Below are positions 1-50,761 of a stretch of DNA of 50,761 nucleotides, piece after piece (positions within the stretch are counted from its first letter, which is position 1; each line of letters begins with the position of its first letter). Below the pieces are notes generated by a model. The model was not told the DNA's origin and did no database searches. It worked only from the letters and a program-made list of their open reading frames with translations. The position numbers and the translations under genes were made by a program. Source of the DNA: Clostridia bacterium (GTDB lineage Bacteria; Bacillota; Clostridia; Oscillospirales; Acutalibacteraceae); assembly GCA_017435865.1 (NCBI GenBank), contig JAFSEF010000077.1, forward strand, positions 1 through 50,761, in the 5' to 3' direction.

Positions 1-191
1 CTTCGTTGCTTTTGGCCAACTTATCCGCCAAGTATGCCTTCATATTAAGTTTCTGTCCGTAGGGCTACGATTTCGCTATCCCTTCTTCTCGCCTGCACCT
101 CACGATGCAAACCTTGGGAGTCGCTTTTTAGTTCGTCGGCAACTACGCCTCGGTGGACTTTCACCACAGAGCATTGATATGCCCGTCATAC
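1..191 (-). mobile_element. 5' part of a probable group II intron, cut by the window edge
   Basis: Read on the minus strand from about 191 down to 1, this stretch has no convincing protein frame but resembles domain I of bacterial group II introns: a GTATG-like 5' end near 190, the GTGAAAGTCCAC element about 40 bases in, and then the GA-rich stretch with GAGGTGCAGGCGAG and AACTTAATATGAAGGC that precedes the maturase gene in many clostridial introns. The maturase frame would lie beyond the window. The element starts directly after the hairpin at 195-227, the kind of site that group IIC introns target. The exact 5' boundary is inferred. Confidence 0.6.
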
Positions 192-194
192 CAA

Positions 195-227
195 GAAAAC
201 GGTCGCCGTAACGCGGCGACCGTTTTC
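195..227. terminator. Hairpin next to the intron, terminator-like
   Basis: A perfect 14-bp inverted repeat (195-208 with 214-227) with a 5-base loop. On the minus strand the stem ends in GTTTTC followed by TTGG, so the T-run lies partly inside the stem. It may have ended the transcript of the 361-1968 gene or a gene lost when the intron inserted. Confidence 0.5.
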
Positions 228-280
228 GATTCGTCCATCTCCGAGCACGTGAAGCGTGCGTTCGGAGGGACATACAATAT

Positions 281-323
281 TTTTTTACTTTATAGAAAAC
301 GCAGTTTCCTATAAAGTAAAAAA
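281..323. other. Long near-perfect hairpin
   Basis: Bases 281-300 pair with 304-323 over 20 positions with a single A-C mismatch and a 3-base loop (GCA). The A/T-rich base of the stem gives T-runs on both strands. It overlaps the flank of the terminator at 320-353 and could be a second, back-up terminator. Confidence 0.55.
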
Positions 324-353
324 GGAACGACACTGAAAAATGTCGTTCCTTTT
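320..353 (-). terminator. Rho-independent terminator of the serine hydrolase gene
   Basis: A 13-bp perfect stem (320-332 with 341-353) and an 8-base loop; reading minus it is followed by a T-run. It begins 8 bases after the stop codon of the gene at 361-1968. Confidence 0.8.
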
Positions 354-360
354 ATAATTG

Positions 361-1968
361 TTATTCTTTTATAATGCGACCTCTGTGTTTCGGTTCCACA
401 ATGCCGGGCAACCTGTATAATGCCTGTTTGGCAAGTGCAACCACCACAGGATTCTTGAACATGGTGGGCACACCCAATGCGAGGTTTGCAGCGATTTCAC
501 TGACAGGCGGTTCGCTGGACGGCTTCATCACAACGCGGTCATTGAGTTTAAAAGTAAATGCAAGACGGCGTTTTCCGATGGTATTCACGGGACGCACATC
601 CACAATAAAGCGGTTTGCTTTATCCCAGTATGCACTGCAGCAAACAACATAATTCATCTGTCCCAGTCGCATTTCACCGTATCTGTAATGGCCGTCCATA
701 CCGCAGATAACAGTGTTTGCCTCGTGTCCTTCGGTCCAGCTCATGGAGCATTCTTTTTCGCGGAACGAAAAACGGATATTGTCAATGTTCCCTGCTTTGT
801 CCGCGGCCATGTAAACAACCGCCAACGGCAGCATACTGACAGGAAAACCGACAAGATTCAACAACACATTCTTACGCAGTCTGATCACACAGCCCTCAAG
901 ACGTTTTTCCCACGGACTTGAGGATGCAGGCAGCGGTTTATCAAGCGGAGCGTTCTGCAGCATTTCCGCAAGCTGCGGACAGGAAGTATCCGTTTTTACA
1001 CCGTTTTCATCAAAAAATGCACGCGGAAAATGCAGCCATATCTGTTTTCTGGCATTTTCTTCGCTGCAGACACCTGCGGTGCAGATGAACATGGCATCGT
1101 AGTCCTCAAACACAATACCGAACTGCGAAAACATTCCGTCGGCACGGTAGGTTCCGGGCACATGACATCTCCAGAAACAATAACCGTAACCGTTCACACT
1201 GTCAAGACCGCTGTTGTTGGAGTTATCAACAACAAAAGACGTCGCCGTTTTTGTCCATTCTTCATCCAGAATACGCTGTCCGTTGAAAACACCGCCCTGT
1301 GAATACATAAGCATCAATTTTGCAAGATCTTCCGTCTTCAGGAACACACCCCAACCACCGGCTTCAATACCGTAGGGATCGGTTTCCCACTGCGGATAGT
1401 CAATGCCGAGCGGTTCAAACAAACGCGGCTGCAAAAAGTCACGGACAGTCTGTCCCGTCACACGGTGCACAATTGCACAGAGCATATATATATTCTCGTT
1501 GACATAACGGAATTCTTTGCCGGGATCGTTGTACCACGGTGCATTCAGATAGGAAGTGATCCAGTTGCCGCGTGTCTTGTCATCAAAAATAGAAACATTT
1601 TTCCCCGAAGTCATGCTCAGCAGATGCTTCACTCGCAACATCTGCATACGCTCATCATTCTGATCCGGAATGTAATCAGGGAAAATGTCAACAATACGGT
1701 CTTCCACCGACAACAAACCTTCCTGCACACAAAAACCGACAGCGGTAGAAGTCAGAGATTTGCTGACGGAGTACATCTGATGCGGCGTTTCGGCATTGTA
1801 GGGTGCACGGTAGCATTCAGCCGCAACTTTCCCGTGACGAATGACCATAAAAGAGTGAAAACGCAGACCATGGTCTTGCATTTCCTGCACAAAACGAGCA
1901 ATTTCACGTGAAGAAACACCAACCTCTTCCGGCGTTGCTGCACGCGGAATGCGGATCTTGTCTGCCAT
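361..1968 (-). CDS. Serine hydrolase, beta-lactamase/class C PBP-like family
   Basis: A 535-residue protein of the serine beta-lactamase-like fold that includes DD-carboxypeptidases, esterases and EstB-type hydrolases. The active-site SxxK tetrad is SVSK at 67-70 (nucleophile S67, base K70) and the YxN motif is YVN at 155-157. Residues from about 380 onward form an extra domain seen in many stand-alone members. No signal peptide is visible, so it is probably cytoplasmic. The start is supported by a GGAGGG site 6 bases upstream. The true substrate cannot be read from sequence. It is transcribed alone, divergently from the ferredoxin gene, with its own promoter and terminator. Confidence 0.85.
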   Translation of the reverse strand: MADKIRIPRAATPEEVGVSSREIARFVQEMQDHGLRFHSFMVIRHGKVAAECYRAPYNAETPHQMYSVSKSLTSTAVGFCVQEGLLSVEDRIVDIFPDYIPDQNDERMQMLRVKHLLSMTSGKNVSIFDDKTRGNWITSYLNAPWYNDPGKEFRYVNENIYMLCAIVHRVTGQTVRDFLQPRLFEPLGIDYPQWETDPYGIEAGGWGVFLKTEDLAKLMLMYSQGGVFNGQRILDEEWTKTATSFVVDNSNNSGLDSVNGYGYCFWRCHVPGTYRADGMFSQFGIVFEDYDAMFICTAGVCSEENARKQIWLHFPRAFFDENGVKTDTSCPQLAEMLQNAPLDKPLPASSSPWEKRLEGCVIRLRKNVLLNLVGFPVSMLPLAVVYMAADKAGNIDNIRFSFREKECSMSWTEGHEANTVICGMDGHYRYGEMRLGQMNYVVCCSAYWDKANRFIVDVRPVNTIGKRRLAFTFKLNDRVVMKPSSEPPVSEIAANLALGVPTMFKNPVVVALAKQALYRLPGIVEPKHRGRIIKE

Positions 1969-2006
1969 AGAATTCCCTCCGATTTAATATAATGTTTATG
2001 TATATT

Positions 2007-2035
2007 ATAATAAAACACACCCGTAAGCTTGTCAA
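2007..2035 (-). promoter_or_regulatory. Promoter of the serine hydrolase gene
   Basis: Reading minus: TTGACA (2035-2030), 17-base spacer, TATTAT (2012-2007), ending about 38 bases before the start codon. Close to vegetative sigma consensus. Confidence 0.7.
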
Positions 2036-2049
2036 GCAGATATTTTTGT

Positions 2050-2078
2050 TGCAAGCACGGGATTTGTTTGTTATAATA
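2050..2078 (+). promoter_or_regulatory. Promoter of the EFR1-type gene
   Basis: TTGCAA (2050-2055), 17-base spacer, TATAAT (2073-2078), giving a leader of about 65 bases before ATG at 2152. Divergent to the promoter at 2007-2035. Confidence 0.65.
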
Positions 2079-2151
2079 TTTTCCGTAATGCAATTATTCT
2101 AAATCAGGATTCTTAATAAAATATAAACTTTTATTTTAAAACGGAGTGCTT

Positions 2152-2916
2152 ATGATACTGTATTTTTCAGGCACTGGCAACAGCCGCTACTGTGCCGAAG
2201 CGTTTGCGTATGCTTTGCAGGACGAAATGACGGATTGTTTTTCTTTTCTGCGTCAGAAAGAAAGTGCCGATTTGCACAGTGACCGTCCGTGGGTCTTTTT
2301 TGCACCGACCTACGCATGGCAGCTGCCGCATCTGTTCCGCGATTTTATTCTGAACAGCACCTTTTCAGGCAACCGCGATGCCTATTTTGTACTGACCTGC
2401 GGTGATGACGTGGGCAATGCAGGGGTTCTGCTCGAAAAACTGTGCCGCAAAAAGAATCTGCACTACCGAGGCATTCTTGAGGTTGTCATGCCTGAAAACT
2501 ATATTGCCATGTTCAATGTGCCGAAGCCTGCAACACAGAAGAAAATCATTGCCAATGCAGAACCTTCCATTCAGAACGGCATTGACTGCGTACGCAACAA
2601 CAAGGACTTCCCCGTTTACAAGGCGACATTCGTGCAAAAACTGAAAACGCACATCGTGAATCCCGTATTTTATGCCACCAGCGTGAAAGCCAAGGACTTT
2701 TATGCAACAGATGTCTGCATCAGCTGCGGCAAATGTGCAAATGTATGTGTTTGCAACAATATCCGCATGGAAAACGGCAGACCCGTATGGGGCAAGAATT
2801 GCACACACTGCATGGCATGCATTTGCAGATGCCCCAAAGAGGCGATTGAATATGCCGACAAAAGCAAAGGCAAACCGCGTTATGTTTGTCCGCCGAGAGA
2901 TAAAACCGAGAAATAA
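2152..2916 (+). CDS. EFR1-type flavodoxin-ferredoxin fusion
   Basis: A 254-residue cytoplasmic redox protein: an N-terminal flavodoxin-like FMN domain with the phosphate loop SGTGNS at residues 6-11, and a C-terminal bacterial ferredoxin with two 4Fe-4S motifs (C189/C192/C195/C199 and C217/C220/C223/C227). This matches the EFR1 family common in anaerobic Firmicutes; its electron partners are unknown. ATG 2152 is chosen because GGAG at 2143-2146 lies 5 bases upstream; an in-frame GTG at 2146 overlaps that site. The beta-helix gene follows after 30 bases and may be co-transcribed. Confidence 0.88.
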   Translation: MILYFSGTGNSRYCAEAFAYALQDEMTDCFSFLRQKESADLHSDRPWVFFAPTYAWQLPHLFRDFILNSTFSGNRDAYFVLTCGDDVGNAGVLLEKLCRKKNLHYRGILEVVMPENYIAMFNVPKPATQKKIIANAEPSIQNGIDCVRNNKDFPVYKATFVQKLKTHIVNPVFYATSVKAKDFYATDVCISCGKCANVCVCNNIRMENGRPVWGKNCTHCMACICRCPKEAIEYADKSKGKPRYVCPPRDKTEK

Positions 2917-2946
2917 AAGAATCATATACACAAGGAGGTTTGTTGT

Positions 2947-5073
2947 ATGCTCACACAGAAGATCATTTCCGTCCTGACCGCCATTTACCTGCTGTTCGGT
3001 CTTTGGTTTGTGCCTGCCGCAAAGGAAGAAGGTGTTTTCACCGAGCCGACCGAAACCGCAAAAACCGCATTTGACGAAGGGGTGTTTGCATTGAAAGAAC
3101 ATGACCTTGTTGTCGCCCCCGACGGCAACGACAGCAATCCCGGTACTTTGCAGCAGCCTTTGCTGACCTTGCAGGGTGCAAAAGAAAAGCTGAAAACCGT
3201 GAACACGGATGAAGAAATCACCGTATGGTTCCGCGGCGGCAGCTATCTGACCGACAAAGCCGTTCTTTTTGATACCACAGACCGCAGCGGTGTTACCTAC
3301 CGCAGCATTCCGGGTGAAGATGTGGTTTTTACAGGCTCCGTGGACATTGACACATGGCAGGAAGGCAGCATCAACGGAATCCGTGCTCTCGTTTCGGATG
3401 TGGACACGGACACGGTTTATTTCCGTTCGCTTTTCAAAGGTGAAACAAGACTTCCCGTCAGCACATGGCCCAAGGAAGGTGCATTTCAGGCACTCGGTGC
3501 AGAGGATGCCGATGCATTGCAGGTGAGCAACGACAACTTTAAACTCCATTGTGCTTTTTATGTCAATACGGATGAAATTATGGATTTTGCCAATTTCACC
3601 GATGTCAACGTCCGCATCATGCACAAATGGTGTGACGATATTCTTCCCATCCGTACCATCAACACACAAAACGGCAGAATTGAGCTTGCAAAGGCGGCTG
3701 CCATCACAATTTATCCCGATGACAACTTTATTTATGAAAACGTGCGTGAAACCGTCAGCCAACCCGGTGAATGGTACCTTGACCGCAGCGAAGGCAAACT
3801 TTATTACATCCCCTGCGATGGTGAAACGGCTGAAAATCTTGTGCTGTCCGCACCCGTGACGGATGCACTCATCACCATGGACGGTGTGCAGGATATCGCA
3901 TTCCGCGGCATCCGTTTTGTCAACACCGACTGGGATTTTGCAGACGGCACGCTGCGTGTATGGCCGATGGATGAAACCAATCCGCATTACAGCCAGCTTT
4001 CTTACCTGCCGACCCATCCGCAGGCTTCTTACGAAATACCCGCTGCAATCACGGTAAAAAATGCCGAAAACATCACCTTCGAAAACTGCACCTTCCGCAG
4101 CATTTCCGACACGGCGGTTATGTTCAAAGAAAATGTCAGCAGCTCCACAGTCAATGCCTGCTACTTCGACGAAATCGGCGGCAATGCGGTGTTCATCAAC
4201 GGTCGGCTGCATGTTCCTGCCACCACAAAGGACATTCACGTGACCAACTGCGAAATCAACAAATACGGCAGAATTTACAACCATTCCATCGGTGTGCTTC
4301 TGTGCCATGCAAGCGATTGCGTGATTGCAAACAATGAAATCCACGACGGTTGGTACACGGCTGTTTCCGTCGGCTGGGTATGGGGTTACGGCAAGAATCC
4401 GACCCGCAATATTCAGGTAAAAGACAATCTCATTTACAACATCGGCAACAGCTGGCTGTCAGACATGGGCGGTATTTATACCCTCGGCATTCAGCCCGGC
4501 ACCGTGCTCAGCGGCAATGTGATTTACAATGTCGGCTGCTACGACGGTGCAAACGGTTACGGCGGTTGGGGTATTTATCTTGACGAAGGTTCCACGCAGA
4601 TCACGGTTGAAAAGAACCTCGTTTACGATTGCTCGTCCCAGACCTTCCATCAGCATTACGGCAGAAACAATATCATCCGCAACAATATTTTTGCATTCGG
4701 TAAAGACGGTGCGTTCATCATTTCAAGAAACGAAGACCACAATTCCCTGTTCCTGACCAATAACATCCTTGTGACGGATGATGCGGTCATGTACAAGAAC
4801 ACGGTGGAAGAACACTGGTTTGTTGACAACAACAATCTCTATTGGGATTACAGCAGAAAAGCTCCGTATGCGGGCAATTCCACAAAGGTCGATGAACGTG
4901 TAAGCCTTGTGACCATGATCGCACGCGGTCATTTTAATGAAGCCATTTTCAAAGATCCCCTGTTCCGCGATGCCGCAAACCGTGATTTCACCCTGGCTGA
5001 AAATTCCCCGGCATTCGAAACCGGCTTTGAAGCCTTTGATTACAACGCAGGCACACCCTACATTTTTGAATAA
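2947..5073 (+). CDS. Secreted right-handed parallel beta-helix protein
   Basis: 708 residues. An N-terminal hydrophobic segment (about 5-24, after MLTQK) looks like a signal peptide or anchor. Next is a module starting LVVAPDGNDSNPG (about residue 54), typical of proteins with DUF1565/beta-helix repeats, and then a long region (about 300-650) rich in short N/I/V turns such as ITFENCTF and NIIRNNIF, which form beta-helix coils. Such folds are found in polysaccharide lyases and glycoside hydrolases, so a role at extracellular glycans is likely, but no catalytic triad could be assigned. The start has AAGGAGG 8 bases upstream. Confidence 0.82.
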   Translation: MLTQKIISVLTAIYLLFGLWFVPAAKEEGVFTEPTETAKTAFDEGVFALKEHDLVVAPDGNDSNPGTLQQPLLTLQGAKEKLKTVNTDEEITVWFRGGSYLTDKAVLFDTTDRSGVTYRSIPGEDVVFTGSVDIDTWQEGSINGIRALVSDVDTDTVYFRSLFKGETRLPVSTWPKEGAFQALGAEDADALQVSNDNFKLHCAFYVNTDEIMDFANFTDVNVRIMHKWCDDILPIRTINTQNGRIELAKAAAITIYPDDNFIYENVRETVSQPGEWYLDRSEGKLYYIPCDGETAENLVLSAPVTDALITMDGVQDIAFRGIRFVNTDWDFADGTLRVWPMDETNPHYSQLSYLPTHPQASYEIPAAITVKNAENITFENCTFRSISDTAVMFKENVSSSTVNACYFDEIGGNAVFINGRLHVPATTKDIHVTNCEINKYGRIYNHSIGVLLCHASDCVIANNEIHDGWYTAVSVGWVWGYGKNPTRNIQVKDNLIYNIGNSWLSDMGGIYTLGIQPGTVLSGNVIYNVGCYDGANGYGGWGIYLDEGSTQITVEKNLVYDCSSQTFHQHYGRNNIIRNNIFAFGKDGAFIISRNEDHNSLFLTNNILVTDDAVMYKNTVEEHWFVDNNNLYWDYSRKAPYAGNSTKVDERVSLVTMIARGHFNEAIFKDPLFRDAANRDFTLAENSPAFETGFEAFDYNAGTPYIFE

Positions 5074-5091
5074 ACTGCAACAAAAACGGCA

Positions 5092-5125
5092 GAACGCTTC
5101 TTCCCTTTCGGGGAGAAGCGTTCCT
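5092..5125. terminator. Bidirectional terminator between convergent genes
   Basis: A 10-bp outer stem (5092-5101 with 5114-5123) extended by GC pairs around a TTTC-containing loop. The minus direction has a better T-run (CCGTTTTTG), so it serves the spore protein gene best, but lies 18 bases past the beta-helix stop as well. Confidence 0.75.
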
Positions 5126-5143
5126 TATTATTCAGCAAAATGC

Positions 5144-5338
5144 TTATTTCATGCCGTTTTCGTAAGCCTGGATCATCTTTTTGACCATCTGACCGCCGAC
5201 AGAGCCTGCCTGCTTAGAGGTAAGATCACCGTTGTAACCCTGCTTGAGGTTTACGCCGACTTCGGAAGCAGCTTCCATCTTGAATCTGTTGAGAGCTTCA
5301 CGAGCTTCGGGAACAAGACTGTTCTTATTGTTGGACAT
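5144..5338 (-). CDS. Alpha/beta-type small acid-soluble spore protein
   Basis: 64 residues, the usual length of this family. These proteins coat DNA in dormant spores, shift it to an A-like form, protect it from UV and heat, and are degraded at germination. The GPR protease site is recognisable as EAASE at residues 22-26, and the conserved C-terminal DNA-binding segment runs from GYNGDLTSKQAGSVGG (34-49) to the end. Ribosome site AAGGAG sits 8 bases upstream. Its presence shows that the organism forms endospores. Confidence 0.95.
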   Translation of the reverse strand: MSNNKNSLVPEAREALNRFKMEAASEVGVNLKQGYNGDLTSKQAGSVGGQMVKKMIQAYENGMK

Positions 5339-5381
5339 TTCTGATTCACTCCTTCAGGTGTTTTTCTTGCGTTTGCAGTTG

Positions 5382-5410
5382 TAGTTTGAGCAAATGAAAC
5401 AGAAATATCA
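5382..5410 (-). promoter_or_regulatory. Possible forespore (sigma G-like) promoter of the SASP gene
   Basis: Reading minus: TGATAT (5410-5405), 16 bases, CAAACTA (5388-5382). This partly resembles the sigma G pattern (TGAATA / CATACTA) that drives ssp genes in Bacillus. The match is imperfect. Confidence 0.35.
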
Positions 5411-5439
5411 ATGAAAAAATTTGGTAAAAAAATCGGTTA

Positions 5440-6126
5440 TTATGTAGTCTGTTCTTCCACGATGCTGCGTACTGCCTGCATTTTTTCATCCAGAGCATTG
5501 CTCATAGCGGCACATTCAAGCAGTGTGTCCTCCACCTGTGCGAGTAATGCAGGTGAAAGATTCTTCTTGTAGCGGATGCGATGTTCAAGTGTGGCCCATG
5601 ACTGCATGGCAGTGGTACGAAGCTGTACCTCTACACGGACCATGCGTTTTTCATTGTACAGAAAAATGGGAATTTCAATGATCAGGTGCAGACTGCGATA
5701 CCCGTTCGGTTTCGGGTTTGTGATATAATCCTTCTTCGCAATCAGGCGAACATCATCCTGCTGCAACAGACATTCACTGAGCATATAAATATCGTCAATA
5801 TAGCTGCAGATCACACGTACGCCGCCGATGTCATTGAGGTTCTGTTCAACGGCTTGCGTGGTCATGGGCAGACCTTTTCGTTTCATTTTTTCGCGTATGC
5901 TTTCAGGCGACTTGATGCGTGTGTGAATCGATTCGATGGGATTGCGTTCATGCGAAAGCGAAAACTGTGCATCCAGCACCCTGAATTTGGTTTCAATTTC
6001 AAGCACAGCACAACGGTAGTACGTCATCAGCACTGCCATTTGCCGCAGCATACTTTCCAGTTCATCCGTTGATTTTTCAAGCAATATCTGCCTGAAGCGT
6101 TGGTCGACGGTAAGATTATTTTCCAT
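5440..6126 (-). CDS. relQ: RelQ/YjbM-type small alarmone synthetase
   Basis: A 228-residue single-domain (p)ppGpp synthetase that transfers pyrophosphate from ATP to GDP/GTP. It has no HD hydrolase, TGS or ACT domain, so it is of the small SAS class and not a long Rel. Visible motifs: basic segment REKMKRKG (78-85), D99 in DIGGVRVIC (metal), the G-loop NPKPNGYRS (137-145), and EVQLRT (166-171) followed by W177, E181 and H182. The pattern matches B. subtilis YjbM better than YwaC. It is monocistronic with a 5' leader that can form a long hairpin (6155-6228). The GAGGA site lies 10 bases before ATG. Confidence 0.9.
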   Translation of the reverse strand: MENNLTVDQRFRQILLEKSTDELESMLRQMAVLMTYYRCAVLEIETKFRVLDAQFSLSHERNPIESIHTRIKSPESIREKMKRKGLPMTTQAVEQNLNDIGGVRVICSYIDDIYMLSECLLQQDDVRLIAKKDYITNPKPNGYRSLHLIIEIPIFLYNEKRMVRVEVQLRTTAMQSWATLEHRIRYKKNLSPALLAQVEDTLLECAAMSNALDEKMQAVRSIVEEQTT

Positions 6127-6154
6127 TCTTAAACATCCTCAACAATATACTGTA

Positions 6155-6228
6155 TCGGCTGCATTCCTGCGGGACAACACAACACTCACAACAAGAAGGA
6201 GAACATACCAAACCGGGAATGCAGCCGA
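6155..6228 (-). promoter_or_regulatory. Hairpin-forming leader of relQ
   Basis: A 13-bp perfect inverted repeat (6216-6228 with 6155-6167) encloses a 48-base loop; the outer flanks also contain a matching 7-bp pair (6233-6239 with 6144-6150). On the minus strand TATAAT lies at 6242-6237 and TTGACA at 6268-6263, with an over-long 20-base spacing, so the stem would be at or near the 5' end of the relQ mRNA. The loop holds TCTCCTT, which could pair weakly with the ribosome site. Confidence 0.45.
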
Positions 6229-6345
6229 CATGGTATATTATAGCGGCTCCACTTCAACAAAATGTCAACAACATATGTATTTTTTATTAAGTTTATCTTT
6301 GTGATAATAAATATTACTTTTTCTTTTACTTTTTTTCATTTTTGA

Positions 6346-6392
6346 CTTGCACTAAGGACCTGTTCGGTGGTATGCTATAAGAGTTATAGCAT
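6346..6392 (+). promoter_or_regulatory. Promoter with a palindromic operator
   Basis: TTGCAC (6346-6351) and an extended -10 TGGTATGCT (TATGCT at 6371-6376), spacing 19. A perfect 9-bp inverted repeat with a 3-base spacer (6372-6380 / 6384-6392) covers the -10 and start region, as expected for a repressor site. Confidence 0.45.
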
Positions 6393-6417
6393 GCACTTAA
6401 AAAAGGAGGCATACAAA

Positions 6418-7584
6418 ATGCTTCAGATTTTCGACACCGTTCGCAGAATCGGTATTGAAACCGTACTTCCCGTTCGTCGGTTCTTTTACAAAAAAAGCAA
6501 CGGAAAACTGTCAAAAACGTTCTTTTCGGAAGCCGCTTTCCATACGGATATCCGCAGCGATGTACGCATCATAAAGAAACAGGAAGATGCTGTTTTTCTT
6601 GCAAAGTGCAATCCCGACGGCAGCATCAGCGACCGTGACTTTGTGATTCTGTCCACAACAGACCTGCATCTGGAAGGACACAAACCCGAAAAAGATGCAC
6701 AAAGCATTCAGATGCTGACCCGCCAGATCGCGGAAGTCAAACCCGATCTTGTCATTTTCACGGGTGACGTGATCCAGACCGCACATCAGCACATGGATGC
6801 CGCACAGTTTGCAGACATGATGGAAAAAATCGGTGTGTACTGGGTTTATGTCTACGGCAACCACGAAGCAAGAGAAGTCAAAAGCAATTACAAAAAGTTT
6901 TTGTATGACAACCTCATGAGTCGTCCGCATTGCCTGTGCCTGTTCGGCAAAGAAGACCTGTTCGGTTACGGCAACTTTGCGGTTCACATCATGAACTCCA
7001 ATGATTCACTCTCGCAGAGTCTGTATTTCTTTGATTCCGGCAGAGATATTGAAGAATCCGGCAGACGCGACGAAGGTCTTTCCGACGATGTAACGGGATA
7101 TGATTTCCTGAAAAAAAATCAGATTCAATGGTACAAAAACCATGTGCGTTCCATCGAAAAGGCATACGGAAAAACAAAGTCCATGCAATACTTCCACATT
7201 CCGCTGCCCGAATACGAAGAAGTTTTCACCCAAGCGGAAAACAAAACCTTTGTCCCCTCCGGCAAAGCAGAAATCAAATACGGCTCACAGCACGAAGGTA
7301 TCGGATGTGCCCCCTATAACAGCGGTATGTTTGCAGCCATCAAGGAACTCGGCAGCACACAGGCTGTATTCTGCGGCCATGATCATGTCAATGACTTCTG
7401 TGCATTGTATGAGGGTGTGTATCTTGTATACAATCAACCCGGCGGTTATGCGACCTATAATCTCGACGGCTACAACGGCATTCCCTGTGCCGAAAAGGAC
7501 CTGCAATTCGGTGTGACCGTCACCACCGTCCGCAAAGACGGCGGAATTGATATTCAACAAAGGCTGAATAATATTTACTTATAA
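6418..7584 (+). CDS. Metallophosphoesterase (calcineurin-like)
   Basis: 388 residues. The di-metal phosphoesterase motifs are in order: DLH at 82-84, GDV at 116-118, GNHE at 147-150, H260, and GHDH at 320-323. The family includes phosphodiesterases acting on nucleotides, nucleic acids and lipids; the substrate is unknown here. No signal peptide is seen, though the first 30 residues are basic/aromatic and could contact the membrane. ATG 6418 is chosen because AAGGAGG lies 8 bases before it; a longer frame from GTG 6367 would cross the operator. It is followed 21 bases later by the M20 peptidase gene, probably in one operon. Confidence 0.85.
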   Translation: MLQIFDTVRRIGIETVLPVRRFFYKKSNGKLSKTFFSEAAFHTDIRSDVRIIKKQEDAVFLAKCNPDGSISDRDFVILSTTDLHLEGHKPEKDAQSIQMLTRQIAEVKPDLVIFTGDVIQTAHQHMDAAQFADMMEKIGVYWVYVYGNHEAREVKSNYKKFLYDNLMSRPHCLCLFGKEDLFGYGNFAVHIMNSNDSLSQSLYFFDSGRDIEESGRRDEGLSDDVTGYDFLKKNQIQWYKNHVRSIEKAYGKTKSMQYFHIPLPEYEEVFTQAENKTFVPSGKAEIKYGSQHEGIGCAPYNSGMFAAIKELGSTQAVFCGHDHVNDFCALYEGVYLVYNQPGGYATYNLDGYNGIPCAEKDLQFGVTVTTVRKDGGIDIQQRLNNIYL

Positions 7585-7605
7585 AAAAGAAAGGATGTCC
7601 GCAAA

Positions 7606-9075
7606 ATGAAATATGTCATTCTCGCAGCTCTGCTCGTATTCATTGTTCTTCTTATCATTGCTGCCGTCCGTGCCGAAAAAATGAAGAAGAAAATCATCCG
7701 CAGAAAACCTGCCATCTCCTTTACCGATGAAGAAGAAATGCTGTATGCACAGCGTTTGTCGGAAATGGTCAAGGTTCCTACCATCACCGCAAAACAAGGT
7801 GATGAGCGTGACCTGACACAGTTCCGCAAAATGCAGGAAATCATGCGTGAACAGTATCCGCTTGTTTTCTCAAAACTTGAGTTCACAGACATCGACGGCA
7901 ATATGCTGCTTCGCTGGCCGGGTAAAGACCCCTCCAAAAACGGCATTCTGCTGATGGGACACCAGGACGTTGTGCCCGCAGAAGAAACCGATTGGAAACA
8001 TGATCCGTTTTCGGGTCTCATTGCAGAAGGATGTGTTCACGGCAGAGGGGCCATGGACTGCAAATGCACGGTCATGTGCGAATTTTCTGCGATTGAAGAA
8101 CTGCTGGCAGAAGGTTTTGAACCCGAGTGTGATGTCTACCTTGCAAGCTCGGTCGACGAAGAACTCGGCGGTCACGGTGCAGATGCAACCGTAGCCTATC
8201 TGCAGGAAAAGGGTGTTCGTCTTGCAGCCGTTATGGATGAAGGCGGTGCCATCGTCACAAATCAGCTGCCCGGTCTGAAAGCACCCTGTGCGACCATCGG
8301 TCTTGTCGAAAAAGGCACAACCCATGTCAAGGTCATTGCACACGGTGACGGCGGTCATTCCTCCACACCGCCTGCCAATACCCCCATTGTCCGTCTTTCC
8401 CGTTTTGTTACGGAAGTCGAAAAGAAAAAGCCGTTCAAGAAACACATGATCGGTGTGGTTTCCGGAATGTTTGAAGAGGCAGCACCGTACATGACCTTCC
8501 CGATGCGCCTGGTTATGGGTAATCTGTGGCTGTTCAAGCCGCTGCTGATGCTCATTCTGCCCAAAGTGTCGAAATTCGGTGAAGCCTTCCTCGCCACCAC
8601 CTGTGCATTCACAATGTCGGGCGGCTCCTCGGCTCCCAACGTGTTGCCCGATGAAGCCTATGTGGTCTGCAACCTGCGTCCTGCAGTCCATCAGAACCGT
8701 GAAGAATCCATTGCCGTTCTGCGCAAATATGCCAAGAAACATAACCTTGAAATTGAGGCACCTCCCGGACACAGCGCATCCAACATCACGGATGTCAACG
8801 GCAAGGAATTCCAGTTCCTCAAAAAGTGCCTGAACAAGGCATATCCCGACTGCGTGGTGCTGCCTTACTACATGACAGGCGGTACCGACAGCCGCAAATA
8901 CGAAGCCATCTGCAAAAACGTGCTTCGTTTCTGCCCCGTCCGTATGACCAACGGCCAGCTTGCAGCCATGCATGCCGCCAACGAAAGCATCGGTACGGAT
9001 GCCATCGCTGACGGTGTCAAATTCTACAAATACTATGTGCAGCAGCGTGCCGGCAGAACACCCGTTAAAAAATAA
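7606..9075 (+). CDS. M20 family metallopeptidase, membrane-anchored
   Basis: 489 residues with an N-terminal transmembrane helix (2-20) followed by a basic stretch, then a zinc peptidase domain. H119-x-D121 (GHQD), bridging D151 in GRGAMDCK and the EE pair at 185-186 are the usual M20 ligands and base; a late HAANES near 470 supplies the final histidine. The central segment around 210-400 is the dimerisation/lid domain. It resembles carboxypeptidase S/PM20D1-type enzymes acting on dipeptides or N-acyl amino acids. If the helix is a signal anchor, the catalytic domain is probably outside. Confidence 0.88.
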   Translation: MKYVILAALLVFIVLLIIAAVRAEKMKKKIIRRKPAISFTDEEEMLYAQRLSEMVKVPTITAKQGDERDLTQFRKMQEIMREQYPLVFSKLEFTDIDGNMLLRWPGKDPSKNGILLMGHQDVVPAEETDWKHDPFSGLIAEGCVHGRGAMDCKCTVMCEFSAIEELLAEGFEPECDVYLASSVDEELGGHGADATVAYLQEKGVRLAAVMDEGGAIVTNQLPGLKAPCATIGLVEKGTTHVKVIAHGDGGHSSTPPANTPIVRLSRFVTEVEKKKPFKKHMIGVVSGMFEEAAPYMTFPMRLVMGNLWLFKPLLMLILPKVSKFGEAFLATTCAFTMSGGSSAPNVLPDEAYVVCNLRPAVHQNREESIAVLRKYAKKHNLEIEAPPGHSASNITDVNGKEFQFLKKCLNKAYPDCVVLPYYMTGGTDSRKYEAICKNVLRFCPVRMTNGQLAAMHAANESIGTDAIADGVKFYKYYVQQRAGRTPVKK

Positions 9076-9084
9076 GTAAACAGA

Positions 9085-9135
9085 AACACAATCCCCTTGT
9101 CTGCGATGTAAAAACACAGCCAGGGGGATTGTGTT
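9085..9135. terminator. Hairpin after the M20 gene
   Basis: A 12-bp perfect inverted repeat (9085-9096 with 9124-9135), 10 bases after the stop codon. It lacks a T-run on the plus strand, so termination there may be weak. Confidence 0.5.
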
Positions 9136-9218
9136 ATATGCACAAAGAAAAACACAGCACACAACTACCCTTATCAGGCAAAAATCTGTCCGAATGCAAA
9201 AACAATCCCGCTTTTGCA

Positions 9219-9247
9219 TTGTAAAAACGGAATGATTATGGTAAAAT
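9219..9247 (+). promoter_or_regulatory. Promoter of rlmA
   Basis: TTGTAA (9219-9224), 17-base spacer, TAAAAT (9242-9247). Confidence 0.55.
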
Positions 9248-9280
9248 ATTTTCACATTGTCACCAAAGGAGATATTTGTG

Positions 9281-10090
9281 ATGACACTTTTATGTCCCGT
9301 CTGTTCACTTGCACTGCACCGTGAAGCAGGCAGTATGCGTTGTGAAAACAACCACTGTTTTGATTTTGCAAAAGAAGGCTACCTGAATCTGCTCACCGGT
9401 AACAAAAAGAAAGGCAGCGAAACGGGCGACAACAAAGACATGGCACTTTCCCGTCGCTCCTTCCTCAGCAAAGGGTATTTTGACACACTGCTGAATGCAG
9501 TCGATGACCTCTTCTGCAGCCTGCACAACGAAAATGCCGCCATACTTGACATTTGCTGCGGCGAAGGATATTACTCCGCTGAACTGAAAAAAAGGCATCC
9601 GCAGGCAGATATCATCGGTTTTGACCTGTCAAAGGAAATGATCCGACTTGCTGCTAAACGAAAAAGCGGGAATACTTACATTGTGGCAAATCTGTTCCGC
9701 ATTCCTCTGCCTGATAACAGCATTGAGTTTGCTTTCCACCTGTTTGCTCCGTTCGGGGAAGAAGAGTTTCTGCGTATACTCAAGCCCGGCGGTATTCTGG
9801 ACACTGCCGTTGCAGGCGAAAACCATTTGTGGCAGATGAAAGAAGTGCTGTATGAAAAGCCGTATAAAAACGACGAAAAACCGCCGCACACTACACTTCC
9901 CTTTACAGAGAAGCAACGTGCCGACGGCAGGATTTTCCTTGACAACAACGAAGATGTTTTTTCCATGTTCAAAATGACACCCTATTTTTACCACACCCCC
10001 AGTGAGGGCATTGCGAAGCTGCAACAAGTGCCGCAGCTTGAAACCGAAATCTCCTTTGCACTTTACATTTACAAAAAACCGGTATTGTGA
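9281..10090 (+). CDS. rlmA: 23S rRNA (guanine-N1)-methyltransferase RlmA-like
   Basis: 269 residues. RlmA enzymes methylate N1 of a guanine in helix 35 of 23S rRNA (G745 or G748 type) using SAM. The N-terminal zinc site is C5, C8, C21 and H25, followed by the linker KEGYLNLL (31-38), and then a Rossmann methyltransferase core with motif I LDICCGEGYY at 89-98. The Gram-positive RlmA(II) type is most likely. AAAGGAG 10 bases upstream supports ATG 9281. Its last codons are partly repeated downstream (11855-11968), which suggests a recombination event at this end. Confidence 0.88.
   Translation: MTLLCPVCSLALHREAGSMRCENNHCFDFAKEGYLNLLTGNKKKGSETGDNKDMALSRRSFLSKGYFDTLLNAVDDLFCSLHNENAAILDICCGEGYYSAELKKRHPQADIIGFDLSKEMIRLAAKRKSGNTYIVANLFRIPLPDNSIEFAFHLFAPFGEEEFLRILKPGGILDTAVAGENHLWQMKEVLYEKPYKNDEKPPHTTLPFTEKQRADGRIFLDNNEDVFSMFKMTPYFYHTPSEGIAKLQQVPQLETEISFALYIYKKPVL
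10043..10072 (+). repeat. Direct repeat copy 1, rlmA 3' end
   Basis: 30 bases identical to 11918-11947. This copy encodes part of the C-terminus (TEISFALYIY) of the intact rlmA. Confidence 0.85.
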
Positions 10091-10134
10091 CTTAACTCAT
10101 TAATGGACTTATTACAGTTTTGTCAGAACCTTTT

Positions 10135-10938
10135 TTACAAACGAAATGAAAAAATAACCGATGTTATTGCATTTCTTATCAATGAATACACAACGAAAGT
10201 TATAAAGCTACCATACAAGCAGTATCCTCCCGCCGTGTCTATATCCATTCGGCAAGTAGTCATAAAATAAACGGAATAATAACTGCACAAAAATAGAACA
10301 AGATTGTTACCCATACTATCAATCAAAGATACCAAATTATGTAGTAAAACTCTCACAAAATGAGTTCCTTTTAATCCTGCAAATAATAACACAGTATGCA
10401 GCAGGATTGAAGCGACCAAGAGTATGCATTTTACAATGTACAGTTTTGTATCATCAAAAATACTTTCCAAAAAAGCAAACAAGACCAAAGCCGAACAAAT
10501 GCTGGCCACCATCCAAATTGAAGTTACGACAGCAAAAATCAATTGATTTTTCAATATTTTTTGAAAAACAACATTTATTCTTGTAAGAATAAAAAAAATC
10601 AAACCGGATAAAGCAGTTTTTACAATGTCTGTAAACAACACATCCCAATCCAATATTACTTTGCCCCTGTTGATAAACACAGCGTTAAAAAAATCGGCAA
10701 ACGGAATATTTGAAAACAACTTGTCACTCAACGCCGATAGGTTTGTTTCTATAGAGCTGTTCCACAAATCTTTTATCAACAGATAAACACTGTCACCTGT
10801 TTCAATGCTGACAATTGTACCATATGCAAGATACAACGCAAAGCCGACTGCATAAGTCCATACTGCTACAGCAAATGCAAAAATCATACAATAAAGAAAC
10901 AATTTCCAAAGCAATCCAAACAAACCGGTCTTTAACAT
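10135..10938 (-). CDS. Multi-pass membrane protein of unknown function
   Basis: 267 residues, strongly hydrophobic with roughly six membrane segments and many F, I, L and K residues; no family recognised. ATG 10938 follows a TGGAG site 9 bases upstream; a longer frame up to 11004 has no ribosome site. Its A+T-rich codon use differs from the flanking genes, as does that of its neighbours up to about 12900, which suggests recent acquisition. It is convergent with rlmA, with only 44 bases between stops. Confidence 0.7.
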   Translation of the reverse strand: MLKTGLFGLLWKLFLYCMIFAFAVAVWTYAVGFALYLAYGTIVSIETGDSVYLLIKDLWNSSIETNLSALSDKLFSNIPFADFFNAVFINRGKVILDWDVLFTDIVKTALSGLIFFILTRINVVFQKILKNQLIFAVVTSIWMVASICSALVLFAFLESIFDDTKLYIVKCILLVASILLHTVLLFAGLKGTHFVRVLLHNLVSLIDSMGNNLVLFLCSYYSVYFMTTCRMDIDTAGGYCLYGSFITFVVYSLIRNAITSVIFSFRL

Positions 10939-10989
10939 ATTATCATCTCCACAGGTCGTATAATGTTCACACAATAACAGAACTGATTG

Positions 10990-11025
10990 ATATACCCCAT
11001 TCAAAATATTTTGAATGGGGTATAT
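10990..11025. repeat. 36-bp perfect palindrome
   Basis: Every base from 10990 to 11025 pairs with its mirror partner about the centre 11007/11008, without a spacer. It lies between two minus-strand genes, so it may act as a terminator hairpin for the zinc-ribbon gene, or as a protein-binding or recombination site. Confidence 0.7.
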
Positions 11026-11085
11026 TTCTGCTATTTTTTCAGATGTACTATTATTTTTGTATAATTCATGCTTTTATCCGCACAA

Positions 11086-11418
11086 TCAATACACATCCAT
11101 TGCACTGCCAACTTCTCCGCAATGCGGACAAATGGTTTTTCTGTTCTTTTCATCATACCGTATAATTGCAATGATAATAAAATAAATAATGCCAAAACCA
11201 AACCAAAACGTCGCCAATCCGATAGCCCAATCTATTGTTCTGAACATTTTTTCTCTTTTGAATTCACCGATATAACCACACTTTCTACATTTTGGCTGAT
11301 CATGATGTTGCATTCCGCTATTATTAACACTGTGTGTTGTATTGTTTGTTGCTACACCGCAATGAATACAAATCGCCGCATTATTATCAATTTCTTTTCC
11401 ACAATTAGTGCAAAACAT
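11086..11418 (-). CDS. Zinc-ribbon membrane protein
   Basis: 110 residues. An N-terminal zinc ribbon has C3/C6 and C17/C20. Further CxxC pairs at C44/C47 and C97/C100 flank a transmembrane helix (about 66-86), so a second ribbon may be split across the membrane segment, or the pairs are separate knuckles. Function unknown; such small ribbon-plus-helix proteins are common in Firmicutes. AGGAG lies 8 bases before ATG. A+T-rich like the rest of the cassette. Confidence 0.75.
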   Translation of the reverse strand: MFCTNCGKEIDNNAAICIHCGVATNNTTHSVNNSGMQHHDQPKCRKCGYIGEFKREKMFRTIDWAIGLATFWFGFGIIYFIIIAIIRYDEKNRKTICPHCGEVGSAMDVY

Positions 11419-11504
11419 ATCTCATTCTCCTAATTAAAATAGTTATGTACATTGAAATATTGAAAACATTGAGTACAAAATTAATATACCATAGTATTTT
11501 GCGA

Positions 11505-11535
11505 TTGTCAAGCATTAAATTACAATGGTATTGTA
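11505..11535 (+). promoter_or_regulatory. Promoter and likely operator of the XRE gene
   Basis: TTGTCA (11505-11510), 18-base spacer, TATTGT (11529-11534). A perfect inverted repeat TACAAT-GGT-ATTGTA (11521-11535) overlaps the -10, a natural place for autorepression by the gene's own product. Confidence 0.5.
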
Positions 11536-11559
11536 TTTTTTTACAGGGCGGTCTTGTTT

Positions 11560-11844
11560 ATGTTTAATGAAAAACTTCGTCAGATCAGATTAGCAAAAAA
11601 AATAAGCCAAGTTGAATTGGCAAATCTTTTAGGTGTGACGAAGCAAAGCGTTTCCAATTGGGAGAATGATAATATTCAACCATCCATAGAAATGTTGGTA
11701 AAAATCTCAAATGTTCTTTCTGTTTCCTGCGACTATCTACTCGGAATCGACAACAAAAGATATCTTGATGTGACCGATCTTTCTGAAGAAGAAATACAGC
11801 ACTTACAATTCATTGTTGATGATCTGTGCAAATCGAAGAAATAA
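11560..11844 (+). CDS. XRE-family transcriptional regulator
   Basis: 94 residues. A Cro/CI-type helix-turn-helix at about 4-58 with the recognition segment TKQSVSNWENDNIQPS, followed by the usual CDYLLG motif and a short acidic tail. ATG 11560 is preferred; an in-frame TTG at 11554 is less likely, and the ribosome site (AGGGCGG) is weak. It is divergent from the zinc-ribbon gene and probably controls it and itself. Confidence 0.85.
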   Translation: MFNEKLRQIRLAKKISQVELANLLGVTKQSVSNWENDNIQPSIEMLVKISNVLSVSCDYLLGIDNKRYLDVTDLSEEEIQHLQFIVDDLCKSKK

Positions 11845-11854
11845 TCTACCAACT

Positions 11855-11968
11855 TCCTTTTATATCATCATCCATCCCGAAGACATTGTAAAACTCGAAA
11901 AGATATCACAGCTTAATACCGAAATCTCCTTTGCACTTTACATTTACCAAAAACCGCTTGCAGAATAA
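11855..11968 (+). pseudogene. Remnant of an rlmA 3' end
   Basis: An open stretch of 37 codons with no start codon, ending TAA at 11966-11968. Its translation aligns with the last residues of the intact RlmA: IHPEDIVKLEKISQLNTEIS against TPSEGIAKLQQVPQLETEIS, then FALYIY identical. At DNA level 30 bases are identical (11918-11947 with 10043-10072), while the part before them is diverged. It is therefore the tail of another rlmA allele or paralogue and not a simple recent duplication. Confidence 0.8.
11918..11947 (+). repeat. Direct repeat copy 2, rlmA 3' end
   Basis: Identical to 10043-10072. The two copies bracket the AT-rich cassette of about 1.85 kb. Confidence 0.85.
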
Positions 11969-12078
11969 TTGCACTTTAATAATATTACCAAAGTGCAAAA
12001 TTTGCACCTTTTACTTTTTATAAAAGTGCATTTTTTACACTTTTTCTATTGACATAAAAGTGCAAATTGTGTTAAAGT
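11969..12078 (+). promoter_or_regulatory. Promoter and operator array of the toxin-antitoxin operon
   Basis: Promoter TTGACA (12049-12054), 18 bases, TAAAGT (12073-12078). The motif AAAGTGCA or its inverse TGCACTTT occurs repeatedly: 11969-11977, the palindromic pairs 11990-12012 and 12022-12044, and 12056-12077 between the -35 and -10. The spacing suggests cooperative binding by the HTH domain of the antitoxin. Confidence 0.65.
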
Positions 12079-12104
12079 ATACGCAGACAGAAAGGAGTTA
12101 TCTT

Positions 12105-12590
12105 ATGTCTGCATTAAAAGAACTGCGCATTTCAAAAAATCTGACACAAGAACAGGCAAGCACAATATTGGGTGTTTCCTTGCGCTCATACAAATCTTAT
12201 GAAAACGATGCCAATAAAGCAAATACAATAAAATACCGTGCCATGTTGCAGGAACTGGAACAATATATCTGTCTTGACGAGGAACACGGCTTGCTTTCTA
12301 TTGAAGAAATCAAGGATGCCTGCAAACGCGCATTGGTTGATTATGATGTAAAATACTGCATCTTGTTCGGTTCATATGCAAAAGGTTCTGCAACAGAAAA
12401 AAGTGACGTGGATCTGCTTATTTCTACACCCGTCAGCGGATTGCGTTTTTTCGGCATTACAGAACAGCTTCGCACTGAGCTGCACAAAAATGTGGATCTT
12501 CTGGATGTGCGGCAATTGCACAACAACCCTGCATTATTGGATGAAATTTTAACGGATGGAATAAAGGTATATGAACAATCTGAAAAATGA
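12105..12590 (+). CDS. HTH-nucleotidyltransferase antitoxin, MntA-like
   Basis: 161 residues with two domains. Residues 4-50 are an XRE-type helix-turn-helix (KNLTQEQASTILGVS). Residues 70-161 are a minimal nucleotidyltransferase with G89-S90, D101-x-D103 and a third acid at D131, the metal site of the MNT family. MntA antitoxins inactivate their HEPN partner by adding AMP to a tyrosine; usual MntA proteins lack the DNA-binding domain. ATG 12105 follows AAAGGAG. The gene overlaps the HEPN gene by 20 bases, so the two are translationally coupled, and the operator array upstream fits autorepression. Confidence 0.85.
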   Translation: MSALKELRISKNLTQEQASTILGVSLRSYKSYENDANKANTIKYRAMLQELEQYICLDEEHGLLSIEEIKDACKRALVDYDVKYCILFGSYAKGSATEKSDVDLLISTPVSGLRFFGITEQLRTELHKNVDLLDVRQLHNNPALLDEILTDGIKVYEQSEK

Positions 12591-12900
12591 CGATTATTAT
12601 ATCGGAAAGATCTTAACAGATTTGCATTTTATTGTCGATCACATGAAAAATGTAACGCAAAAAGAGCTTGAAAGAAATGAAGTTCTTTTGGATTCTATGC
12701 TGTTCCGTTTGATTCAGATAAACGAAAACACCAAGAAATTGTCTGATTCTTTTAAGGAAAGTCGAAATGATATTCCGTGGAAAGATATCTCCGGTCTGCG
12801 CAACAGAGTTGTACACGACTACGGCAATGTCGATCTTGAAATCGTATACACAGCACTGACTTATGACATACCGGACTTGATTCATTTGTTTGAAAAGTAA
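12571..12900 (+). CDS. HEPN toxin, HepT-like ribonuclease
   Basis: 109 helical residues. The HEPN catalytic signature R-x4-H-x-Y is present as R77-H82-Y84 (RNRVVHDY). In HepT toxins R and H form the RNase site and the Tyr is the residue AMPylated by MntA. The gene begins inside the antitoxin gene and ends just before a strong terminator. The pair forms a type VII toxin-antitoxin module by homology; activity is inferred. Confidence 0.87.
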   Translation: MNNLKNDDYYIGKILTDLHFIVDHMKNVTQKELERNEVLLDSMLFRLIQINENTKKLSDSFKESRNDIPWKDISGLRNRVVHDYGNVDLEIVYTALTYDIPDLIHLFEK

Positions 12901-12903
12901 ATC

Positions 12904-12947
12904 AAAAAGACGATATGACCGTTTTGGCGGTTGCATATCGTCTTTTT
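12904..12947. terminator. Convergent terminator after the TA operon
   Basis: A stem of about 14 bp with an A-run on the left and an 8-base T-run on the right (12942-12950), so it can work in both directions for the HEPN and URO-D genes. Confidence 0.85.
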
Positions 12948-12948
12948 T

Positions 12949-13917
12949 TTATTCTCTTGCAAGTTTATAAATCAGGTCATAAGCGAAAATCAGGTCTTCT
13001 ATGCTGCAATGGTTCTGCACAAAGTGCGAAGTGCAGCAAATCCATCGTTTACCTTTGAGCAATCCGAAAACACGGCGGATTTCTTTTTCGAGTGCATCAC
13101 GCGGCATGATTCCCAAAGCCGACTGCACACAGATACCGCCCATGATGCCGAAGTTGTCTGCATATTTTTCGAGGTACATTTCCAACGGCATCCCTGCATT
13201 TTCCTGCCACGGATGCACCACATCCAACCCGAGCTGCACAATGCCGTCTGCAACCTTTGCAATGCAGCCGTCCGAATGCAGGCTGACAAAACAGTTGCGT
13301 GCGTGCACATGATCAACAACCGTCTTCATGTTCGGATAAATGAGTTCACGCCAGGTGTTCGGGCTGAAGAGCAGGTCCCTTTGCGAACCCCAGTCATCGG
13401 ACAGATGGATCATATCCGCACCAAGATCGATGCAATGATCTGCAAATGCTTTTGTCCACTCTGCCTGCCTGCGGTACAATTCGCCGAGTTCATCAGGATA
13501 CAAAGCAAGATACAACAAGTGATTTTCAATACCGAAAACAGTATTGAAATGCTCAAAAAAGCCCGGTGTCTGCACATAACAAAAACGATCCCGTTGTTTG
13601 TGGTGTGCAATGGATGCAGCAATGTTTTCATAGTCCGCGGTGTTATCGGGCGATACAAACAAATCATAATCCAACAGCACATCGGGTGTCAGTTCTTCAT
13701 GTTCACTGCGCATATGGTCAAAGGTTTCGCCACAGAAAGACCACGGACCGCCGAAAATGTGAGCAGCATCAAACGCATAGTGATCTTCAAAATTTTCAAC
13801 ACTTCCGAATTGTGCAGAAATCTGCGTTGCAAGATTTTCCCGCACCCAGCCGTAAATCGGCTGACGGTCGGTCTCTTTGCCGAGAATACAGTTTCTCACA
13901 CGTTCCTGCGATGTCAT
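12949..13917 (-). CDS. Uroporphyrinogen decarboxylase (URO-D) family protein
   Basis: 322 residues with the URO-D barrel pattern: N-terminal MTSQERVRNCILGKETDRQP, a central SDDWGSQRDLLFSP and a HSDGCIAKV segment, as in family members outside haem synthesis such as corrinoid:CoM methyltransferase-like proteins of anaerobes. No neighbouring haem or corrinoid gene is seen, so a methyltransferase role on an unknown substrate is more likely than haem synthesis. ATG 13917 has AAGGAA 5 bases upstream; the frame could extend to 13935 without a ribosome site. It starts 14 bases after the phosphoesterase stop and is probably its operon partner. Confidence 0.8.
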   Translation of the reverse strand: MTSQERVRNCILGKETDRQPIYGWVRENLATQISAQFGSVENFEDHYAFDAAHIFGGPWSFCGETFDHMRSEHEELTPDVLLDYDLFVSPDNTADYENIAASIAHHKQRDRFCYVQTPGFFEHFNTVFGIENHLLYLALYPDELGELYRRQAEWTKAFADHCIDLGADMIHLSDDWGSQRDLLFSPNTWRELIYPNMKTVVDHVHARNCFVSLHSDGCIAKVADGIVQLGLDVVHPWQENAGMPLEMYLEKYADNFGIMGGICVQSALGIMPRDALEKEIRRVFGLLKGKRWICCTSHFVQNHCSIEDLIFAYDLIYKLARE

Positions 13918-13931
13918 GGCATGCACTTCCT

Positions 13932-15470
13932 TCAATCCGTATAAAGAATCAGATCTTTGGTAAAGAGTTCTTCATGGGTGGCAAAATCAAATGTTTTCAG
14001 CTCTGCCATACTGCCCGAGAACGTAATCACGGAATAGGTCGGTTTTACACCGCTGGCGGCCCCCGCAATGAACGTATTGATGGGCAGATAGCGTTCCTGT
14101 GCCGCTGCAAAATAATCAGTCTTGTGCGTATGTGCGGCAATCAAAAGTTTTATACCGTTGGCAAGCAACAATTCACCTGCACGTTTTTGCTGGTTTTTGT
14201 CCGCAAAAACATTGGGCATATGGCTCAGTGCAATGCTCATTCCGTATTGTTTGGGCTGCTGTGACAGCCAGTGCAACGAACGTTCATTGTAAATGTAATT
14301 ATCAAGGTAAGAAGCATATTCAAAATTATCATCCGCCTTGTCTTCACCGCCGTCAAGCACGGTAAACTGCACGTTACCGAGGGTAAAACGGTAATTGAAT
14401 TGCTCAATTCCCAGACGGCGATACAAATCGGACAGATTGAAGCCGCGTAAATCATGATTGCCGCGTACAAAAATAACAGGTCGTCTGCCGTGCAAAATTT
14501 CGGAACAGGGTGTCAGCAGCAAACGGATGAAATCGCTTTCACAATCAATGGAGCCGTCAATGTCCCCCATCAGCAACAATGCACTGTAAGAATCCGACAA
14601 AGCAGACCAACGTTGTGTTTTTCCGTGCAGGTCAGCCAGTGTCAGCAGCTTGACCTCATACTCGCAAACAGTGGAAAAATGATCAACCGTGTGCGTAATT
14701 TCTTTCTTTCCCTGCAATCCGCCATAAGGCAATCTGTCAATGGCACGTCTTGCCCGTACGGTATAGGTATTGTTTTCAAGATGTGCTTTCGGCACTGTCA
14801 CAGAGTGAAGCCTGCCGACATTCTTGATGCGGCTTGCGGAATCCCAAAGGACATATTTTTTACCGCGATACGTATATTCAATACAGGCAACCGTCGGAAC
14901 GCTTGTTGAAAAAACAACCGTGTATGCATTCTGCCCCATAAAAACGGCAGGACGGGTCAGAAAATGCAGACGGCCTGCACCGAAACAACGCACAAACAGC
15001 AACAAAGCCGCACAGGCACCGAGCAATATCGTCAGCACAAACCGCAGACCGAAAGGTACAAACGGAATCAGCAAACCGAAAATCAGAATTGCATACACAA
15101 AAGCAATATACGGAGCAATGTGCATAGCCGAACGCAGAAACTGCCGTAAGGTCCCTTTGCCGCCGTCAACAAAAAACACAATATCGGTTATCACCGCAAG
15201 AACGGCAATCGCAAACAACAACCAGAATGCACCGCCGAAACCGCCGTAGGTTTTGTCGGGATAACGCAGTTCAAAAGCACTGCCGATCAGCAGCAAAACG
15301 GAGTCTACAGCAAAAACCGCCCACAAAATACGACAAAACGGTACATTTTTCTTCAAAAACTTACGGGCAGTGTTTTCAAAAAAGACAAAACTGACACGGA
15401 ATCCGCCATACAAGAACACGGACAGCGTTGTCAAAAAAACGGTTAACAGCATCAAAACAAGTTCTGCCAT
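13932..15470 (-). CDS. Membrane-anchored metallophosphoesterase
   Basis: 512 residues. The N-terminal 170 residues hold about four or five hydrophobic segments; the C-terminal part is a calcineurin-like phosphoesterase with LADLHG, GDIDG, GNHDLRG, LSHMP and AHTHK motifs in order. Substrate unknown; family members with this layout act on phospholipid or nucleotide phosphoesters. ATG 15470 has a GGGGGATCGG ribosome site; the frame extends upstream to 15716 but that part is not protein-like. It is divergent from the VanZ gene. Confidence 0.8.
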   Translation of the reverse strand: MAELVLMLLTVFLTTLSVFLYGGFRVSFVFFENTARKFLKKNVPFCRILWAVFAVDSVLLLIGSAFELRYPDKTYGGFGGAFWLLFAIAVLAVITDIVFFVDGGKGTLRQFLRSAMHIAPYIAFVYAILIFGLLIPFVPFGLRFVLTILLGACAALLLFVRCFGAGRLHFLTRPAVFMGQNAYTVVFSTSVPTVACIEYTYRGKKYVLWDSASRIKNVGRLHSVTVPKAHLENNTYTVRARRAIDRLPYGGLQGKKEITHTVDHFSTVCEYEVKLLTLADLHGKTQRWSALSDSYSALLLMGDIDGSIDCESDFIRLLLTPCSEILHGRRPVIFVRGNHDLRGFNLSDLYRRLGIEQFNYRFTLGNVQFTVLDGGEDKADDNFEYASYLDNYIYNERSLHWLSQQPKQYGMSIALSHMPNVFADKNQQKRAGELLLANGIKLLIAAHTHKTDYFAAAQERYLPINTFIAGAASGVKPTYSVITFSGSMAELKTFDFATHEELFTKDLILYTD

Positions 15471-15627
15471 TCCGATCCCCCATTTATATATAAAAAGATA
15501 ACTACAATCATACATTTTTATTTTACGACATTTTACGCCGTTACGCAAGAGTTTCCATTTATTTTTATCAGACGAAAAATGAAAAGCACTTTTGCACATC
15601 TTGCACAAACATGAAAAATATGCTACT

Positions 15628-16146
15628 ATGAAACGGGTGAAAAACGTGACAAAAAACAAAACCATATTCATACGCATCCTGTTGGCGATACTGCTTGTTT
15701 TGTGGATGCTTTTCATTTATCTGTTGTCTGCCGACAACGGTGCGGAATCGGAAATCAAAAGCACTGCCGCAGCAGGCTGGACGGTCATACTGACAGATTG
15801 GCTGGATACTTTTTTTCATTTCCGCGATCCCGAACTTGTAAAATTCATCTTCCATGCATCCATCCGCAAAGTGGCCCATCTGTTTGAATATGCCGTACTC
15901 TCCTGTTTGTGGCTTTGTTTTCTCCGCACTTTTACGCAGAAAAAACACCTGCTCATCATCCCGCCTGCCCTGTTGAGTGTTCTCTATGCCGCGTTTGACG
16001 AATTTCATCAGACCCTTGTCCCGGGAAGAAGCGGTCAGTTGAGCGATGTATTTGTCGATGCAACCGGAGCCGCCATCGGCATAGCCTGCGTTTTTCTCAT
16101 CGTTCACCTGCAACAGAACAGAACATCAAAAAAGAGGATTGTATGA
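15628..16146 (+). CDS. VanZ family membrane protein
   Basis: About 172 residues with four membrane helices and the VanZ pattern: the segment ADNGAESE after helix 1, RKVAHLFEYAVL in the middle, and the loop DEFHQTLVPGRSGQLSDVFVDATGA cut into DEFHQ, PGRSG and DVxxxxxGA elements. VanZ-like proteins are linked to teicoplanin resistance in enterococci, but most copies have unknown envelope roles. The start is uncertain: ATG 15628 has no ribosome site and lies in a possible -10 (TACTAT 15624-15629); GTG 15646 with GGGTG before it may be the real start. Confidence 0.8.
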   Translation: MKRVKNVTKNKTIFIRILLAILLVLWMLFIYLLSADNGAESEIKSTAAAGWTVILTDWLDTFFHFRDPELVKFIFHASIRKVAHLFEYAVLSCLWLCFLRTFTQKKHLLIIPPALLSVLYAAFDEFHQTLVPGRSGQLSDVFVDATGAAIGIACVFLIVHLQQNRTSKKRIV

Positions 16147-16177
16147 CAACCGGCATCGGTGCATACAATCCTTTTCT
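16136..16177. terminator. Convergent terminator
   Basis: A 10-bp perfect stem (16136-16145 with 16162-16171) overlapping the VanZ stop codon, followed by TTTTCTT on the plus strand and preceded by an A-run usable in the minus direction. Confidence 0.7.
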
Positions 16178-16187
16178 TACATTATTC

Positions 16188-17315
16188 TTATTGAATTTCT
16201 CCGATTTTATAGCCGTAATGCTCAAAATAGAATCCGAGTTTGTCTTCGATCTTCTTTTTGAGGTGTTCGGGATATTCAAAGGAGTTCTTTTTGTAGTTTT
16301 CTTCCGCTTTCCAGTATTCCTCAAAACCTGCCTTGGCGGCTTCGTAATCGCCCAGGTTCAGTTTTTCGTAGGCTTCTTTCAGATACGGGAACGGATCCTT
16401 TTCAAAGTCCTCAAAGCGGATTTCGTAGTACGAATCCTTGGGGGCTTTTTCTATGAAGGCAAAGTAATTTTCATACATCCGCTTGAAATTGTCAATGACC
16501 CAATCCTCGAACACATCGCGGTCGGGCAGCTCCTGCGTGGTCCACATATCCATGGTGCTGTCATACATATGCAGGGTGGAACGAATAACCGTGTAGGGAT
16601 TGCGGTAGATGTTGATGAACCTTGCATCGGGATACATCTGAGCCAGCACACTGATTCTGCCGGTGTTGTCGGGGCTCTTGAGCAGCAGCGGTTTATGGTT
16701 GCTGTATTCGGAGCATTTTTTCAGCATATTGTCATATTTCTTTTTGAGCTTTTCCGCTTTCCTGACAGGAAGATCCTGCCAGTAGGAATTGTTCATATAG
16801 CGATTGAAGGATTGCGGAAAATAATTGACGGCATACAGGGAATCGGCCTCAATTTTGGCAAATGCCATATATTCCTCAAGCGGCAGATCCATTTCAAAGC
16901 GCATGTTATCCTGCGGGCGGGTTTCAGACAGCTGCCCTGCAACAAGCGGACGAAACAGCCATCCGAGCACGTTATAATAGTTGAATGCAAAATTGAAGGC
17001 AGGATCAAAATTGCCGAAGCTCTTGTCTCTCGACAGCAGATACTGCACAAGCGTTGTGCCGCTTCTCCAATGGCCCATAACAAAAACAGGGGCAGTTACT
17101 TTTTCTTTTTTGACTCTGTTATAGCACAGCAGATATTCGATCGCAGTCGGCAAGGCCGTAACAGTGCCCATTCCAAGCGCCGCCAGAATCTGCGGAATGG
17201 CCTTCGCCTGAATGTTTTTTTCCTTGGCAAGGGTTTTGAGGATAACATCCAGCCTTGTGATGCAAAGCGGATGCGAGAGCACAACAGCGTGCTCAACCTT
17301 GTTCATATCTTTCAT
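16188..17315 (-). CDS. Sulfotransferase family protein
   Basis: 375 residues. The PAPS 5'-phosphosulfate loop is GHWRSGTT at 81-88 and the 3'-phosphate site is YRNPYTVIRS at 237-246 (R238, S246); the C-terminus is charged and helical as in bacterial Sulfotransfer-type enzymes. It should transfer sulfate from PAPS to a hydroxyl or amine; the acceptor is unknown. The start overlaps the upstream Lgt-like stop (ATGA at 17315-17312), so the two are translationally coupled, which points to a lipid or envelope substrate. No PAPS synthesis genes are in the window. Confidence 0.88.
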   Translation of the reverse strand: MKDMNKVEHAVVLSHPLCITRLDVILKTLAKEKNIQAKAIPQILAALGMGTVTALPTAIEYLLCYNRVKKEKVTAPVFVMGHWRSGTTLVQYLLSRDKSFGNFDPAFNFAFNYYNVLGWLFRPLVAGQLSETRPQDNMRFEMDLPLEEYMAFAKIEADSLYAVNYFPQSFNRYMNNSYWQDLPVRKAEKLKKKYDNMLKKCSEYSNHKPLLLKSPDNTGRISVLAQMYPDARFINIYRNPYTVIRSTLHMYDSTMDMWTTQELPDRDVFEDWVIDNFKRMYENYFAFIEKAPKDSYYEIRFEDFEKDPFPYLKEAYEKLNLGDYEAAKAGFEEYWKAEENYKKNSFEYPEHLKKKIEDKLGFYFEHYGYKIGEIQ

Positions 17316-18049
17316 GCAGCCACCTGTGCTTTCAGCTTTTTCTGATCCTGAATGTGGAAAACGACCAGAAATACGATGCCGACCAGGATCATTCCGATGC
17401 AATAGAAGGACAAATTCGACAAGCCCAACGAGCCCTTGACGGCACTTTCAAAATCACCGAACACGATCACCTTGTCGTTATCACGCAAAAATTCCCAGAA
17501 GAAACGGTTGATACCGTACACAATGATCATCACATAGAACAATCTGCCGTTGAGATTGAATTTTTTCTTATAGGCTATCAGGAACATCAATGCGCCGATG
17601 AGCAATGCGGCAACAGATTCCAGTGCCTGTTGCGGCAATGCATTGGTACCGGTCATGGCATTTGCAATGTCACAAAGCACGGTGCCGTTGCGATATGTGA
17701 ATCCGCCGCAGCATCCTTCAGGGATGCAGGCGAAATGGGACACACCGTGCAGGATCATCGGCCAGATCGCATGCAGATCGCTGACCTTGCGGTAGCTGAT
17801 TTTAAACACGGCACAAACAACGATGAACACCAACGGGGCAAACGCATAGGTTCTGACCATGTTCTGCGCACCGAAATTCTTGAATCCGCTTTCAACCCAT
17901 GCAAGTACAAGCATCAGAATATACAGCAGCATCAGCGAAAAAGCAGACGACAGTGCAGCTTTAGCTTTACTCAGTCCGAGTTTGTAACCGTAATATGTAT
18001 TGAACGCTACGGCTATAACCATTGATAAAATGTGAATTGCAGTATACAT
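17312..18049 (-). CDS. Lgt-like membrane protein (prolipoprotein diacylglyceryl transferase family)
   Basis: 245 residues, about seven membrane helices. Lgt-type landmarks are present: HGVSHF followed by CIPEGCCGG, the LPQQALES segment, and YGINRFFWEFLRDN near the end. The classical HGG and GRxGNFxN elements are replaced by the CxxxGCCxG variant found in Lgt paralogues of Clostridia. It may move a diacylglyceryl group to something other than a standard prolipoprotein. It is coupled with the sulfotransferase gene downstream and starts 5 bases after the stop of the small membrane protein gene upstream. AAAGGAT precedes ATG. Confidence 0.8.
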   Translation of the reverse strand: MYTAIHILSMVIAVAFNTYYGYKLGLSKAKAALSSAFSLMLLYILMLVLAWVESGFKNFGAQNMVRTYAFAPLVFIVVCAVFKISYRKVSDLHAIWPMILHGVSHFACIPEGCCGGFTYRNGTVLCDIANAMTGTNALPQQALESVAALLIGALMFLIAYKKKFNLNGRLFYVMIIVYGINRFFWEFLRDNDKVIVFGDFESAVKGSLGLSNLSFYCIGMILVGIVFLVVFHIQDQKKLKAQVAA

Positions 18050-18054
18050 CGTTA

Positions 18055-18456
18055 TTATCCTTTCGCTTCTTTGTTTATTTTTAATTCTCTTTGCAGCTGG
18101 TTTCCGAGTTGATATACGCCCAGTGCTTTCTGAAAATCAAAATCTTTCATAAATTCATTGGAAGATACAAGTTGCATGAATTCTTCTTTGCGGTCCTTAC
18201 AGACTGTGGAATTGCGAAATCCTGCCTTTCGGCATTGTTCGGCAAATTTCATTGCCTGCAGAGCTGTGTATTTGTCCTGCGGATGGGTGATGCGTTTTGT
18301 TGTATATATATAAAATCCTGCCGTTACGGCAATACATACCACACTCAGCAGCAGCGTTGAGATCTTAAGATTCGCCATAAAATAAAAAAACGGAATCACA
18401 CTCAGGCACATCAGCACGACGGACCCATACCACATTTTTACATTTTTTGCAGTCAA
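18055..18456 (-). CDS. Small membrane protein of unknown function
   Basis: 133 residues with two helices near the N-terminus (about 10-28 and 33-52) and a charged cytoplasmic tail with several K/E-rich helices. No family recognised. The start is TTG 18456, supported by AGAGGTG 6 bases upstream; ATG 18435 is an alternative with no ribosome site. First gene of a three-gene operon with the Lgt-like and sulfotransferase genes. Confidence 0.7.
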   Translation of the reverse strand: MTAKNVKMWYGSVVLMCLSVIPFFYFMANLKISTLLLSVVCIAVTAGFYIYTTKRITHPQDKYTALQAMKFAEQCRKAGFRNSTVCKDRKEEFMQLVSSNEFMKDFDFQKALGVYQLGNQLQRELKINKEAKG

Positions 18457-18530
18457 CGCTCACACCTCTTTTTATTGTTCTATGTATTATATATAATTAC
18501 TATAAATCCATCATAAACAGGTCAACAAGA

Positions 18531-19817
18531 TCAGAAGCCTTTTTTGTATTCATCAATGGGTTTGCCGCCGCGGGCAAGGTAGGCATCGTATAATTCCTGT
18601 TTGCGTTCGACGGTGTAGGTGTAGTTCCACAGATTCTGCACACCCGTGAAGCTTTCAAAGGTTTCGTCGGGGTAAAGAATGGCGGTGCCGTGTTGGTACG
18701 GCAACGGGAATTTGACTGTGCCGTTGGCGGAAATGTAACATTCTTTTGCCTGCTTTACCGCAACACGGTTGGCTTCATAATGCGGCCATTCTTCGTCATA
18801 TTTGATCTGCGTGGTCGGGAACAGCACCACGGGTGCGTTTGCCTTTTTGTAGAATTCGGGTGAGAGTCCCATGTGACCGTGATGTGAGACCTGCATGATG
18901 TCACAGGAAAAAACGTCCTTATAAAATGACAGCAGAACCTGATCGGAAAGGTCGGATGCATCGCCGGGGAAGAAAATGCGTTGTCCCGCAGCTTCGCACA
19001 GAAGCACGGTGGAGGAATTGTTGTAGGTTTCAAAAGAGCCGGGATACACTTCCTCATGCGTGCAAAGCACGGTGAATGCGAAATCACGGATAAAAAACTG
19101 CTGTCCGATGTGCAGATTCACAACGGGAATTTCGGGGTGCTTTTCAACCTCGGTAATAAACTGATCGGTAAATCTGCGGTCGGCTGCATCCCACAGTTGC
19201 GCATCGGGATGCGACTGACTGATAAAGTTATAATACAGCCGTTCGATGGTGACATCGGCCATGTTGTATTTCAGAAAATCGGTGAATTTGCAGATGTGAT
19301 CGGCATGACCGTGGCTGAAATACCAGCCTGCAATCACGCATTTCTGCCCTTTTGGGGTGTGCTCAATAAGAAAATCATGCAGGCGGTCGTTGTCGCAAAT
19401 GGAATAAGAATGGGCACTGTCGATGACAAAAAAGCTGCCGTCCGAGCACTGCATAACATAGCACATACCGCAGTCAATCAGCCTGTGATCGGTTTCAAAC
19501 TGCCACAGGGCAGGCTGCACGATCTGTTCACAGGCTTGCGGCTCTTTGGGGTACAATGCTGTTTTTGTATCGACCGCAACACGGAATGTACGATCGGCAG
19601 GAATGAACGCCGTCTGCACCGTACAGCCGTCTTTTGTGTAAGTGGCGAACAGATTGCCGTCGATGCTGTTTTGCGTATACAGAGAAAATCCCTGCTGCTC
19701 AATTTCGTCAAGATACTGTTTGTATGTTTGCGTGTCTGCACAGGAATACACGGTATATGTACAGCTTTCAGAGCTGTTATAGACCGGCAGAATGGGGGTT
19801 GAATCAAACTGCAGCAT
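18531..19817 (-). CDS. Metallo-beta-lactamase fold hydrolase
   Basis: 428 residues. The HxHxDH zinc motif is SHGHADH (H169, H171, D173, H174), with further ligands such as GDASD and SHHGH later in the protein. The first 110 residues form an extra alpha/beta domain not usual in the family. ComEC-like or RNase Z-like roles are possible, but no signal peptide or RNA domain is visible, so function is open. GAGGATG lies before ATG; it starts 9 bases after prmA and is in its operon. Confidence 0.8.
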   Translation of the reverse strand: MLQFDSTPILPVYNSSESCTYTVYSCADTQTYKQYLDEIEQQGFSLYTQNSIDGNLFATYTKDGCTVQTAFIPADRTFRVAVDTKTALYPKEPQACEQIVQPALWQFETDHRLIDCGMCYVMQCSDGSFFVIDSAHSYSICDNDRLHDFLIEHTPKGQKCVIAGWYFSHGHADHICKFTDFLKYNMADVTIERLYYNFISQSHPDAQLWDAADRRFTDQFITEVEKHPEIPVVNLHIGQQFFIRDFAFTVLCTHEEVYPGSFETYNNSSTVLLCEAAGQRIFFPGDASDLSDQVLLSFYKDVFSCDIMQVSHHGHMGLSPEFYKKANAPVVLFPTTQIKYDEEWPHYEANRVAVKQAKECYISANGTVKFPLPYQHGTAILYPDETFESFTGVQNLWNYTYTVERKQELYDAYLARGGKPIDEYKKGF

Positions 19818-19826
19818 ATTGCATCC

Positions 19827-20756
19827 TCAATCTGCCAGGCGGCATTCCATACACAGCCAGCCGTTTTCTTCATGGCGGACCGTTATTTCAAAACCGTTGT
19901 TGTAAAGGCAGGCAACAACCTCGTCGGCACGGGTATCGATGATTCCCGACACAATGTAAACGGAGTCCTTGTGCATGAACTTTTTGACATCGGGAGAGAG
20001 CATCATAATCGCATCTGCTACGATGTTGGCGGCAATGACATCAAACATACCGCTGACCTGATCGGCAAGATTGCCGTGGATCATGTGGTAGTCGGGCTCG
20101 GTGAAACCGTTCATTTCGCCGTTTGCAATGGCGGTTTTGACGGCAAGACGGTCGATATCGACACCGATAACGCTTTCGGCCCCCAGCAGCATACCTGCTA
20201 CGGACAGAATACCGCTTCCGCATCCGACATCGAGCATTTTTGTGCCCGCTTTGACATGATTTTCAAGTGCCTGCATGCACAGACGGGTGGTTTCATGTGC
20301 ACCCGAACCGAAGGCAACACCGGGTTCAAGATGCAGCACCTTGCGGTCGCCTGCTTCGTAATCATCGTCCCAGATGGGATGGATCAGCAGCTTTTCACCG
20401 ACGGGGGTGGGCTTGAAATATTTTTTCCAGTTGTTTTCCCAGTCCTCACGGGCACAGTTGTCCTGGCTGATTTCAAATTCGATTCCGCAGGCGGTCAGAC
20501 GGTCGGTCAGGAAGGCAATGGCTTCGGCGGGATTTTCTTCGGGAGAAATAAAAATATGTACGATCGCCTTGGTGCGGTCCTTCTGCAGCAGCTCCTCATC
20601 AATAAGGTCGATGTGCGCGATCTCCATAGCCTCTTCTTCAAGGTTGCTGTAATCTTCAATATAAATGCCGTAGGGCACGGTCATGTTGGCAATGTCGCCT
20701 GCTCTGTCAACGTCCTTGGCAGGCACGGCAATGCTGATCTGGGTCCAGTTTTCCAT
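19827..20756 (-). CDS. prmA: Ribosomal protein L11 methyltransferase
   Basis: 309 residues, the normal PrmA length. It trimethylates lysines and the N-terminus of L11 with SAM. Conserved pieces: DWENNWKKYFKP in the L11-recognition domain, EPGVAFGSGAHETT before the methyltransferase core, motif I DVGCGSGILS, and NIVADAI (motif IV-like, NxxAxxI). Third in a run of co-directional genes yhaM, DUF2804, prmA, MBL. Confidence 0.93.
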   Translation of the reverse strand: MENWTQISIAVPAKDVDRAGDIANMTVPYGIYIEDYSNLEEEAMEIAHIDLIDEELLQKDRTKAIVHIFISPEENPAEAIAFLTDRLTACGIEFEISQDNCAREDWENNWKKYFKPTPVGEKLLIHPIWDDDYEAGDRKVLHLEPGVAFGSGAHETTRLCMQALENHVKAGTKMLDVGCGSGILSVAGMLLGAESVIGVDIDRLAVKTAIANGEMNGFTEPDYHMIHGNLADQVSGMFDVIAANIVADAIMMLSPDVKKFMHKDSVYIVSGIIDTRADEVVACLYNNGFEITVRHEENGWLCMECRLAD

Positions 20757-20776
20757 ATTCTGTTACCTTTCGGGAA

Positions 20777-21823
20777 TCAATATTTGTTATGTACGTCTTC
20801 TGCAAAGCAGAGAAGATCTTTGAATTCAAGCACGGTGCCGTCGTCAAGAATGCACTTGCCTGTCATTCTGCCGAAGACCTGATGCTGATCGGTGATGATG
20901 AACTTGACGTCGATTTTTGCCGCACGGTCCAGCACGGGGATGAACTCGGCTTCAAATCTGCCGTCGGATGAAGTGAATGTCCACGGCTTTGTGTACTGTT
21001 TTACGCCGTTTTCTTCGGGGATGTTGAAGGTGACATCGTCAAGTTTGTGACCGACACCGTCATAGAACACGATGTTTTCGGTTGCACTTGAACGGTCAGA
21101 GAAACCGTAGCCGAGGTTAAATCCGAAGGGCTTTCCGTTGATGATGCCGTTGCCAGAACCCCAGTACCATGTGTTGTCATAGGTCCACACACCGCGTCCC
21201 CAGTCAAGGGTTGCAAAGTCCTTGGCTGCATCGAAAACATATTCCTTACCGTCAAATACAGCTTTACCCGAACAAGGCATACAGTTGATTTTGCGGTTGT
21301 AATAGAATGCGGTGGGCTTTTCTTTCCACGGGGTGGCAATGACAAGAGAATCCATATCGGGTTCTTCGATGGCAAGGTCAACCGTGAGGGTCTTTCCTTC
21401 AAAGAAATTTTTGTATTCGCAGGTGATGCGACGGCTGTGACCGTCCTTGACAAAATCCATTTTCAGCCGCTTGTCATGGTAAGAAACATTGCCCTTGTCG
21501 GCACTGGGAGGAAGTCTTAATTTGCCCATGGGGAAAGCATTGAGAATGGTTTCGGTATGTTCCCATCCCTTGTTGAAGTCCAGCAGACTTGCCGACTGCA
21601 GACCGATGTATCCGTCATCGGAAATGGTGAATGCAAGGCCGTAGTTTCCATCAGAGGAGAGTACAAGATAATAGTCCCATTCCTTGATGCGGAATTTGGG
21701 AGCCTTGATATCGTTGCGGTTATACTGCTGGAACTGTTTTCTGGACCAGCCGGGTTCCGCAATGTGACCGTCGGCATTCAGCAGACGTTGTACCTTGGTA
21801 ATTTCATGGTTTCTTTCAGACAT
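20777..21823 (-). CDS. DUF2804 family protein
   Basis: 348 residues. Beta-rich and aromatic-rich with the family hallmarks near the middle and end: TPWKEKPTAFYYNRKINCMP, DWGRGVWTYDNTWYWGSGNG and the C-terminal GRMTGKCILDDG. Biochemical role unknown; DUF2804 proteins resemble lipocalin-like hydroxyneurosporene synthase folds. No signal peptide. Strong AAAGGAGG upstream; 20-base gaps to neighbours imply co-transcription with yhaM and prmA. Confidence 0.85.
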   Translation of the reverse strand: MSERNHEITKVQRLLNADGHIAEPGWSRKQFQQYNRNDIKAPKFRIKEWDYYLVLSSDGNYGLAFTISDDGYIGLQSASLLDFNKGWEHTETILNAFPMGKLRLPPSADKGNVSYHDKRLKMDFVKDGHSRRITCEYKNFFEGKTLTVDLAIEEPDMDSLVIATPWKEKPTAFYYNRKINCMPCSGKAVFDGKEYVFDAAKDFATLDWGRGVWTYDNTWYWGSGNGIINGKPFGFNLGYGFSDRSSATENIVFYDGVGHKLDDVTFNIPEENGVKQYTKPWTFTSSDGRFEAEFIPVLDRAAKIDVKFIITDQHQVFGRMTGKCILDDGTVLEFKDLLCFAEDVHNKY

Positions 21824-21844
21824 ATCGGATCCTCCTTTGTTGTT

Positions 21845-22816
21845 TTAAAAATTCACGTCGGTCGAAACTTTCTTTCTTCCGTGGTGATAGAATTTTCTGT
21901 CCTGCAGCGACCACATACGGGAGGTGAATTCACCCGGTGCGATGCTGCCGAGGGCTGCGTTGATCTCGTAAATATTGGCATCCATCAGGTCAAGCTGCGA
22001 AAGAATTTCCGCCTCTAAAAACTGCGGACGGACGGCTGCACCGTATTCGGGTTCACCGTGGTGAGATGCGAGCATATGCTGCACAAGCATAACCGTGTCG
22101 GCATTCAGATTCAGCTTCTTTGCATAGTGCTCCACAAGCATTGCACCGCCGACAAGATGCCCGACAAGCGTTCCGCGGACGGTATAGCTTTCCACAAGAC
22201 CTGCTGCGGAAACATTGAACTCGCTGAGCTTTGCAATATCGTGCAGCAGGGCACCGCAAAGCAGAAGATCCCTGTCAACGGACACATACAAAGCGGAAAC
22301 CGCATCGGCAAGCTTCATAATGGACAGTGTATGCAGCAGCAATCCGCCGCGGATGGCATGATGCAGCTTGTAAGCGGCAGGCCATACACTCATTTTTTCA
22401 CCGTAATCCGCAACGACGACATTGCAGAGCTTTCGCAGGTCTTCATCCTGAAATGAATCTATGTAGGAATGCACCTTGCGGAGCATATCCTCGGCGGAAT
22501 ACGCGGCACTCGGCACAAAATCCGCCATGTTGATGCCGTCGCGTTCTTCACTCTGACGGTAGCGGTCAATACGCATCTGCGGTGCATTGTTGTAAGTCGT
22601 GATCACACCACGCACCAGAATGACCGTATTGACAAGGGGCATTGCCGCCTCATCCCCTTTGTAGTCCCAGACCTTTGCATTAATCTCACCGTCCGAATCG
22701 GACAGGATCATATCCAGATAGAACGAACCGTTCTTGGATGTTTTTTTATCACACGAACGAACAAGAGCAAAACCCTGCACGGTACTGTTTTTTTCGTCAA
22801 TGACCTTAAAATTCAT
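21845..22816 (-). CDS. yhaM: YhaM-type 3'-5' exoribonuclease, HD domain
   Basis: 323 residues. An OB-fold nucleic-acid domain (about 10-95) precedes an HD phosphohydrolase domain with HHAIRGGLLLHT and GALLHDIAKL. This order defines YhaM, a Gram-positive enzyme that trims a few 3' nucleotides from RNAs. Its neighbours prmA and rlmA are also RNA/ribosome maintenance genes, though in separate units. First gene of the operon; AGGTGAG upstream. Confidence 0.88.
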   Translation of the reverse strand: MNFKVIDEKNSTVQGFALVRSCDKKTSKNGSFYLDMILSDSDGEINAKVWDYKGDEAAMPLVNTVILVRGVITTYNNAPQMRIDRYRQSEERDGINMADFVPSAAYSAEDMLRKVHSYIDSFQDEDLRKLCNVVVADYGEKMSVWPAAYKLHHAIRGGLLLHTLSIMKLADAVSALYVSVDRDLLLCGALLHDIAKLSEFNVSAAGLVESYTVRGTLVGHLVGGAMLVEHYAKKLNLNADTVMLVQHMLASHHGEPEYGAAVRPQFLEAEILSQLDLMDANIYEINAALGSIAPGEFTSRMWSLQDRKFYHHGRKKVSTDVNF

Positions 22817-22883
22817 GCACTCACCTGCTATCTTAAAATATAATTATTTATATTTTAACATATAACCTTGCATAAGTCAAAGG

Positions 22884-23828
22884 TTAATTGTACATTTCTT
22901 CCAAAGAGCAAAAGACATATCCCTGTTTTCTTGCAGTATCAATAATATCTCCCATGGCGGCGGCATTGTCGCCTGACACGGAATGCAGAAGCAATATCAT
23001 CCCCGGATGCAGCTGCGAAGTGACCTGCTGCAAGGCAAAATCCGCCCCTTTTTGTTTGTTGACATCCCAGTCGGCATACGCTGCCGACCAGAACAGACAC
23101 GAAAAACCGAGGCTGTTTGCAAGTTCCACGGCATTGTCGGAATACCTGCCCTCGGGAAAACGGAAAAACAAGGCAGAATAGCCGAAATTCTGCCGCATAT
23201 AATCATCAAATCCCATGATTTCTTCCGCCATTTGCGTACGGGTAAGCGTTGTGAAATCCGCATGGGTTACAGAATGATTTCCCACGATATGCCCCTCATT
23301 GATCATTCTTGCGATCAGTTCGGGTGCGGATTTTATTTCATGCAACGTACAGAAAAATGCAGCCGGTACGTTTTTTTCTTTGAGCACATCGAGAATTTTT
23401 GCAGTGTTGCCGTTTTCGTAGCCGCAGTCAAAAGTCAGATAAATGCGTTTTTTGTCGGTACGGCTGTCAAAGACCTTCGCATCGAGCTGCTTTGCATCAA
23501 AATGCTGCTGAAAACGCAGGCTGAATTCATGCACGCTGCCGTTTTCCGAACGACCGAAATAATGATCCGTTGCGGTGGTGTCGTGTCCTGCGGTATTCTC
23601 GGGATCACTGACGGTATACTCCGCCGTCGGCAACGCACACAGGCCCGACAGAGTATCGCCCCCGTTGTCGCCGTAAAAAACCTTTTGCACCGGCACTGTA
23701 ATTTCTGCCTGTACGGGCAGCGTAATTTCATCTTCCACAGGTATTGAAACCGTATCGTCCGTCGAAACGCAACCGACAAGCAGCACGAAACACAGCACAA
23801 CAGACAGCAACCGAAAAAATGAATTCAT
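22884..23828 (-). CDS. pdaA: PdaA-like polysaccharide deacetylase, probable lipoprotein
   Basis: 314 residues. A hydrophobic leader ends in the lipobox LVGC (Cys20). The NodB-type deacetylase domain has TFDCGYENG (metal Asp), NHSVTH (zinc His), RFPEGRYS and LLLHSVSGDNA, the set typical of PdaA, which deacetylates N-acetylmuramic acid so that muramic delta-lactam can form in the spore cortex. This agrees with the SASP gene in the window. B. subtilis PdaA is secreted with a normal signal peptide, so the lipid anchor is a difference. ATG 23828 has GGGGG 8 bases upstream. Confidence 0.88.
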   Translation of the reverse strand: MNSFFRLLSVVLCFVLLVGCVSTDDTVSIPVEDEITLPVQAEITVPVQKVFYGDNGGDTLSGLCALPTAEYTVSDPENTAGHDTTATDHYFGRSENGSVHEFSLRFQQHFDAKQLDAKVFDSRTDKKRIYLTFDCGYENGNTAKILDVLKEKNVPAAFFCTLHEIKSAPELIARMINEGHIVGNHSVTHADFTTLTRTQMAEEIMGFDDYMRQNFGYSALFFRFPEGRYSDNAVELANSLGFSCLFWSAAYADWDVNKQKGADFALQQVTSQLHPGMILLLHSVSGDNAAAMGDIIDTARKQGYVFCSLEEMYN

Positions 23829-23855
23829 AAACAAAACCCCCGATAAAAATATGTA

Positions 23856-23876
23856 TCGGTCCTGCAACAGGACCGA
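23856..23876. terminator. Short perfect hairpin
   Basis: A 9-bp stem (23856-23864 with 23868-23876) with a CAA loop between the small gene and pdaA. Reading minus it is followed by ATTTTTATC after 10 bases, so it may partly terminate or protect the small-gene transcript. Confidence 0.5.
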
Positions 23877-23879
23877 CTC

Positions 23880-24065
23880 TTACTTCATCAGATTCTGCAC
23901 ACCTGTAATAAAGTCATCCATGGTATCGATGGCACGAATGGCTGTCTTTTTTGCCTTTTTCTTGACTGCATTGCCTGCCATCATGCCGGTACCCATCATA
24001 GCGGCACCGCCGATGGTCATCACCGCACCGACACTTTTCATAACAGTTCCGATTTTTGTTTTCAT
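23880..24065 (-). CDS. Small hydrophobic protein of unknown function
   Basis: 61 residues with a glycine/methionine-rich hydrophobic stretch (about 12-30, GAVMTIGGAAMMGTGMM) followed by a KKKAKK cluster and a short amphipathic tail. Perhaps a small membrane peptide. AAGGAGGG lies 7 bases before ATG, one of the strongest ribosome sites in the window, which argues that it is expressed. It precedes the spore gene pdaA by 51 bases. Confidence 0.7.
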   Translation of the reverse strand: MKTKIGTVMKSVGAVMTIGGAAMMGTGMMAGNAVKKKAKKTAIRAIDTMDDFITGVQNLMK

Positions 24066-24126
24066 TGTTTATCCCTCCTTGCAAACATATTCTGTGCACT
24101 TACTGTAAAATTATGCATTCGTGTGA

Positions 24127-24155
24127 TTGCAAAGATGATTTTTTGGTGCTATACT
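24127..24155 (+). promoter_or_regulatory. Promoter of trmL
   Basis: TTGCAA (24127-24132), 17-base spacer, TATACT (24150-24155) preceded by GGTGC. Confidence 0.7.
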
Positions 24156-24180
24156 GAAAAGAAAAAACGGAGATTTTTCT

Positions 24181-24681
24181 ATGGCACAACTGAATATCGT
24201 GCTTGTGGAACCCGAAATTCCGCAAAATACGGGCAATGTTGCCCGCACCTGTGCCTGCACGGGAGCAAAACTGCACCTTGTAGAACCCATGGGGTTCAGG
24301 GTGGATGACAAAAAGCTTAAAAGAGCAGGCCTTGATTACTGGCATCTTTTAGACATCACTTACCATGCTTCTTTGGAAGATTTTTTCAAAAACACACAGG
24401 GCGGCACTTACTTTTTCTATTCCACCAAGGCAAACCACGATTACACGCAGGTCAGCTATCCCGACAACTGCTACCTTGTGTTCGGCAAGGAGACGGCAGG
24501 TCTGCCGGAATGGCTGCTGCACGAAAACCCCGACACAACGGTCCGCATTCCGATGATCCCGGATGCACGAAGCCTGAATTTATCCAACTCTGTTGCGGTG
24601 GGTGTTTTTGAAACACTCAGGCAATGGGGTTTCCCCGAACTGCAGAACAAAGGAAAATTAAGAGAATTTGATTGGGAGTGA
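24181..24681 (+). CDS. trmL: tRNA (cytidine(34)-2'-O)-methyltransferase TrmL
   Basis: 166 residues, the compact single-domain SPOUT form that methylates the wobble ribose of tRNA-Leu isoacceptors. Knot motifs: N-terminal VEPEIPQNTGNVART, FGKETAGLP and the C-terminal SLNLSNSVAVGVFE. GGAG precedes ATG. The mannosidase gene begins 4 bases after its stop. Confidence 0.93.
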   Translation: MAQLNIVLVEPEIPQNTGNVARTCACTGAKLHLVEPMGFRVDDKKLKRAGLDYWHLLDITYHASLEDFFKNTQGGTYFFYSTKANHDYTQVSYPDNCYLVFGKETAGLPEWLLHENPDTTVRIPMIPDARSLNLSNSVAVGVFETLRQWGFPELQNKGKLREFDWE

Positions 24682-24685
24682 GTGT

Positions 24686-27600
24686 ATGCAAACGGTAAAA
24701 CCCGGCGTATTGAAACACATGATCAAACAGGTTGCGAAGTTTTTGTATCCGCAATCGGTATCCGTCCCCGTATGGCATGCTCACACGGGAAAACACATTG
24801 CACCGAACGAATTTACCCACAATGACGACACCGTCACCATGCATCTCGGTGACTGGTGGAACGCAGGCTACGACGATGTTCGCTGGTTTGCGGCGGACCT
24901 GTGTGTCCCCGAAAGCTTTGCAGGCAAAAAGGTGTATCTGCAGCTTGATTTCGGCGGTGAAGCGATTGTTCGCATTGACGGCAAAATCGTCGGTGCGGTC
25001 AGCTCCATGGATGCAGCTACATGGGTGCACAGAGACATTATTCTGCTGCCTGCCCTGCAAGCAGAACAGAAGTTGCACATTGAACTCGAAAATTCCGTCT
25101 GCTGCGGTGCATTCTGCGACCCTGCCATGGACGGTGCCAAAGACATCCCCATGCAGATGCGTTCGGCCTGCCTGAAAACGGTGGACGAAAGCACGGAAGA
25201 ATATTATTTCCTCGTCACCCGCGTTTATGATTCGCTGGAGCTTCTCAACGATGATGTTGTTCGCACCAAAGTGTACAACGCACTGGACGATTCGCTGCAT
25301 ATCCTCGATTTTGATTTTGACAACGAAACATTTTACCGCAGTGTGCCCAAAGCACTGCAGCAGCTCAAAGACGATCTTGCCGCCATCCGTGCACATTCCC
25401 CCGGTGATGTGATCCTGACAGGACACAGCCATCTGGATGTTGCATGGCTGTGGACGGTGCTTGAAATCACCCGCAAGACCGCAAGAACATTCTCCAACAA
25501 CCTTGCTCTCATGGACAAATATCCCGATTTTCGTTTTGCCCAGAGTCAGGCTGTGCTGTATGACTTTATGAAAAAGCATTACCCCGACATTTTTGAAAGG
25601 GTAAAAGAAAAAGTAAAAAGCGGACAATGGGCAATCACGGGCAACACATGGGTCGAAGCCGATACAAATCTCGCTTCGGGTGAATCGCTTGTCCGTCAGC
25701 TTCTGTTCGGCAGAAACTTCTTCCTCAAAGAATTCGGTGTCAGCTCGGATATTTACTGGCTGCCCGACTGCTTCGGTTTCACATGGGCTCTGCCGCAGGT
25801 CATCCGCCGTTCGGGTATGAAATATTTCATCACCGCCAAATTGCAGAACAACGACACGCAGCCGTTTCCGCATTCTGCATTCCGTTGGCGTGCACACAGC
25901 GGCGACGAGGTGCTTGCCTTTGTGCAGAATGTGCACTATGAGGGCGAAGCCGATCCGAACTACATTTACAACACCCACCACACCAACCGTCAGAAAGCAG
26001 AAACGGGTGTTTCGTTCGGTATGTTCGGCTACGGAGACGGTGGCGGCGGCTGTACCTATGACATGATCGAATCCTGCCGTGCAATACAGCAGATTCCCGG
26101 TATGCCGCACGTACGTCAGGAGCTGCCCGATGTCTTCTTCGGCAGAATGGAACAACACGCGGATGCGCTGCCCGTATGGGACGGTGAGCTGTATTACGAA
26201 AACCACCGCGGCACATTCACAAGCCAGGGCTTTGTCAAAAAGAACAACCGCAAGGGTGAAATTCTGCTTCGCAATGCGGAACTTGTCAGCACACTGGCAT
26301 CCCTTGCTGTCGCACACGGATATGAGCAGGAAAAACTCGAAGAAACATGGAAACTGCTTCTTATCAATCAGTTCCATGACATTTTACCCGGCACTTCCAT
26401 TCACGAAGTGTACGAAAACACCAAACGCGAATATGAAAAAATGAATACAGACGGCAATGCGTTGCTGAACGATGCTTTGCAAGCTCTTTGCAGCGGCATA
26501 CAGGCCGATGAAGGTGACACGGCGGTGTTCAATTTCCTGCCGTGGGAAGTAACACAGGAACTCACGGACGCTTACGGCAGCTTTACCGCAACGGTACCTG
26601 CCTGCGGATGGCGTGTGTATAAAATTGGTGAAAGACCCGACACCGCAAAGGGTGTCACCGCAAGCACAACGAAGCTCGAAAATGCATATCTTTGTGCACA
26701 ATTTGACGAAAACGGCCTGCTGACAAGCCTTTATGACAAAGAAAATGACCGCGAGCTGCTTTCTGCTCCCGAAGGCAATCTGATGACCGTATTCCAGGAC
26801 AAACCCATTCATGAAAGTGCATGGAACCTGGAACTCAACTACCGCAAAAAGAGTTGGGAACTGCGTAAAGCCGACAGTATCACGCTGATCGAAAACACAG
26901 AAAACAGAGCCGCACTGCACATTGTTCGCACATTCAACAAGAGCAGAATCGAACAGACAATTTCCCTTGGTGCTGCAGACCGTTTCCTGCATTTTGACAC
27001 CTATGCAGACTGGCAGGAAACCGAAAAAACACTCAAAGCAGCCTTCCCGCTTAACATCCGTTCACGCCGTGCAACCTATGAAATTGCCCACGGCAGTATG
27101 GAACAGCCGACCCACATGAACACCCTGTATGACCGTGCAAAGTTTGAAAACTGTGCACACAAATGGGTGGATCTCTCTGAGGGAGATTACGGTGTTTCGC
27201 TTCTCAACGACTGCAAATACGGTCACGACATCGAAAACAATCTGCTGCGTATTACGCTGCTGCGTTCCCCCAACTGCCCCGACCGCACATCCGACAAGGG
27301 AGAACACGAATTTTCCTACCGTCTGTATCCCCATGCAGGCACATGGCAGCAGGCACAAACCGTTGCCAAAGCAAACCTTTTCAACAATCCGCTTGTTCCT
27401 GTCCCGCTGCACAAAAATGACTGCAACACGCTGCCGCTAAGCTTTTCTTTTGTTTCGGTCAACAAAAAGAGCATCGTACTGGATGCCTGTAAGCAGGCCG
27501 AAGACGGAAACGGTTACATTCTGCGTTTTTATGAAGCACACGGCACAAGAGGAACGGTGCAGGTCAACCTCGGTTTCCCCGTGGCTGCGGTAACGGAATG

Positions 27601-27709
27601 CAACCTCATGGAAGACGGTGACACGGCCGTTGCGTTTGACAAAAACGGTTTTTCTTTCCGCTTCACCCCCAACGAAGTACGCACATTCCGCGTTCATTTT
27701 GAAAAATAA
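24686..27709 (+). CDS. GH38 alpha-mannosidase
   Basis: 1007 residues, a usual length for bacterial GH38. An N-terminal beta domain (to about 235) is followed by the catalytic domain: HLD metal ligands H249 and D251, and the nucleophile D361 within YWLPDCFGF; the C-terminal half is the beta-sandwich region. It removes alpha-linked mannose from N-glycans or oligosaccharides. No signal peptide, so it acts in the cytoplasm on imported sugars, fitting the GPH symporter gene just downstream. ATG 24686 has GGGAG 7 bases upstream. Confidence 0.93.
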   Translation: MQTVKPGVLKHMIKQVAKFLYPQSVSVPVWHAHTGKHIAPNEFTHNDDTVTMHLGDWWNAGYDDVRWFAADLCVPESFAGKKVYLQLDFGGEAIVRIDGKIVGAVSSMDAATWVHRDIILLPALQAEQKLHIELENSVCCGAFCDPAMDGAKDIPMQMRSACLKTVDESTEEYYFLVTRVYDSLELLNDDVVRTKVYNALDDSLHILDFDFDNETFYRSVPKALQQLKDDLAAIRAHSPGDVILTGHSHLDVAWLWTVLEITRKTARTFSNNLALMDKYPDFRFAQSQAVLYDFMKKHYPDIFERVKEKVKSGQWAITGNTWVEADTNLASGESLVRQLLFGRNFFLKEFGVSSDIYWLPDCFGFTWALPQVIRRSGMKYFITAKLQNNDTQPFPHSAFRWRAHSGDEVLAFVQNVHYEGEADPNYIYNTHHTNRQKAETGVSFGMFGYGDGGGGCTYDMIESCRAIQQIPGMPHVRQELPDVFFGRMEQHADALPVWDGELYYENHRGTFTSQGFVKKNNRKGEILLRNAELVSTLASLAVAHGYEQEKLEETWKLLLINQFHDILPGTSIHEVYENTKREYEKMNTDGNALLNDALQALCSGIQADEGDTAVFNFLPWEVTQELTDAYGSFTATVPACGWRVYKIGERPDTAKGVTASTTKLENAYLCAQFDENGLLTSLYDKENDRELLSAPEGNLMTVFQDKPIHESAWNLELNYRKKSWELRKADSITLIENTENRAALHIVRTFNKSRIEQTISLGAADRFLHFDTYADWQETEKTLKAAFPLNIRSRRATYEIAHGSMEQPTHMNTLYDRAKFENCAHKWVDLSEGDYGVSLLNDCKYGHDIENNLLRITLLRSPNCPDRTSDKGEHEFSYRLYPHAGTWQQAQTVAKANLFNNPLVPVPLHKNDCNTLPLSFSFVSVNKKSIVLDACKQAEDGNGYILRFYEAHGTRGTVQVNLGFPVAAVTECNLMEDGDTAVAFDKNGFSFRFTPNEVRTFRVHFEK

Positions 27710-27711
27710 AT

Positions 27712-27732
27712 CGGTTTACAAACCGCTTTTTT
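27712..27732 (+). terminator. Terminator of the mannosidase gene
   Basis: A 6-bp CGGTTT/AAACCG stem followed by CTTTTTTC, 2 bases after the stop. It overlaps the -35 of the next promoter. Confidence 0.65.
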
Positions 27733-27743
27733 CATGCTATACT
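27715..27743 (+). promoter_or_regulatory. Promoter of the GPH symporter gene
   Basis: TTTACA (27715-27720), 17-base spacer, TATACT (27738-27743). The -35 lies in the terminator stem, so read-through and initiation may interfere. Confidence 0.6.
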
Positions 27744-27776
27744 TCTTTTATGATTTTCTGAAAGGATGAAAAAACA

Positions 27777-29297
27777 ATGGCTAAAGAAAAAACAAAATCG
27801 CCGCGTCCCGGTTATGTTGTACCGAAAAAAGAACTCACAAACTTTGCATTCGGTGCCATGGGACAGGGTATGATTTATGCCATGATGTCCAGCTACATCA
27901 GTGACTATTATGTAAACATTCTGCAGCTGCCGATGATGTTTGTGCTGCTGCTGATGCTGCTTGCCCGTGTGTGGGATGCCATCAACGATCCGCTGATGGG
28001 CATTATCGCCGACCGCCGCGAACCCACCAAAATGGGTAAAATGAAAAAATACATTCTTTATGCCGCAGCCCCCATTGCGATTCTTTCGCTGCTGATGTAT
28101 GCAAGTCCCGACATGGAAACCAAACCTCTGATGATCTTTACCGCTTTTGTGTATGTTCTCTGGGGTATGAGTTACACCATGGCAGACGTTCCGTTCTGGA
28201 GTATCCCGAACTTCATGACACCCCATGCGGAAGAACGCGGCTATGTCATTTCCTTCACAAAGAACCTCAACGGTATCGGTTCTGCAATTCCCGAAGTGCT
28301 GTTCCTTGTTGCCGGTTTCACACTGCCCGCATTGCTCGGCACCACAGGTACGCAGTTTGAAAAACAGAAATATTTCATCATTGCCGCCGTCACGGTTGCA
28401 ATCGGCGTCGTGATGTATGTCAACTCCTATTTCCACATCAAAGAACGCATCATTCCGCCCGTCAAGGTCAGACAGCCGGGTGAACCGTCCGCACTGTCCC
28501 GCATTTTCAAGTGCAAACCGCTGATGCTTGTTGTTGCCATGGGTGTTCTCTCTTCGGGCAGATACCTTGTACAGGCAGCCGCCATCCACGTTGCTCGTTA
28601 CGCTTTTTACATCGGCCCCGAACTGACCGATGCCATGACCGAAGCCGAACGCAACGGCTACATTCAGGCAAGCATTTCGAGCGTCAAGACCATTTTCCAG
28701 GTCTGTGCCATCGTCGGTATGTTCGGTGCCATGCTGCTCATGCCCAAACTCATGCGTAAATTTGACTACAAGAAAATCGTTATCACAACCTGCCTTTTAG
28801 GCTTCGGTGCAAGCATCTGCACCACCCTTGTCGGCTGGTTCACAAACAATCTTTACATCTGCACCCCGTTCATTCTTATTTCCTGCATTCCGCTCGGTGT
28901 TCTCAACGTTGTTTCCAACGCCATGATCTGTGACTGTCTGGACTACATTGAGCTTGAAACAGGCTACCGCGACAACGGCTTCGGTTCTGCCTGCCAGGGA
29001 TTCGTCAACAAACTCGGCAACGCTCTTGCCACCTGCGGCATCATCATTATGTACATGGTCATCGATATTGACCCTGCACAGATGTATTCCAAGGATGCAA
29101 TCCTTACTGCAATGGATCTGACAAGAACACAGAACTTTGCCATGTTCTCGCTTGTTTCACTCATCCCCGGCATCAGCATGCTTCTTTGCTCCATTCCGAT
29201 GTTCTTCTATAAGATCTCCGGCAAAGAAAAGGAACGCATTGTCACCGAACTTGCAGCAAAAAGAGCAAAAGAAAGTGCAACTTCAACAAGCAAATAA
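27777..29297 (+). CDS. GPH-family (melibiose-type) sugar:cation symporter
   Basis: 506 residues with about 12 helices. Family landmarks: the loop after helix 2, RVWDAINDPLMG, followed by RREPTKMGKMKKY, and later DVPFWSIPNF, which together mark the GPH (glycoside-pentoside-hexuronide) transporters. Placed behind the mannosidase it likely imports mannosides or related glycosides; specificity is inferred. AAAGGATG lies before ATG. Confidence 0.88.
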   Translation: MAKEKTKSPRPGYVVPKKELTNFAFGAMGQGMIYAMMSSYISDYYVNILQLPMMFVLLLMLLARVWDAINDPLMGIIADRREPTKMGKMKKYILYAAAPIAILSLLMYASPDMETKPLMIFTAFVYVLWGMSYTMADVPFWSIPNFMTPHAEERGYVISFTKNLNGIGSAIPEVLFLVAGFTLPALLGTTGTQFEKQKYFIIAAVTVAIGVVMYVNSYFHIKERIIPPVKVRQPGEPSALSRIFKCKPLMLVVAMGVLSSGRYLVQAAAIHVARYAFYIGPELTDAMTEAERNGYIQASISSVKTIFQVCAIVGMFGAMLLMPKLMRKFDYKKIVITTCLLGFGASICTTLVGWFTNNLYICTPFILISCIPLGVLNVVSNAMICDCLDYIELETGYRDNGFGSACQGFVNKLGNALATCGIIIMYMVIDIDPAQMYSKDAILTAMDLTRTQNFAMFSLVSLIPGISMLLCSIPMFFYKISGKEKERIVTELAAKRAKESATSTSK

Positions 29298-29331
29298 ATA
29301 ACAAAAGCAACATAATAGTTCATTTTTGTTA

Positions 29332-29360
29332 TTGCATTCCTCTTTTGCTTGTGCTATAAT
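29332..29360 (+). promoter_or_regulatory. Strong promoter of the small peptide gene
   Basis: TTGCAT (29332-29337), 17-base spacer, TATAAT (29355-29360) with an upstream TGC (extended -10). One of the best promoter matches in the window. Confidence 0.78.
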
Positions 29361-29398
29361 TCAAGTGTAGAAAATAAAAAACAATGGAGGTTTTTACA

Positions 29399-29497
29399 AT
29401 GGATATCATTAATCAGTTTGTAGATTTCATCATGAGCATCATCGAAACCATCAAGCAGCTTGTTGCTGACATCCGTGCAAAGAACGACGCTGAATAA
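29399..29497 (+). CDS. 32-residue amphipathic peptide
   Basis: ATG at 29399, stop TAA at 29495-29497, and GGAGG 8 bases before the start. The peptide begins MDIINQFVDFIMSII and ends KNDAE. Isoleucines at 4, 11, 18 and 25 are spaced exactly seven apart, with F7, I14, L21 and V8, I15, V22 on the same face: a clean amphipathic helix. It has its own consensus promoter and terminator, so it is a separate transcription unit. It resembles phenol-soluble modulins or small membrane-acting peptides in style, not in recognised sequence; a coiled-coil peptide is the other option. Confidence 0.75.
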   Translation: MDIINQFVDFIMSIIETIKQLVADIRAKNDAE

Positions 29498-29512
29498 GCA
29501 AAAACAAAATAA

Positions 29513-29542
29513 AGAGTTACCGCTTGCGGTAACTCTTTTTTT
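29513..29542 (+). terminator. Terminator of the small peptide gene
   Basis: A 10-bp stem (29513-29522 with 29527-29536), loop CTTG, and a run of seven T. Confidence 0.88.
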
Positions 29543-29554
29543 GAGGTAAACGAC

Positions 29555-29854
29555 ATGAATGAAATTTTTGAAGCCGTCATGGTCATCTGTTTCGGTGCAT
29601 CCTGGCCGCTGAACCTTTACAAATCCGTAAAATCCAAGACAGCCAAAGGCAAAAGCCTGCTGTTTGAAGTGCTCATTGCAATCGGCTATGTCTGCGGAAT
29701 CATCGGCAAAATCTACTCTTTTACGGTTCTGGATGCACCTGTCACCTATCCGTTTGTCTTTTATATTCTGAACCTTGTCATGGTCAGTGCCGACATCATA
29801 CTGACTCTGCACAACCGCAAGCTCGACAAAGAAAAGGAGAACACAAATGCTTAA
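29555..29854 (+). CDS. PQ-loop/SemiSWEET-like membrane protein
   Basis: 99 residues with three hydrophobic segments. The N-terminal GASWPLNLYKSVKSKTAKG resembles the proline-containing loop of SemiSWEET/PQ-loop transporters, which work as dimers of three-helix units. Assignment is by pattern only. GAGG lies 8 bases before ATG. The frame overlaps the next gene by 8 bases. Confidence 0.65.
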   Translation: MNEIFEAVMVICFGASWPLNLYKSVKSKTAKGKSLLFEVLIAIGYVCGIIGKIYSFTVLDAPVTYPFVFYILNLVMVSADIILTLHNRKLDKEKENTNA

Positions 29855-30137
29855 ACATATCGTCTGTTTCAAGCTCAAGGACAACAGCCCCGAAAACTGC
29901 GAAAAAGCAAAAGAGGTCCTGCTTTCCATGCAGGGAAATGTAGAATTGCTGCGTGACATCCGCGTGGGTATCGATTTTCTGCATTCCGAACGCTCATACG
30001 ACCTGATTCTGGAAGTGGTACTCGATGACGAAGCAGCACTCGAAGCGTATCAGCAGCATCCGTATCACGTGCAGGTCGTCAAAAAGCATATGCACGCCGT
30101 ACGTGAAACATGTGTGGCAGTAGACTATCTCTTCTGA
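29847..30137 (+). CDS. Dabb family protein (stress-responsive alpha/beta barrel)
   Basis: 96 residues. MLKHIVCFKLKD at the start, the SYDLILEVVLDDEAALEAYQ middle and the HPYHVQVVKKH segment are typical of Dabb proteins, dimeric ferredoxin-like barrels of mostly unknown role. AAAGGAG lies upstream inside the preceding gene, so translation is coupled. Confidence 0.85.
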   Translation: MLKHIVCFKLKDNSPENCEKAKEVLLSMQGNVELLRDIRVGIDFLHSERSYDLILEVVLDDEAALEAYQQHPYHVQVVKKHMHAVRETCVAVDYLF

Positions 30138-30140
30138 AAA

Positions 30141-30177
30141 AACGGAAGTCAGACACAAGCGTCCGACTTCCGTTATT
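30141..30177. terminator. Convergent terminator
   Basis: A 10-bp stem AACGGAAGTC/GACTTCCGTT (30141-30150 with 30165-30174) plus a T-rich tail, 4 bases after the Dabb stop and just before the kinase stop. Confidence 0.75.
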
Positions 30178-30178
30178 T

Positions 30179-31015
30179 TTATTCGGCTTTTGTCAGCAGA
30201 TGCAGACATTTTTCAAATTTTACGGAGTACCAATGGTTTTCAAGGTCATCCATGGTGGCTTTGATGCACGCACAAGTGAAATCACACGCTTCGGCAGCAG
30301 CAGAAAGCAGATCTTTTCCGTTGAGGTATGCACCCGTAAATGTGCTTGCATACACATCCCCCGTGCCATGGATCGCAACGGGCAGTTTTTCGGTAAAGTA
30401 TTCACCGAATGCACCCGTTTCACTGTCATAGGTAGCACAACCGAGCTTGTTCTCATCGTAGCTGATGCCTGTCAGCACGACCTTTTTGGCACCCAGGCCT
30501 GCAAGACGCTGCAGCAGACCGAGCACATAGTCCTTGTCATAGCTTTCTTTGTATTCTTCACCGAGCATGAATGCGGCTTCGGTCAGATTGGGGACGATAA
30601 CATCCGCTTTTGCACACAGCTTTGCCATGGCAGCGGCAAATTCGGGAGTGAATCCCGTATACAGTTTTCCGTGGTCTGCCATGACGGGATCAATGACCAC
30701 GCACAGATCATCGGTTTTGAAAGTGTCGATCAGATTTTCAACAAAACCGAGCTGTTCAAAAGAACCGAGGTATCCTGTATAAATGCCGTCGAGTACGATA
30801 TTTTCCTTTTTCCAGTGGGCTGCGATTTTGGGAAGTTCTTCCGTCAGGTCGCAGAATGTGTAGCCCGTAAAACCTGCCGTGTGAGTGGACAGAACTGCGG
30901 TCGGAACACTTGCCACTTCAATGCCCATTGCCGAAAGAACAGGCAATGCAACCGTGAGAGAGCATTTGCCGATACAGGAGATATCATGCACGGCAGCACA
31001 GCGTTTCATTTTCAT
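30179..31015 (-). CDS. pdxY: Pyridoxal/pyridoxamine kinase
   Basis: 278 residues of the ribokinase-like fold, with the PdxY pattern: AVHDISCIGKCSLT at the N-terminus, DPVMADHGK, and the ATP/anion-hole motif GTGDVYAS near residue 230. It phosphorylates B6 vitamers to PLP or PMP. ATG 31015 follows GGGAGG. It is divergent from a MocR-type regulator, the usual arrangement for PLP-sensing control of B6 salvage. The exact vitamer preference is not readable. Confidence 0.86.
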   Translation of the reverse strand: MKMKRCAAVHDISCIGKCSLTVALPVLSAMGIEVASVPTAVLSTHTAGFTGYTFCDLTEELPKIAAHWKKENIVLDGIYTGYLGSFEQLGFVENLIDTFKTDDLCVVIDPVMADHGKLYTGFTPEFAAAMAKLCAKADVIVPNLTEAAFMLGEEYKESYDKDYVLGLLQRLAGLGAKKVVLTGISYDENKLGCATYDSETGAFGEYFTEKLPVAIHGTGDVYASTFTGAYLNGKDLLSAAAEACDFTCACIKATMDDLENHWYSVKFEKCLHLLTKAE

Positions 31016-31054
31016 ATTATTTTCCTCCCGGACTTGTTTTCTTTTCAATAACAG

Positions 31055-31083
31055 GTTATACTATACACAAAAACTGTTCACAA
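31055..31083 (-). promoter_or_regulatory. Promoter of the pdxY-like gene
   Basis: Reading minus: TTGTGA (31083-31078), 17-base spacer, TATAAC (31060-31055). It lies in the intergenic region shared with the MocR gene, where the regulator would bind. Confidence 0.5.
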
Positions 31084-31134
31084 ATAAATACACAGAATCA
31101 GAATATTTTTCATGTACAGTTTGGAGAAAGTGCC

Positions 31135-32256
31135 ATGAATGAAGCTCTTTTTGACAACAAAGAAAAGAAATTGTATATGCAGTTGTATTCCCATTATAAG
31201 ACACTGATCATCAGCGGTCAGATTCCTCCGGGAGCAAAACTGCCGTCCATCCGCCGCTGTGCACAGGAATACGGCATCAGCCGCACGACGGTGGAAACCG
31301 CCTATCTGCAACTTGCCGCCGAAGGCTACGCAGAAGCACATCCGCAAAGCGGTTACTATGTATGTGAAGCTGATTTTTCAGCCTTGCAACCGCAGGAACT
31401 GCAGTTCACCGCGGATGAAACCTATCCGCAGGCTGAGTTTTCTTCCGATGTCACGTCTTCCGATTTTGACTTCACACTCTGGCAGCGATACTTAAAAAGC
31501 GTGCTGCACAACTCCGAACGACTCATCGGTTACGGGCATCCGCAGGGGGAACCGGAGCTGCGTTCTGCCGTGTGCGATTATATCGTAGCGAGTCGCGAAG
31601 TGGCCTGCACACCGTGGCAGATCGTCATCGGTGCAGGTACACAAAGCCTGCTGCATTTGCTGTATGCACTGTGCGGACAACCGAAAAATGTTGCCATCAT
31701 CGGACCGCTTTTCAAGCAGGGACAAGCCGTGTTTGAGGATCATGCCGCCAAGGTACATCATTTTGAAAAACTGCCGCAGAATCTGTCGGTGCTGACAGAA
31801 AAAGAAATCGGACTTATTTATCTCTTTCCGTCCCACATGACACCCGACGGCGGTGTGCTTCCCGTCGGTGAACGCACAAGACTGCTGCGTTTTGCAACCG
31901 CAAACAATATTTTCATTGCCGAAGATGACTATGACGGCGACCTGCTGACAGGCTACCGTGCACCGTCTTTACAGGGACTTGACGGCGGCAACCGCGTGAC
32001 ATATCTGGGAACATTTTCAAAGTTGCTGCTGCCGGGCATCCGCATCAGCTTCATGGTGCTGCCGCAGTCGCTGTTGTCCGTATACATCCAAAGAGCCTCC
32101 CTGTATAACCAGACCGCATCCAAACTCGAACAACTCGCACTGAGTGCATTCATCCGCGACGGCAGACTTGCAAAGCAGGTCAGACGTACCAGAAGAAACA
32201 ACGCAAGAAAGAACCGCAATGCAACTCCAACCGATACAATCATACGCAATAACTAA
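31135..32256 (+). CDS. MocR/PdxR-type regulator, C-terminally truncated
   Basis: 373 residues. A GntR winged helix (about 10-78, PSIRRCAQEYGISRTTVETAY) is fused to a fold-type I aminotransferase domain with GTQSLLHLL (168-176), AEDDYDGDL (262-270) and the PLP lysine K296 in TFSKLLLPG. MocR proteins are normally near 460-480 residues; here the C-terminal small domain is missing after about residue 350 and the tail is an unrelated RNNARKNRN segment. It may be a damaged gene or a shortened but working regulator. A second frame near 32190 reads YQKK, which suggests a frameshift. Confidence 0.8.
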   Translation: MNEALFDNKEKKLYMQLYSHYKTLIISGQIPPGAKLPSIRRCAQEYGISRTTVETAYLQLAAEGYAEAHPQSGYYVCEADFSALQPQELQFTADETYPQAEFSSDVTSSDFDFTLWQRYLKSVLHNSERLIGYGHPQGEPELRSAVCDYIVASREVACTPWQIVIGAGTQSLLHLLYALCGQPKNVAIIGPLFKQGQAVFEDHAAKVHHFEKLPQNLSVLTEKEIGLIYLFPSHMTPDGGVLPVGERTRLLRFATANNIFIAEDDYDGDLLTGYRAPSLQGLDGGNRVTYLGTFSKLLLPGIRISFMVLPQSLLSVYIQRASLYNQTASKLEQLALSAFIRDGRLAKQVRRTRRNNARKNRNATPTDTIIRNN

Positions 32257-32298
32257 AAAGAAACTCTGTTTTCTTTTATTATTTTTCAAAACTGTCGA

Positions 32299-32327
32299 TT
32301 GACTTACCCGAAAAGAGTGGTTATAAT
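32299..32327 (+). promoter_or_regulatory. Promoter of guaB
   Basis: TTGACT (32299-32304), 17-base spacer, TATAAT (32322-32327). Confidence 0.8.
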
Positions 32328-32365
32328 ATAAGTTAACATTAATATGATGACAGGAGGCAACAACA

Positions 32366-33868
32366 TTGGCACATTACTACACCGAACCTTCCCGCACTTT
32401 CAGCGAATATCTTCTTATTCCCGGTTATACAAGTGAAACCTGCATCCCCGCAAACGTTTCGCTGCGTACTCCGCTTGTCAAATTCAAAAAAGGGGAAGAA
32501 CCCGCAATCTCTCTGAATATTCCCATGACATCTGCCATCATGCAGTCTGTTTCCAATGACACACTTGCAATTGCACTTGCAAAAGAAGGCGGTATGTCTT
32601 TTATTTACGGCTCACAATCCATTGAGGACGAAGCAGCCATGGTCGCAAGAGTCAAGAACTACAAGGCAGGCTTTGTCGTCAGCGATTCCAACCTGACACC
32701 CGACAACACCCTTGCTGATGTTCTGAACCTGTTTGAACTGACCCGTCATTCCACTGTTGCCGTCACCGAAAACGGCGAAGCCAACGGCAAGCTGCTGGGT
32801 GTTGTCACAAGCCGTGACTACCGTGTCAGCCGCATGGATCCCGAAACCAAGGTCAACGATTTCATGACTCCCATTGACAAACTCATCATAGCTCCCCTGA
32901 ACACCACACTCAAGGAAGCAAACGACATCATCTGGGCACACAAGCTCAATTCTCTTCCCATCGTCGATGACAACGGCAATCTTGTGTACTTCGTATTCCG
33001 CAAGGACTATGCAAGCCACAAAGAAAATCCCAACGAAATGCTCGACAGCAACAAGCGTTTCATGGTCGGTGCCGGTATCAACACAAAAGACTATGAAGAA
33101 CGCGTTCCTGCTCTCGTAGAAGCCGGCGCAGACGTACTGTGCATCGACTCCTCCGAAGGCTACTCCATCTGGCAGAAGCGTACCATCGATTTCATCCGCG
33201 AAAAATACGGCGACTCCGTCAAAGTCGGTGCAGGTAATGTTGTTGACGCTGACGGTTTCCGTTTCCTTGCCGATGCAGGTGCCGACTTCATCAAGATCGG
33301 TATCGGCGGCGGTTCCATCTGTATCACCCGTGAGCAGAAGGGTATCGGCCGCGGTCAGGCAACAGCCGTCATCGAAGTTGCCGCTGCAAGAGATAAGTAT
33401 TTTGAAGAAACAGGCGTTTACATTCCGCTTTGTTCTGACGGCGGTATCGTTCACGACTACCACATGACCCTTGCCCTTGCAATGGGTGCTGACTTCATGA
33501 TGCTCGGCAGATACTTTGCACGTTTCGACGAAAGCCCGACAAACAAGCTCATCGTAAACGGTCAGTATGTGAAGGAATACTGGGGTGAAGGCTCCAACCG
33601 TGCCCGCAACTGGCAGCGTTATGATCTCGGCGGCAAAACAACCCTTTCGTTTGAAGAAGGCGTTGATTCCTACGTCACCTACGCAGGTTCTCTTCGCGAC
33701 AACGTCGCAAAGAGCCTTTACAAAGTAAAATCCACCATGTGCAACTGCGGTGTCACATCCATTGCCGATCTGCAGAGAGATGCAAAGATCACACTCGTTT
33801 CCGCAACCAGCATCGTCGAAGGCGGCTACCATGACGTTACACTGAAGAACGCAAGCGCATCCAGATAA
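32366..33868 (+). CDS. guaB: IMP dehydrogenase
   Basis: 500 residues. It oxidises IMP to XMP with NAD+, the first committed step of GMP synthesis. An IMPDH barrel is interrupted by a CBS-pair regulatory module (about 115-220). The catalytic loop [18 protein letters not shown] carries the active-site cysteine, and the phosphate-binding CSDGGIVHD follows. The start is TTG at 32366, 8 bases after AGGAGG; no ATG fits. Gene fhs follows after 20 bases, and N10-formyl-THF is used in purine synthesis, so the pair makes metabolic sense. Confidence 0.93.
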
Positions 33869-33888
33869 AAAAAACGGAGGTTGATTCG

Positions 33889-35556
33889 ATGCTTACAGAT
33901 ATTGAAATTGCTCAGTCCGTAACCCCGAAACACATTTCCGAAATTGCAAAAACAGCAGGTGTTGAAGAAAAATACCTCGAATACTACGGCTCCGACAAGG
34001 CAAAAGTGGACCTGTCCCTGCTGCGTGAAAGCGACAAAAAGGACGGCAAGCTGATCCTTGTCACAGCCATCACCCCCACCCCTGCAGGGGAAGGCAAAAC
34101 CACGACCACCATCGGTCTTGCCGACGGTCTTCGCAAGATCGGCAAAAACTGCGTGGTCGCACTGCGTGAACCTTCGCTCGGCCCCGTATTCGGGATCAAG
34201 GGTGGTGCCGCAGGCGGCGGTTGGGCACAGGTCATCCCCATGGAGGACATCAACCTCCATTTCACGGGTGACTTCCATGCCATCGGTGCAGCAAACAATC
34301 TGCTTGCCGCCATGCTTGACAACCACATCTATCAGGGCAATGCACTCAACATTGACCCCAGACGCATCACATGGAAACGCTGTGTTGACATGAATGACAG
34401 ACAGCTCCGCTTTGTAACGGACGGTCTTGGCGGCAGAGTCAACGGTGTCCCCCGTGAAGACGGCTACGATATCACGGTTGCAAGCGAGATCATGGCAGTG
34501 TTGTGCCTTTCTTCCTCCATCACGGATCTCAAAGAAAGACTTTCCCGCATTATTGTCGGTTATACATACAATGAAGAACCTGTCACGGCAGGTCAGCTCC
34601 ATGCAGCAGGTGCCATGGCTGCCCTGCTCAAGAATGCACTCAAGCCCAACCTTGTGCAGACACTCGAAGGCACTCCTGCCTTTGTGCACGGCGGTCCGTT
34701 TGCAAACATCGCACACGGCTGCAACTCGGTCATTGCAACACGCATGGCAATGAAACTGGGCGACTATGCCGTTACGGAAGCAGGCTTCGGTGCAGACCTC
34801 GGTGCACAGAAGTTCTTTGACATCAAGTGCCGTTACGCAGGCTTAAAACCCTCTGCGGTTGTTATGGTTGCCACCATCCGTGCTCTCAAGATGCACGGCG
34901 GTCTTGCCAAGACAGAACTGAGCAGCGAAAACCTGGAAGCACTCGAAAAAGGTCTTCCCAACCTGCTGCGTCATGTTTCCAATATCCGCAACGTCTATAA
35001 ACTTCCCTGTGTGGTTGCTGTCAACCGTTTCCCCACCGACACGGATGCAGAAATTGATCTTGTCATCGAAAAGTGCCGTGCACTCGGTGTCAACACTGTT
35101 CTTTCGACGGTCTGGGCAGACGGCGGCAAAGGCGGTATGGAACTGGCTGAAGAAGTTGTGCGTCTTTGTGAAGAAGAAAACGATTTCTCCTTCAGCTATG
35201 ACCTCGATTGCAGCATTGAAGAAAAGATTGCAACCGTCACCAAACGTGTTTACGGCGGTGTCGGTGTCAATATTCTTCCTGCAGCAAAGAAACAGATCGA
35301 AAATCTGACCAAACTCGGCTTCGACAAGCTTCCCATCTGTGTTGCCAAAACACAGTACAGTTTTTCGGATGATGCCGCAAAGGTCGGTGCTCCCGAAAAC
35401 TTTGAGATCACCGTCAAAAATGTCAAGATCTCCAACGGTGCAGGCTTCCTTGTTGTCCTTACAGGCGACATCATGACCATGCCCGGTCTTCCCAAGGTTC
35501 CGGCAGCCGAACGCATCGATGTGGATGAAAACGGTGTCATTTCAGGCTTGTTCTGA
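33889..35556 (+). CDS. fhs: Formate-tetrahydrofolate ligase
   Basis: 555 residues, the normal length. It makes 10-formyl-THF from formate, ATP and THF, an entry to one-carbon metabolism and to acetogenesis in anaerobes. The ATP loop [11 protein letters not shown] (about 65-75), [18 protein letters not shown], and [19 protein letters not shown] are all intact. ACGGAGG lies before ATG. Alone it does not show a full Wood-Ljungdahl pathway. Confidence 0.96.
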
Positions 35557-35575
35557 TCAATACATAAAATATAGT

Positions 35576-35617
35576 AAAGAGATGCAAAAACACAAGTTCT
35601 TGCATCTCTTTTTTTCT
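35576..35617 (+). terminator. Terminator of the guaB-fhs operon
   Basis: A 12-bp perfect stem (35576-35587 with 35600-35611) followed by TTTTTC. Confidence 0.9.
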
Positions 35618-35620
35618 GTA

Positions 35621-35647
35621 AAAAAACTGCCTCATACGAGACAGTTT
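35621..35647 (-). terminator. Terminator of the zinc-ribbon gene
   Basis: On the minus strand, AAACTG/CAGTTT with an imperfect inner stem and a following T-run, 12 bases after the stop of the gene at 35660. Confidence 0.65.
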
Positions 35648-35659
35648 CCCAAAAAAGAA

Positions 35660-36058
35660 TTATAACAGCAAAGCATTTGCGAGCAGATAAGAATAATAAC
35701 CGCCCATTGTTGCTCCGGCAACACCGCCGATAATACCGAACACAAGTCCGACAACAAAGGAAACAACCCAACCGATCAATGCCATTTTACCGTATTCCTT
35801 TGCACTGACAGGTTTTTCTTTATTGTTGATCAGGAACAGAATCAGACCTGCAAGCGGAATGAAGAAGCAAAGCACTTTCAGACCGGTGGAAGGCACATCG
35901 GGTTCCTGCGGCTGCTGATACGGCTGATTATAAGGATTGTTGTAAGGATTGTTCTGCTGATATCCGGGAGCACCCTGATTGTTGACACCGGCCCCGCAAT
36001 TCGGACAAAAACGGACAGCATCATCCAGCTGTGTACCGCAATTCGGACAAAAACTCAT
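35660..36058 (-). CDS. Zinc-ribbon protein with two membrane helices
   Basis: 132 residues: an N-terminal zinc ribbon (C4/C7 and C18/C21), a Q/N/P/Y-rich linker (about 28-50, repeated NPYNNPYNQPY), then two hydrophobic helices. Similar to DUF805/TM2-neighbour style proteins; function unknown. The linker is low-complexity. AGGAGG lies before ATG. A second zinc-ribbon membrane protein occurs in the cassette at 11086-11418, without this linker. Confidence 0.75.
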   Translation of the reverse strand: MSFCPNCGTQLDDAVRFCPNCGAGVNNQGAPGYQQNNPYNNPYNQPYQQPQEPDVPSTGLKVLCFFIPLAGLILFLINNKEKPVSAKEYGKMALIGWVVSFVVGLVFGIIGGVAGATMGGYYSYLLANALLL

Positions 36059-36123
36059 AGTATAACCTCCTCAATATGTTTGTAATAATTGTAGCAGAGT
36101 TGTGATTTCTTGTCAATACAAAC

Positions 36124-36151
36124 TTGACTTAGTAAAAAAGAGGTGTATAAT
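36124..36151 (+). promoter_or_regulatory. Promoter of the Mrp gene
   Basis: TTGACT (36124-36129), 16-base spacer, TATAAT (36146-36151). Confidence 0.7.
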
Positions 36152-36181
36152 ATTTGTTATATAAAAAGAAAGGTGATACAA

Positions 36182-37006
36182 ATGGCTGAATGCAATCATG
36201 ATTGTTCCAACTGCTCCGCAAAATGCAGTTCCCGTGAGCAGGAATCGAGCCTTCTGGCTCCGATGAACGAACACTCCAACATTAAAAAAGTAATCGGTAT
36301 TGTCAGCGGTAAAGGCGGCGTCGGTAAATCCTCCGTCACTTCCCTGCTTGCCGTTGAGGCACAAAGACGCGGTTTTAAAGTCGGTATTCTGGATGCCGAC
36401 ATCACAGGTCCCTCCATTCCAAAATGTTTCGGCATCAACGAACGTGCAACGGGCAGTGACCTCGGCATTTTCCCCGTTCTGACAAAAACGGGAATTGAAA
36501 TCATGTCCGTCAATCTTCTTCTCGAAGACGCAGCAGCTCCTGTTGTATGGAGAGGTCCCGTCATTGCAGGCACAGTCAAACAGTTCTGGACAGATGTTGT
36601 GTGGAATGAACTCGACTATCTTTTCATCGATATGCCTCCCGGAACCGGTGATGTTCCGCTGACTGTGTTCCAGTCCATTCCGCTGGACGGTATCGTCGTT
36701 GTCACATCCCCGCAGGATCTTGTTTCCATGATCGTCGAAAAGGCAGTCCGTATGGCAGGCCTTATGAACATTCCCGTACTCGGCATTGCAGAAAACTTCT
36801 CTTACTTCACCTGCCCCGACTGCAACAAAAAGCACTTCATTTACGGCGAAAGCAAGCTCGAAGAAATTGCAGAACGTTTTGAAATCGGTGCAAGCGTACG
36901 TCTGCCCATCAATCCCAAGCTGGCAGCCGCTTGTGATGCAGGCATGGCAGAACTTGCCGATACCGAATTCCTCAGCGACTTTGCCGATCAGATCATCGGA
37001 AAATAA
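36182..37006 (+). CDS. Mrp/NBP35-type iron-sulfur carrier ATPase
   Basis: 274 residues. A deviant Walker A loop GKGGVGKS at 43-50 and DADITGPS define the Mrp/ApbC family, which carries Fe-S clusters to apo-proteins. An N-terminal cluster C4, C8, C11, C15 resembles the ferredoxin-like site of NBP35/Nubp1 and is lacking in short Mrp proteins; a further FTCPDC pair sits near residue 208. ATG 36182 follows AAAGGTG. The ThuA-like gene follows after 30 bases. Confidence 0.9.
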   Translation: MAECNHDCSNCSAKCSSREQESSLLAPMNEHSNIKKVIGIVSGKGGVGKSSVTSLLAVEAQRRGFKVGILDADITGPSIPKCFGINERATGSDLGIFPVLTKTGIEIMSVNLLLEDAAAPVVWRGPVIAGTVKQFWTDVVWNELDYLFIDMPPGTGDVPLTVFQSIPLDGIVVVTSPQDLVSMIVEKAVRMAGLMNIPVLGIAENFSYFTCPDCNKKHFIYGESKLEEIAERFEIGASVRLPINPKLAAACDAGMAELADTEFLSDFADQIIGK

Positions 37007-37036
37007 GAAACGGACACAAACGAAAGGAGACGCCGC

Positions 37037-37801
37037 ATGAAAATCATCATTTACAATGAAGACGTGTTACAGAATCTCCCTGCCCACAAAAAAGCCTATG
37101 CAAACGGCATCCACAATGAGCTGAAATCCATTTTTGAGGCTGAACATGAGGTCACCACCGTAACCCTTGCCACCATAAACGAGGGGCTCAGCCGCGAAGA
37201 ACTCGACAAAGCGGATGTACTGATCTGGTGGGGGCACATCGCCCATGACAAAGTACCGGATGAAATCAATGCCTATGTCTGCAAACGTGTCAGCGAAGGC
37301 ATGGGTGCGATTTTCCTGCATTCCGCACACTTCTCAAAACCGTTCACAACCCTTTGCGGCACGCCGTGTTCGCTTCGTTGGCGTGAAGCAAATGAAGCGG
37401 AACGTGTCTGGACAACCGATCCCTTCCATCCCATTGCACAGGGTGTCGAACAGGGTTTCCGTCTGGACCATGAAGAAATGTACGGCGAGCATTTTTATAT
37501 CCCTACCCCCGATGCGGTCGTGTTCACAGGTTGGTTTGAAGGCGGCGAAGTGTTCCGTTCCGGCTGCTGTTTCCACAAAGGAGAAGGCAGATATTTCTAC
37601 TTCCAGCCCGGCCACGAAACATTCCCCATTTACAAAGACAAGAATGTCCGCAGGATTCTCCGCAATGCCGTGGACTGGGTTGCTAAAAAAGGCCCGGAAA
37701 CCTCGGACTTTGTCGGCAACAAGGATTGCCTGCACCCCATCAAACCGCCCGAAAAGTTCAAGAGGAACCGTTTCTTCTACAAAGAAAAGGAAACCGAGTA
37801 A
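37037..37801 (+). CDS. ThuA domain protein
   Basis: 254 residues with the ThuA (trehalose utilisation, class I glutamine amidotransferase-like) fold: ADVLIWWGHIAHDKVP, FLHSAHFSKPF and FQPGHETFP at the expected spacing. No catalytic cysteine can be assigned, as usual for ThuA. It probably acts on a sugar or sugar derivative in the cytoplasm. AAAGGAG precedes ATG. Confidence 0.88.
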   Translation: MKIIIYNEDVLQNLPAHKKAYANGIHNELKSIFEAEHEVTTVTLATINEGLSREELDKADVLIWWGHIAHDKVPDEINAYVCKRVSEGMGAIFLHSAHFSKPFTTLCGTPCSLRWREANEAERVWTTDPFHPIAQGVEQGFRLDHEEMYGEHFYIPTPDAVVFTGWFEGGEVFRSGCCFHKGEGRYFYFQPGHETFPIYKDKNVRRILRNAVDWVAKKGPETSDFVGNKDCLHPIKPPEKFKRNRFFYKEKETE

Positions 37802-37805
37802 ACCA

Positions 37806-37844
37806 AAAAACTGCAAACCGACTTCCGATCGGTTTGCAGTTTTT
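37806..37844. terminator. Convergent terminator
   Basis: A 15-bp perfect stem (37806-37820 with 37830-37844), A-run at one end and T-run at the other, so it serves both the ThuA gene and the antiporter gene. Confidence 0.88.
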
Positions 37845-37852
37845 GTATATGT

Positions 37853-39190
37853 TCAGTGTTCTTCTTTTTTGCGGTGGATGGCGTGGCTGTAATGCGTATC
37901 CTGTGAACGTTCGGTGACTTTTTTGATTTCGATATCGCCCGAACGGACAAGTGCCCATTTGGTGAGCGACGGACCGACAAGTTCGTAAATGAAGATACCG
38001 AACAGCGTGATATTGCGGATAATCAAGCCCTGTTCACCGAACTCATTTTCGGCAATCAGTGACAAACCGAGAGCAACACCTGCCTGCGGAAACAGTGTGA
38101 TGCCGAGGTAGCGGTTGACGCAAGATTCAAGCTTCATCATCTTGCCGCCTGCAAAAGCACCGAAGTATTTACCTGCACAACGGGCAAGCACATACACTAT
38201 ACCGACGATGATGATAATCGGTTCTTTGAAGATGCTGAAATCAAGACCTGCACCCGACTGCACAAAGAAGAAAATCAGCAGCGGAGCAGTCCAGCGGTCA
38301 GCTCTTGCCATCAGTTCTTCCGAGAAATCACAGCAGTTGCAGAACACGGTGCCGAGCATCATGCAGACAAGCAGTGACGAAAATGCAACATGAATTCTTC
38401 CGACCGTGAACGAAAGCATGGACACGGCAACGGTGAAAAACACAAATGTCAGAGATACGCTCAGACGTTTTGAGTTGGATTTGAAGAATCGCTCCACAAA
38501 AGTAAAGAGCAGACCGAGCACCGAACCGAGCACCAAAGACAATACCACTTCCAGAAGCGGCTCCACGATAACACCCAACAGATCAACAGCACCGCTGTCA
38601 AGCGACTTTGCAATACCGAACGACACGGCAAACACCATCAGACAGACAGCATCATCCAATGCAACGATGGGCAAAAGCAAATCGGTCAGCTTCCCCTTTG
38701 CCTTGTACTGTTTTACGACCATCAAAGTTGCAGCAGGTGCCGTAGCGGCAGCAATCGCACCCATGGTGATGGCAATGGGCATGGTGATGACTTCGGGAAA
38801 AATGAAGTGCAGACCGATCATAAAACCGTCCACAATCAGCGTTGCCGTCAGTGCCTGCAGCACACCGATGACAACTGTGGCTTTACCCGTATGCTTCAGG
38901 TGTGACAAACGGAATTCATTACCGATGGTAAAACCGATAAAACCCAGTGCACAATCGGCAAGCAGGTCAAAAGCCTTGACGTTCTCTGCGGAAACAAAAC
39001 CGAGACCGGGAATACCGAGAGCTCCCAGGCAATACGGTCCGACCAGAATACCTGCAACGAGGTATGCCGTAACGGCAGGCAGATTCACTTTTTTTGCCAG
39101 TCTCGAAAGCAGCAAACCGGCAATCATTGCAAAAGCAATCGTGAACAAAGTCACGGACGTTTCACTTGCATGAAAATACTGTGTTAACAT
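37853..39190 (-). CDS. Cation:proton antiporter (CPA-type)
   Basis: 445 residues with about 12 hydrophobic segments. N-terminal LPAVTAYLVAGILVGP and the acidic DDAVCLMVF segment (paired Asp near 180) are typical of Na+/H+ or K+/H+ exchangers. No regulatory TrkA-N/RCK domain. ATG 39190 is preferred, with AAAGGAA 10 bases upstream; TTG 39199 is too close to that site. Divergent from the FAD oxidoreductase gene. Confidence 0.87.
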   Translation of the reverse strand: MLTQYFHASETSVTLFTIAFAMIAGLLLSRLAKKVNLPAVTAYLVAGILVGPYCLGALGIPGLGFVSAENVKAFDLLADCALGFIGFTIGNEFRLSHLKHTGKATVVIGVLQALTATLIVDGFMIGLHFIFPEVITMPIAITMGAIAAATAPAATLMVVKQYKAKGKLTDLLLPIVALDDAVCLMVFAVSFGIAKSLDSGAVDLLGVIVEPLLEVVLSLVLGSVLGLLFTFVERFFKSNSKRLSVSLTFVFFTVAVSMLSFTVGRIHVAFSSLLVCMMLGTVFCNCCDFSEELMARADRWTAPLLIFFFVQSGAGLDFSIFKEPIIIIVGIVYVLARCAGKYFGAFAGGKMMKLESCVNRYLGITLFPQAGVALGLSLIAENEFGEQGLIIRNITLFGIFIYELVGPSLTKWALVRSGDIEIKKVTERSQDTHYSHAIHRKKEEH

Positions 39191-39331
39191 AAATGACAAT
39201 TCCTTTTTACGGTATTTTTCTAAAAATAAGCATGTTAAAGAATACCACTATTGCGTTTTGATTACAAGCACAAAACACAACAAAAAACAGAAAATGTAAC
39301 CGTAAAATCTGTGCAATATTATTGTTTTTTA

Positions 39332-39360
39332 TTGCGTTTTATAATCGGTTATGTTATATT
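39332..39360 (+). promoter_or_regulatory. Promoter of the FAD-oxidoreductase operon
   Basis: TTGCGT (39332-39337), 17-base spacer, extended -10 TGT-TATATT (TATATT at 39355-39360). The region is AT-rich, so other sites are possible. Confidence 0.5.
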
Positions 39361-39408
39361 TATTTTATACATATGCCAAAATACTCTTTTTTACGGAGGA
39401 AAAGGAAA

Positions 39409-40743
39409 ATGGTCAAAAAAATCATTGTTGCCGGCGGCGGTCACGGCGGTATTGCTGCAGCTGCCCTGCTTGCTGCAAACGGTTTTGATGTTACGGTTTA
39501 TGAAAAAAACAAAAGAGATAACATGGGCTATGACTGGACGGATATTTTTGCACCCGATGCACTCGAACGTGTCGGTCTCGGTCTGCCGCCCGAAGACAAA
39601 TATGAATACAAAAAAAACATGACCTTTTACGGTCCGTCCGCAAACACTCCTTTGCGGCAGGATGTGGCAGAGGACAACCTTGAAATCAAAATGGAGCGCA
39701 GCGACATTTACGAAATGCTCATCGCCCATGCCGAAAAAAAGGGCGTGCATTTTGAGTTCGGCTGCGAAGTATACGGCCCCATTATGAGCGGAAACCGCGT
39801 TGTCGGCATTCAGACCGAAAACGGCGACTTTTATGCACCCATGATCATTGATGCCTGCGGTATCGATTCGCCTGTACGTCGCCGACTGCCTGCTGCCTGC
39901 GGCATTGAAAAAGCCCCCGGCAGATTCGGAAAATTCATTGTGTACCGTGCTTTCTATGACAAGGTCGGCAAAATTGTTGATGACCCGTACAGAGTTTACT
40001 TTTTCCCTGCCGGCAGAAAAGGCATCGGCTGGGTGGCTACCGAAGAAGATACCACCGATATGCTCATCGGCTGCTTTGACGAACTCAGCGAAAATGACAT
40101 CGCGGAAGTCTCCGCAGAACTGCGTGCAAAAAATCCGCAGATGGGCAACAAAATCCTGCGTGGTGATGCAATCGTAAAAATCCCGGTCCGTCAACCTCTG
40201 GCAGTCATGATTGCTGACGGGTATGCTGCCATCGGCGACAGTGCATTCATGACGGTGCCTGTCATCGGTTCAGGCATTGCAAACTCCCTGAAAGCTGCCC
40301 GTATGCTTGCAGACACCATCATTGAAGACGAAGACAGGGTGTATTCCTGTGAAACGCTGTGGAAATACCAGCTTCGTTATTACAAGGCTCTCGGTGCGGG
40401 TCTGGCTCCGCTTGCCTGTGTCAAACTGCTGCTGACAAAACTCACACCCGAACAGCTCGACTATCTCATTGACAACCATGTGCTGACCGCGGATGATCTG
40501 ACCATCGGTGCGGATGCCACGGGACTCGGTGATTTTCTGAGTATGTCGCCTGCTTCTTTGCCGGACAGAATCAAAGGTCTTGCAAAACGTCCCGACATCA
40601 TCAAAAAGCTGCTCTCCTGCGGCAAAACACTCGTGCAGGTTGTGGCACACACAACAGCGCTTCCCGCACATTGGGAACGCCGTAAAGTATTTGCATGGGC
40701 AGCCAATTATTGCAGAATTTTCAGAAACTACTGTCAACAATAA
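39409..40743 (+). CDS. FAD-dependent oxidoreductase (GGR/monooxygenase-like)
   Basis: 444 residues. The dinucleotide fold GGGHGGIAAA near the N-terminus and a second FAD motif AAIGDSAFMTVPVIGSG (about 290) match the geranylgeranyl reductase/aromatic hydroxylase class. Substrate unknown. ATG 39409 follows GGAGG and AAAGG. The gene heads a close-packed run of six genes to 46984; a flavodoxin pair next to it suggests linked redox chemistry. Confidence 0.84.
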   Translation: MVKKIIVAGGGHGGIAAAALLAANGFDVTVYEKNKRDNMGYDWTDIFAPDALERVGLGLPPEDKYEYKKNMTFYGPSANTPLRQDVAEDNLEIKMERSDIYEMLIAHAEKKGVHFEFGCEVYGPIMSGNRVVGIQTENGDFYAPMIIDACGIDSPVRRRLPAACGIEKAPGRFGKFIVYRAFYDKVGKIVDDPYRVYFFPAGRKGIGWVATEEDTTDMLIGCFDELSENDIAEVSAELRAKNPQMGNKILRGDAIVKIPVRQPLAVMIADGYAAIGDSAFMTVPVIGSGIANSLKAARMLADTIIEDEDRVYSCETLWKYQLRYYKALGAGLAPLACVKLLLTKLTPEQLDYLIDNHVLTADDLTIGADATGLGDFLSMSPASLPDRIKGLAKRPDIIKKLLSCGKTLVQVVAHTTALPAHWERRKVFAWAANYCRIFRNYCQQ

Positions 40744-40767
40744 ATTTAAAAAAGAGAGAGGACTCAA

Positions 40768-42117
40768 ATGAAAGTTTTAATCGTAAACGGCAGCCCAAAA
40801 GGCAAATACAGCTGCACGTTGCAAACATCTTTGTACCTTGAAAAGAAATTCAAAGATTGCGAATTCACCGTACTGCACTGCGGTCAACAGATCAGAAAAT
40901 ATGAAAAAGATATTTCTCTGCTCATTGACGCCATCAACGCTGCTGACCTGACCGTTTTCTCCTACCCCGTTTATACATTCATCTGTCCGTCGCAGCTTCA
41001 CAAAATCATCCGCCTGCTCAAAGAAAACAACTGCGACTTCAAAGGCAAATTCTGCACACAGATTTCCACTTCCAAGCATTTTTATGATGCAACGGCACAC
41101 AAATACATTGAAGAAAACGCTCTCGACCTCGGTTTCTCTTATATCAAAGGTCTTTCTGCCGATATGGATGACCTGACCACCGACAAGGGACAAAAAGAAG
41201 CGGTTGCATTCTGGAAATATGTTCGTCATTGCATGGAAAACGGCATTGCAGAACAGAAGATCAACAGAGAACTGCCTGCGATTCCTGCCTTTACCGCAAG
41301 TGCAGCAGCAGTTGAAAAGAAAGAAAAATTTGACACCGTCATCGTGACCGATGCCGAAGACACGGACCTGAATCTCTTGCAGATGATCGAAGAATTCAAG
41401 GCCGTATATCCGTACCCTGTCCGCATTGTCAACCTGCGTGAATTTCCGTTTGACGGCGGCTGCTTAGGCTGCTTCAAATGTGCCGTCAGCGAAAAATGCG
41501 TTTACAAAGACGGTTTCGACGAATACCTGCGTAAGACCGTGCAGTCTGCCGATGCATTTGTGTATGCATTCCGCATCAAGGACCACTCCCCCGGCCCCGT
41601 ATTCAAGACCTTCAATGACCGTCAGTTCTGCAACGGTCACCGCACCGTCACCATGGGCAAACCCGTCGGGTACCTCATCAGCGGTCACTATACGCTTGAA
41701 CAGAATGTGCGTACCGTTGTTGAAGGCAGAGCACAGGTCGGCGGAAACTTCTTCTGCGGTGCTGCCAGTGATGACAACGATCCGACGGTCGGCATTGCAG
41801 CCATGGCACAACGTCTTGCCTACGCAACCGAAACCGGCTACAACCAGCCTGCCGATTTTTACGGTGTGGGCGGCATGAAGATTTTCCGTGACCTCATTTA
41901 TGTCATGCGCGGTCTGATGAAAGCTGACCACAAGTTCTACAAAAAACACGGTTTCTATGATGATCTTCCCAACAGACAGCTCGGCAGACTCATTGCCATG
42001 CAGCTTGTCGGCGGCCTGATGGCAATGCCGCAGGTACAGGAAAAGGCAGGCACTTACATGAATGAGGGCATGCTCATGCCTTATAAAAAAGCACTGGAAA
42101 AAGCCGATAAAGAATAA
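40768..42117 (+). CDS. Double flavodoxin-like NAD(P)H oxidoreductase
   Basis: 449 residues with two flavodoxin-like units: one at 1-150 (VLIVNGSPKGKYS) and one at about 190-400 (VIVTDAEDTD, then the CLGCFKCAVSEKC cysteine set typical of iron-sulfur or disulfide flavoproteins). This resembles a fusion of NADPH-dependent FMN reductase and an iron-sulfur flavoprotein-like domain. AGAGAGAGG lies before ATG. It lies 24 bases after the FAD oxidoreductase gene. Confidence 0.8.
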   Translation: MKVLIVNGSPKGKYSCTLQTSLYLEKKFKDCEFTVLHCGQQIRKYEKDISLLIDAINAADLTVFSYPVYTFICPSQLHKIIRLLKENNCDFKGKFCTQISTSKHFYDATAHKYIEENALDLGFSYIKGLSADMDDLTTDKGQKEAVAFWKYVRHCMENGIAEQKINRELPAIPAFTASAAAVEKKEKFDTVIVTDAEDTDLNLLQMIEEFKAVYPYPVRIVNLREFPFDGGCLGCFKCAVSEKCVYKDGFDEYLRKTVQSADAFVYAFRIKDHSPGPVFKTFNDRQFCNGHRTVTMGKPVGYLISGHYTLEQNVRTVVEGRAQVGGNFFCGAASDDNDPTVGIAAMAQRLAYATETGYNQPADFYGVGGMKIFRDLIYVMRGLMKADHKFYKKHGFYDDLPNRQLGRLIAMQLVGGLMAMPQVQEKAGTYMNEGMLMPYKKALEKADKE

Positions 42118-42153
42118 GTAATAATACAAACCAATGAAAGCGAGGATGTACTC

Positions 42154-44409
42154 ATGAAAAAAATGTTCGCTCTTTTACTCAGCATTCTTTTGTTTTCATC
42201 CTGTCTCCTCATTGCACAGGCAGCGGTTGCACCTGCCGAAGCTGTGATTGTGATTTCCGAAAACGCAACAGACACGGAAAAATATGCCGCAACCATGCTG
42301 CAGGATTATCTTCAGCAAAGCGGCCTTGAGCTGCCCGTTGTAACCGACACGCAGGAAAAAGCGGAATATGAAATCCTGATCGGTACCACATCCCGTCAGA
42401 CACCTGCACCTGCTGCTGCCGAAGACGGTTCTTACCTGATTACAAGCTATGACGGCGGTATTCAGATTGCAGGCAGCGGAAACCGCGGCACCATTTACGG
42501 TACCTATGCATTCCTCGAAAAGCTGTGCGGTTTTCATTGGTATGCCGATGATGTGATTGTCATTCCCGATGCCGCAGATATTGCATGGGATGAGGACATT
42601 CACATTGCATACATTCCCGCCTTTGAATATACCGACACCGACTGGGTCAGCCCCTGCAATGACCAGTTTTCGCTTGCAAACGGTCTCAACGGCGGTCCGT
42701 ACCGCACATTGCGTGCCGAACAGGGCGGTACGGTGGATTACATATCCAATTTCTGTCACACCTTGGCAACACAATTCTGCTCGGCAGATACCTATTATGA
42801 AGAACACCCCGAATATTTCGCATTGCACGGCGGTCTGCGTGTGCCGCAGCAGCTGTGTCTGACAAACGAAACGGTATTTGAAATCGTGCGTGATGAAGTC
42901 TTTGCCATTCTCGAAGAAAAGCACGATCCCGATGCTGCCGTGCAGATCGTTTCCCTGACACAGCATGACAATCAGAATTATTGCCAATGCAATGACTGTG
43001 CTGCCATCGACGAAGCAAACGGATCACCGTCGGGCACCATGATCACCTTCGTCAACCGCATTGCTGCCGAAGTCAAGGCTGCCGGTTATGACAACATTGC
43101 CATTGACACATTTGCTTACCAGTACACACGCAAAGCCCCCACACAGGTCAAACCGCTTGACAATGTCATTGTCCGCCTTTGCACCATCGAATGCTGCTTC
43201 TCACATCCGCTGAACGATGACAACTGCGAACAGAATGCGGCTCTCAAGGCAGACCTTGAAAACTGGAACAAAATCTGCGACCGCATTTATGTGTGGGACT
43301 ATGCCACGAACTACGCCTACACCCTCGGCATTTTCCCCGACTTCGGAGTGTTGCAGAGCAATATGCAGTTCTTCCGCGACCACGGGGTCAAGGGTGTTTA
43401 CGAAGAAGGCAACTATTATATGTCAAATTGCGACACCGAATTCGGTGATCTGCGTTCGTATCTGCTTGCAAAGCTGCTGCAGGATCCCGACTGCGACATG
43501 GCAGCCGAAACCGCAGGCTTCCTGAACGGATTCTACGGTGAAGGCGGCGAAGAAATCGGCAGATTCCTTACCCTGATTACGGAAAACGCTGCGAACAACC
43601 ATCTCGGCATTTATTACAAAATGACCGAAACGCTGTCGCTGAACGCAGAACAGATCGCCCAATGCGATGCGTACTGGGCTGCTGCAAAAGAAAAGACCAC
43701 CGATGCAGATGCTCTTGCACGCATTGAACGCAGCGAGTTGAGCTGGCGATTCTGGAAAGCCTGCAACAAGGTTTCGGAGTTCAAAGGCCTTGGTGCTTTC
43801 AAGCAGAACAGACAGCTTTATCTTGACATTCTTGCCCTTGGCACCACACAATACTGTGAAGGCAACAGTGAATTTGCAAACATCAAGAAATCGGTTTCTT
43901 ACACAAATCCGCAACTCTGGAGAAATGCACAGAATGAAACCGTCGGCAACCTCCTTTCCATCATCGCGTATGCTGCCGTTGTTGCAGCCGCCTTGTATGT
44001 GTTCATTCTTGCCATCCGTCAGAAGAAATATCTGTATCTTGTCCATTTCCCGCTGCTTGCGGCAGGCATTGAAATCGTCATGTGGAACCGCAGAGCCTAC
44101 CTTGCATGGAAAGATCTGGATGAATTTGCCCTGACGATTGTTCTGCTGAGTGTTATTTTTGCCTTTGTCGGTGCATCCTCTGCGTTCACATCCCCTGCAA
44201 AGACCGACAAAAAGAAAGCTGCTCTTTGGGGCATCGGCAGCGGTGTTGCATTCCCTGTCGTATACTTTGGCGTGTCGTATCTCATCAACATTATCATCTA
44301 TGACGCCAAAGGCAACCAGAAAGCCATCGCGGTTGCAATCATCCTGTACAGTGCGATGCTGCTTGCCCTGCTCATAAAAACAATCCGCGGCCTGCACAAG
44401 TCCGCATAA
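42154..44409 (+). CDS. DUF4838 protein with a C-terminal membrane domain
   Basis: 751 residues. Signal peptide 1-23 (LLLSILLFSSCLLIAQA), an N-terminal segment like the GH67 alpha-glucuronidase N-domain (about 30-110), then a DUF4838 region (about 180-440, with HDNQNYCQCNDCAAID and FADYA-like motifs), and at the C-terminus four or five hydrophobic helices from about 605. The extracytoplasmic part is probably glycan-related; a membrane tail is unusual for the family. AGCGAGG lies upstream. Followed 27 bases later by another membrane protein gene. Confidence 0.78.
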   Translation: MKKMFALLLSILLFSSCLLIAQAAVAPAEAVIVISENATDTEKYAATMLQDYLQQSGLELPVVTDTQEKAEYEILIGTTSRQTPAPAAAEDGSYLITSYDGGIQIAGSGNRGTIYGTYAFLEKLCGFHWYADDVIVIPDAADIAWDEDIHIAYIPAFEYTDTDWVSPCNDQFSLANGLNGGPYRTLRAEQGGTVDYISNFCHTLATQFCSADTYYEEHPEYFALHGGLRVPQQLCLTNETVFEIVRDEVFAILEEKHDPDAAVQIVSLTQHDNQNYCQCNDCAAIDEANGSPSGTMITFVNRIAAEVKAAGYDNIAIDTFAYQYTRKAPTQVKPLDNVIVRLCTIECCFSHPLNDDNCEQNAALKADLENWNKICDRIYVWDYATNYAYTLGIFPDFGVLQSNMQFFRDHGVKGVYEEGNYYMSNCDTEFGDLRSYLLAKLLQDPDCDMAAETAGFLNGFYGEGGEEIGRFLTLITENAANNHLGIYYKMTETLSLNAEQIAQCDAYWAAAKEKTTDADALARIERSELSWRFWKACNKVSEFKGLGAFKQNRQLYLDILALGTTQYCEGNSEFANIKKSVSYTNPQLWRNAQNETVGNLLSIIAYAAVVAAALYVFILAIRQKKYLYLVHFPLLAAGIEIVMWNRRAYLAWKDLDEFALTIVLLSVIFAFVGASSAFTSPAKTDKKKAALWGIGSGVAFPVVYFGVSYLINIIIYDAKGNQKAIAVAIILYSAMLLALLIKTIRGLHKSA

Positions 44410-44436
44410 CCGTTTTATTCCGGAAGGAGACGCACC

Positions 44437-45936
44437 ATGGCTGAAAACATTCTGTTTGTATTTTTATGTATCATTTCCATGTCTTACGGCTGGGGAATGC
44501 GCGGCAGCATTCTCGGCGGTGAAAAGGGAGCCATGCTGCCCGGTGCGTTTGTCGGGCTGCTGATTGCCCGTTTTTCGGGCATTCCCGCCCTGCAGGAGAA
44601 CTGGTTCGTGCTTGCAGCCGCAGGTGCTTCCGGCTTTTTCTTCGGCGGATGCATGACCTACGGTGAAACGCTCGGTCTTACCATGAAAGGATTCGGCACC
44701 CCCGGATTCCGCACAGGACTTGCAGGTGTGTTTGTCAAAGGCTTCGCATGGTTCGGTGTGGCAGCCGAAATATTCGGCATAGCCATTGTGGCAGGCGGCG
44801 GTGAAACCTACTCCGCAAGCGATCTGATTCTGACATACTGTGCCACCGTACCTGCCTATTTCATCGGCAGAACCTTGCTCAACCGTCCGCATGACCCGAA
44901 AAATAATGTTTTCCCGAAAGTTTACTTTTCAAGAACCCGTGTCGAATACTGGGGCGGACACCTGTTTGTATTCCTGACCTTTTTCATTCTCAACCTTGTT
45001 CGCGGTGATTGGTTCACGGCTGCCTATGCATGGATCGTCGCCCTCGTTGCAGGCTTCGGCTGGATCTTTGCACAGATCGTGCACGTTTACACCTTGCCGC
45101 ATATGCCCATGAAAAACGGCAAATACCTTTTCGGAAAGCTGCAGAAAAACCATTTCGTCGAAGCATGGAAATTCATGGAATGCCTCATCGGCGGTTTCGG
45201 CGGTCTTTCGATGTCCGTGGCATTTTTGCTGCTCAAAAACTTACTGCCTTACACGGAAACTTCTGCAGCATATATAACGCCATTCGGTCAGCATGACAAC
45301 CGCATGGCAATCATCTGGACGGTACTGTTCCTGATCTGTGCCCTGCGAATCATCGTTGAACCCATTCCGAAAGAAAAGAAAATCATTGAACAGTTTTCGC
45401 AGGATAAGCTTACCAAAGAAGAATACGACACCGCCATTGCAAAGCTCGCTACACCGCCGTTCTTAATGCAATACAGACCCCTTTTTGCAGACATTTTTGA
45501 GGGCGTTGACTTTGTTCTCCTCGGCTTTTTGCCGCCGCTGCTGACCATGCTCGGCTCCATGCAGACCGCAAAACTGACAGCTGTGTTCGTGCTGTTCTGG
45601 GTATTGACGGAAGAAATCTGCTTCGAACAATTTATTTACCGCAAAACAAGACACATCTTCCGTGTGGTGATGCTCGGCATCTGTGCCGCACTGATGATCG
45701 GTGTGTATCTTCGTCCGTCATTCTTCTCGGCAGGATTCACACTTCTGATGTACGCCGTCAGTTACGAATTGCTGCAGTTCCTGTGGCAACAAAGACCTTC
45801 CATCATCCGCACACGTATTCAGAAAACAGGCTCACTCAAGGGAGCCGTGTTATCGTTCGGCGGTCAGCTGACCATGCACGCATTCTTCATTCCTGCCTGC
45901 CTGCTTCTGGATATCGTGGCGGTGACAATGATCTGA
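44437..45936 (+). CDS. Large membrane protein of unknown function
   Basis: 499 residues with about 12 hydrophobic helices. It starts with MSYGWGMRGSILGGEKGAM and contains GGxMTYGETLGL; I recognise no family. The N-terminal half is Gly-rich and looks like a channel or transporter, the second half is more typical of a membrane enzyme. GGAGA lies before ATG; the RsuA-type gene starts 1 base after its stop, so they are coupled. Linked by position to the DUF4838 protein. Confidence 0.72.
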   Translation: MAENILFVFLCIISMSYGWGMRGSILGGEKGAMLPGAFVGLLIARFSGIPALQENWFVLAAAGASGFFFGGCMTYGETLGLTMKGFGTPGFRTGLAGVFVKGFAWFGVAAEIFGIAIVAGGGETYSASDLILTYCATVPAYFIGRTLLNRPHDPKNNVFPKVYFSRTRVEYWGGHLFVFLTFFILNLVRGDWFTAAYAWIVALVAGFGWIFAQIVHVYTLPHMPMKNGKYLFGKLQKNHFVEAWKFMECLIGGFGGLSMSVAFLLLKNLLPYTETSAAYITPFGQHDNRMAIIWTVLFLICALRIIVEPIPKEKKIIEQFSQDKLTKEEYDTAIAKLATPPFLMQYRPLFADIFEGVDFVLLGFLPPLLTMLGSMQTAKLTAVFVLFWVLTEEICFEQFIYRKTRHIFRVVMLGICAALMIGVYLRPSFFSAGFTLLMYAVSYELLQFLWQQRPSIIRTRIQKTGSLKGAVLSFGGQLTMHAFFIPACLLLDIVAVTMI

Positions 45937-45937
45937 T

Positions 45938-46597
45938 ATGGCTTGCTTTCTGATGCTCAACAAACCCCGCGGTGTCATCACTGCTTGTCGGGATGACAAA
46001 AATCCAACCGTTATGGAATGCCTGCCCGAAGCTTACAAACACCTGCGTCCCGTCGGCAGACTCGACAAAGAAACCGAAGGTTTGCTTTTGTTCACCGATG
46101 ACGGCAAACTGACGCAAACCATTTTGTCTCCCGATGCAGACATCGCCAAAACATACGCATTTTTGTGTTTCGGCACACTCACACAAGAGGGCATGGAAGA
46201 AATCCGCAAGGGCACAACCCTGTATGCAAACAACCGTGCAGCAAAACCTGCCGACATCCTTTTGCAGAGATACATGGAAGTGAAGGATGTTGCACCATAT
46301 ATCAGTGAGCGACGACGCGAACATCACCTCAACCACCCCGACGGTGCCGTATCACAAGGCATCATCCGCATTACAGAAGGACAAAAACACGAAGTTCGTT
46401 TGCTTCTGCGGACCGTCCGTTGTGCGGTGTTGTATTTAAAACGTCTGTCGGTGGGTAACCTCCTGCTGGATGCTTCCCTGCAACCCGGAGAAAGCAGACT
46501 GCTTACGGACAAAGAAGTACAGCTGCTGTTTCAATCTCCACCCCCGTTTACCGCAGACAGCTACACAGACCTGCTGCCTGCCATTACTCTCCCATGA
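45938..46597 (+). CDS. RsuA-family pseudouridine synthase without S4 domain
   Basis: 219 residues. The catalytic motif GRLDKETEG (D43 at 40-48) and LNKPRGVIT (7-15) identify an RsuA/RluB/E/F-type enzyme making pseudouridine in rRNA or tRNA. The S4 RNA-binding domain usual at the N-terminus is missing, as in RluE. The last 60 residues are weakly conserved. It starts directly after the membrane protein gene and no ribosome site is obvious. Confidence 0.83.
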   Translation: MACFLMLNKPRGVITACRDDKNPTVMECLPEAYKHLRPVGRLDKETEGLLLFTDDGKLTQTILSPDADIAKTYAFLCFGTLTQEGMEEIRKGTTLYANNRAAKPADILLQRYMEVKDVAPYISERRREHHLNHPDGAVSQGIIRITEGQKHEVRLLLRTVRCAVLYLKRLSVGNLLLDASLQPGESRLLTDKEVQLLFQSPPPFTADSYTDLLPAITLP

Positions 46598-46612
46598 AAG
46601 GAAAAATAATCC

Positions 46613-46984
46613 ATGCAATTTTCTCAGGACTGGATGATGCGACAAATTCAGATGCTCGCACAAATGCTTGCCAAAATTCTTTTCGGCAAAGAAACAACCG
46701 ACTACATCATTGAAGATGAACAGAATCTCAACGGTACCGACCTGCTCTACAAAGCGATTTCCGAATTGCTCAGCAAAGGTGACATCGGCGGTGCAGAGGA
46801 TCTTTTGTTTGAAGCCCTTGAAAACGGCGGCAAAGAGAACCTGGAAGTTGCAATCGATTTTTATACAAAACTGAACAAGATGAGCGACAGCGAACTGGAA
46901 GCCGGCAATTTTTCACGCGAAGAAGTGGAAGACGGTCTTCGCAACGCTGCAGAGTTGTTCGGACTTGAAAACTTTCTGACATAA
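46613..46984 (+). CDS. Small conserved helical protein (possibly DUF6483)
   Basis: 123 residues, acidic and alpha-helical, with QMLAKILFGKETTDYI and LLYKAISELLSKGDIGGAEDLLFEALE, which looks like a TPR-like helical pair. No catalytic motif. AAAGGA lies before ATG, 15 bases after the RsuA-type gene, so last gene of the operon. Confidence 0.7.
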   Translation: MQFSQDWMMRQIQMLAQMLAKILFGKETTDYIIEDEQNLNGTDLLYKAISELLSKGDIGGAEDLLFEALENGGKENLEVAIDFYTKLNKMSDSELEAGNFSREEVEDGLRNAAELFGLENFLT

Positions 46985-46992
46985 TGATGCAC

Positions 46993-47028
46993 AAAGACCG
47001 CCGCGGAGTTTTTTCCGTGACGGTCTTT
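46993..47028 (+). terminator. Terminator of the 39409-46984 run
   Basis: AAAGACCG/CGGTCTTT outer stem (46993-47000 with 47021-47028) with an inner CGGA/TCCG stem and a T-containing loop, then TTTTC. Confidence 0.75.
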
Positions 47029-47040
47029 TCATTTCCTTTT

Positions 47041-47655
47041 TTATTGCAGCGGTTCAAAATCAGATGCAGGATGTTTGCACAAAGGACAAACAAAATCATC
47101 GGGCAGCGTGTCGCCCTCATATACATAACCGCAGATTTTGCAGACATATCCTTTTTTCTGTTCGGGCTTCGGTTGGGGTTTGGGTTTGATATTTGCAAAG
47201 TAGTAAGCATAGGTCACACTCGGCACATCGGAAAGCACATTGGCTTCTTCGACTTCAGCAATAAAAACGGTATGCGTGCCGACATCCTGCCAGCTTTCGA
47301 TTTTGCCTGCAAACACGGCATTGGTCACACCAGCGACATAAGCAACACCGTTTGCACAACGCATGGGTGAGCCGATGAATTTATCGGCATCTCTGCCGCT
47401 CTGAAAACCAAAATGCTCAAACACGGCAAAAGGTGTTTCCTCTGTCAGCACGGACAGTGCAAACACACCACTTTCTTTGATCATTTCATTGGTATAATTC
47501 TGCTTATTCACGGCAAACAGCAGTCTTTTCGGGTTGTCTGTCACTTGAATGGCGGTATTGATGATGCAGCCGTTGTCTTTTCCGTTGAGCGAAGTGCTCA
47601 AAACGAACAAACCATAGGACAACTTGTACATGGCAACAGGATTGATAGTACTCAC
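47041..47655 (-). CDS. Flavin reductase-rubredoxin fusion (Hrb-type)
   Basis: 204 residues. The N-terminal part (1-150) is a flavin reductase (FMN-binding) domain; the C-terminal 35 residues are a rubredoxin with iron ligands C172/C175 and C190/C193. This is the high-molecular-weight rubredoxin (Hrb) layout of clostridia, which passes electrons from NADH to A-type flavoproteins in oxygen or NO detoxification; the partner is not in the window. The start is GTG 47655 with AAAGGAC 8 bases upstream; the next ATG would lose nine residues. Confidence 0.88.
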   Translation of the reverse strand: MSTINPVAMYKLSYGLFVLSTSLNGKDNGCIINTAIQVTDNPKRLLFAVNKQNYTNEMIKESGVFALSVLTEETPFAVFEHFGFQSGRDADKFIGSPMRCANGVAYVAGVTNAVFAGKIESWQDVGTHTVFIAEVEEANVLSDVPSVTYAYYFANIKPKPQPKPEQKKGYVCKICGYVYEGDTLPDDFVCPLCKHPASDFEPLQ

Positions 47656-47806
47656 TGAAATCTGTCCTTTCTTTCTGTAATAGTATTATAGTACAACAGA
47701 CGCAGAAAATAATCAAGCTTTTTTCCTTTTTCTGCAGCAACAGGACCTTTGCAGACAACTTGTGCGTTTGCATAGCAGTTTTTTTAATAAATGTATTTCT
47801 TTTTTC

Positions 47807-47835
47807 TTTACTTTTCCGGACAGGATATGTATAAT
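47807..47835 (+). promoter_or_regulatory. Promoter of the permease gene
   Basis: TTTACT (47807-47812), 17-base spacer, TATAAT (47830-47835). Confidence 0.65.
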
Positions 47836-47870
47836 AAATCCGTACATTCTGTTTGAAACGGAGACGCTTT

Positions 47871-49346
47871 ATGGAAAACACATTGCAAAAAAAATACGGT
47901 CTTGTGACCGCAATCTGTATGGTAGTCGGCATTGTCATCGGTTCGGGTGTCTTTTTTAAGGCACAGAACATTCTGGTTGTCACGGAAGGCAATTTAAGCA
48001 TCGGTATTGCCGCCTGGCTTGTCGGCGGTGCCATTATGATTTTTAACATTCTTGCCTTTGCACAGCTTGCACAGAACCATTCCAAAGTCAACGGTCTGAC
48101 CGACTATGCGGAAGCAACCGTCGGCAGCAAGTATTCTTACTATGTCGGCTGGTTCATGACCTTCATTTACGCACCGACCATCACTTCCGTGCTTGTCTGG
48201 CTGACCGCACGTTATATGCTGACCTTCATCTGCTCAGCCAACCCTGATTTTGCTTTGCACATCGGCATTGCAGACGGCGGTGCGATGTTCGGCCCCGAAA
48301 CCATGACACTCGGTATCCTGTTTTTGTGCCTGAGCTTTGCAGTCAATGCACTTTCACCGAAACTCGCAGGCAAACTGCAGGTCAGCACAACCATCATTAA
48401 ACTCATTCCCTTGGTGCTGATGGCTGTCATCGGTACCATCTATGGACTGACACATATGTCCGATATCCAACCCGACACCACCATTCTTGCTCACAACTTT
48501 GCAACCGGTTCAGGTGCTGGCAACACGTTCTTCAGCGCCATCGTTGCCACGGCATTTGCATACGAAGGCTGGATCATGGCAACCTCCATCAATGCAGAAC
48601 TCAAAAACGCAAAACGCAATCTTCCCATTGCACTCATTGTAGGGGCTGTTATCATTGTAGCCGTGTATGTTTTCTACTTCATCGGCATCGCAGGCGGTGC
48701 AAGTGTCGAAAACCTGCAAAAAGACGGTGCAACGGTTGCATTCATCCATGTATTCGGTCCGTTCCTCGGCAACATTCTGAATCTCTTTGTCGCCATTTCC
48801 TGTTTCGGCACCCTCAACGGTCTGATGCTCGGCTGCACAAGAAGTATGTATGCACTCGCAGCAAGAGATCACGGTCCGTCACCGAAGATCTTCAAACAGG
48901 TAGACACCGCAACCAACATGCCTGCCAATTCCGGCATTGCGGCACTGCTTCTGACCGCAGCATGGGTTGTTTACTTCTATGGTGCAAACCTGGCTCCGAA
49001 AAGCTGGTTCGGTCTGTTCAGCTTTGATTCCTCGGAGCTGCCCATCGTCACACTGTATGCATTCTATCTTCCCATCTATATCGCATTCATGAAAAAGGCA
49101 AAGGGACTGCATCCCGTCAAGCGATTTGTATTCCCGATTCTCGCCTGCATCAGTTCGGTCGTTATCATCTTCTGTGCTGTCTACGCTCACGGCTATGTCC
49201 CCTACCTCAGTGCAAAAGAACAAGGACAATTCAGTTTCCCCGTGCTGTTCTACCTGATCGTCTTTGCTGTCGTGATGCTCATCGGCATCTTCTTCTACAA
49301 AAACAAACATACTGACAAAACCGAAACTGAGGTGAGTGCAGAATGA
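47871..49346 (+). CDS. Amino acid permease (APC superfamily)
   Basis: 491 residues with about 12 helices. The first helix GLVTAICMVVGIVIGSGVFF carries the GSG substrate-binding turn of APC/LAT-type carriers; AFAYEGWI in helix 6 fits as well. Likely an amino acid exchanger or symporter of the SteT/LAT class. ATG 47871 follows GGAG by 7 bases. Its stop overlaps the start of the small HEYGH gene (ATGA-type overlap, 49343-49346). Confidence 0.87.
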   Translation: MENTLQKKYGLVTAICMVVGIVIGSGVFFKAQNILVVTEGNLSIGIAAWLVGGAIMIFNILAFAQLAQNHSKVNGLTDYAEATVGSKYSYYVGWFMTFIYAPTITSVLVWLTARYMLTFICSANPDFALHIGIADGGAMFGPETMTLGILFLCLSFAVNALSPKLAGKLQVSTTIIKLIPLVLMAVIGTIYGLTHMSDIQPDTTILAHNFATGSGAGNTFFSAIVATAFAYEGWIMATSINAELKNAKRNLPIALIVGAVIIVAVYVFYFIGIAGGASVENLQKDGATVAFIHVFGPFLGNILNLFVAISCFGTLNGLMLGCTRSMYALAARDHGPSPKIFKQVDTATNMPANSGIAALLLTAAWVVYFYGANLAPKSWFGLFSFDSSELPIVTLYAFYLPIYIAFMKKAKGLHPVKRFVFPILACISSVVIIFCAVYAHGYVPYLSAKEQGQFSFPVLFYLIVFAVVMLIGIFFYKNKHTDKTETEVSAE

Positions 49347-49825
49347 AAAAAGCCAAACTGAGAAAACCGTATGAAATTGCCCACATCGCAAATAAGGGTT
49401 GGGGAAAATTCTGGTTTTATTTTGTGCAGTGGACCTGGGGTGCATCCGTCAACCTGATCGGCGGTCTTGTGCATCTGCTGCTGCGTAAAAAATACCGTCA
49501 CGAAAAATTCTGCAACGCAATCATCACCTACATCCCCGGCAACTGGGGCGGTCTGTCGCTCGGACTGTTCATCTTCATGGCAGAAGGCAGAGAAGAAGGC
49601 TGGACCAAAAACACACAGATCCACGAATACGGTCACACCATCCAATGCCTGTTACTGGGACCGCTGTATTGGTTCGTGGTTGCCATCCCCAGCTCATTCT
49701 GGTGCAACTGCATGAAGAAATACCGAGAAAAAAACAACGTCTCCTACTACAAACTCTATTGCGAAAGCTGGGCAAACAAATGGGGACAGACATGGAGCCG
49801 CAGAAAACAGTACGGCATTAAATAA
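49343..49825 (+). CDS. Small membrane protein with HEYGH zinc-protease motif
   Basis: 160 residues. HEYGH at 94-98 fits HExxH, and ESWANKWG at 141-148 resembles the ExxAxxWG part of gluzincin sites, so all three zinc ligands (H94, H98, E141) and the base E95 may be present. Hydrophobic stretches at about 23-46, 66-80 and 103-119 point to membrane anchoring. Function unknown; protease activity is inferred from the motif alone. Translationally coupled to the permease gene. Confidence 0.75.
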   Translation: MKKAKLRKPYEIAHIANKGWGKFWFYFVQWTWGASVNLIGGLVHLLLRKKYRHEKFCNAIITYIPGNWGGLSLGLFIFMAEGREEGWTKNTQIHEYGHTIQCLLLGPLYWFVVAIPSSFWCNCMKKYREKNNVSYYKLYCESWANKWGQTWSRRKQYGIK

Positions 49826-49850
49826 GGACACACAAAACGCAAAAAAAATG

Positions 49851-49879
49851 ACGGTCGTCGCACTGCGATGGCCGTTTTG
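49851..49879 (+). terminator. Terminator of the permease operon
   Basis: An imperfect stem ACGG...CCGT with inner TCGCA/GCGA pairs (49851-49875) and a TTTTGC tail, 25 bases after the stop. Confidence 0.6.
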
Positions 49880-49937
49880 CTTTCTCCTTATAAACCCCAC
49901 ACAATCCCTGCAACTCTGCAACAGACAGTTTCACCGC

Positions 49938-50121
49938 AAAAAGAAATGACCCTTAACAGTGTTTCTTCACACAACCGTTAAGAGTCATTTCTCTTCTATT
50001 TTGGTATCTAACATCTTTTGACCTCTCTTTCTGTCCGATCTGATTATTTGTTTTATTATTTAATCAAATCTGACTGTTGGTTCCTTTTCAGGTTACCAGT
50101 ACATCGGTACCACCTCTTTCT
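49938..50121 (-). ncRNA. Candidate structured RNA, about 184 nt
   Basis: Starts downstream of a TTGCAA/TATAGT promoter and ends in a strong terminator: a 16-position stem with one A-C mismatch (49977-49992 with 49942-49957) followed by TTTT. Between them are a near-palindrome GGTACC...GGTAACC around 50085-50112 and a 10-bp stem GATTTGATTA/TAATCAGATC. Two modules GACAGAAAGAG(A)GGT occur about 85 bases apart, each followed by an ATG (MYW-stop and MLDTKIEEK-stop). No protein of usual size fits. It does not match RNase P, SRP RNA or tmRNA by eye. Confidence 0.5.
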
Positions 50122-50127
50122 GTCTAT

Positions 50128-50156
50128 ACTATAACACACGGATACACACTTTGCAA
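50128..50156 (-). promoter_or_regulatory. Promoter of the candidate RNA
   Basis: Reading minus: TTGCAA (50156-50151), 17-base spacer, TATAGT (50133-50128). No gene lies downstream on this strand before the convergent permease operon. Confidence 0.6.
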
Positions 50157-50241
50157 GATGGCATTTTGTACAATGTTTATATAATTTTTTAAGCATATCG
50201 CAGAATTATAGCAACAATGTACATCAATTTGCAAAATACGA

Positions 50242-50304
50242 TTGACTTCCTGCAACGGGTTATGCTATGATTAAAATGTTGGCGGTTTCAAAACCGCCTT
50301 TTTT
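50242..50304 (+). promoter_or_regulatory. Promoter running directly into a terminator
   Basis: TTGACT (50242-50247), 18 bases, extended -10 TGC-TATGAT (TATGAT at 50266-50271). Transcription would start near 50278 and meet the hairpin GGCGGTTT/AAACCGCC (50281-50288 with 50291-50298) and T-run 50299-50304. Predicted product is about 27 nt. Confidence 0.5.
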
Positions 50305-50491
50305 CATGCCGTTTTTGCAGAACTTCCCGCTATCATGAATAAAACAGATCCGAAATTCTCCACAGAACTGCGGTTCTGTTTCAATTCAGTCCCCCTTCAT
50401 AGGAATGCGTTCATCAAATCGCCAAGCAATCGCCGATTTAACATATTTTTTTGCAACAAAAACACATCCCGATATTTGTGAAATATGACAA
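50305..50491. other. Non-coding stretch
   Basis: No frame with a ribosome site is seen. It contains a small hairpin (50362-50368 with 50373-50379, loop TGCG) and AATCGCC twice near 50417-50434. Otherwise nothing recognisable. Confidence 0.5.
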
Positions 50492-50520
50492 TTGATAATG
50501 ATTTTTAGCTATGTTACAAT
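50492..50520 (+). promoter_or_regulatory. Possible promoter before the IS element
   Basis: TTGATA (50492-50497), 17-base spacer, TACAAT (50515-50520). It points into the IS. Confidence 0.45.
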
Positions 50521-50542
50521 AATTACACTAAGTGTGAGAGGA

Positions 50543-50613
50543 CCAATCAGGGGACAACCAATCAGGGGATGGTTTTGTGATTGGCTCCAAAATGCAACAA
50601 ATGCAGCCAATCA
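50543..50613 (+). repeat. CCAATC repeats in the IS left end
   Basis: The 12-base unit CCAATCAGGGGA occurs twice (50543-50554 and 50558-50569), 15 bases apart; inverted copies follow as GATTGG at 50579-50584 and CCAATC at 50607-50612, with a 9-bp inverted repeat 50578-50586/50605-50613. Such arrays can be transposase binding sites or leader hairpins. The outer end of the IS could not be fixed. Confidence 0.55.
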
Positions 50614-50640
50614 TAGAACCGTCCGAAACCACTGAAAAAG

Positions 50641-50669
50641 TCGACAAAGGGACAAAAAAGTGATATAAT
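50641..50669 (+). promoter_or_regulatory. Transposase promoter
   Basis: TCGACA (50641-50646), 17-base spacer, TATAAT (50664-50669), 30 bases before the start codon. Confidence 0.6.
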
Positions 50670-50698
50670 AGAAGCATCAAAAGGCTGGAGATGACGAG

Positions 50699-50761
50699 AT
50701 GCTTCGAGAAGAAAACAGACAGTTAAGTTTCTACAGTTCATTATACGAAAAAATACCGGAA
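50699..50761 (+). CDS. IS1182-like transposase, N-terminal part (cut by the window)
   Basis: ATG 50699 with GGAG 8 bases upstream. The first 21 residues, starting MLREENRQLSFYS and continuing LYEKIPE, match the opening of IS1182-family DDE transposases. The rest lies beyond the window. The repeats and promoter before it belong to the left end of the element. Confidence 0.7.
   Translation, partial: MLREENRQLSFYSSLYEKIPE

Follow-up and report, generated by a model that had tools for sequence, protein, structure and literature searches.

The window, that is, the whole stretch of 50,761 nucleotides analysed here, contains an open reading frame of only 32 codons lying between a promoter and a terminator of its own, and the question that it raises is whether such a frame is a genuine gene and, if so, what its product might do. 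The elements of the locus are the following:

29332 to 29360, forward strand: promoter, with the -35 box TTGCAT (29332 to 29337), a 17-base spacer and an extended -10 box TG-C-TATAAT (TATAAT at 29355 to 29360).
29386 to 29390, forward strand: ribosome-binding site GGAGG, followed 8 bases on by the ATG.
29399 to 29497, forward strand: open reading frame of type A, 32 codons (ATG at 29399, stop codon ending at 29497), product MDIINQFVDFIMSIIETIKQLVADIRAKNDAE.
29511 to 29542, forward strand: intrinsic terminator with a 12-pair stem and a T-rich end.

The promoter, ribosome-binding site and terminator are taken from direct reading, and the frame from reading, homologues and purifying selection. 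The succession of the four elements within about 210 bases, as described in the original prediction, was correct in its coordinates. The terminator hairpin (29511 to 29538) is AAAGAGTTACCG-CTTG-CGGTAACTCTTT, followed by T. The term "consensus promoter" used in that prediction is right for the -10 box, which is perfect, and generous for the -35 box, as TTGCAT agrees with TTGACA at three of six bases; a plain consensus promoter scan of the window did not list this promoter. The combination TTGCAT-N16-18-TATAAT occurs once in the whole window, against 0.04 occurrences expected. No Rfam match was found at the peptide locus, the only one in the window being a fragment of the Group II intron D1-D4-3 at positions 1 to 109 on the reverse strand (60.8 bits), cut by the window edge.

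Homologues were searched for in the genus, the bacterial family and the order. The peptide as a single query had a match in 24 of the 26 genus genomes at E≤1 and in 12 of the 26 at E<1e-3. A profile of 19 members (profile A1) matched 25 of the 26 at E≤0.1, and for 20 of these the value was 3e-9 or lower, although these strong scores arise partly by construction, since 19 of the 20 genomes had given rows to the profile. Twelve genus genomes had a completeness of 90% or more and a contamination of 5% or less; 11 of these reached E≤3e-9 with profile A1, and the twelfth (G017) contained a relative of a second type, type B, at 2.7e-4. The reversed profile, used as a decoy, matched 14 of the 26 genomes at E≤0.1, with a best value of 6e-4, and 12 of its 17 matches fell within open frames at least 100 aa long. 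In a sample of 300 genomes from 135 genera of the family, profile A1 matched 25 genomes at E≤0.01 and did not match 275. Ten genomes of seven other genera in this sample (g4, g44, g45, g57, g61, g80 and g108) reached E<1e-5; these had supplied no profile rows and are thus independent of profile A1. In the order sample (394 genomes, the share outside the family not being given), E≤0.001 was passed only by the own genome and one same-family genome, whose match lay inside a 101-aa frame and was judged unrelated. In the genomes sampled, the peptides are seen in a single bacterial family, and there in fewer than half of the genera.

Selection on the frame was analysed in five pooled, non-overlapping pairs of homologues, two of which are nearly identical and add little. 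Differences at the three codon positions numbered 13, 3 and 40, and the pooled pS of 0.417 (35.0/84.0) and pN of 0.060 (21.0/351.0) gave a ratio of 0.14. In 2,000 neutral simulations, with the same substitutions placed randomly and no stops made, the mean ratio was 0.54 and none was as low as 0.14. The pair G003-G005 showed two replacements and no synonymous change, and two pairs outside the pool gave pN/pS values of 0.29 (G001-G014) and 0.40 (G000-G003). Since the frame is conserved with substitutions biased to synonymous sites, and homologues occur in the genus and beyond, the peptide gene is not a product of chance; a spurious frame was ruled out by the homologues, the comparison with the reversed decoy and the pN/pS ratio. 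The 32-residue peptide gene is genuine, and in related gut-type Clostridia selection maintains it as a tiny gene of its own. The prediction of a self-contained small-peptide gene is thereby supported, and neither the lack of a conserved frame nor substitutions ignoring codon structure, which it had named as grounds for giving it up, were observed. Codon adaptation of the G000 peptide was 0.006 per codon, a value equalled or exceeded by 19% of background windows (reference from a 20-kb rplN region, mechanically picked frames), and this weak test showed no hint of high expression; no rplN turned up in the own genome bin. Among the open-access papers searched, no title or abstract opening described this peptide family, supplements of small-protein catalogues being outside the scope of the search; the peptide may well be present already in such a catalogue, for example GMSC (PMC11364881).

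The layout of the unit was surveyed in 30 type-A loci. A fixed rule identified a strong promoter in 16 (mononucleotide shuffles: mean 4.2, maximum 9) and was not satisfied in 14. The motif AGGAGG was matched at five or six of its six bases in 25 loci and at four in the other five. An intrinsic terminator was present 3' of the frame in 25 loci as well; four of the five terminator-less ones (G001, G002, G012 and G014) have a type-B peptide gene in the place of the terminator, forming a tandem of A and B genes, and the fifth (G013) ends at the contig end. It is mostly, then, a small-protein gene with its own terminator and its own promoter, in many loci presumably of the sigma-A type.

The surroundings of the unit were compared among relatives, and the following features of the window are relevant to them:

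24181 to 24681, forward strand: a gene that we take to be trmL (tRNA 2'-O-methyltransferase; named without a Pfam scan), a recurrent upstream landmark in the neighbourhood comparison.
24668 to 27709: GH38 gene, between trmL and the peptide gene.
27777 to 29297: MFS gene, likewise between the two.
29555 to 29854, forward strand: 99-aa frame directly 3' of the peptide unit, PQ-loop/SemiSWEET-like by eye only.

The 99-aa frame had no Pfam match at E≤0.001, adjoins the peptide gene only in close relatives and is probably outside the unit. Relatives of it with 40-55% identity were seen in 12 other records, one of them titled uncultured Spirochaetia. A short frame followed after 13 bases by a terminator and then by a gene could also be a leader peptide, or a dual-function small RNA, controlling the downstream gene, with the Ile, Val and Leu content sensing amino acids. 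We find this scarcely credible: the downstream genes vary among relatives, the peptide sequence itself is under selection, the transcript would be almost wholly reading frame, and the window locus has no Rfam match. A leader or attenuator role for the 99-aa gene in particular was rejected, as 12 of 15 loci with that gene had no type-A-like peptide within 600 bases upstream (filtered search).

A type-A peptide was present in 31 of 41 stretches of the neighbourhood survey. In 13 of the 31 loci, from three genera, trmL precedes it on the same strand (eight genus genomes and five of genera g80 and g108), and the GH38 and MFS genes intervene in four of the eight genus loci, the window included. A DegV-type gene lies between trmL and type A in G104 and G132, and type B alone is found downstream of trmL in G006, G008, G013, G017 and G024. 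The other 18 type-A loci, some of them on short contigs, have no trmL in reach; elsewhere type A adjoins an ABC ATPase that we label livF-like (G022 and G011; G008 by eye), folD (G013, G015 and G023), citrate synthase, SUF, NAD synthase and other genes. No frame of the peptide family followed trmL in the genus loci G010, G015 and G020, and in G016 and G024 the sequence was not readable to its end. A general link to trmL was discarded: of 28 additional trmL loci (those not seen before among the best 30 of 98 trmL-bearing genomes, out of 120; three incomplete), only G104 had a family frame led by a ribosome-binding site, the frame filter having missed G132, a known carrier of type A. In a TrmL tree of 32 of the 44 chosen sequences (12 were missed by a motif filter), with 14 of 28 inner branches left open, the genomes with type A at trmL did not form one clade and needed at least two changes, a single change occurring in 0% of 200 bootstrap trees. 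Inheritance at the trmL site is likely, but because the tree gave at least two changes a single origin of that site is not established. Divergent from trmL, the window also encodes a 61-aa small protein (23883 to 24065, reverse strand) with a Gly/Met-rich start and a Lys-rich second half; homologues of it lie next to trmL in six other stretches, and it had no Pfam match. Finally, 29 neighbouring proteins were scanned (27 of the 63 listed plus two DegV genes). Nine gave no hit in Pfam, and among the rest neither a dedicated exporter nor a gene for immunity or for a partner was recurrent.

The peptide itself has the pattern that the original prediction described, exactly so on reading: I4, I11, I18 and I25, F7/I14/L21 and V8/I15/V22, with no Cys, no Pro and no signal peptide. 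Its amphipathy was borne out by calculation (best 18-mer moment 0.62, mean hydrophobicity 0.36). Among 4,661 background 18-mers, sampled in steps of three residues along mechanically called window frames of 150 aa or more, nine reached a moment of 0.62 and none of these also a hydrophobicity of 0.36; as 177 of 20,000 composition shuffles of the peptide reached its moment, the value is only moderately unusual. Positions and periods were counted in 25 of the 30 members, ungapped, with five shorter or end-divergent members excluded (G006, G019, G013, G081 and G069). Positions 4, 7, 11, 14, 18 and 21 were hydrophobic in all 25, position 11 being always Ile, and the only residues at heptad positions a, d and e that were not hydrophobic were a Thr at 25 and, at 8, a Thr and a Lys. 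Position 2 was acidic in 24 of the 25, R26 and N29 were present in all and D30 in 22. The motif R-x-x-N-D was exact in 25 of the 30 members and relaxed in 29, counts inflated by the gathering of members by similarity, and nine of the 30 had an added Pro/Phe-containing tail.

The family-mean hydrophobicity peaked at 103 degrees, 22 of the 25 sequences peaked at 103-105 degrees, and the window peptide at 102.5 degrees, the sequences being related and so not 25 independent votes. Simulated means of 25 sequences lay at 98.5-101 degrees for a 100-degree helix, at 96.5-100 for 98.2 degrees and at 102-104 for 102.86 degrees, and single simulated 100-degree helices spread over 96.5-103.5, so that one sequence alone does not decide the period. 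All nine type-B paralogues tested peaked at 101.5-104.5 degrees. The hydrophobic face is about 160 degrees wide. Heptads of the form hpphhph with a 3.5-residue period, as in Type-2 coiled coils, are found, hpphhph only in the N-terminal half and hpphhpp (Type 1) in the remainder. From these features the peptide is predicted to be a strict three-heptad amphipathic helix ending in R-x-x-N-D.

Our preferred reading, held tentatively and a little short of even confidence, is that this leaderless amphipathic helix self-associates into a multi-helix bundle at or in the membrane, a function deduced from sequence. Each peptide would form a single helix of three heptads, hydrophobic at a, d and e and also at g in the N-terminal half; copies would associate through the wide hydrophobic seam into a bundle of several helices, type A pairing with its tandem type-B paralogue where there is one; and the conserved R26-x-x-N29-D30 end would contact a partner or neighbouring helices. 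Self-association is favoured because of the heptad period and the hpphhph/hpphhpp pattern, a Type 2/Type 1 code described as promoting higher-order coiled coils (PMC6175849, PMC8503928). The coiled-coil partner of the original prediction gains from the 103-degree periodicity as regards geometry, and as a role it stays a suggestion. Against the bundle, the 160-degree face would equally suit a helix lying on the membrane, and the Val/Ile at the e positions are bulkier than the Ala found there in designed barrels. That the peptides are a natural, stand-alone three-heptad family of alpha-helical barrels, alone or as A+B hetero-barrels, and the first of a leaderless helix-peptide repertoire encoded by gut-type Clostridia in solo genes and multi-peptide arrays, is a speculative extension that we hold improbable.

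The main rival to the bundle, which we regard as unlikely though deserving serious attention, is an exported surfactant resembling phenol-soluble modulins (PSMs), secreted without a signal peptide through an unlinked ABC exporter and acting outside on membranes, biofilm or competitors. Its size, the lack of a leader, its amphipathy and its own small transcription unit all fit, and PSM-alpha models were matched at E≤1 by two of 19 members in Pfam (best 6e-4) and three of 19 in NCBIfam (best 5.7e-5, bits not given). Where bits are shown, however, the best score is 20.1, against cut-offs of 23 (Pfam) and 30 (NCBIfam). In the PDB, PSM alpha 1 (E 0.053) is outranked by an unrelated Plasmodium protein (E 0.01). 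The registers also disagree: peptide 1-17 lies on model 1-17, and profile 9-25 on PSM 2-18. This is consistent with convergence, and we read the resemblance as two families arriving independently at an Ile-rich amphipathic helix. In Staphylococcus, PSMs are exported by an ABC transporter whose GntR-type repressor they also act on (PMC5080381); no dedicated exporter recurs beside the peptide gene, the sole recurring transporter part being the livF-like ATPase of G022 and G011. Moreover, a surfactant would not require features as specific as the heptad period and the conserved polar end. The "PSM-style" label of the original prediction holds for a leaderless, amphipathic short peptide and fails on the weak, sub-cut-off (where shown) and register-inconsistent matches.

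SpoVM and MgrB are models for the next rival, a small membrane-bound regulator inside the cell, whose helix would rest on the inner membrane while the conserved end would bind one protein partner. A small membrane regulator was one of three roles that the original prediction listed without preferring any. The conservation of the polar C-terminal end and the presence in most genus genomes, often at a small number of recurring sites, as expected of a housekeeping factor, speak for such a role. We nevertheless consider it rather unlikely, as no partner gene recurs, the known neighbours being diverse housekeeping genes with nine of 29 lacking a Pfam match; many promoters are of the presumed sigma-A type, unlike those of sporulation genes; and a single regulator is hard to square with the several paralogues and the arrays that some genomes have.

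These arrays comprise two to four more leaderless amphipathic peptides of 30-68 aa, some with Trp (L142:8827-9576, L143:14597-14950, L147:8856-9202, L024:510-1301, L153:4661-5521 and L150:9642-9934), and a single further amphipathic peptide gene was seen at L146:9793-9966. In G001 and G014, genes for a sigma factor (Sigma70 regions 2 and 4) and a serpin come after the arrays. The own genome contains a second amphipathic peptide gene of 54 aa, MANIEENTTLENAPQEEAGIFDGLANGFKQIVDFILYIINTMRDVITSIVKGVQ (C77:15627-15791, reverse strand; also in L149 and L135), with a hairpin and T-run downstream by eye. Some of these genomes carry both paralogues and arrays of other such peptides.

Type I toxins and leaderless bacteriocins are typically short amphipathic peptides encoded in small units and in tandem arrays, and a membrane-disrupting killer peptide has that resemblance in its favour. 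We give it very little credence. A mean hydrophobicity of 0.36 is low for a transmembrane helix, and the peptide is not a transmembrane segment; together with the failure of a simple consensus scan to find a minus-strand promoter-like site near the window frame, this argued against a type I toxin. Net charge averages -1.2 (-5 to +1 in 30 members; -3 by count in the window peptide), in contrast to the prototype leaderless bacteriocin, which is strongly cationic and contains five Trp (PMC11580447), and no immunity or transporter-type cluster genes were recognised among the scanned neighbours. Neither 50,697 phage nor 72,556 plasmid records gave a match at E≤1, and phage or plasmid cargo was rejected on the same ground; PADLOC gave none, and a PHROGs scan of five peptides none better than E 0.036. 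AgrD, which has an amphipathic leader, a Cys/Ser autoinducer, an acidic tail and an adjacent agrB, was also rejected: Cys is absent from all 30 members, no agrB was among the 29 neighbours scanned, and two of 19 members matched its model at E 0.041 and 0.092 (the latter 13.2 bits against 22.7).

The gene illustrates that a 32-codon frame can occupy most genomes of a genus under clear purifying selection and yet have no curated family, and the homologue set offers material on leaderless amphipathic peptides of commensal Clostridia. Multi-peptide leaderless bacteriocins exist, and aureocin A53 and lacticin Q share with this family short leaderless products and sometimes several peptide genes in a row; the present family differs in being net negative on average, in having no dedicated transporter or immunity neighbour in the scan and in occupying a recurrent chromosomal site in several genomes. 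SpoVM, compared by description, is a small amphipathic sporulation protein that is likewise a conserved tiny helix encoded alone, but the peptide promoters are of the presumed sigma-A and not of the sporulation type, and some genomes have several copies. Staphylococcal PSMs (PF17063, NF033425) are, like these peptides, short, leaderless, amphipathic and Ile-rich, with several paralogues per genome and an exporter that is not necessarily linked. The peptides stand apart from them by scores below the curated cut-offs where shown, the heptad period, the R-x-x-N-D end, another bacterial class (Clostridia) and no pmt-like neighbour seen, and agree with the general description of a leaderless short amphipathic helix (moment 0.62; helix predicted). 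With the de novo alpha-helical barrels (CC-Type2), as described in PMC8503928 and PMC6175849, they share short repeated heptads and hpphhph, with Ile at a and also among the residues at d, while being natural, with Val/Ile in place of Ala at e, Phe or Leu at some d positions and polar g positions in the C-terminal half. If the heptad reading is true, they would be natural counterparts of these designed barrels.
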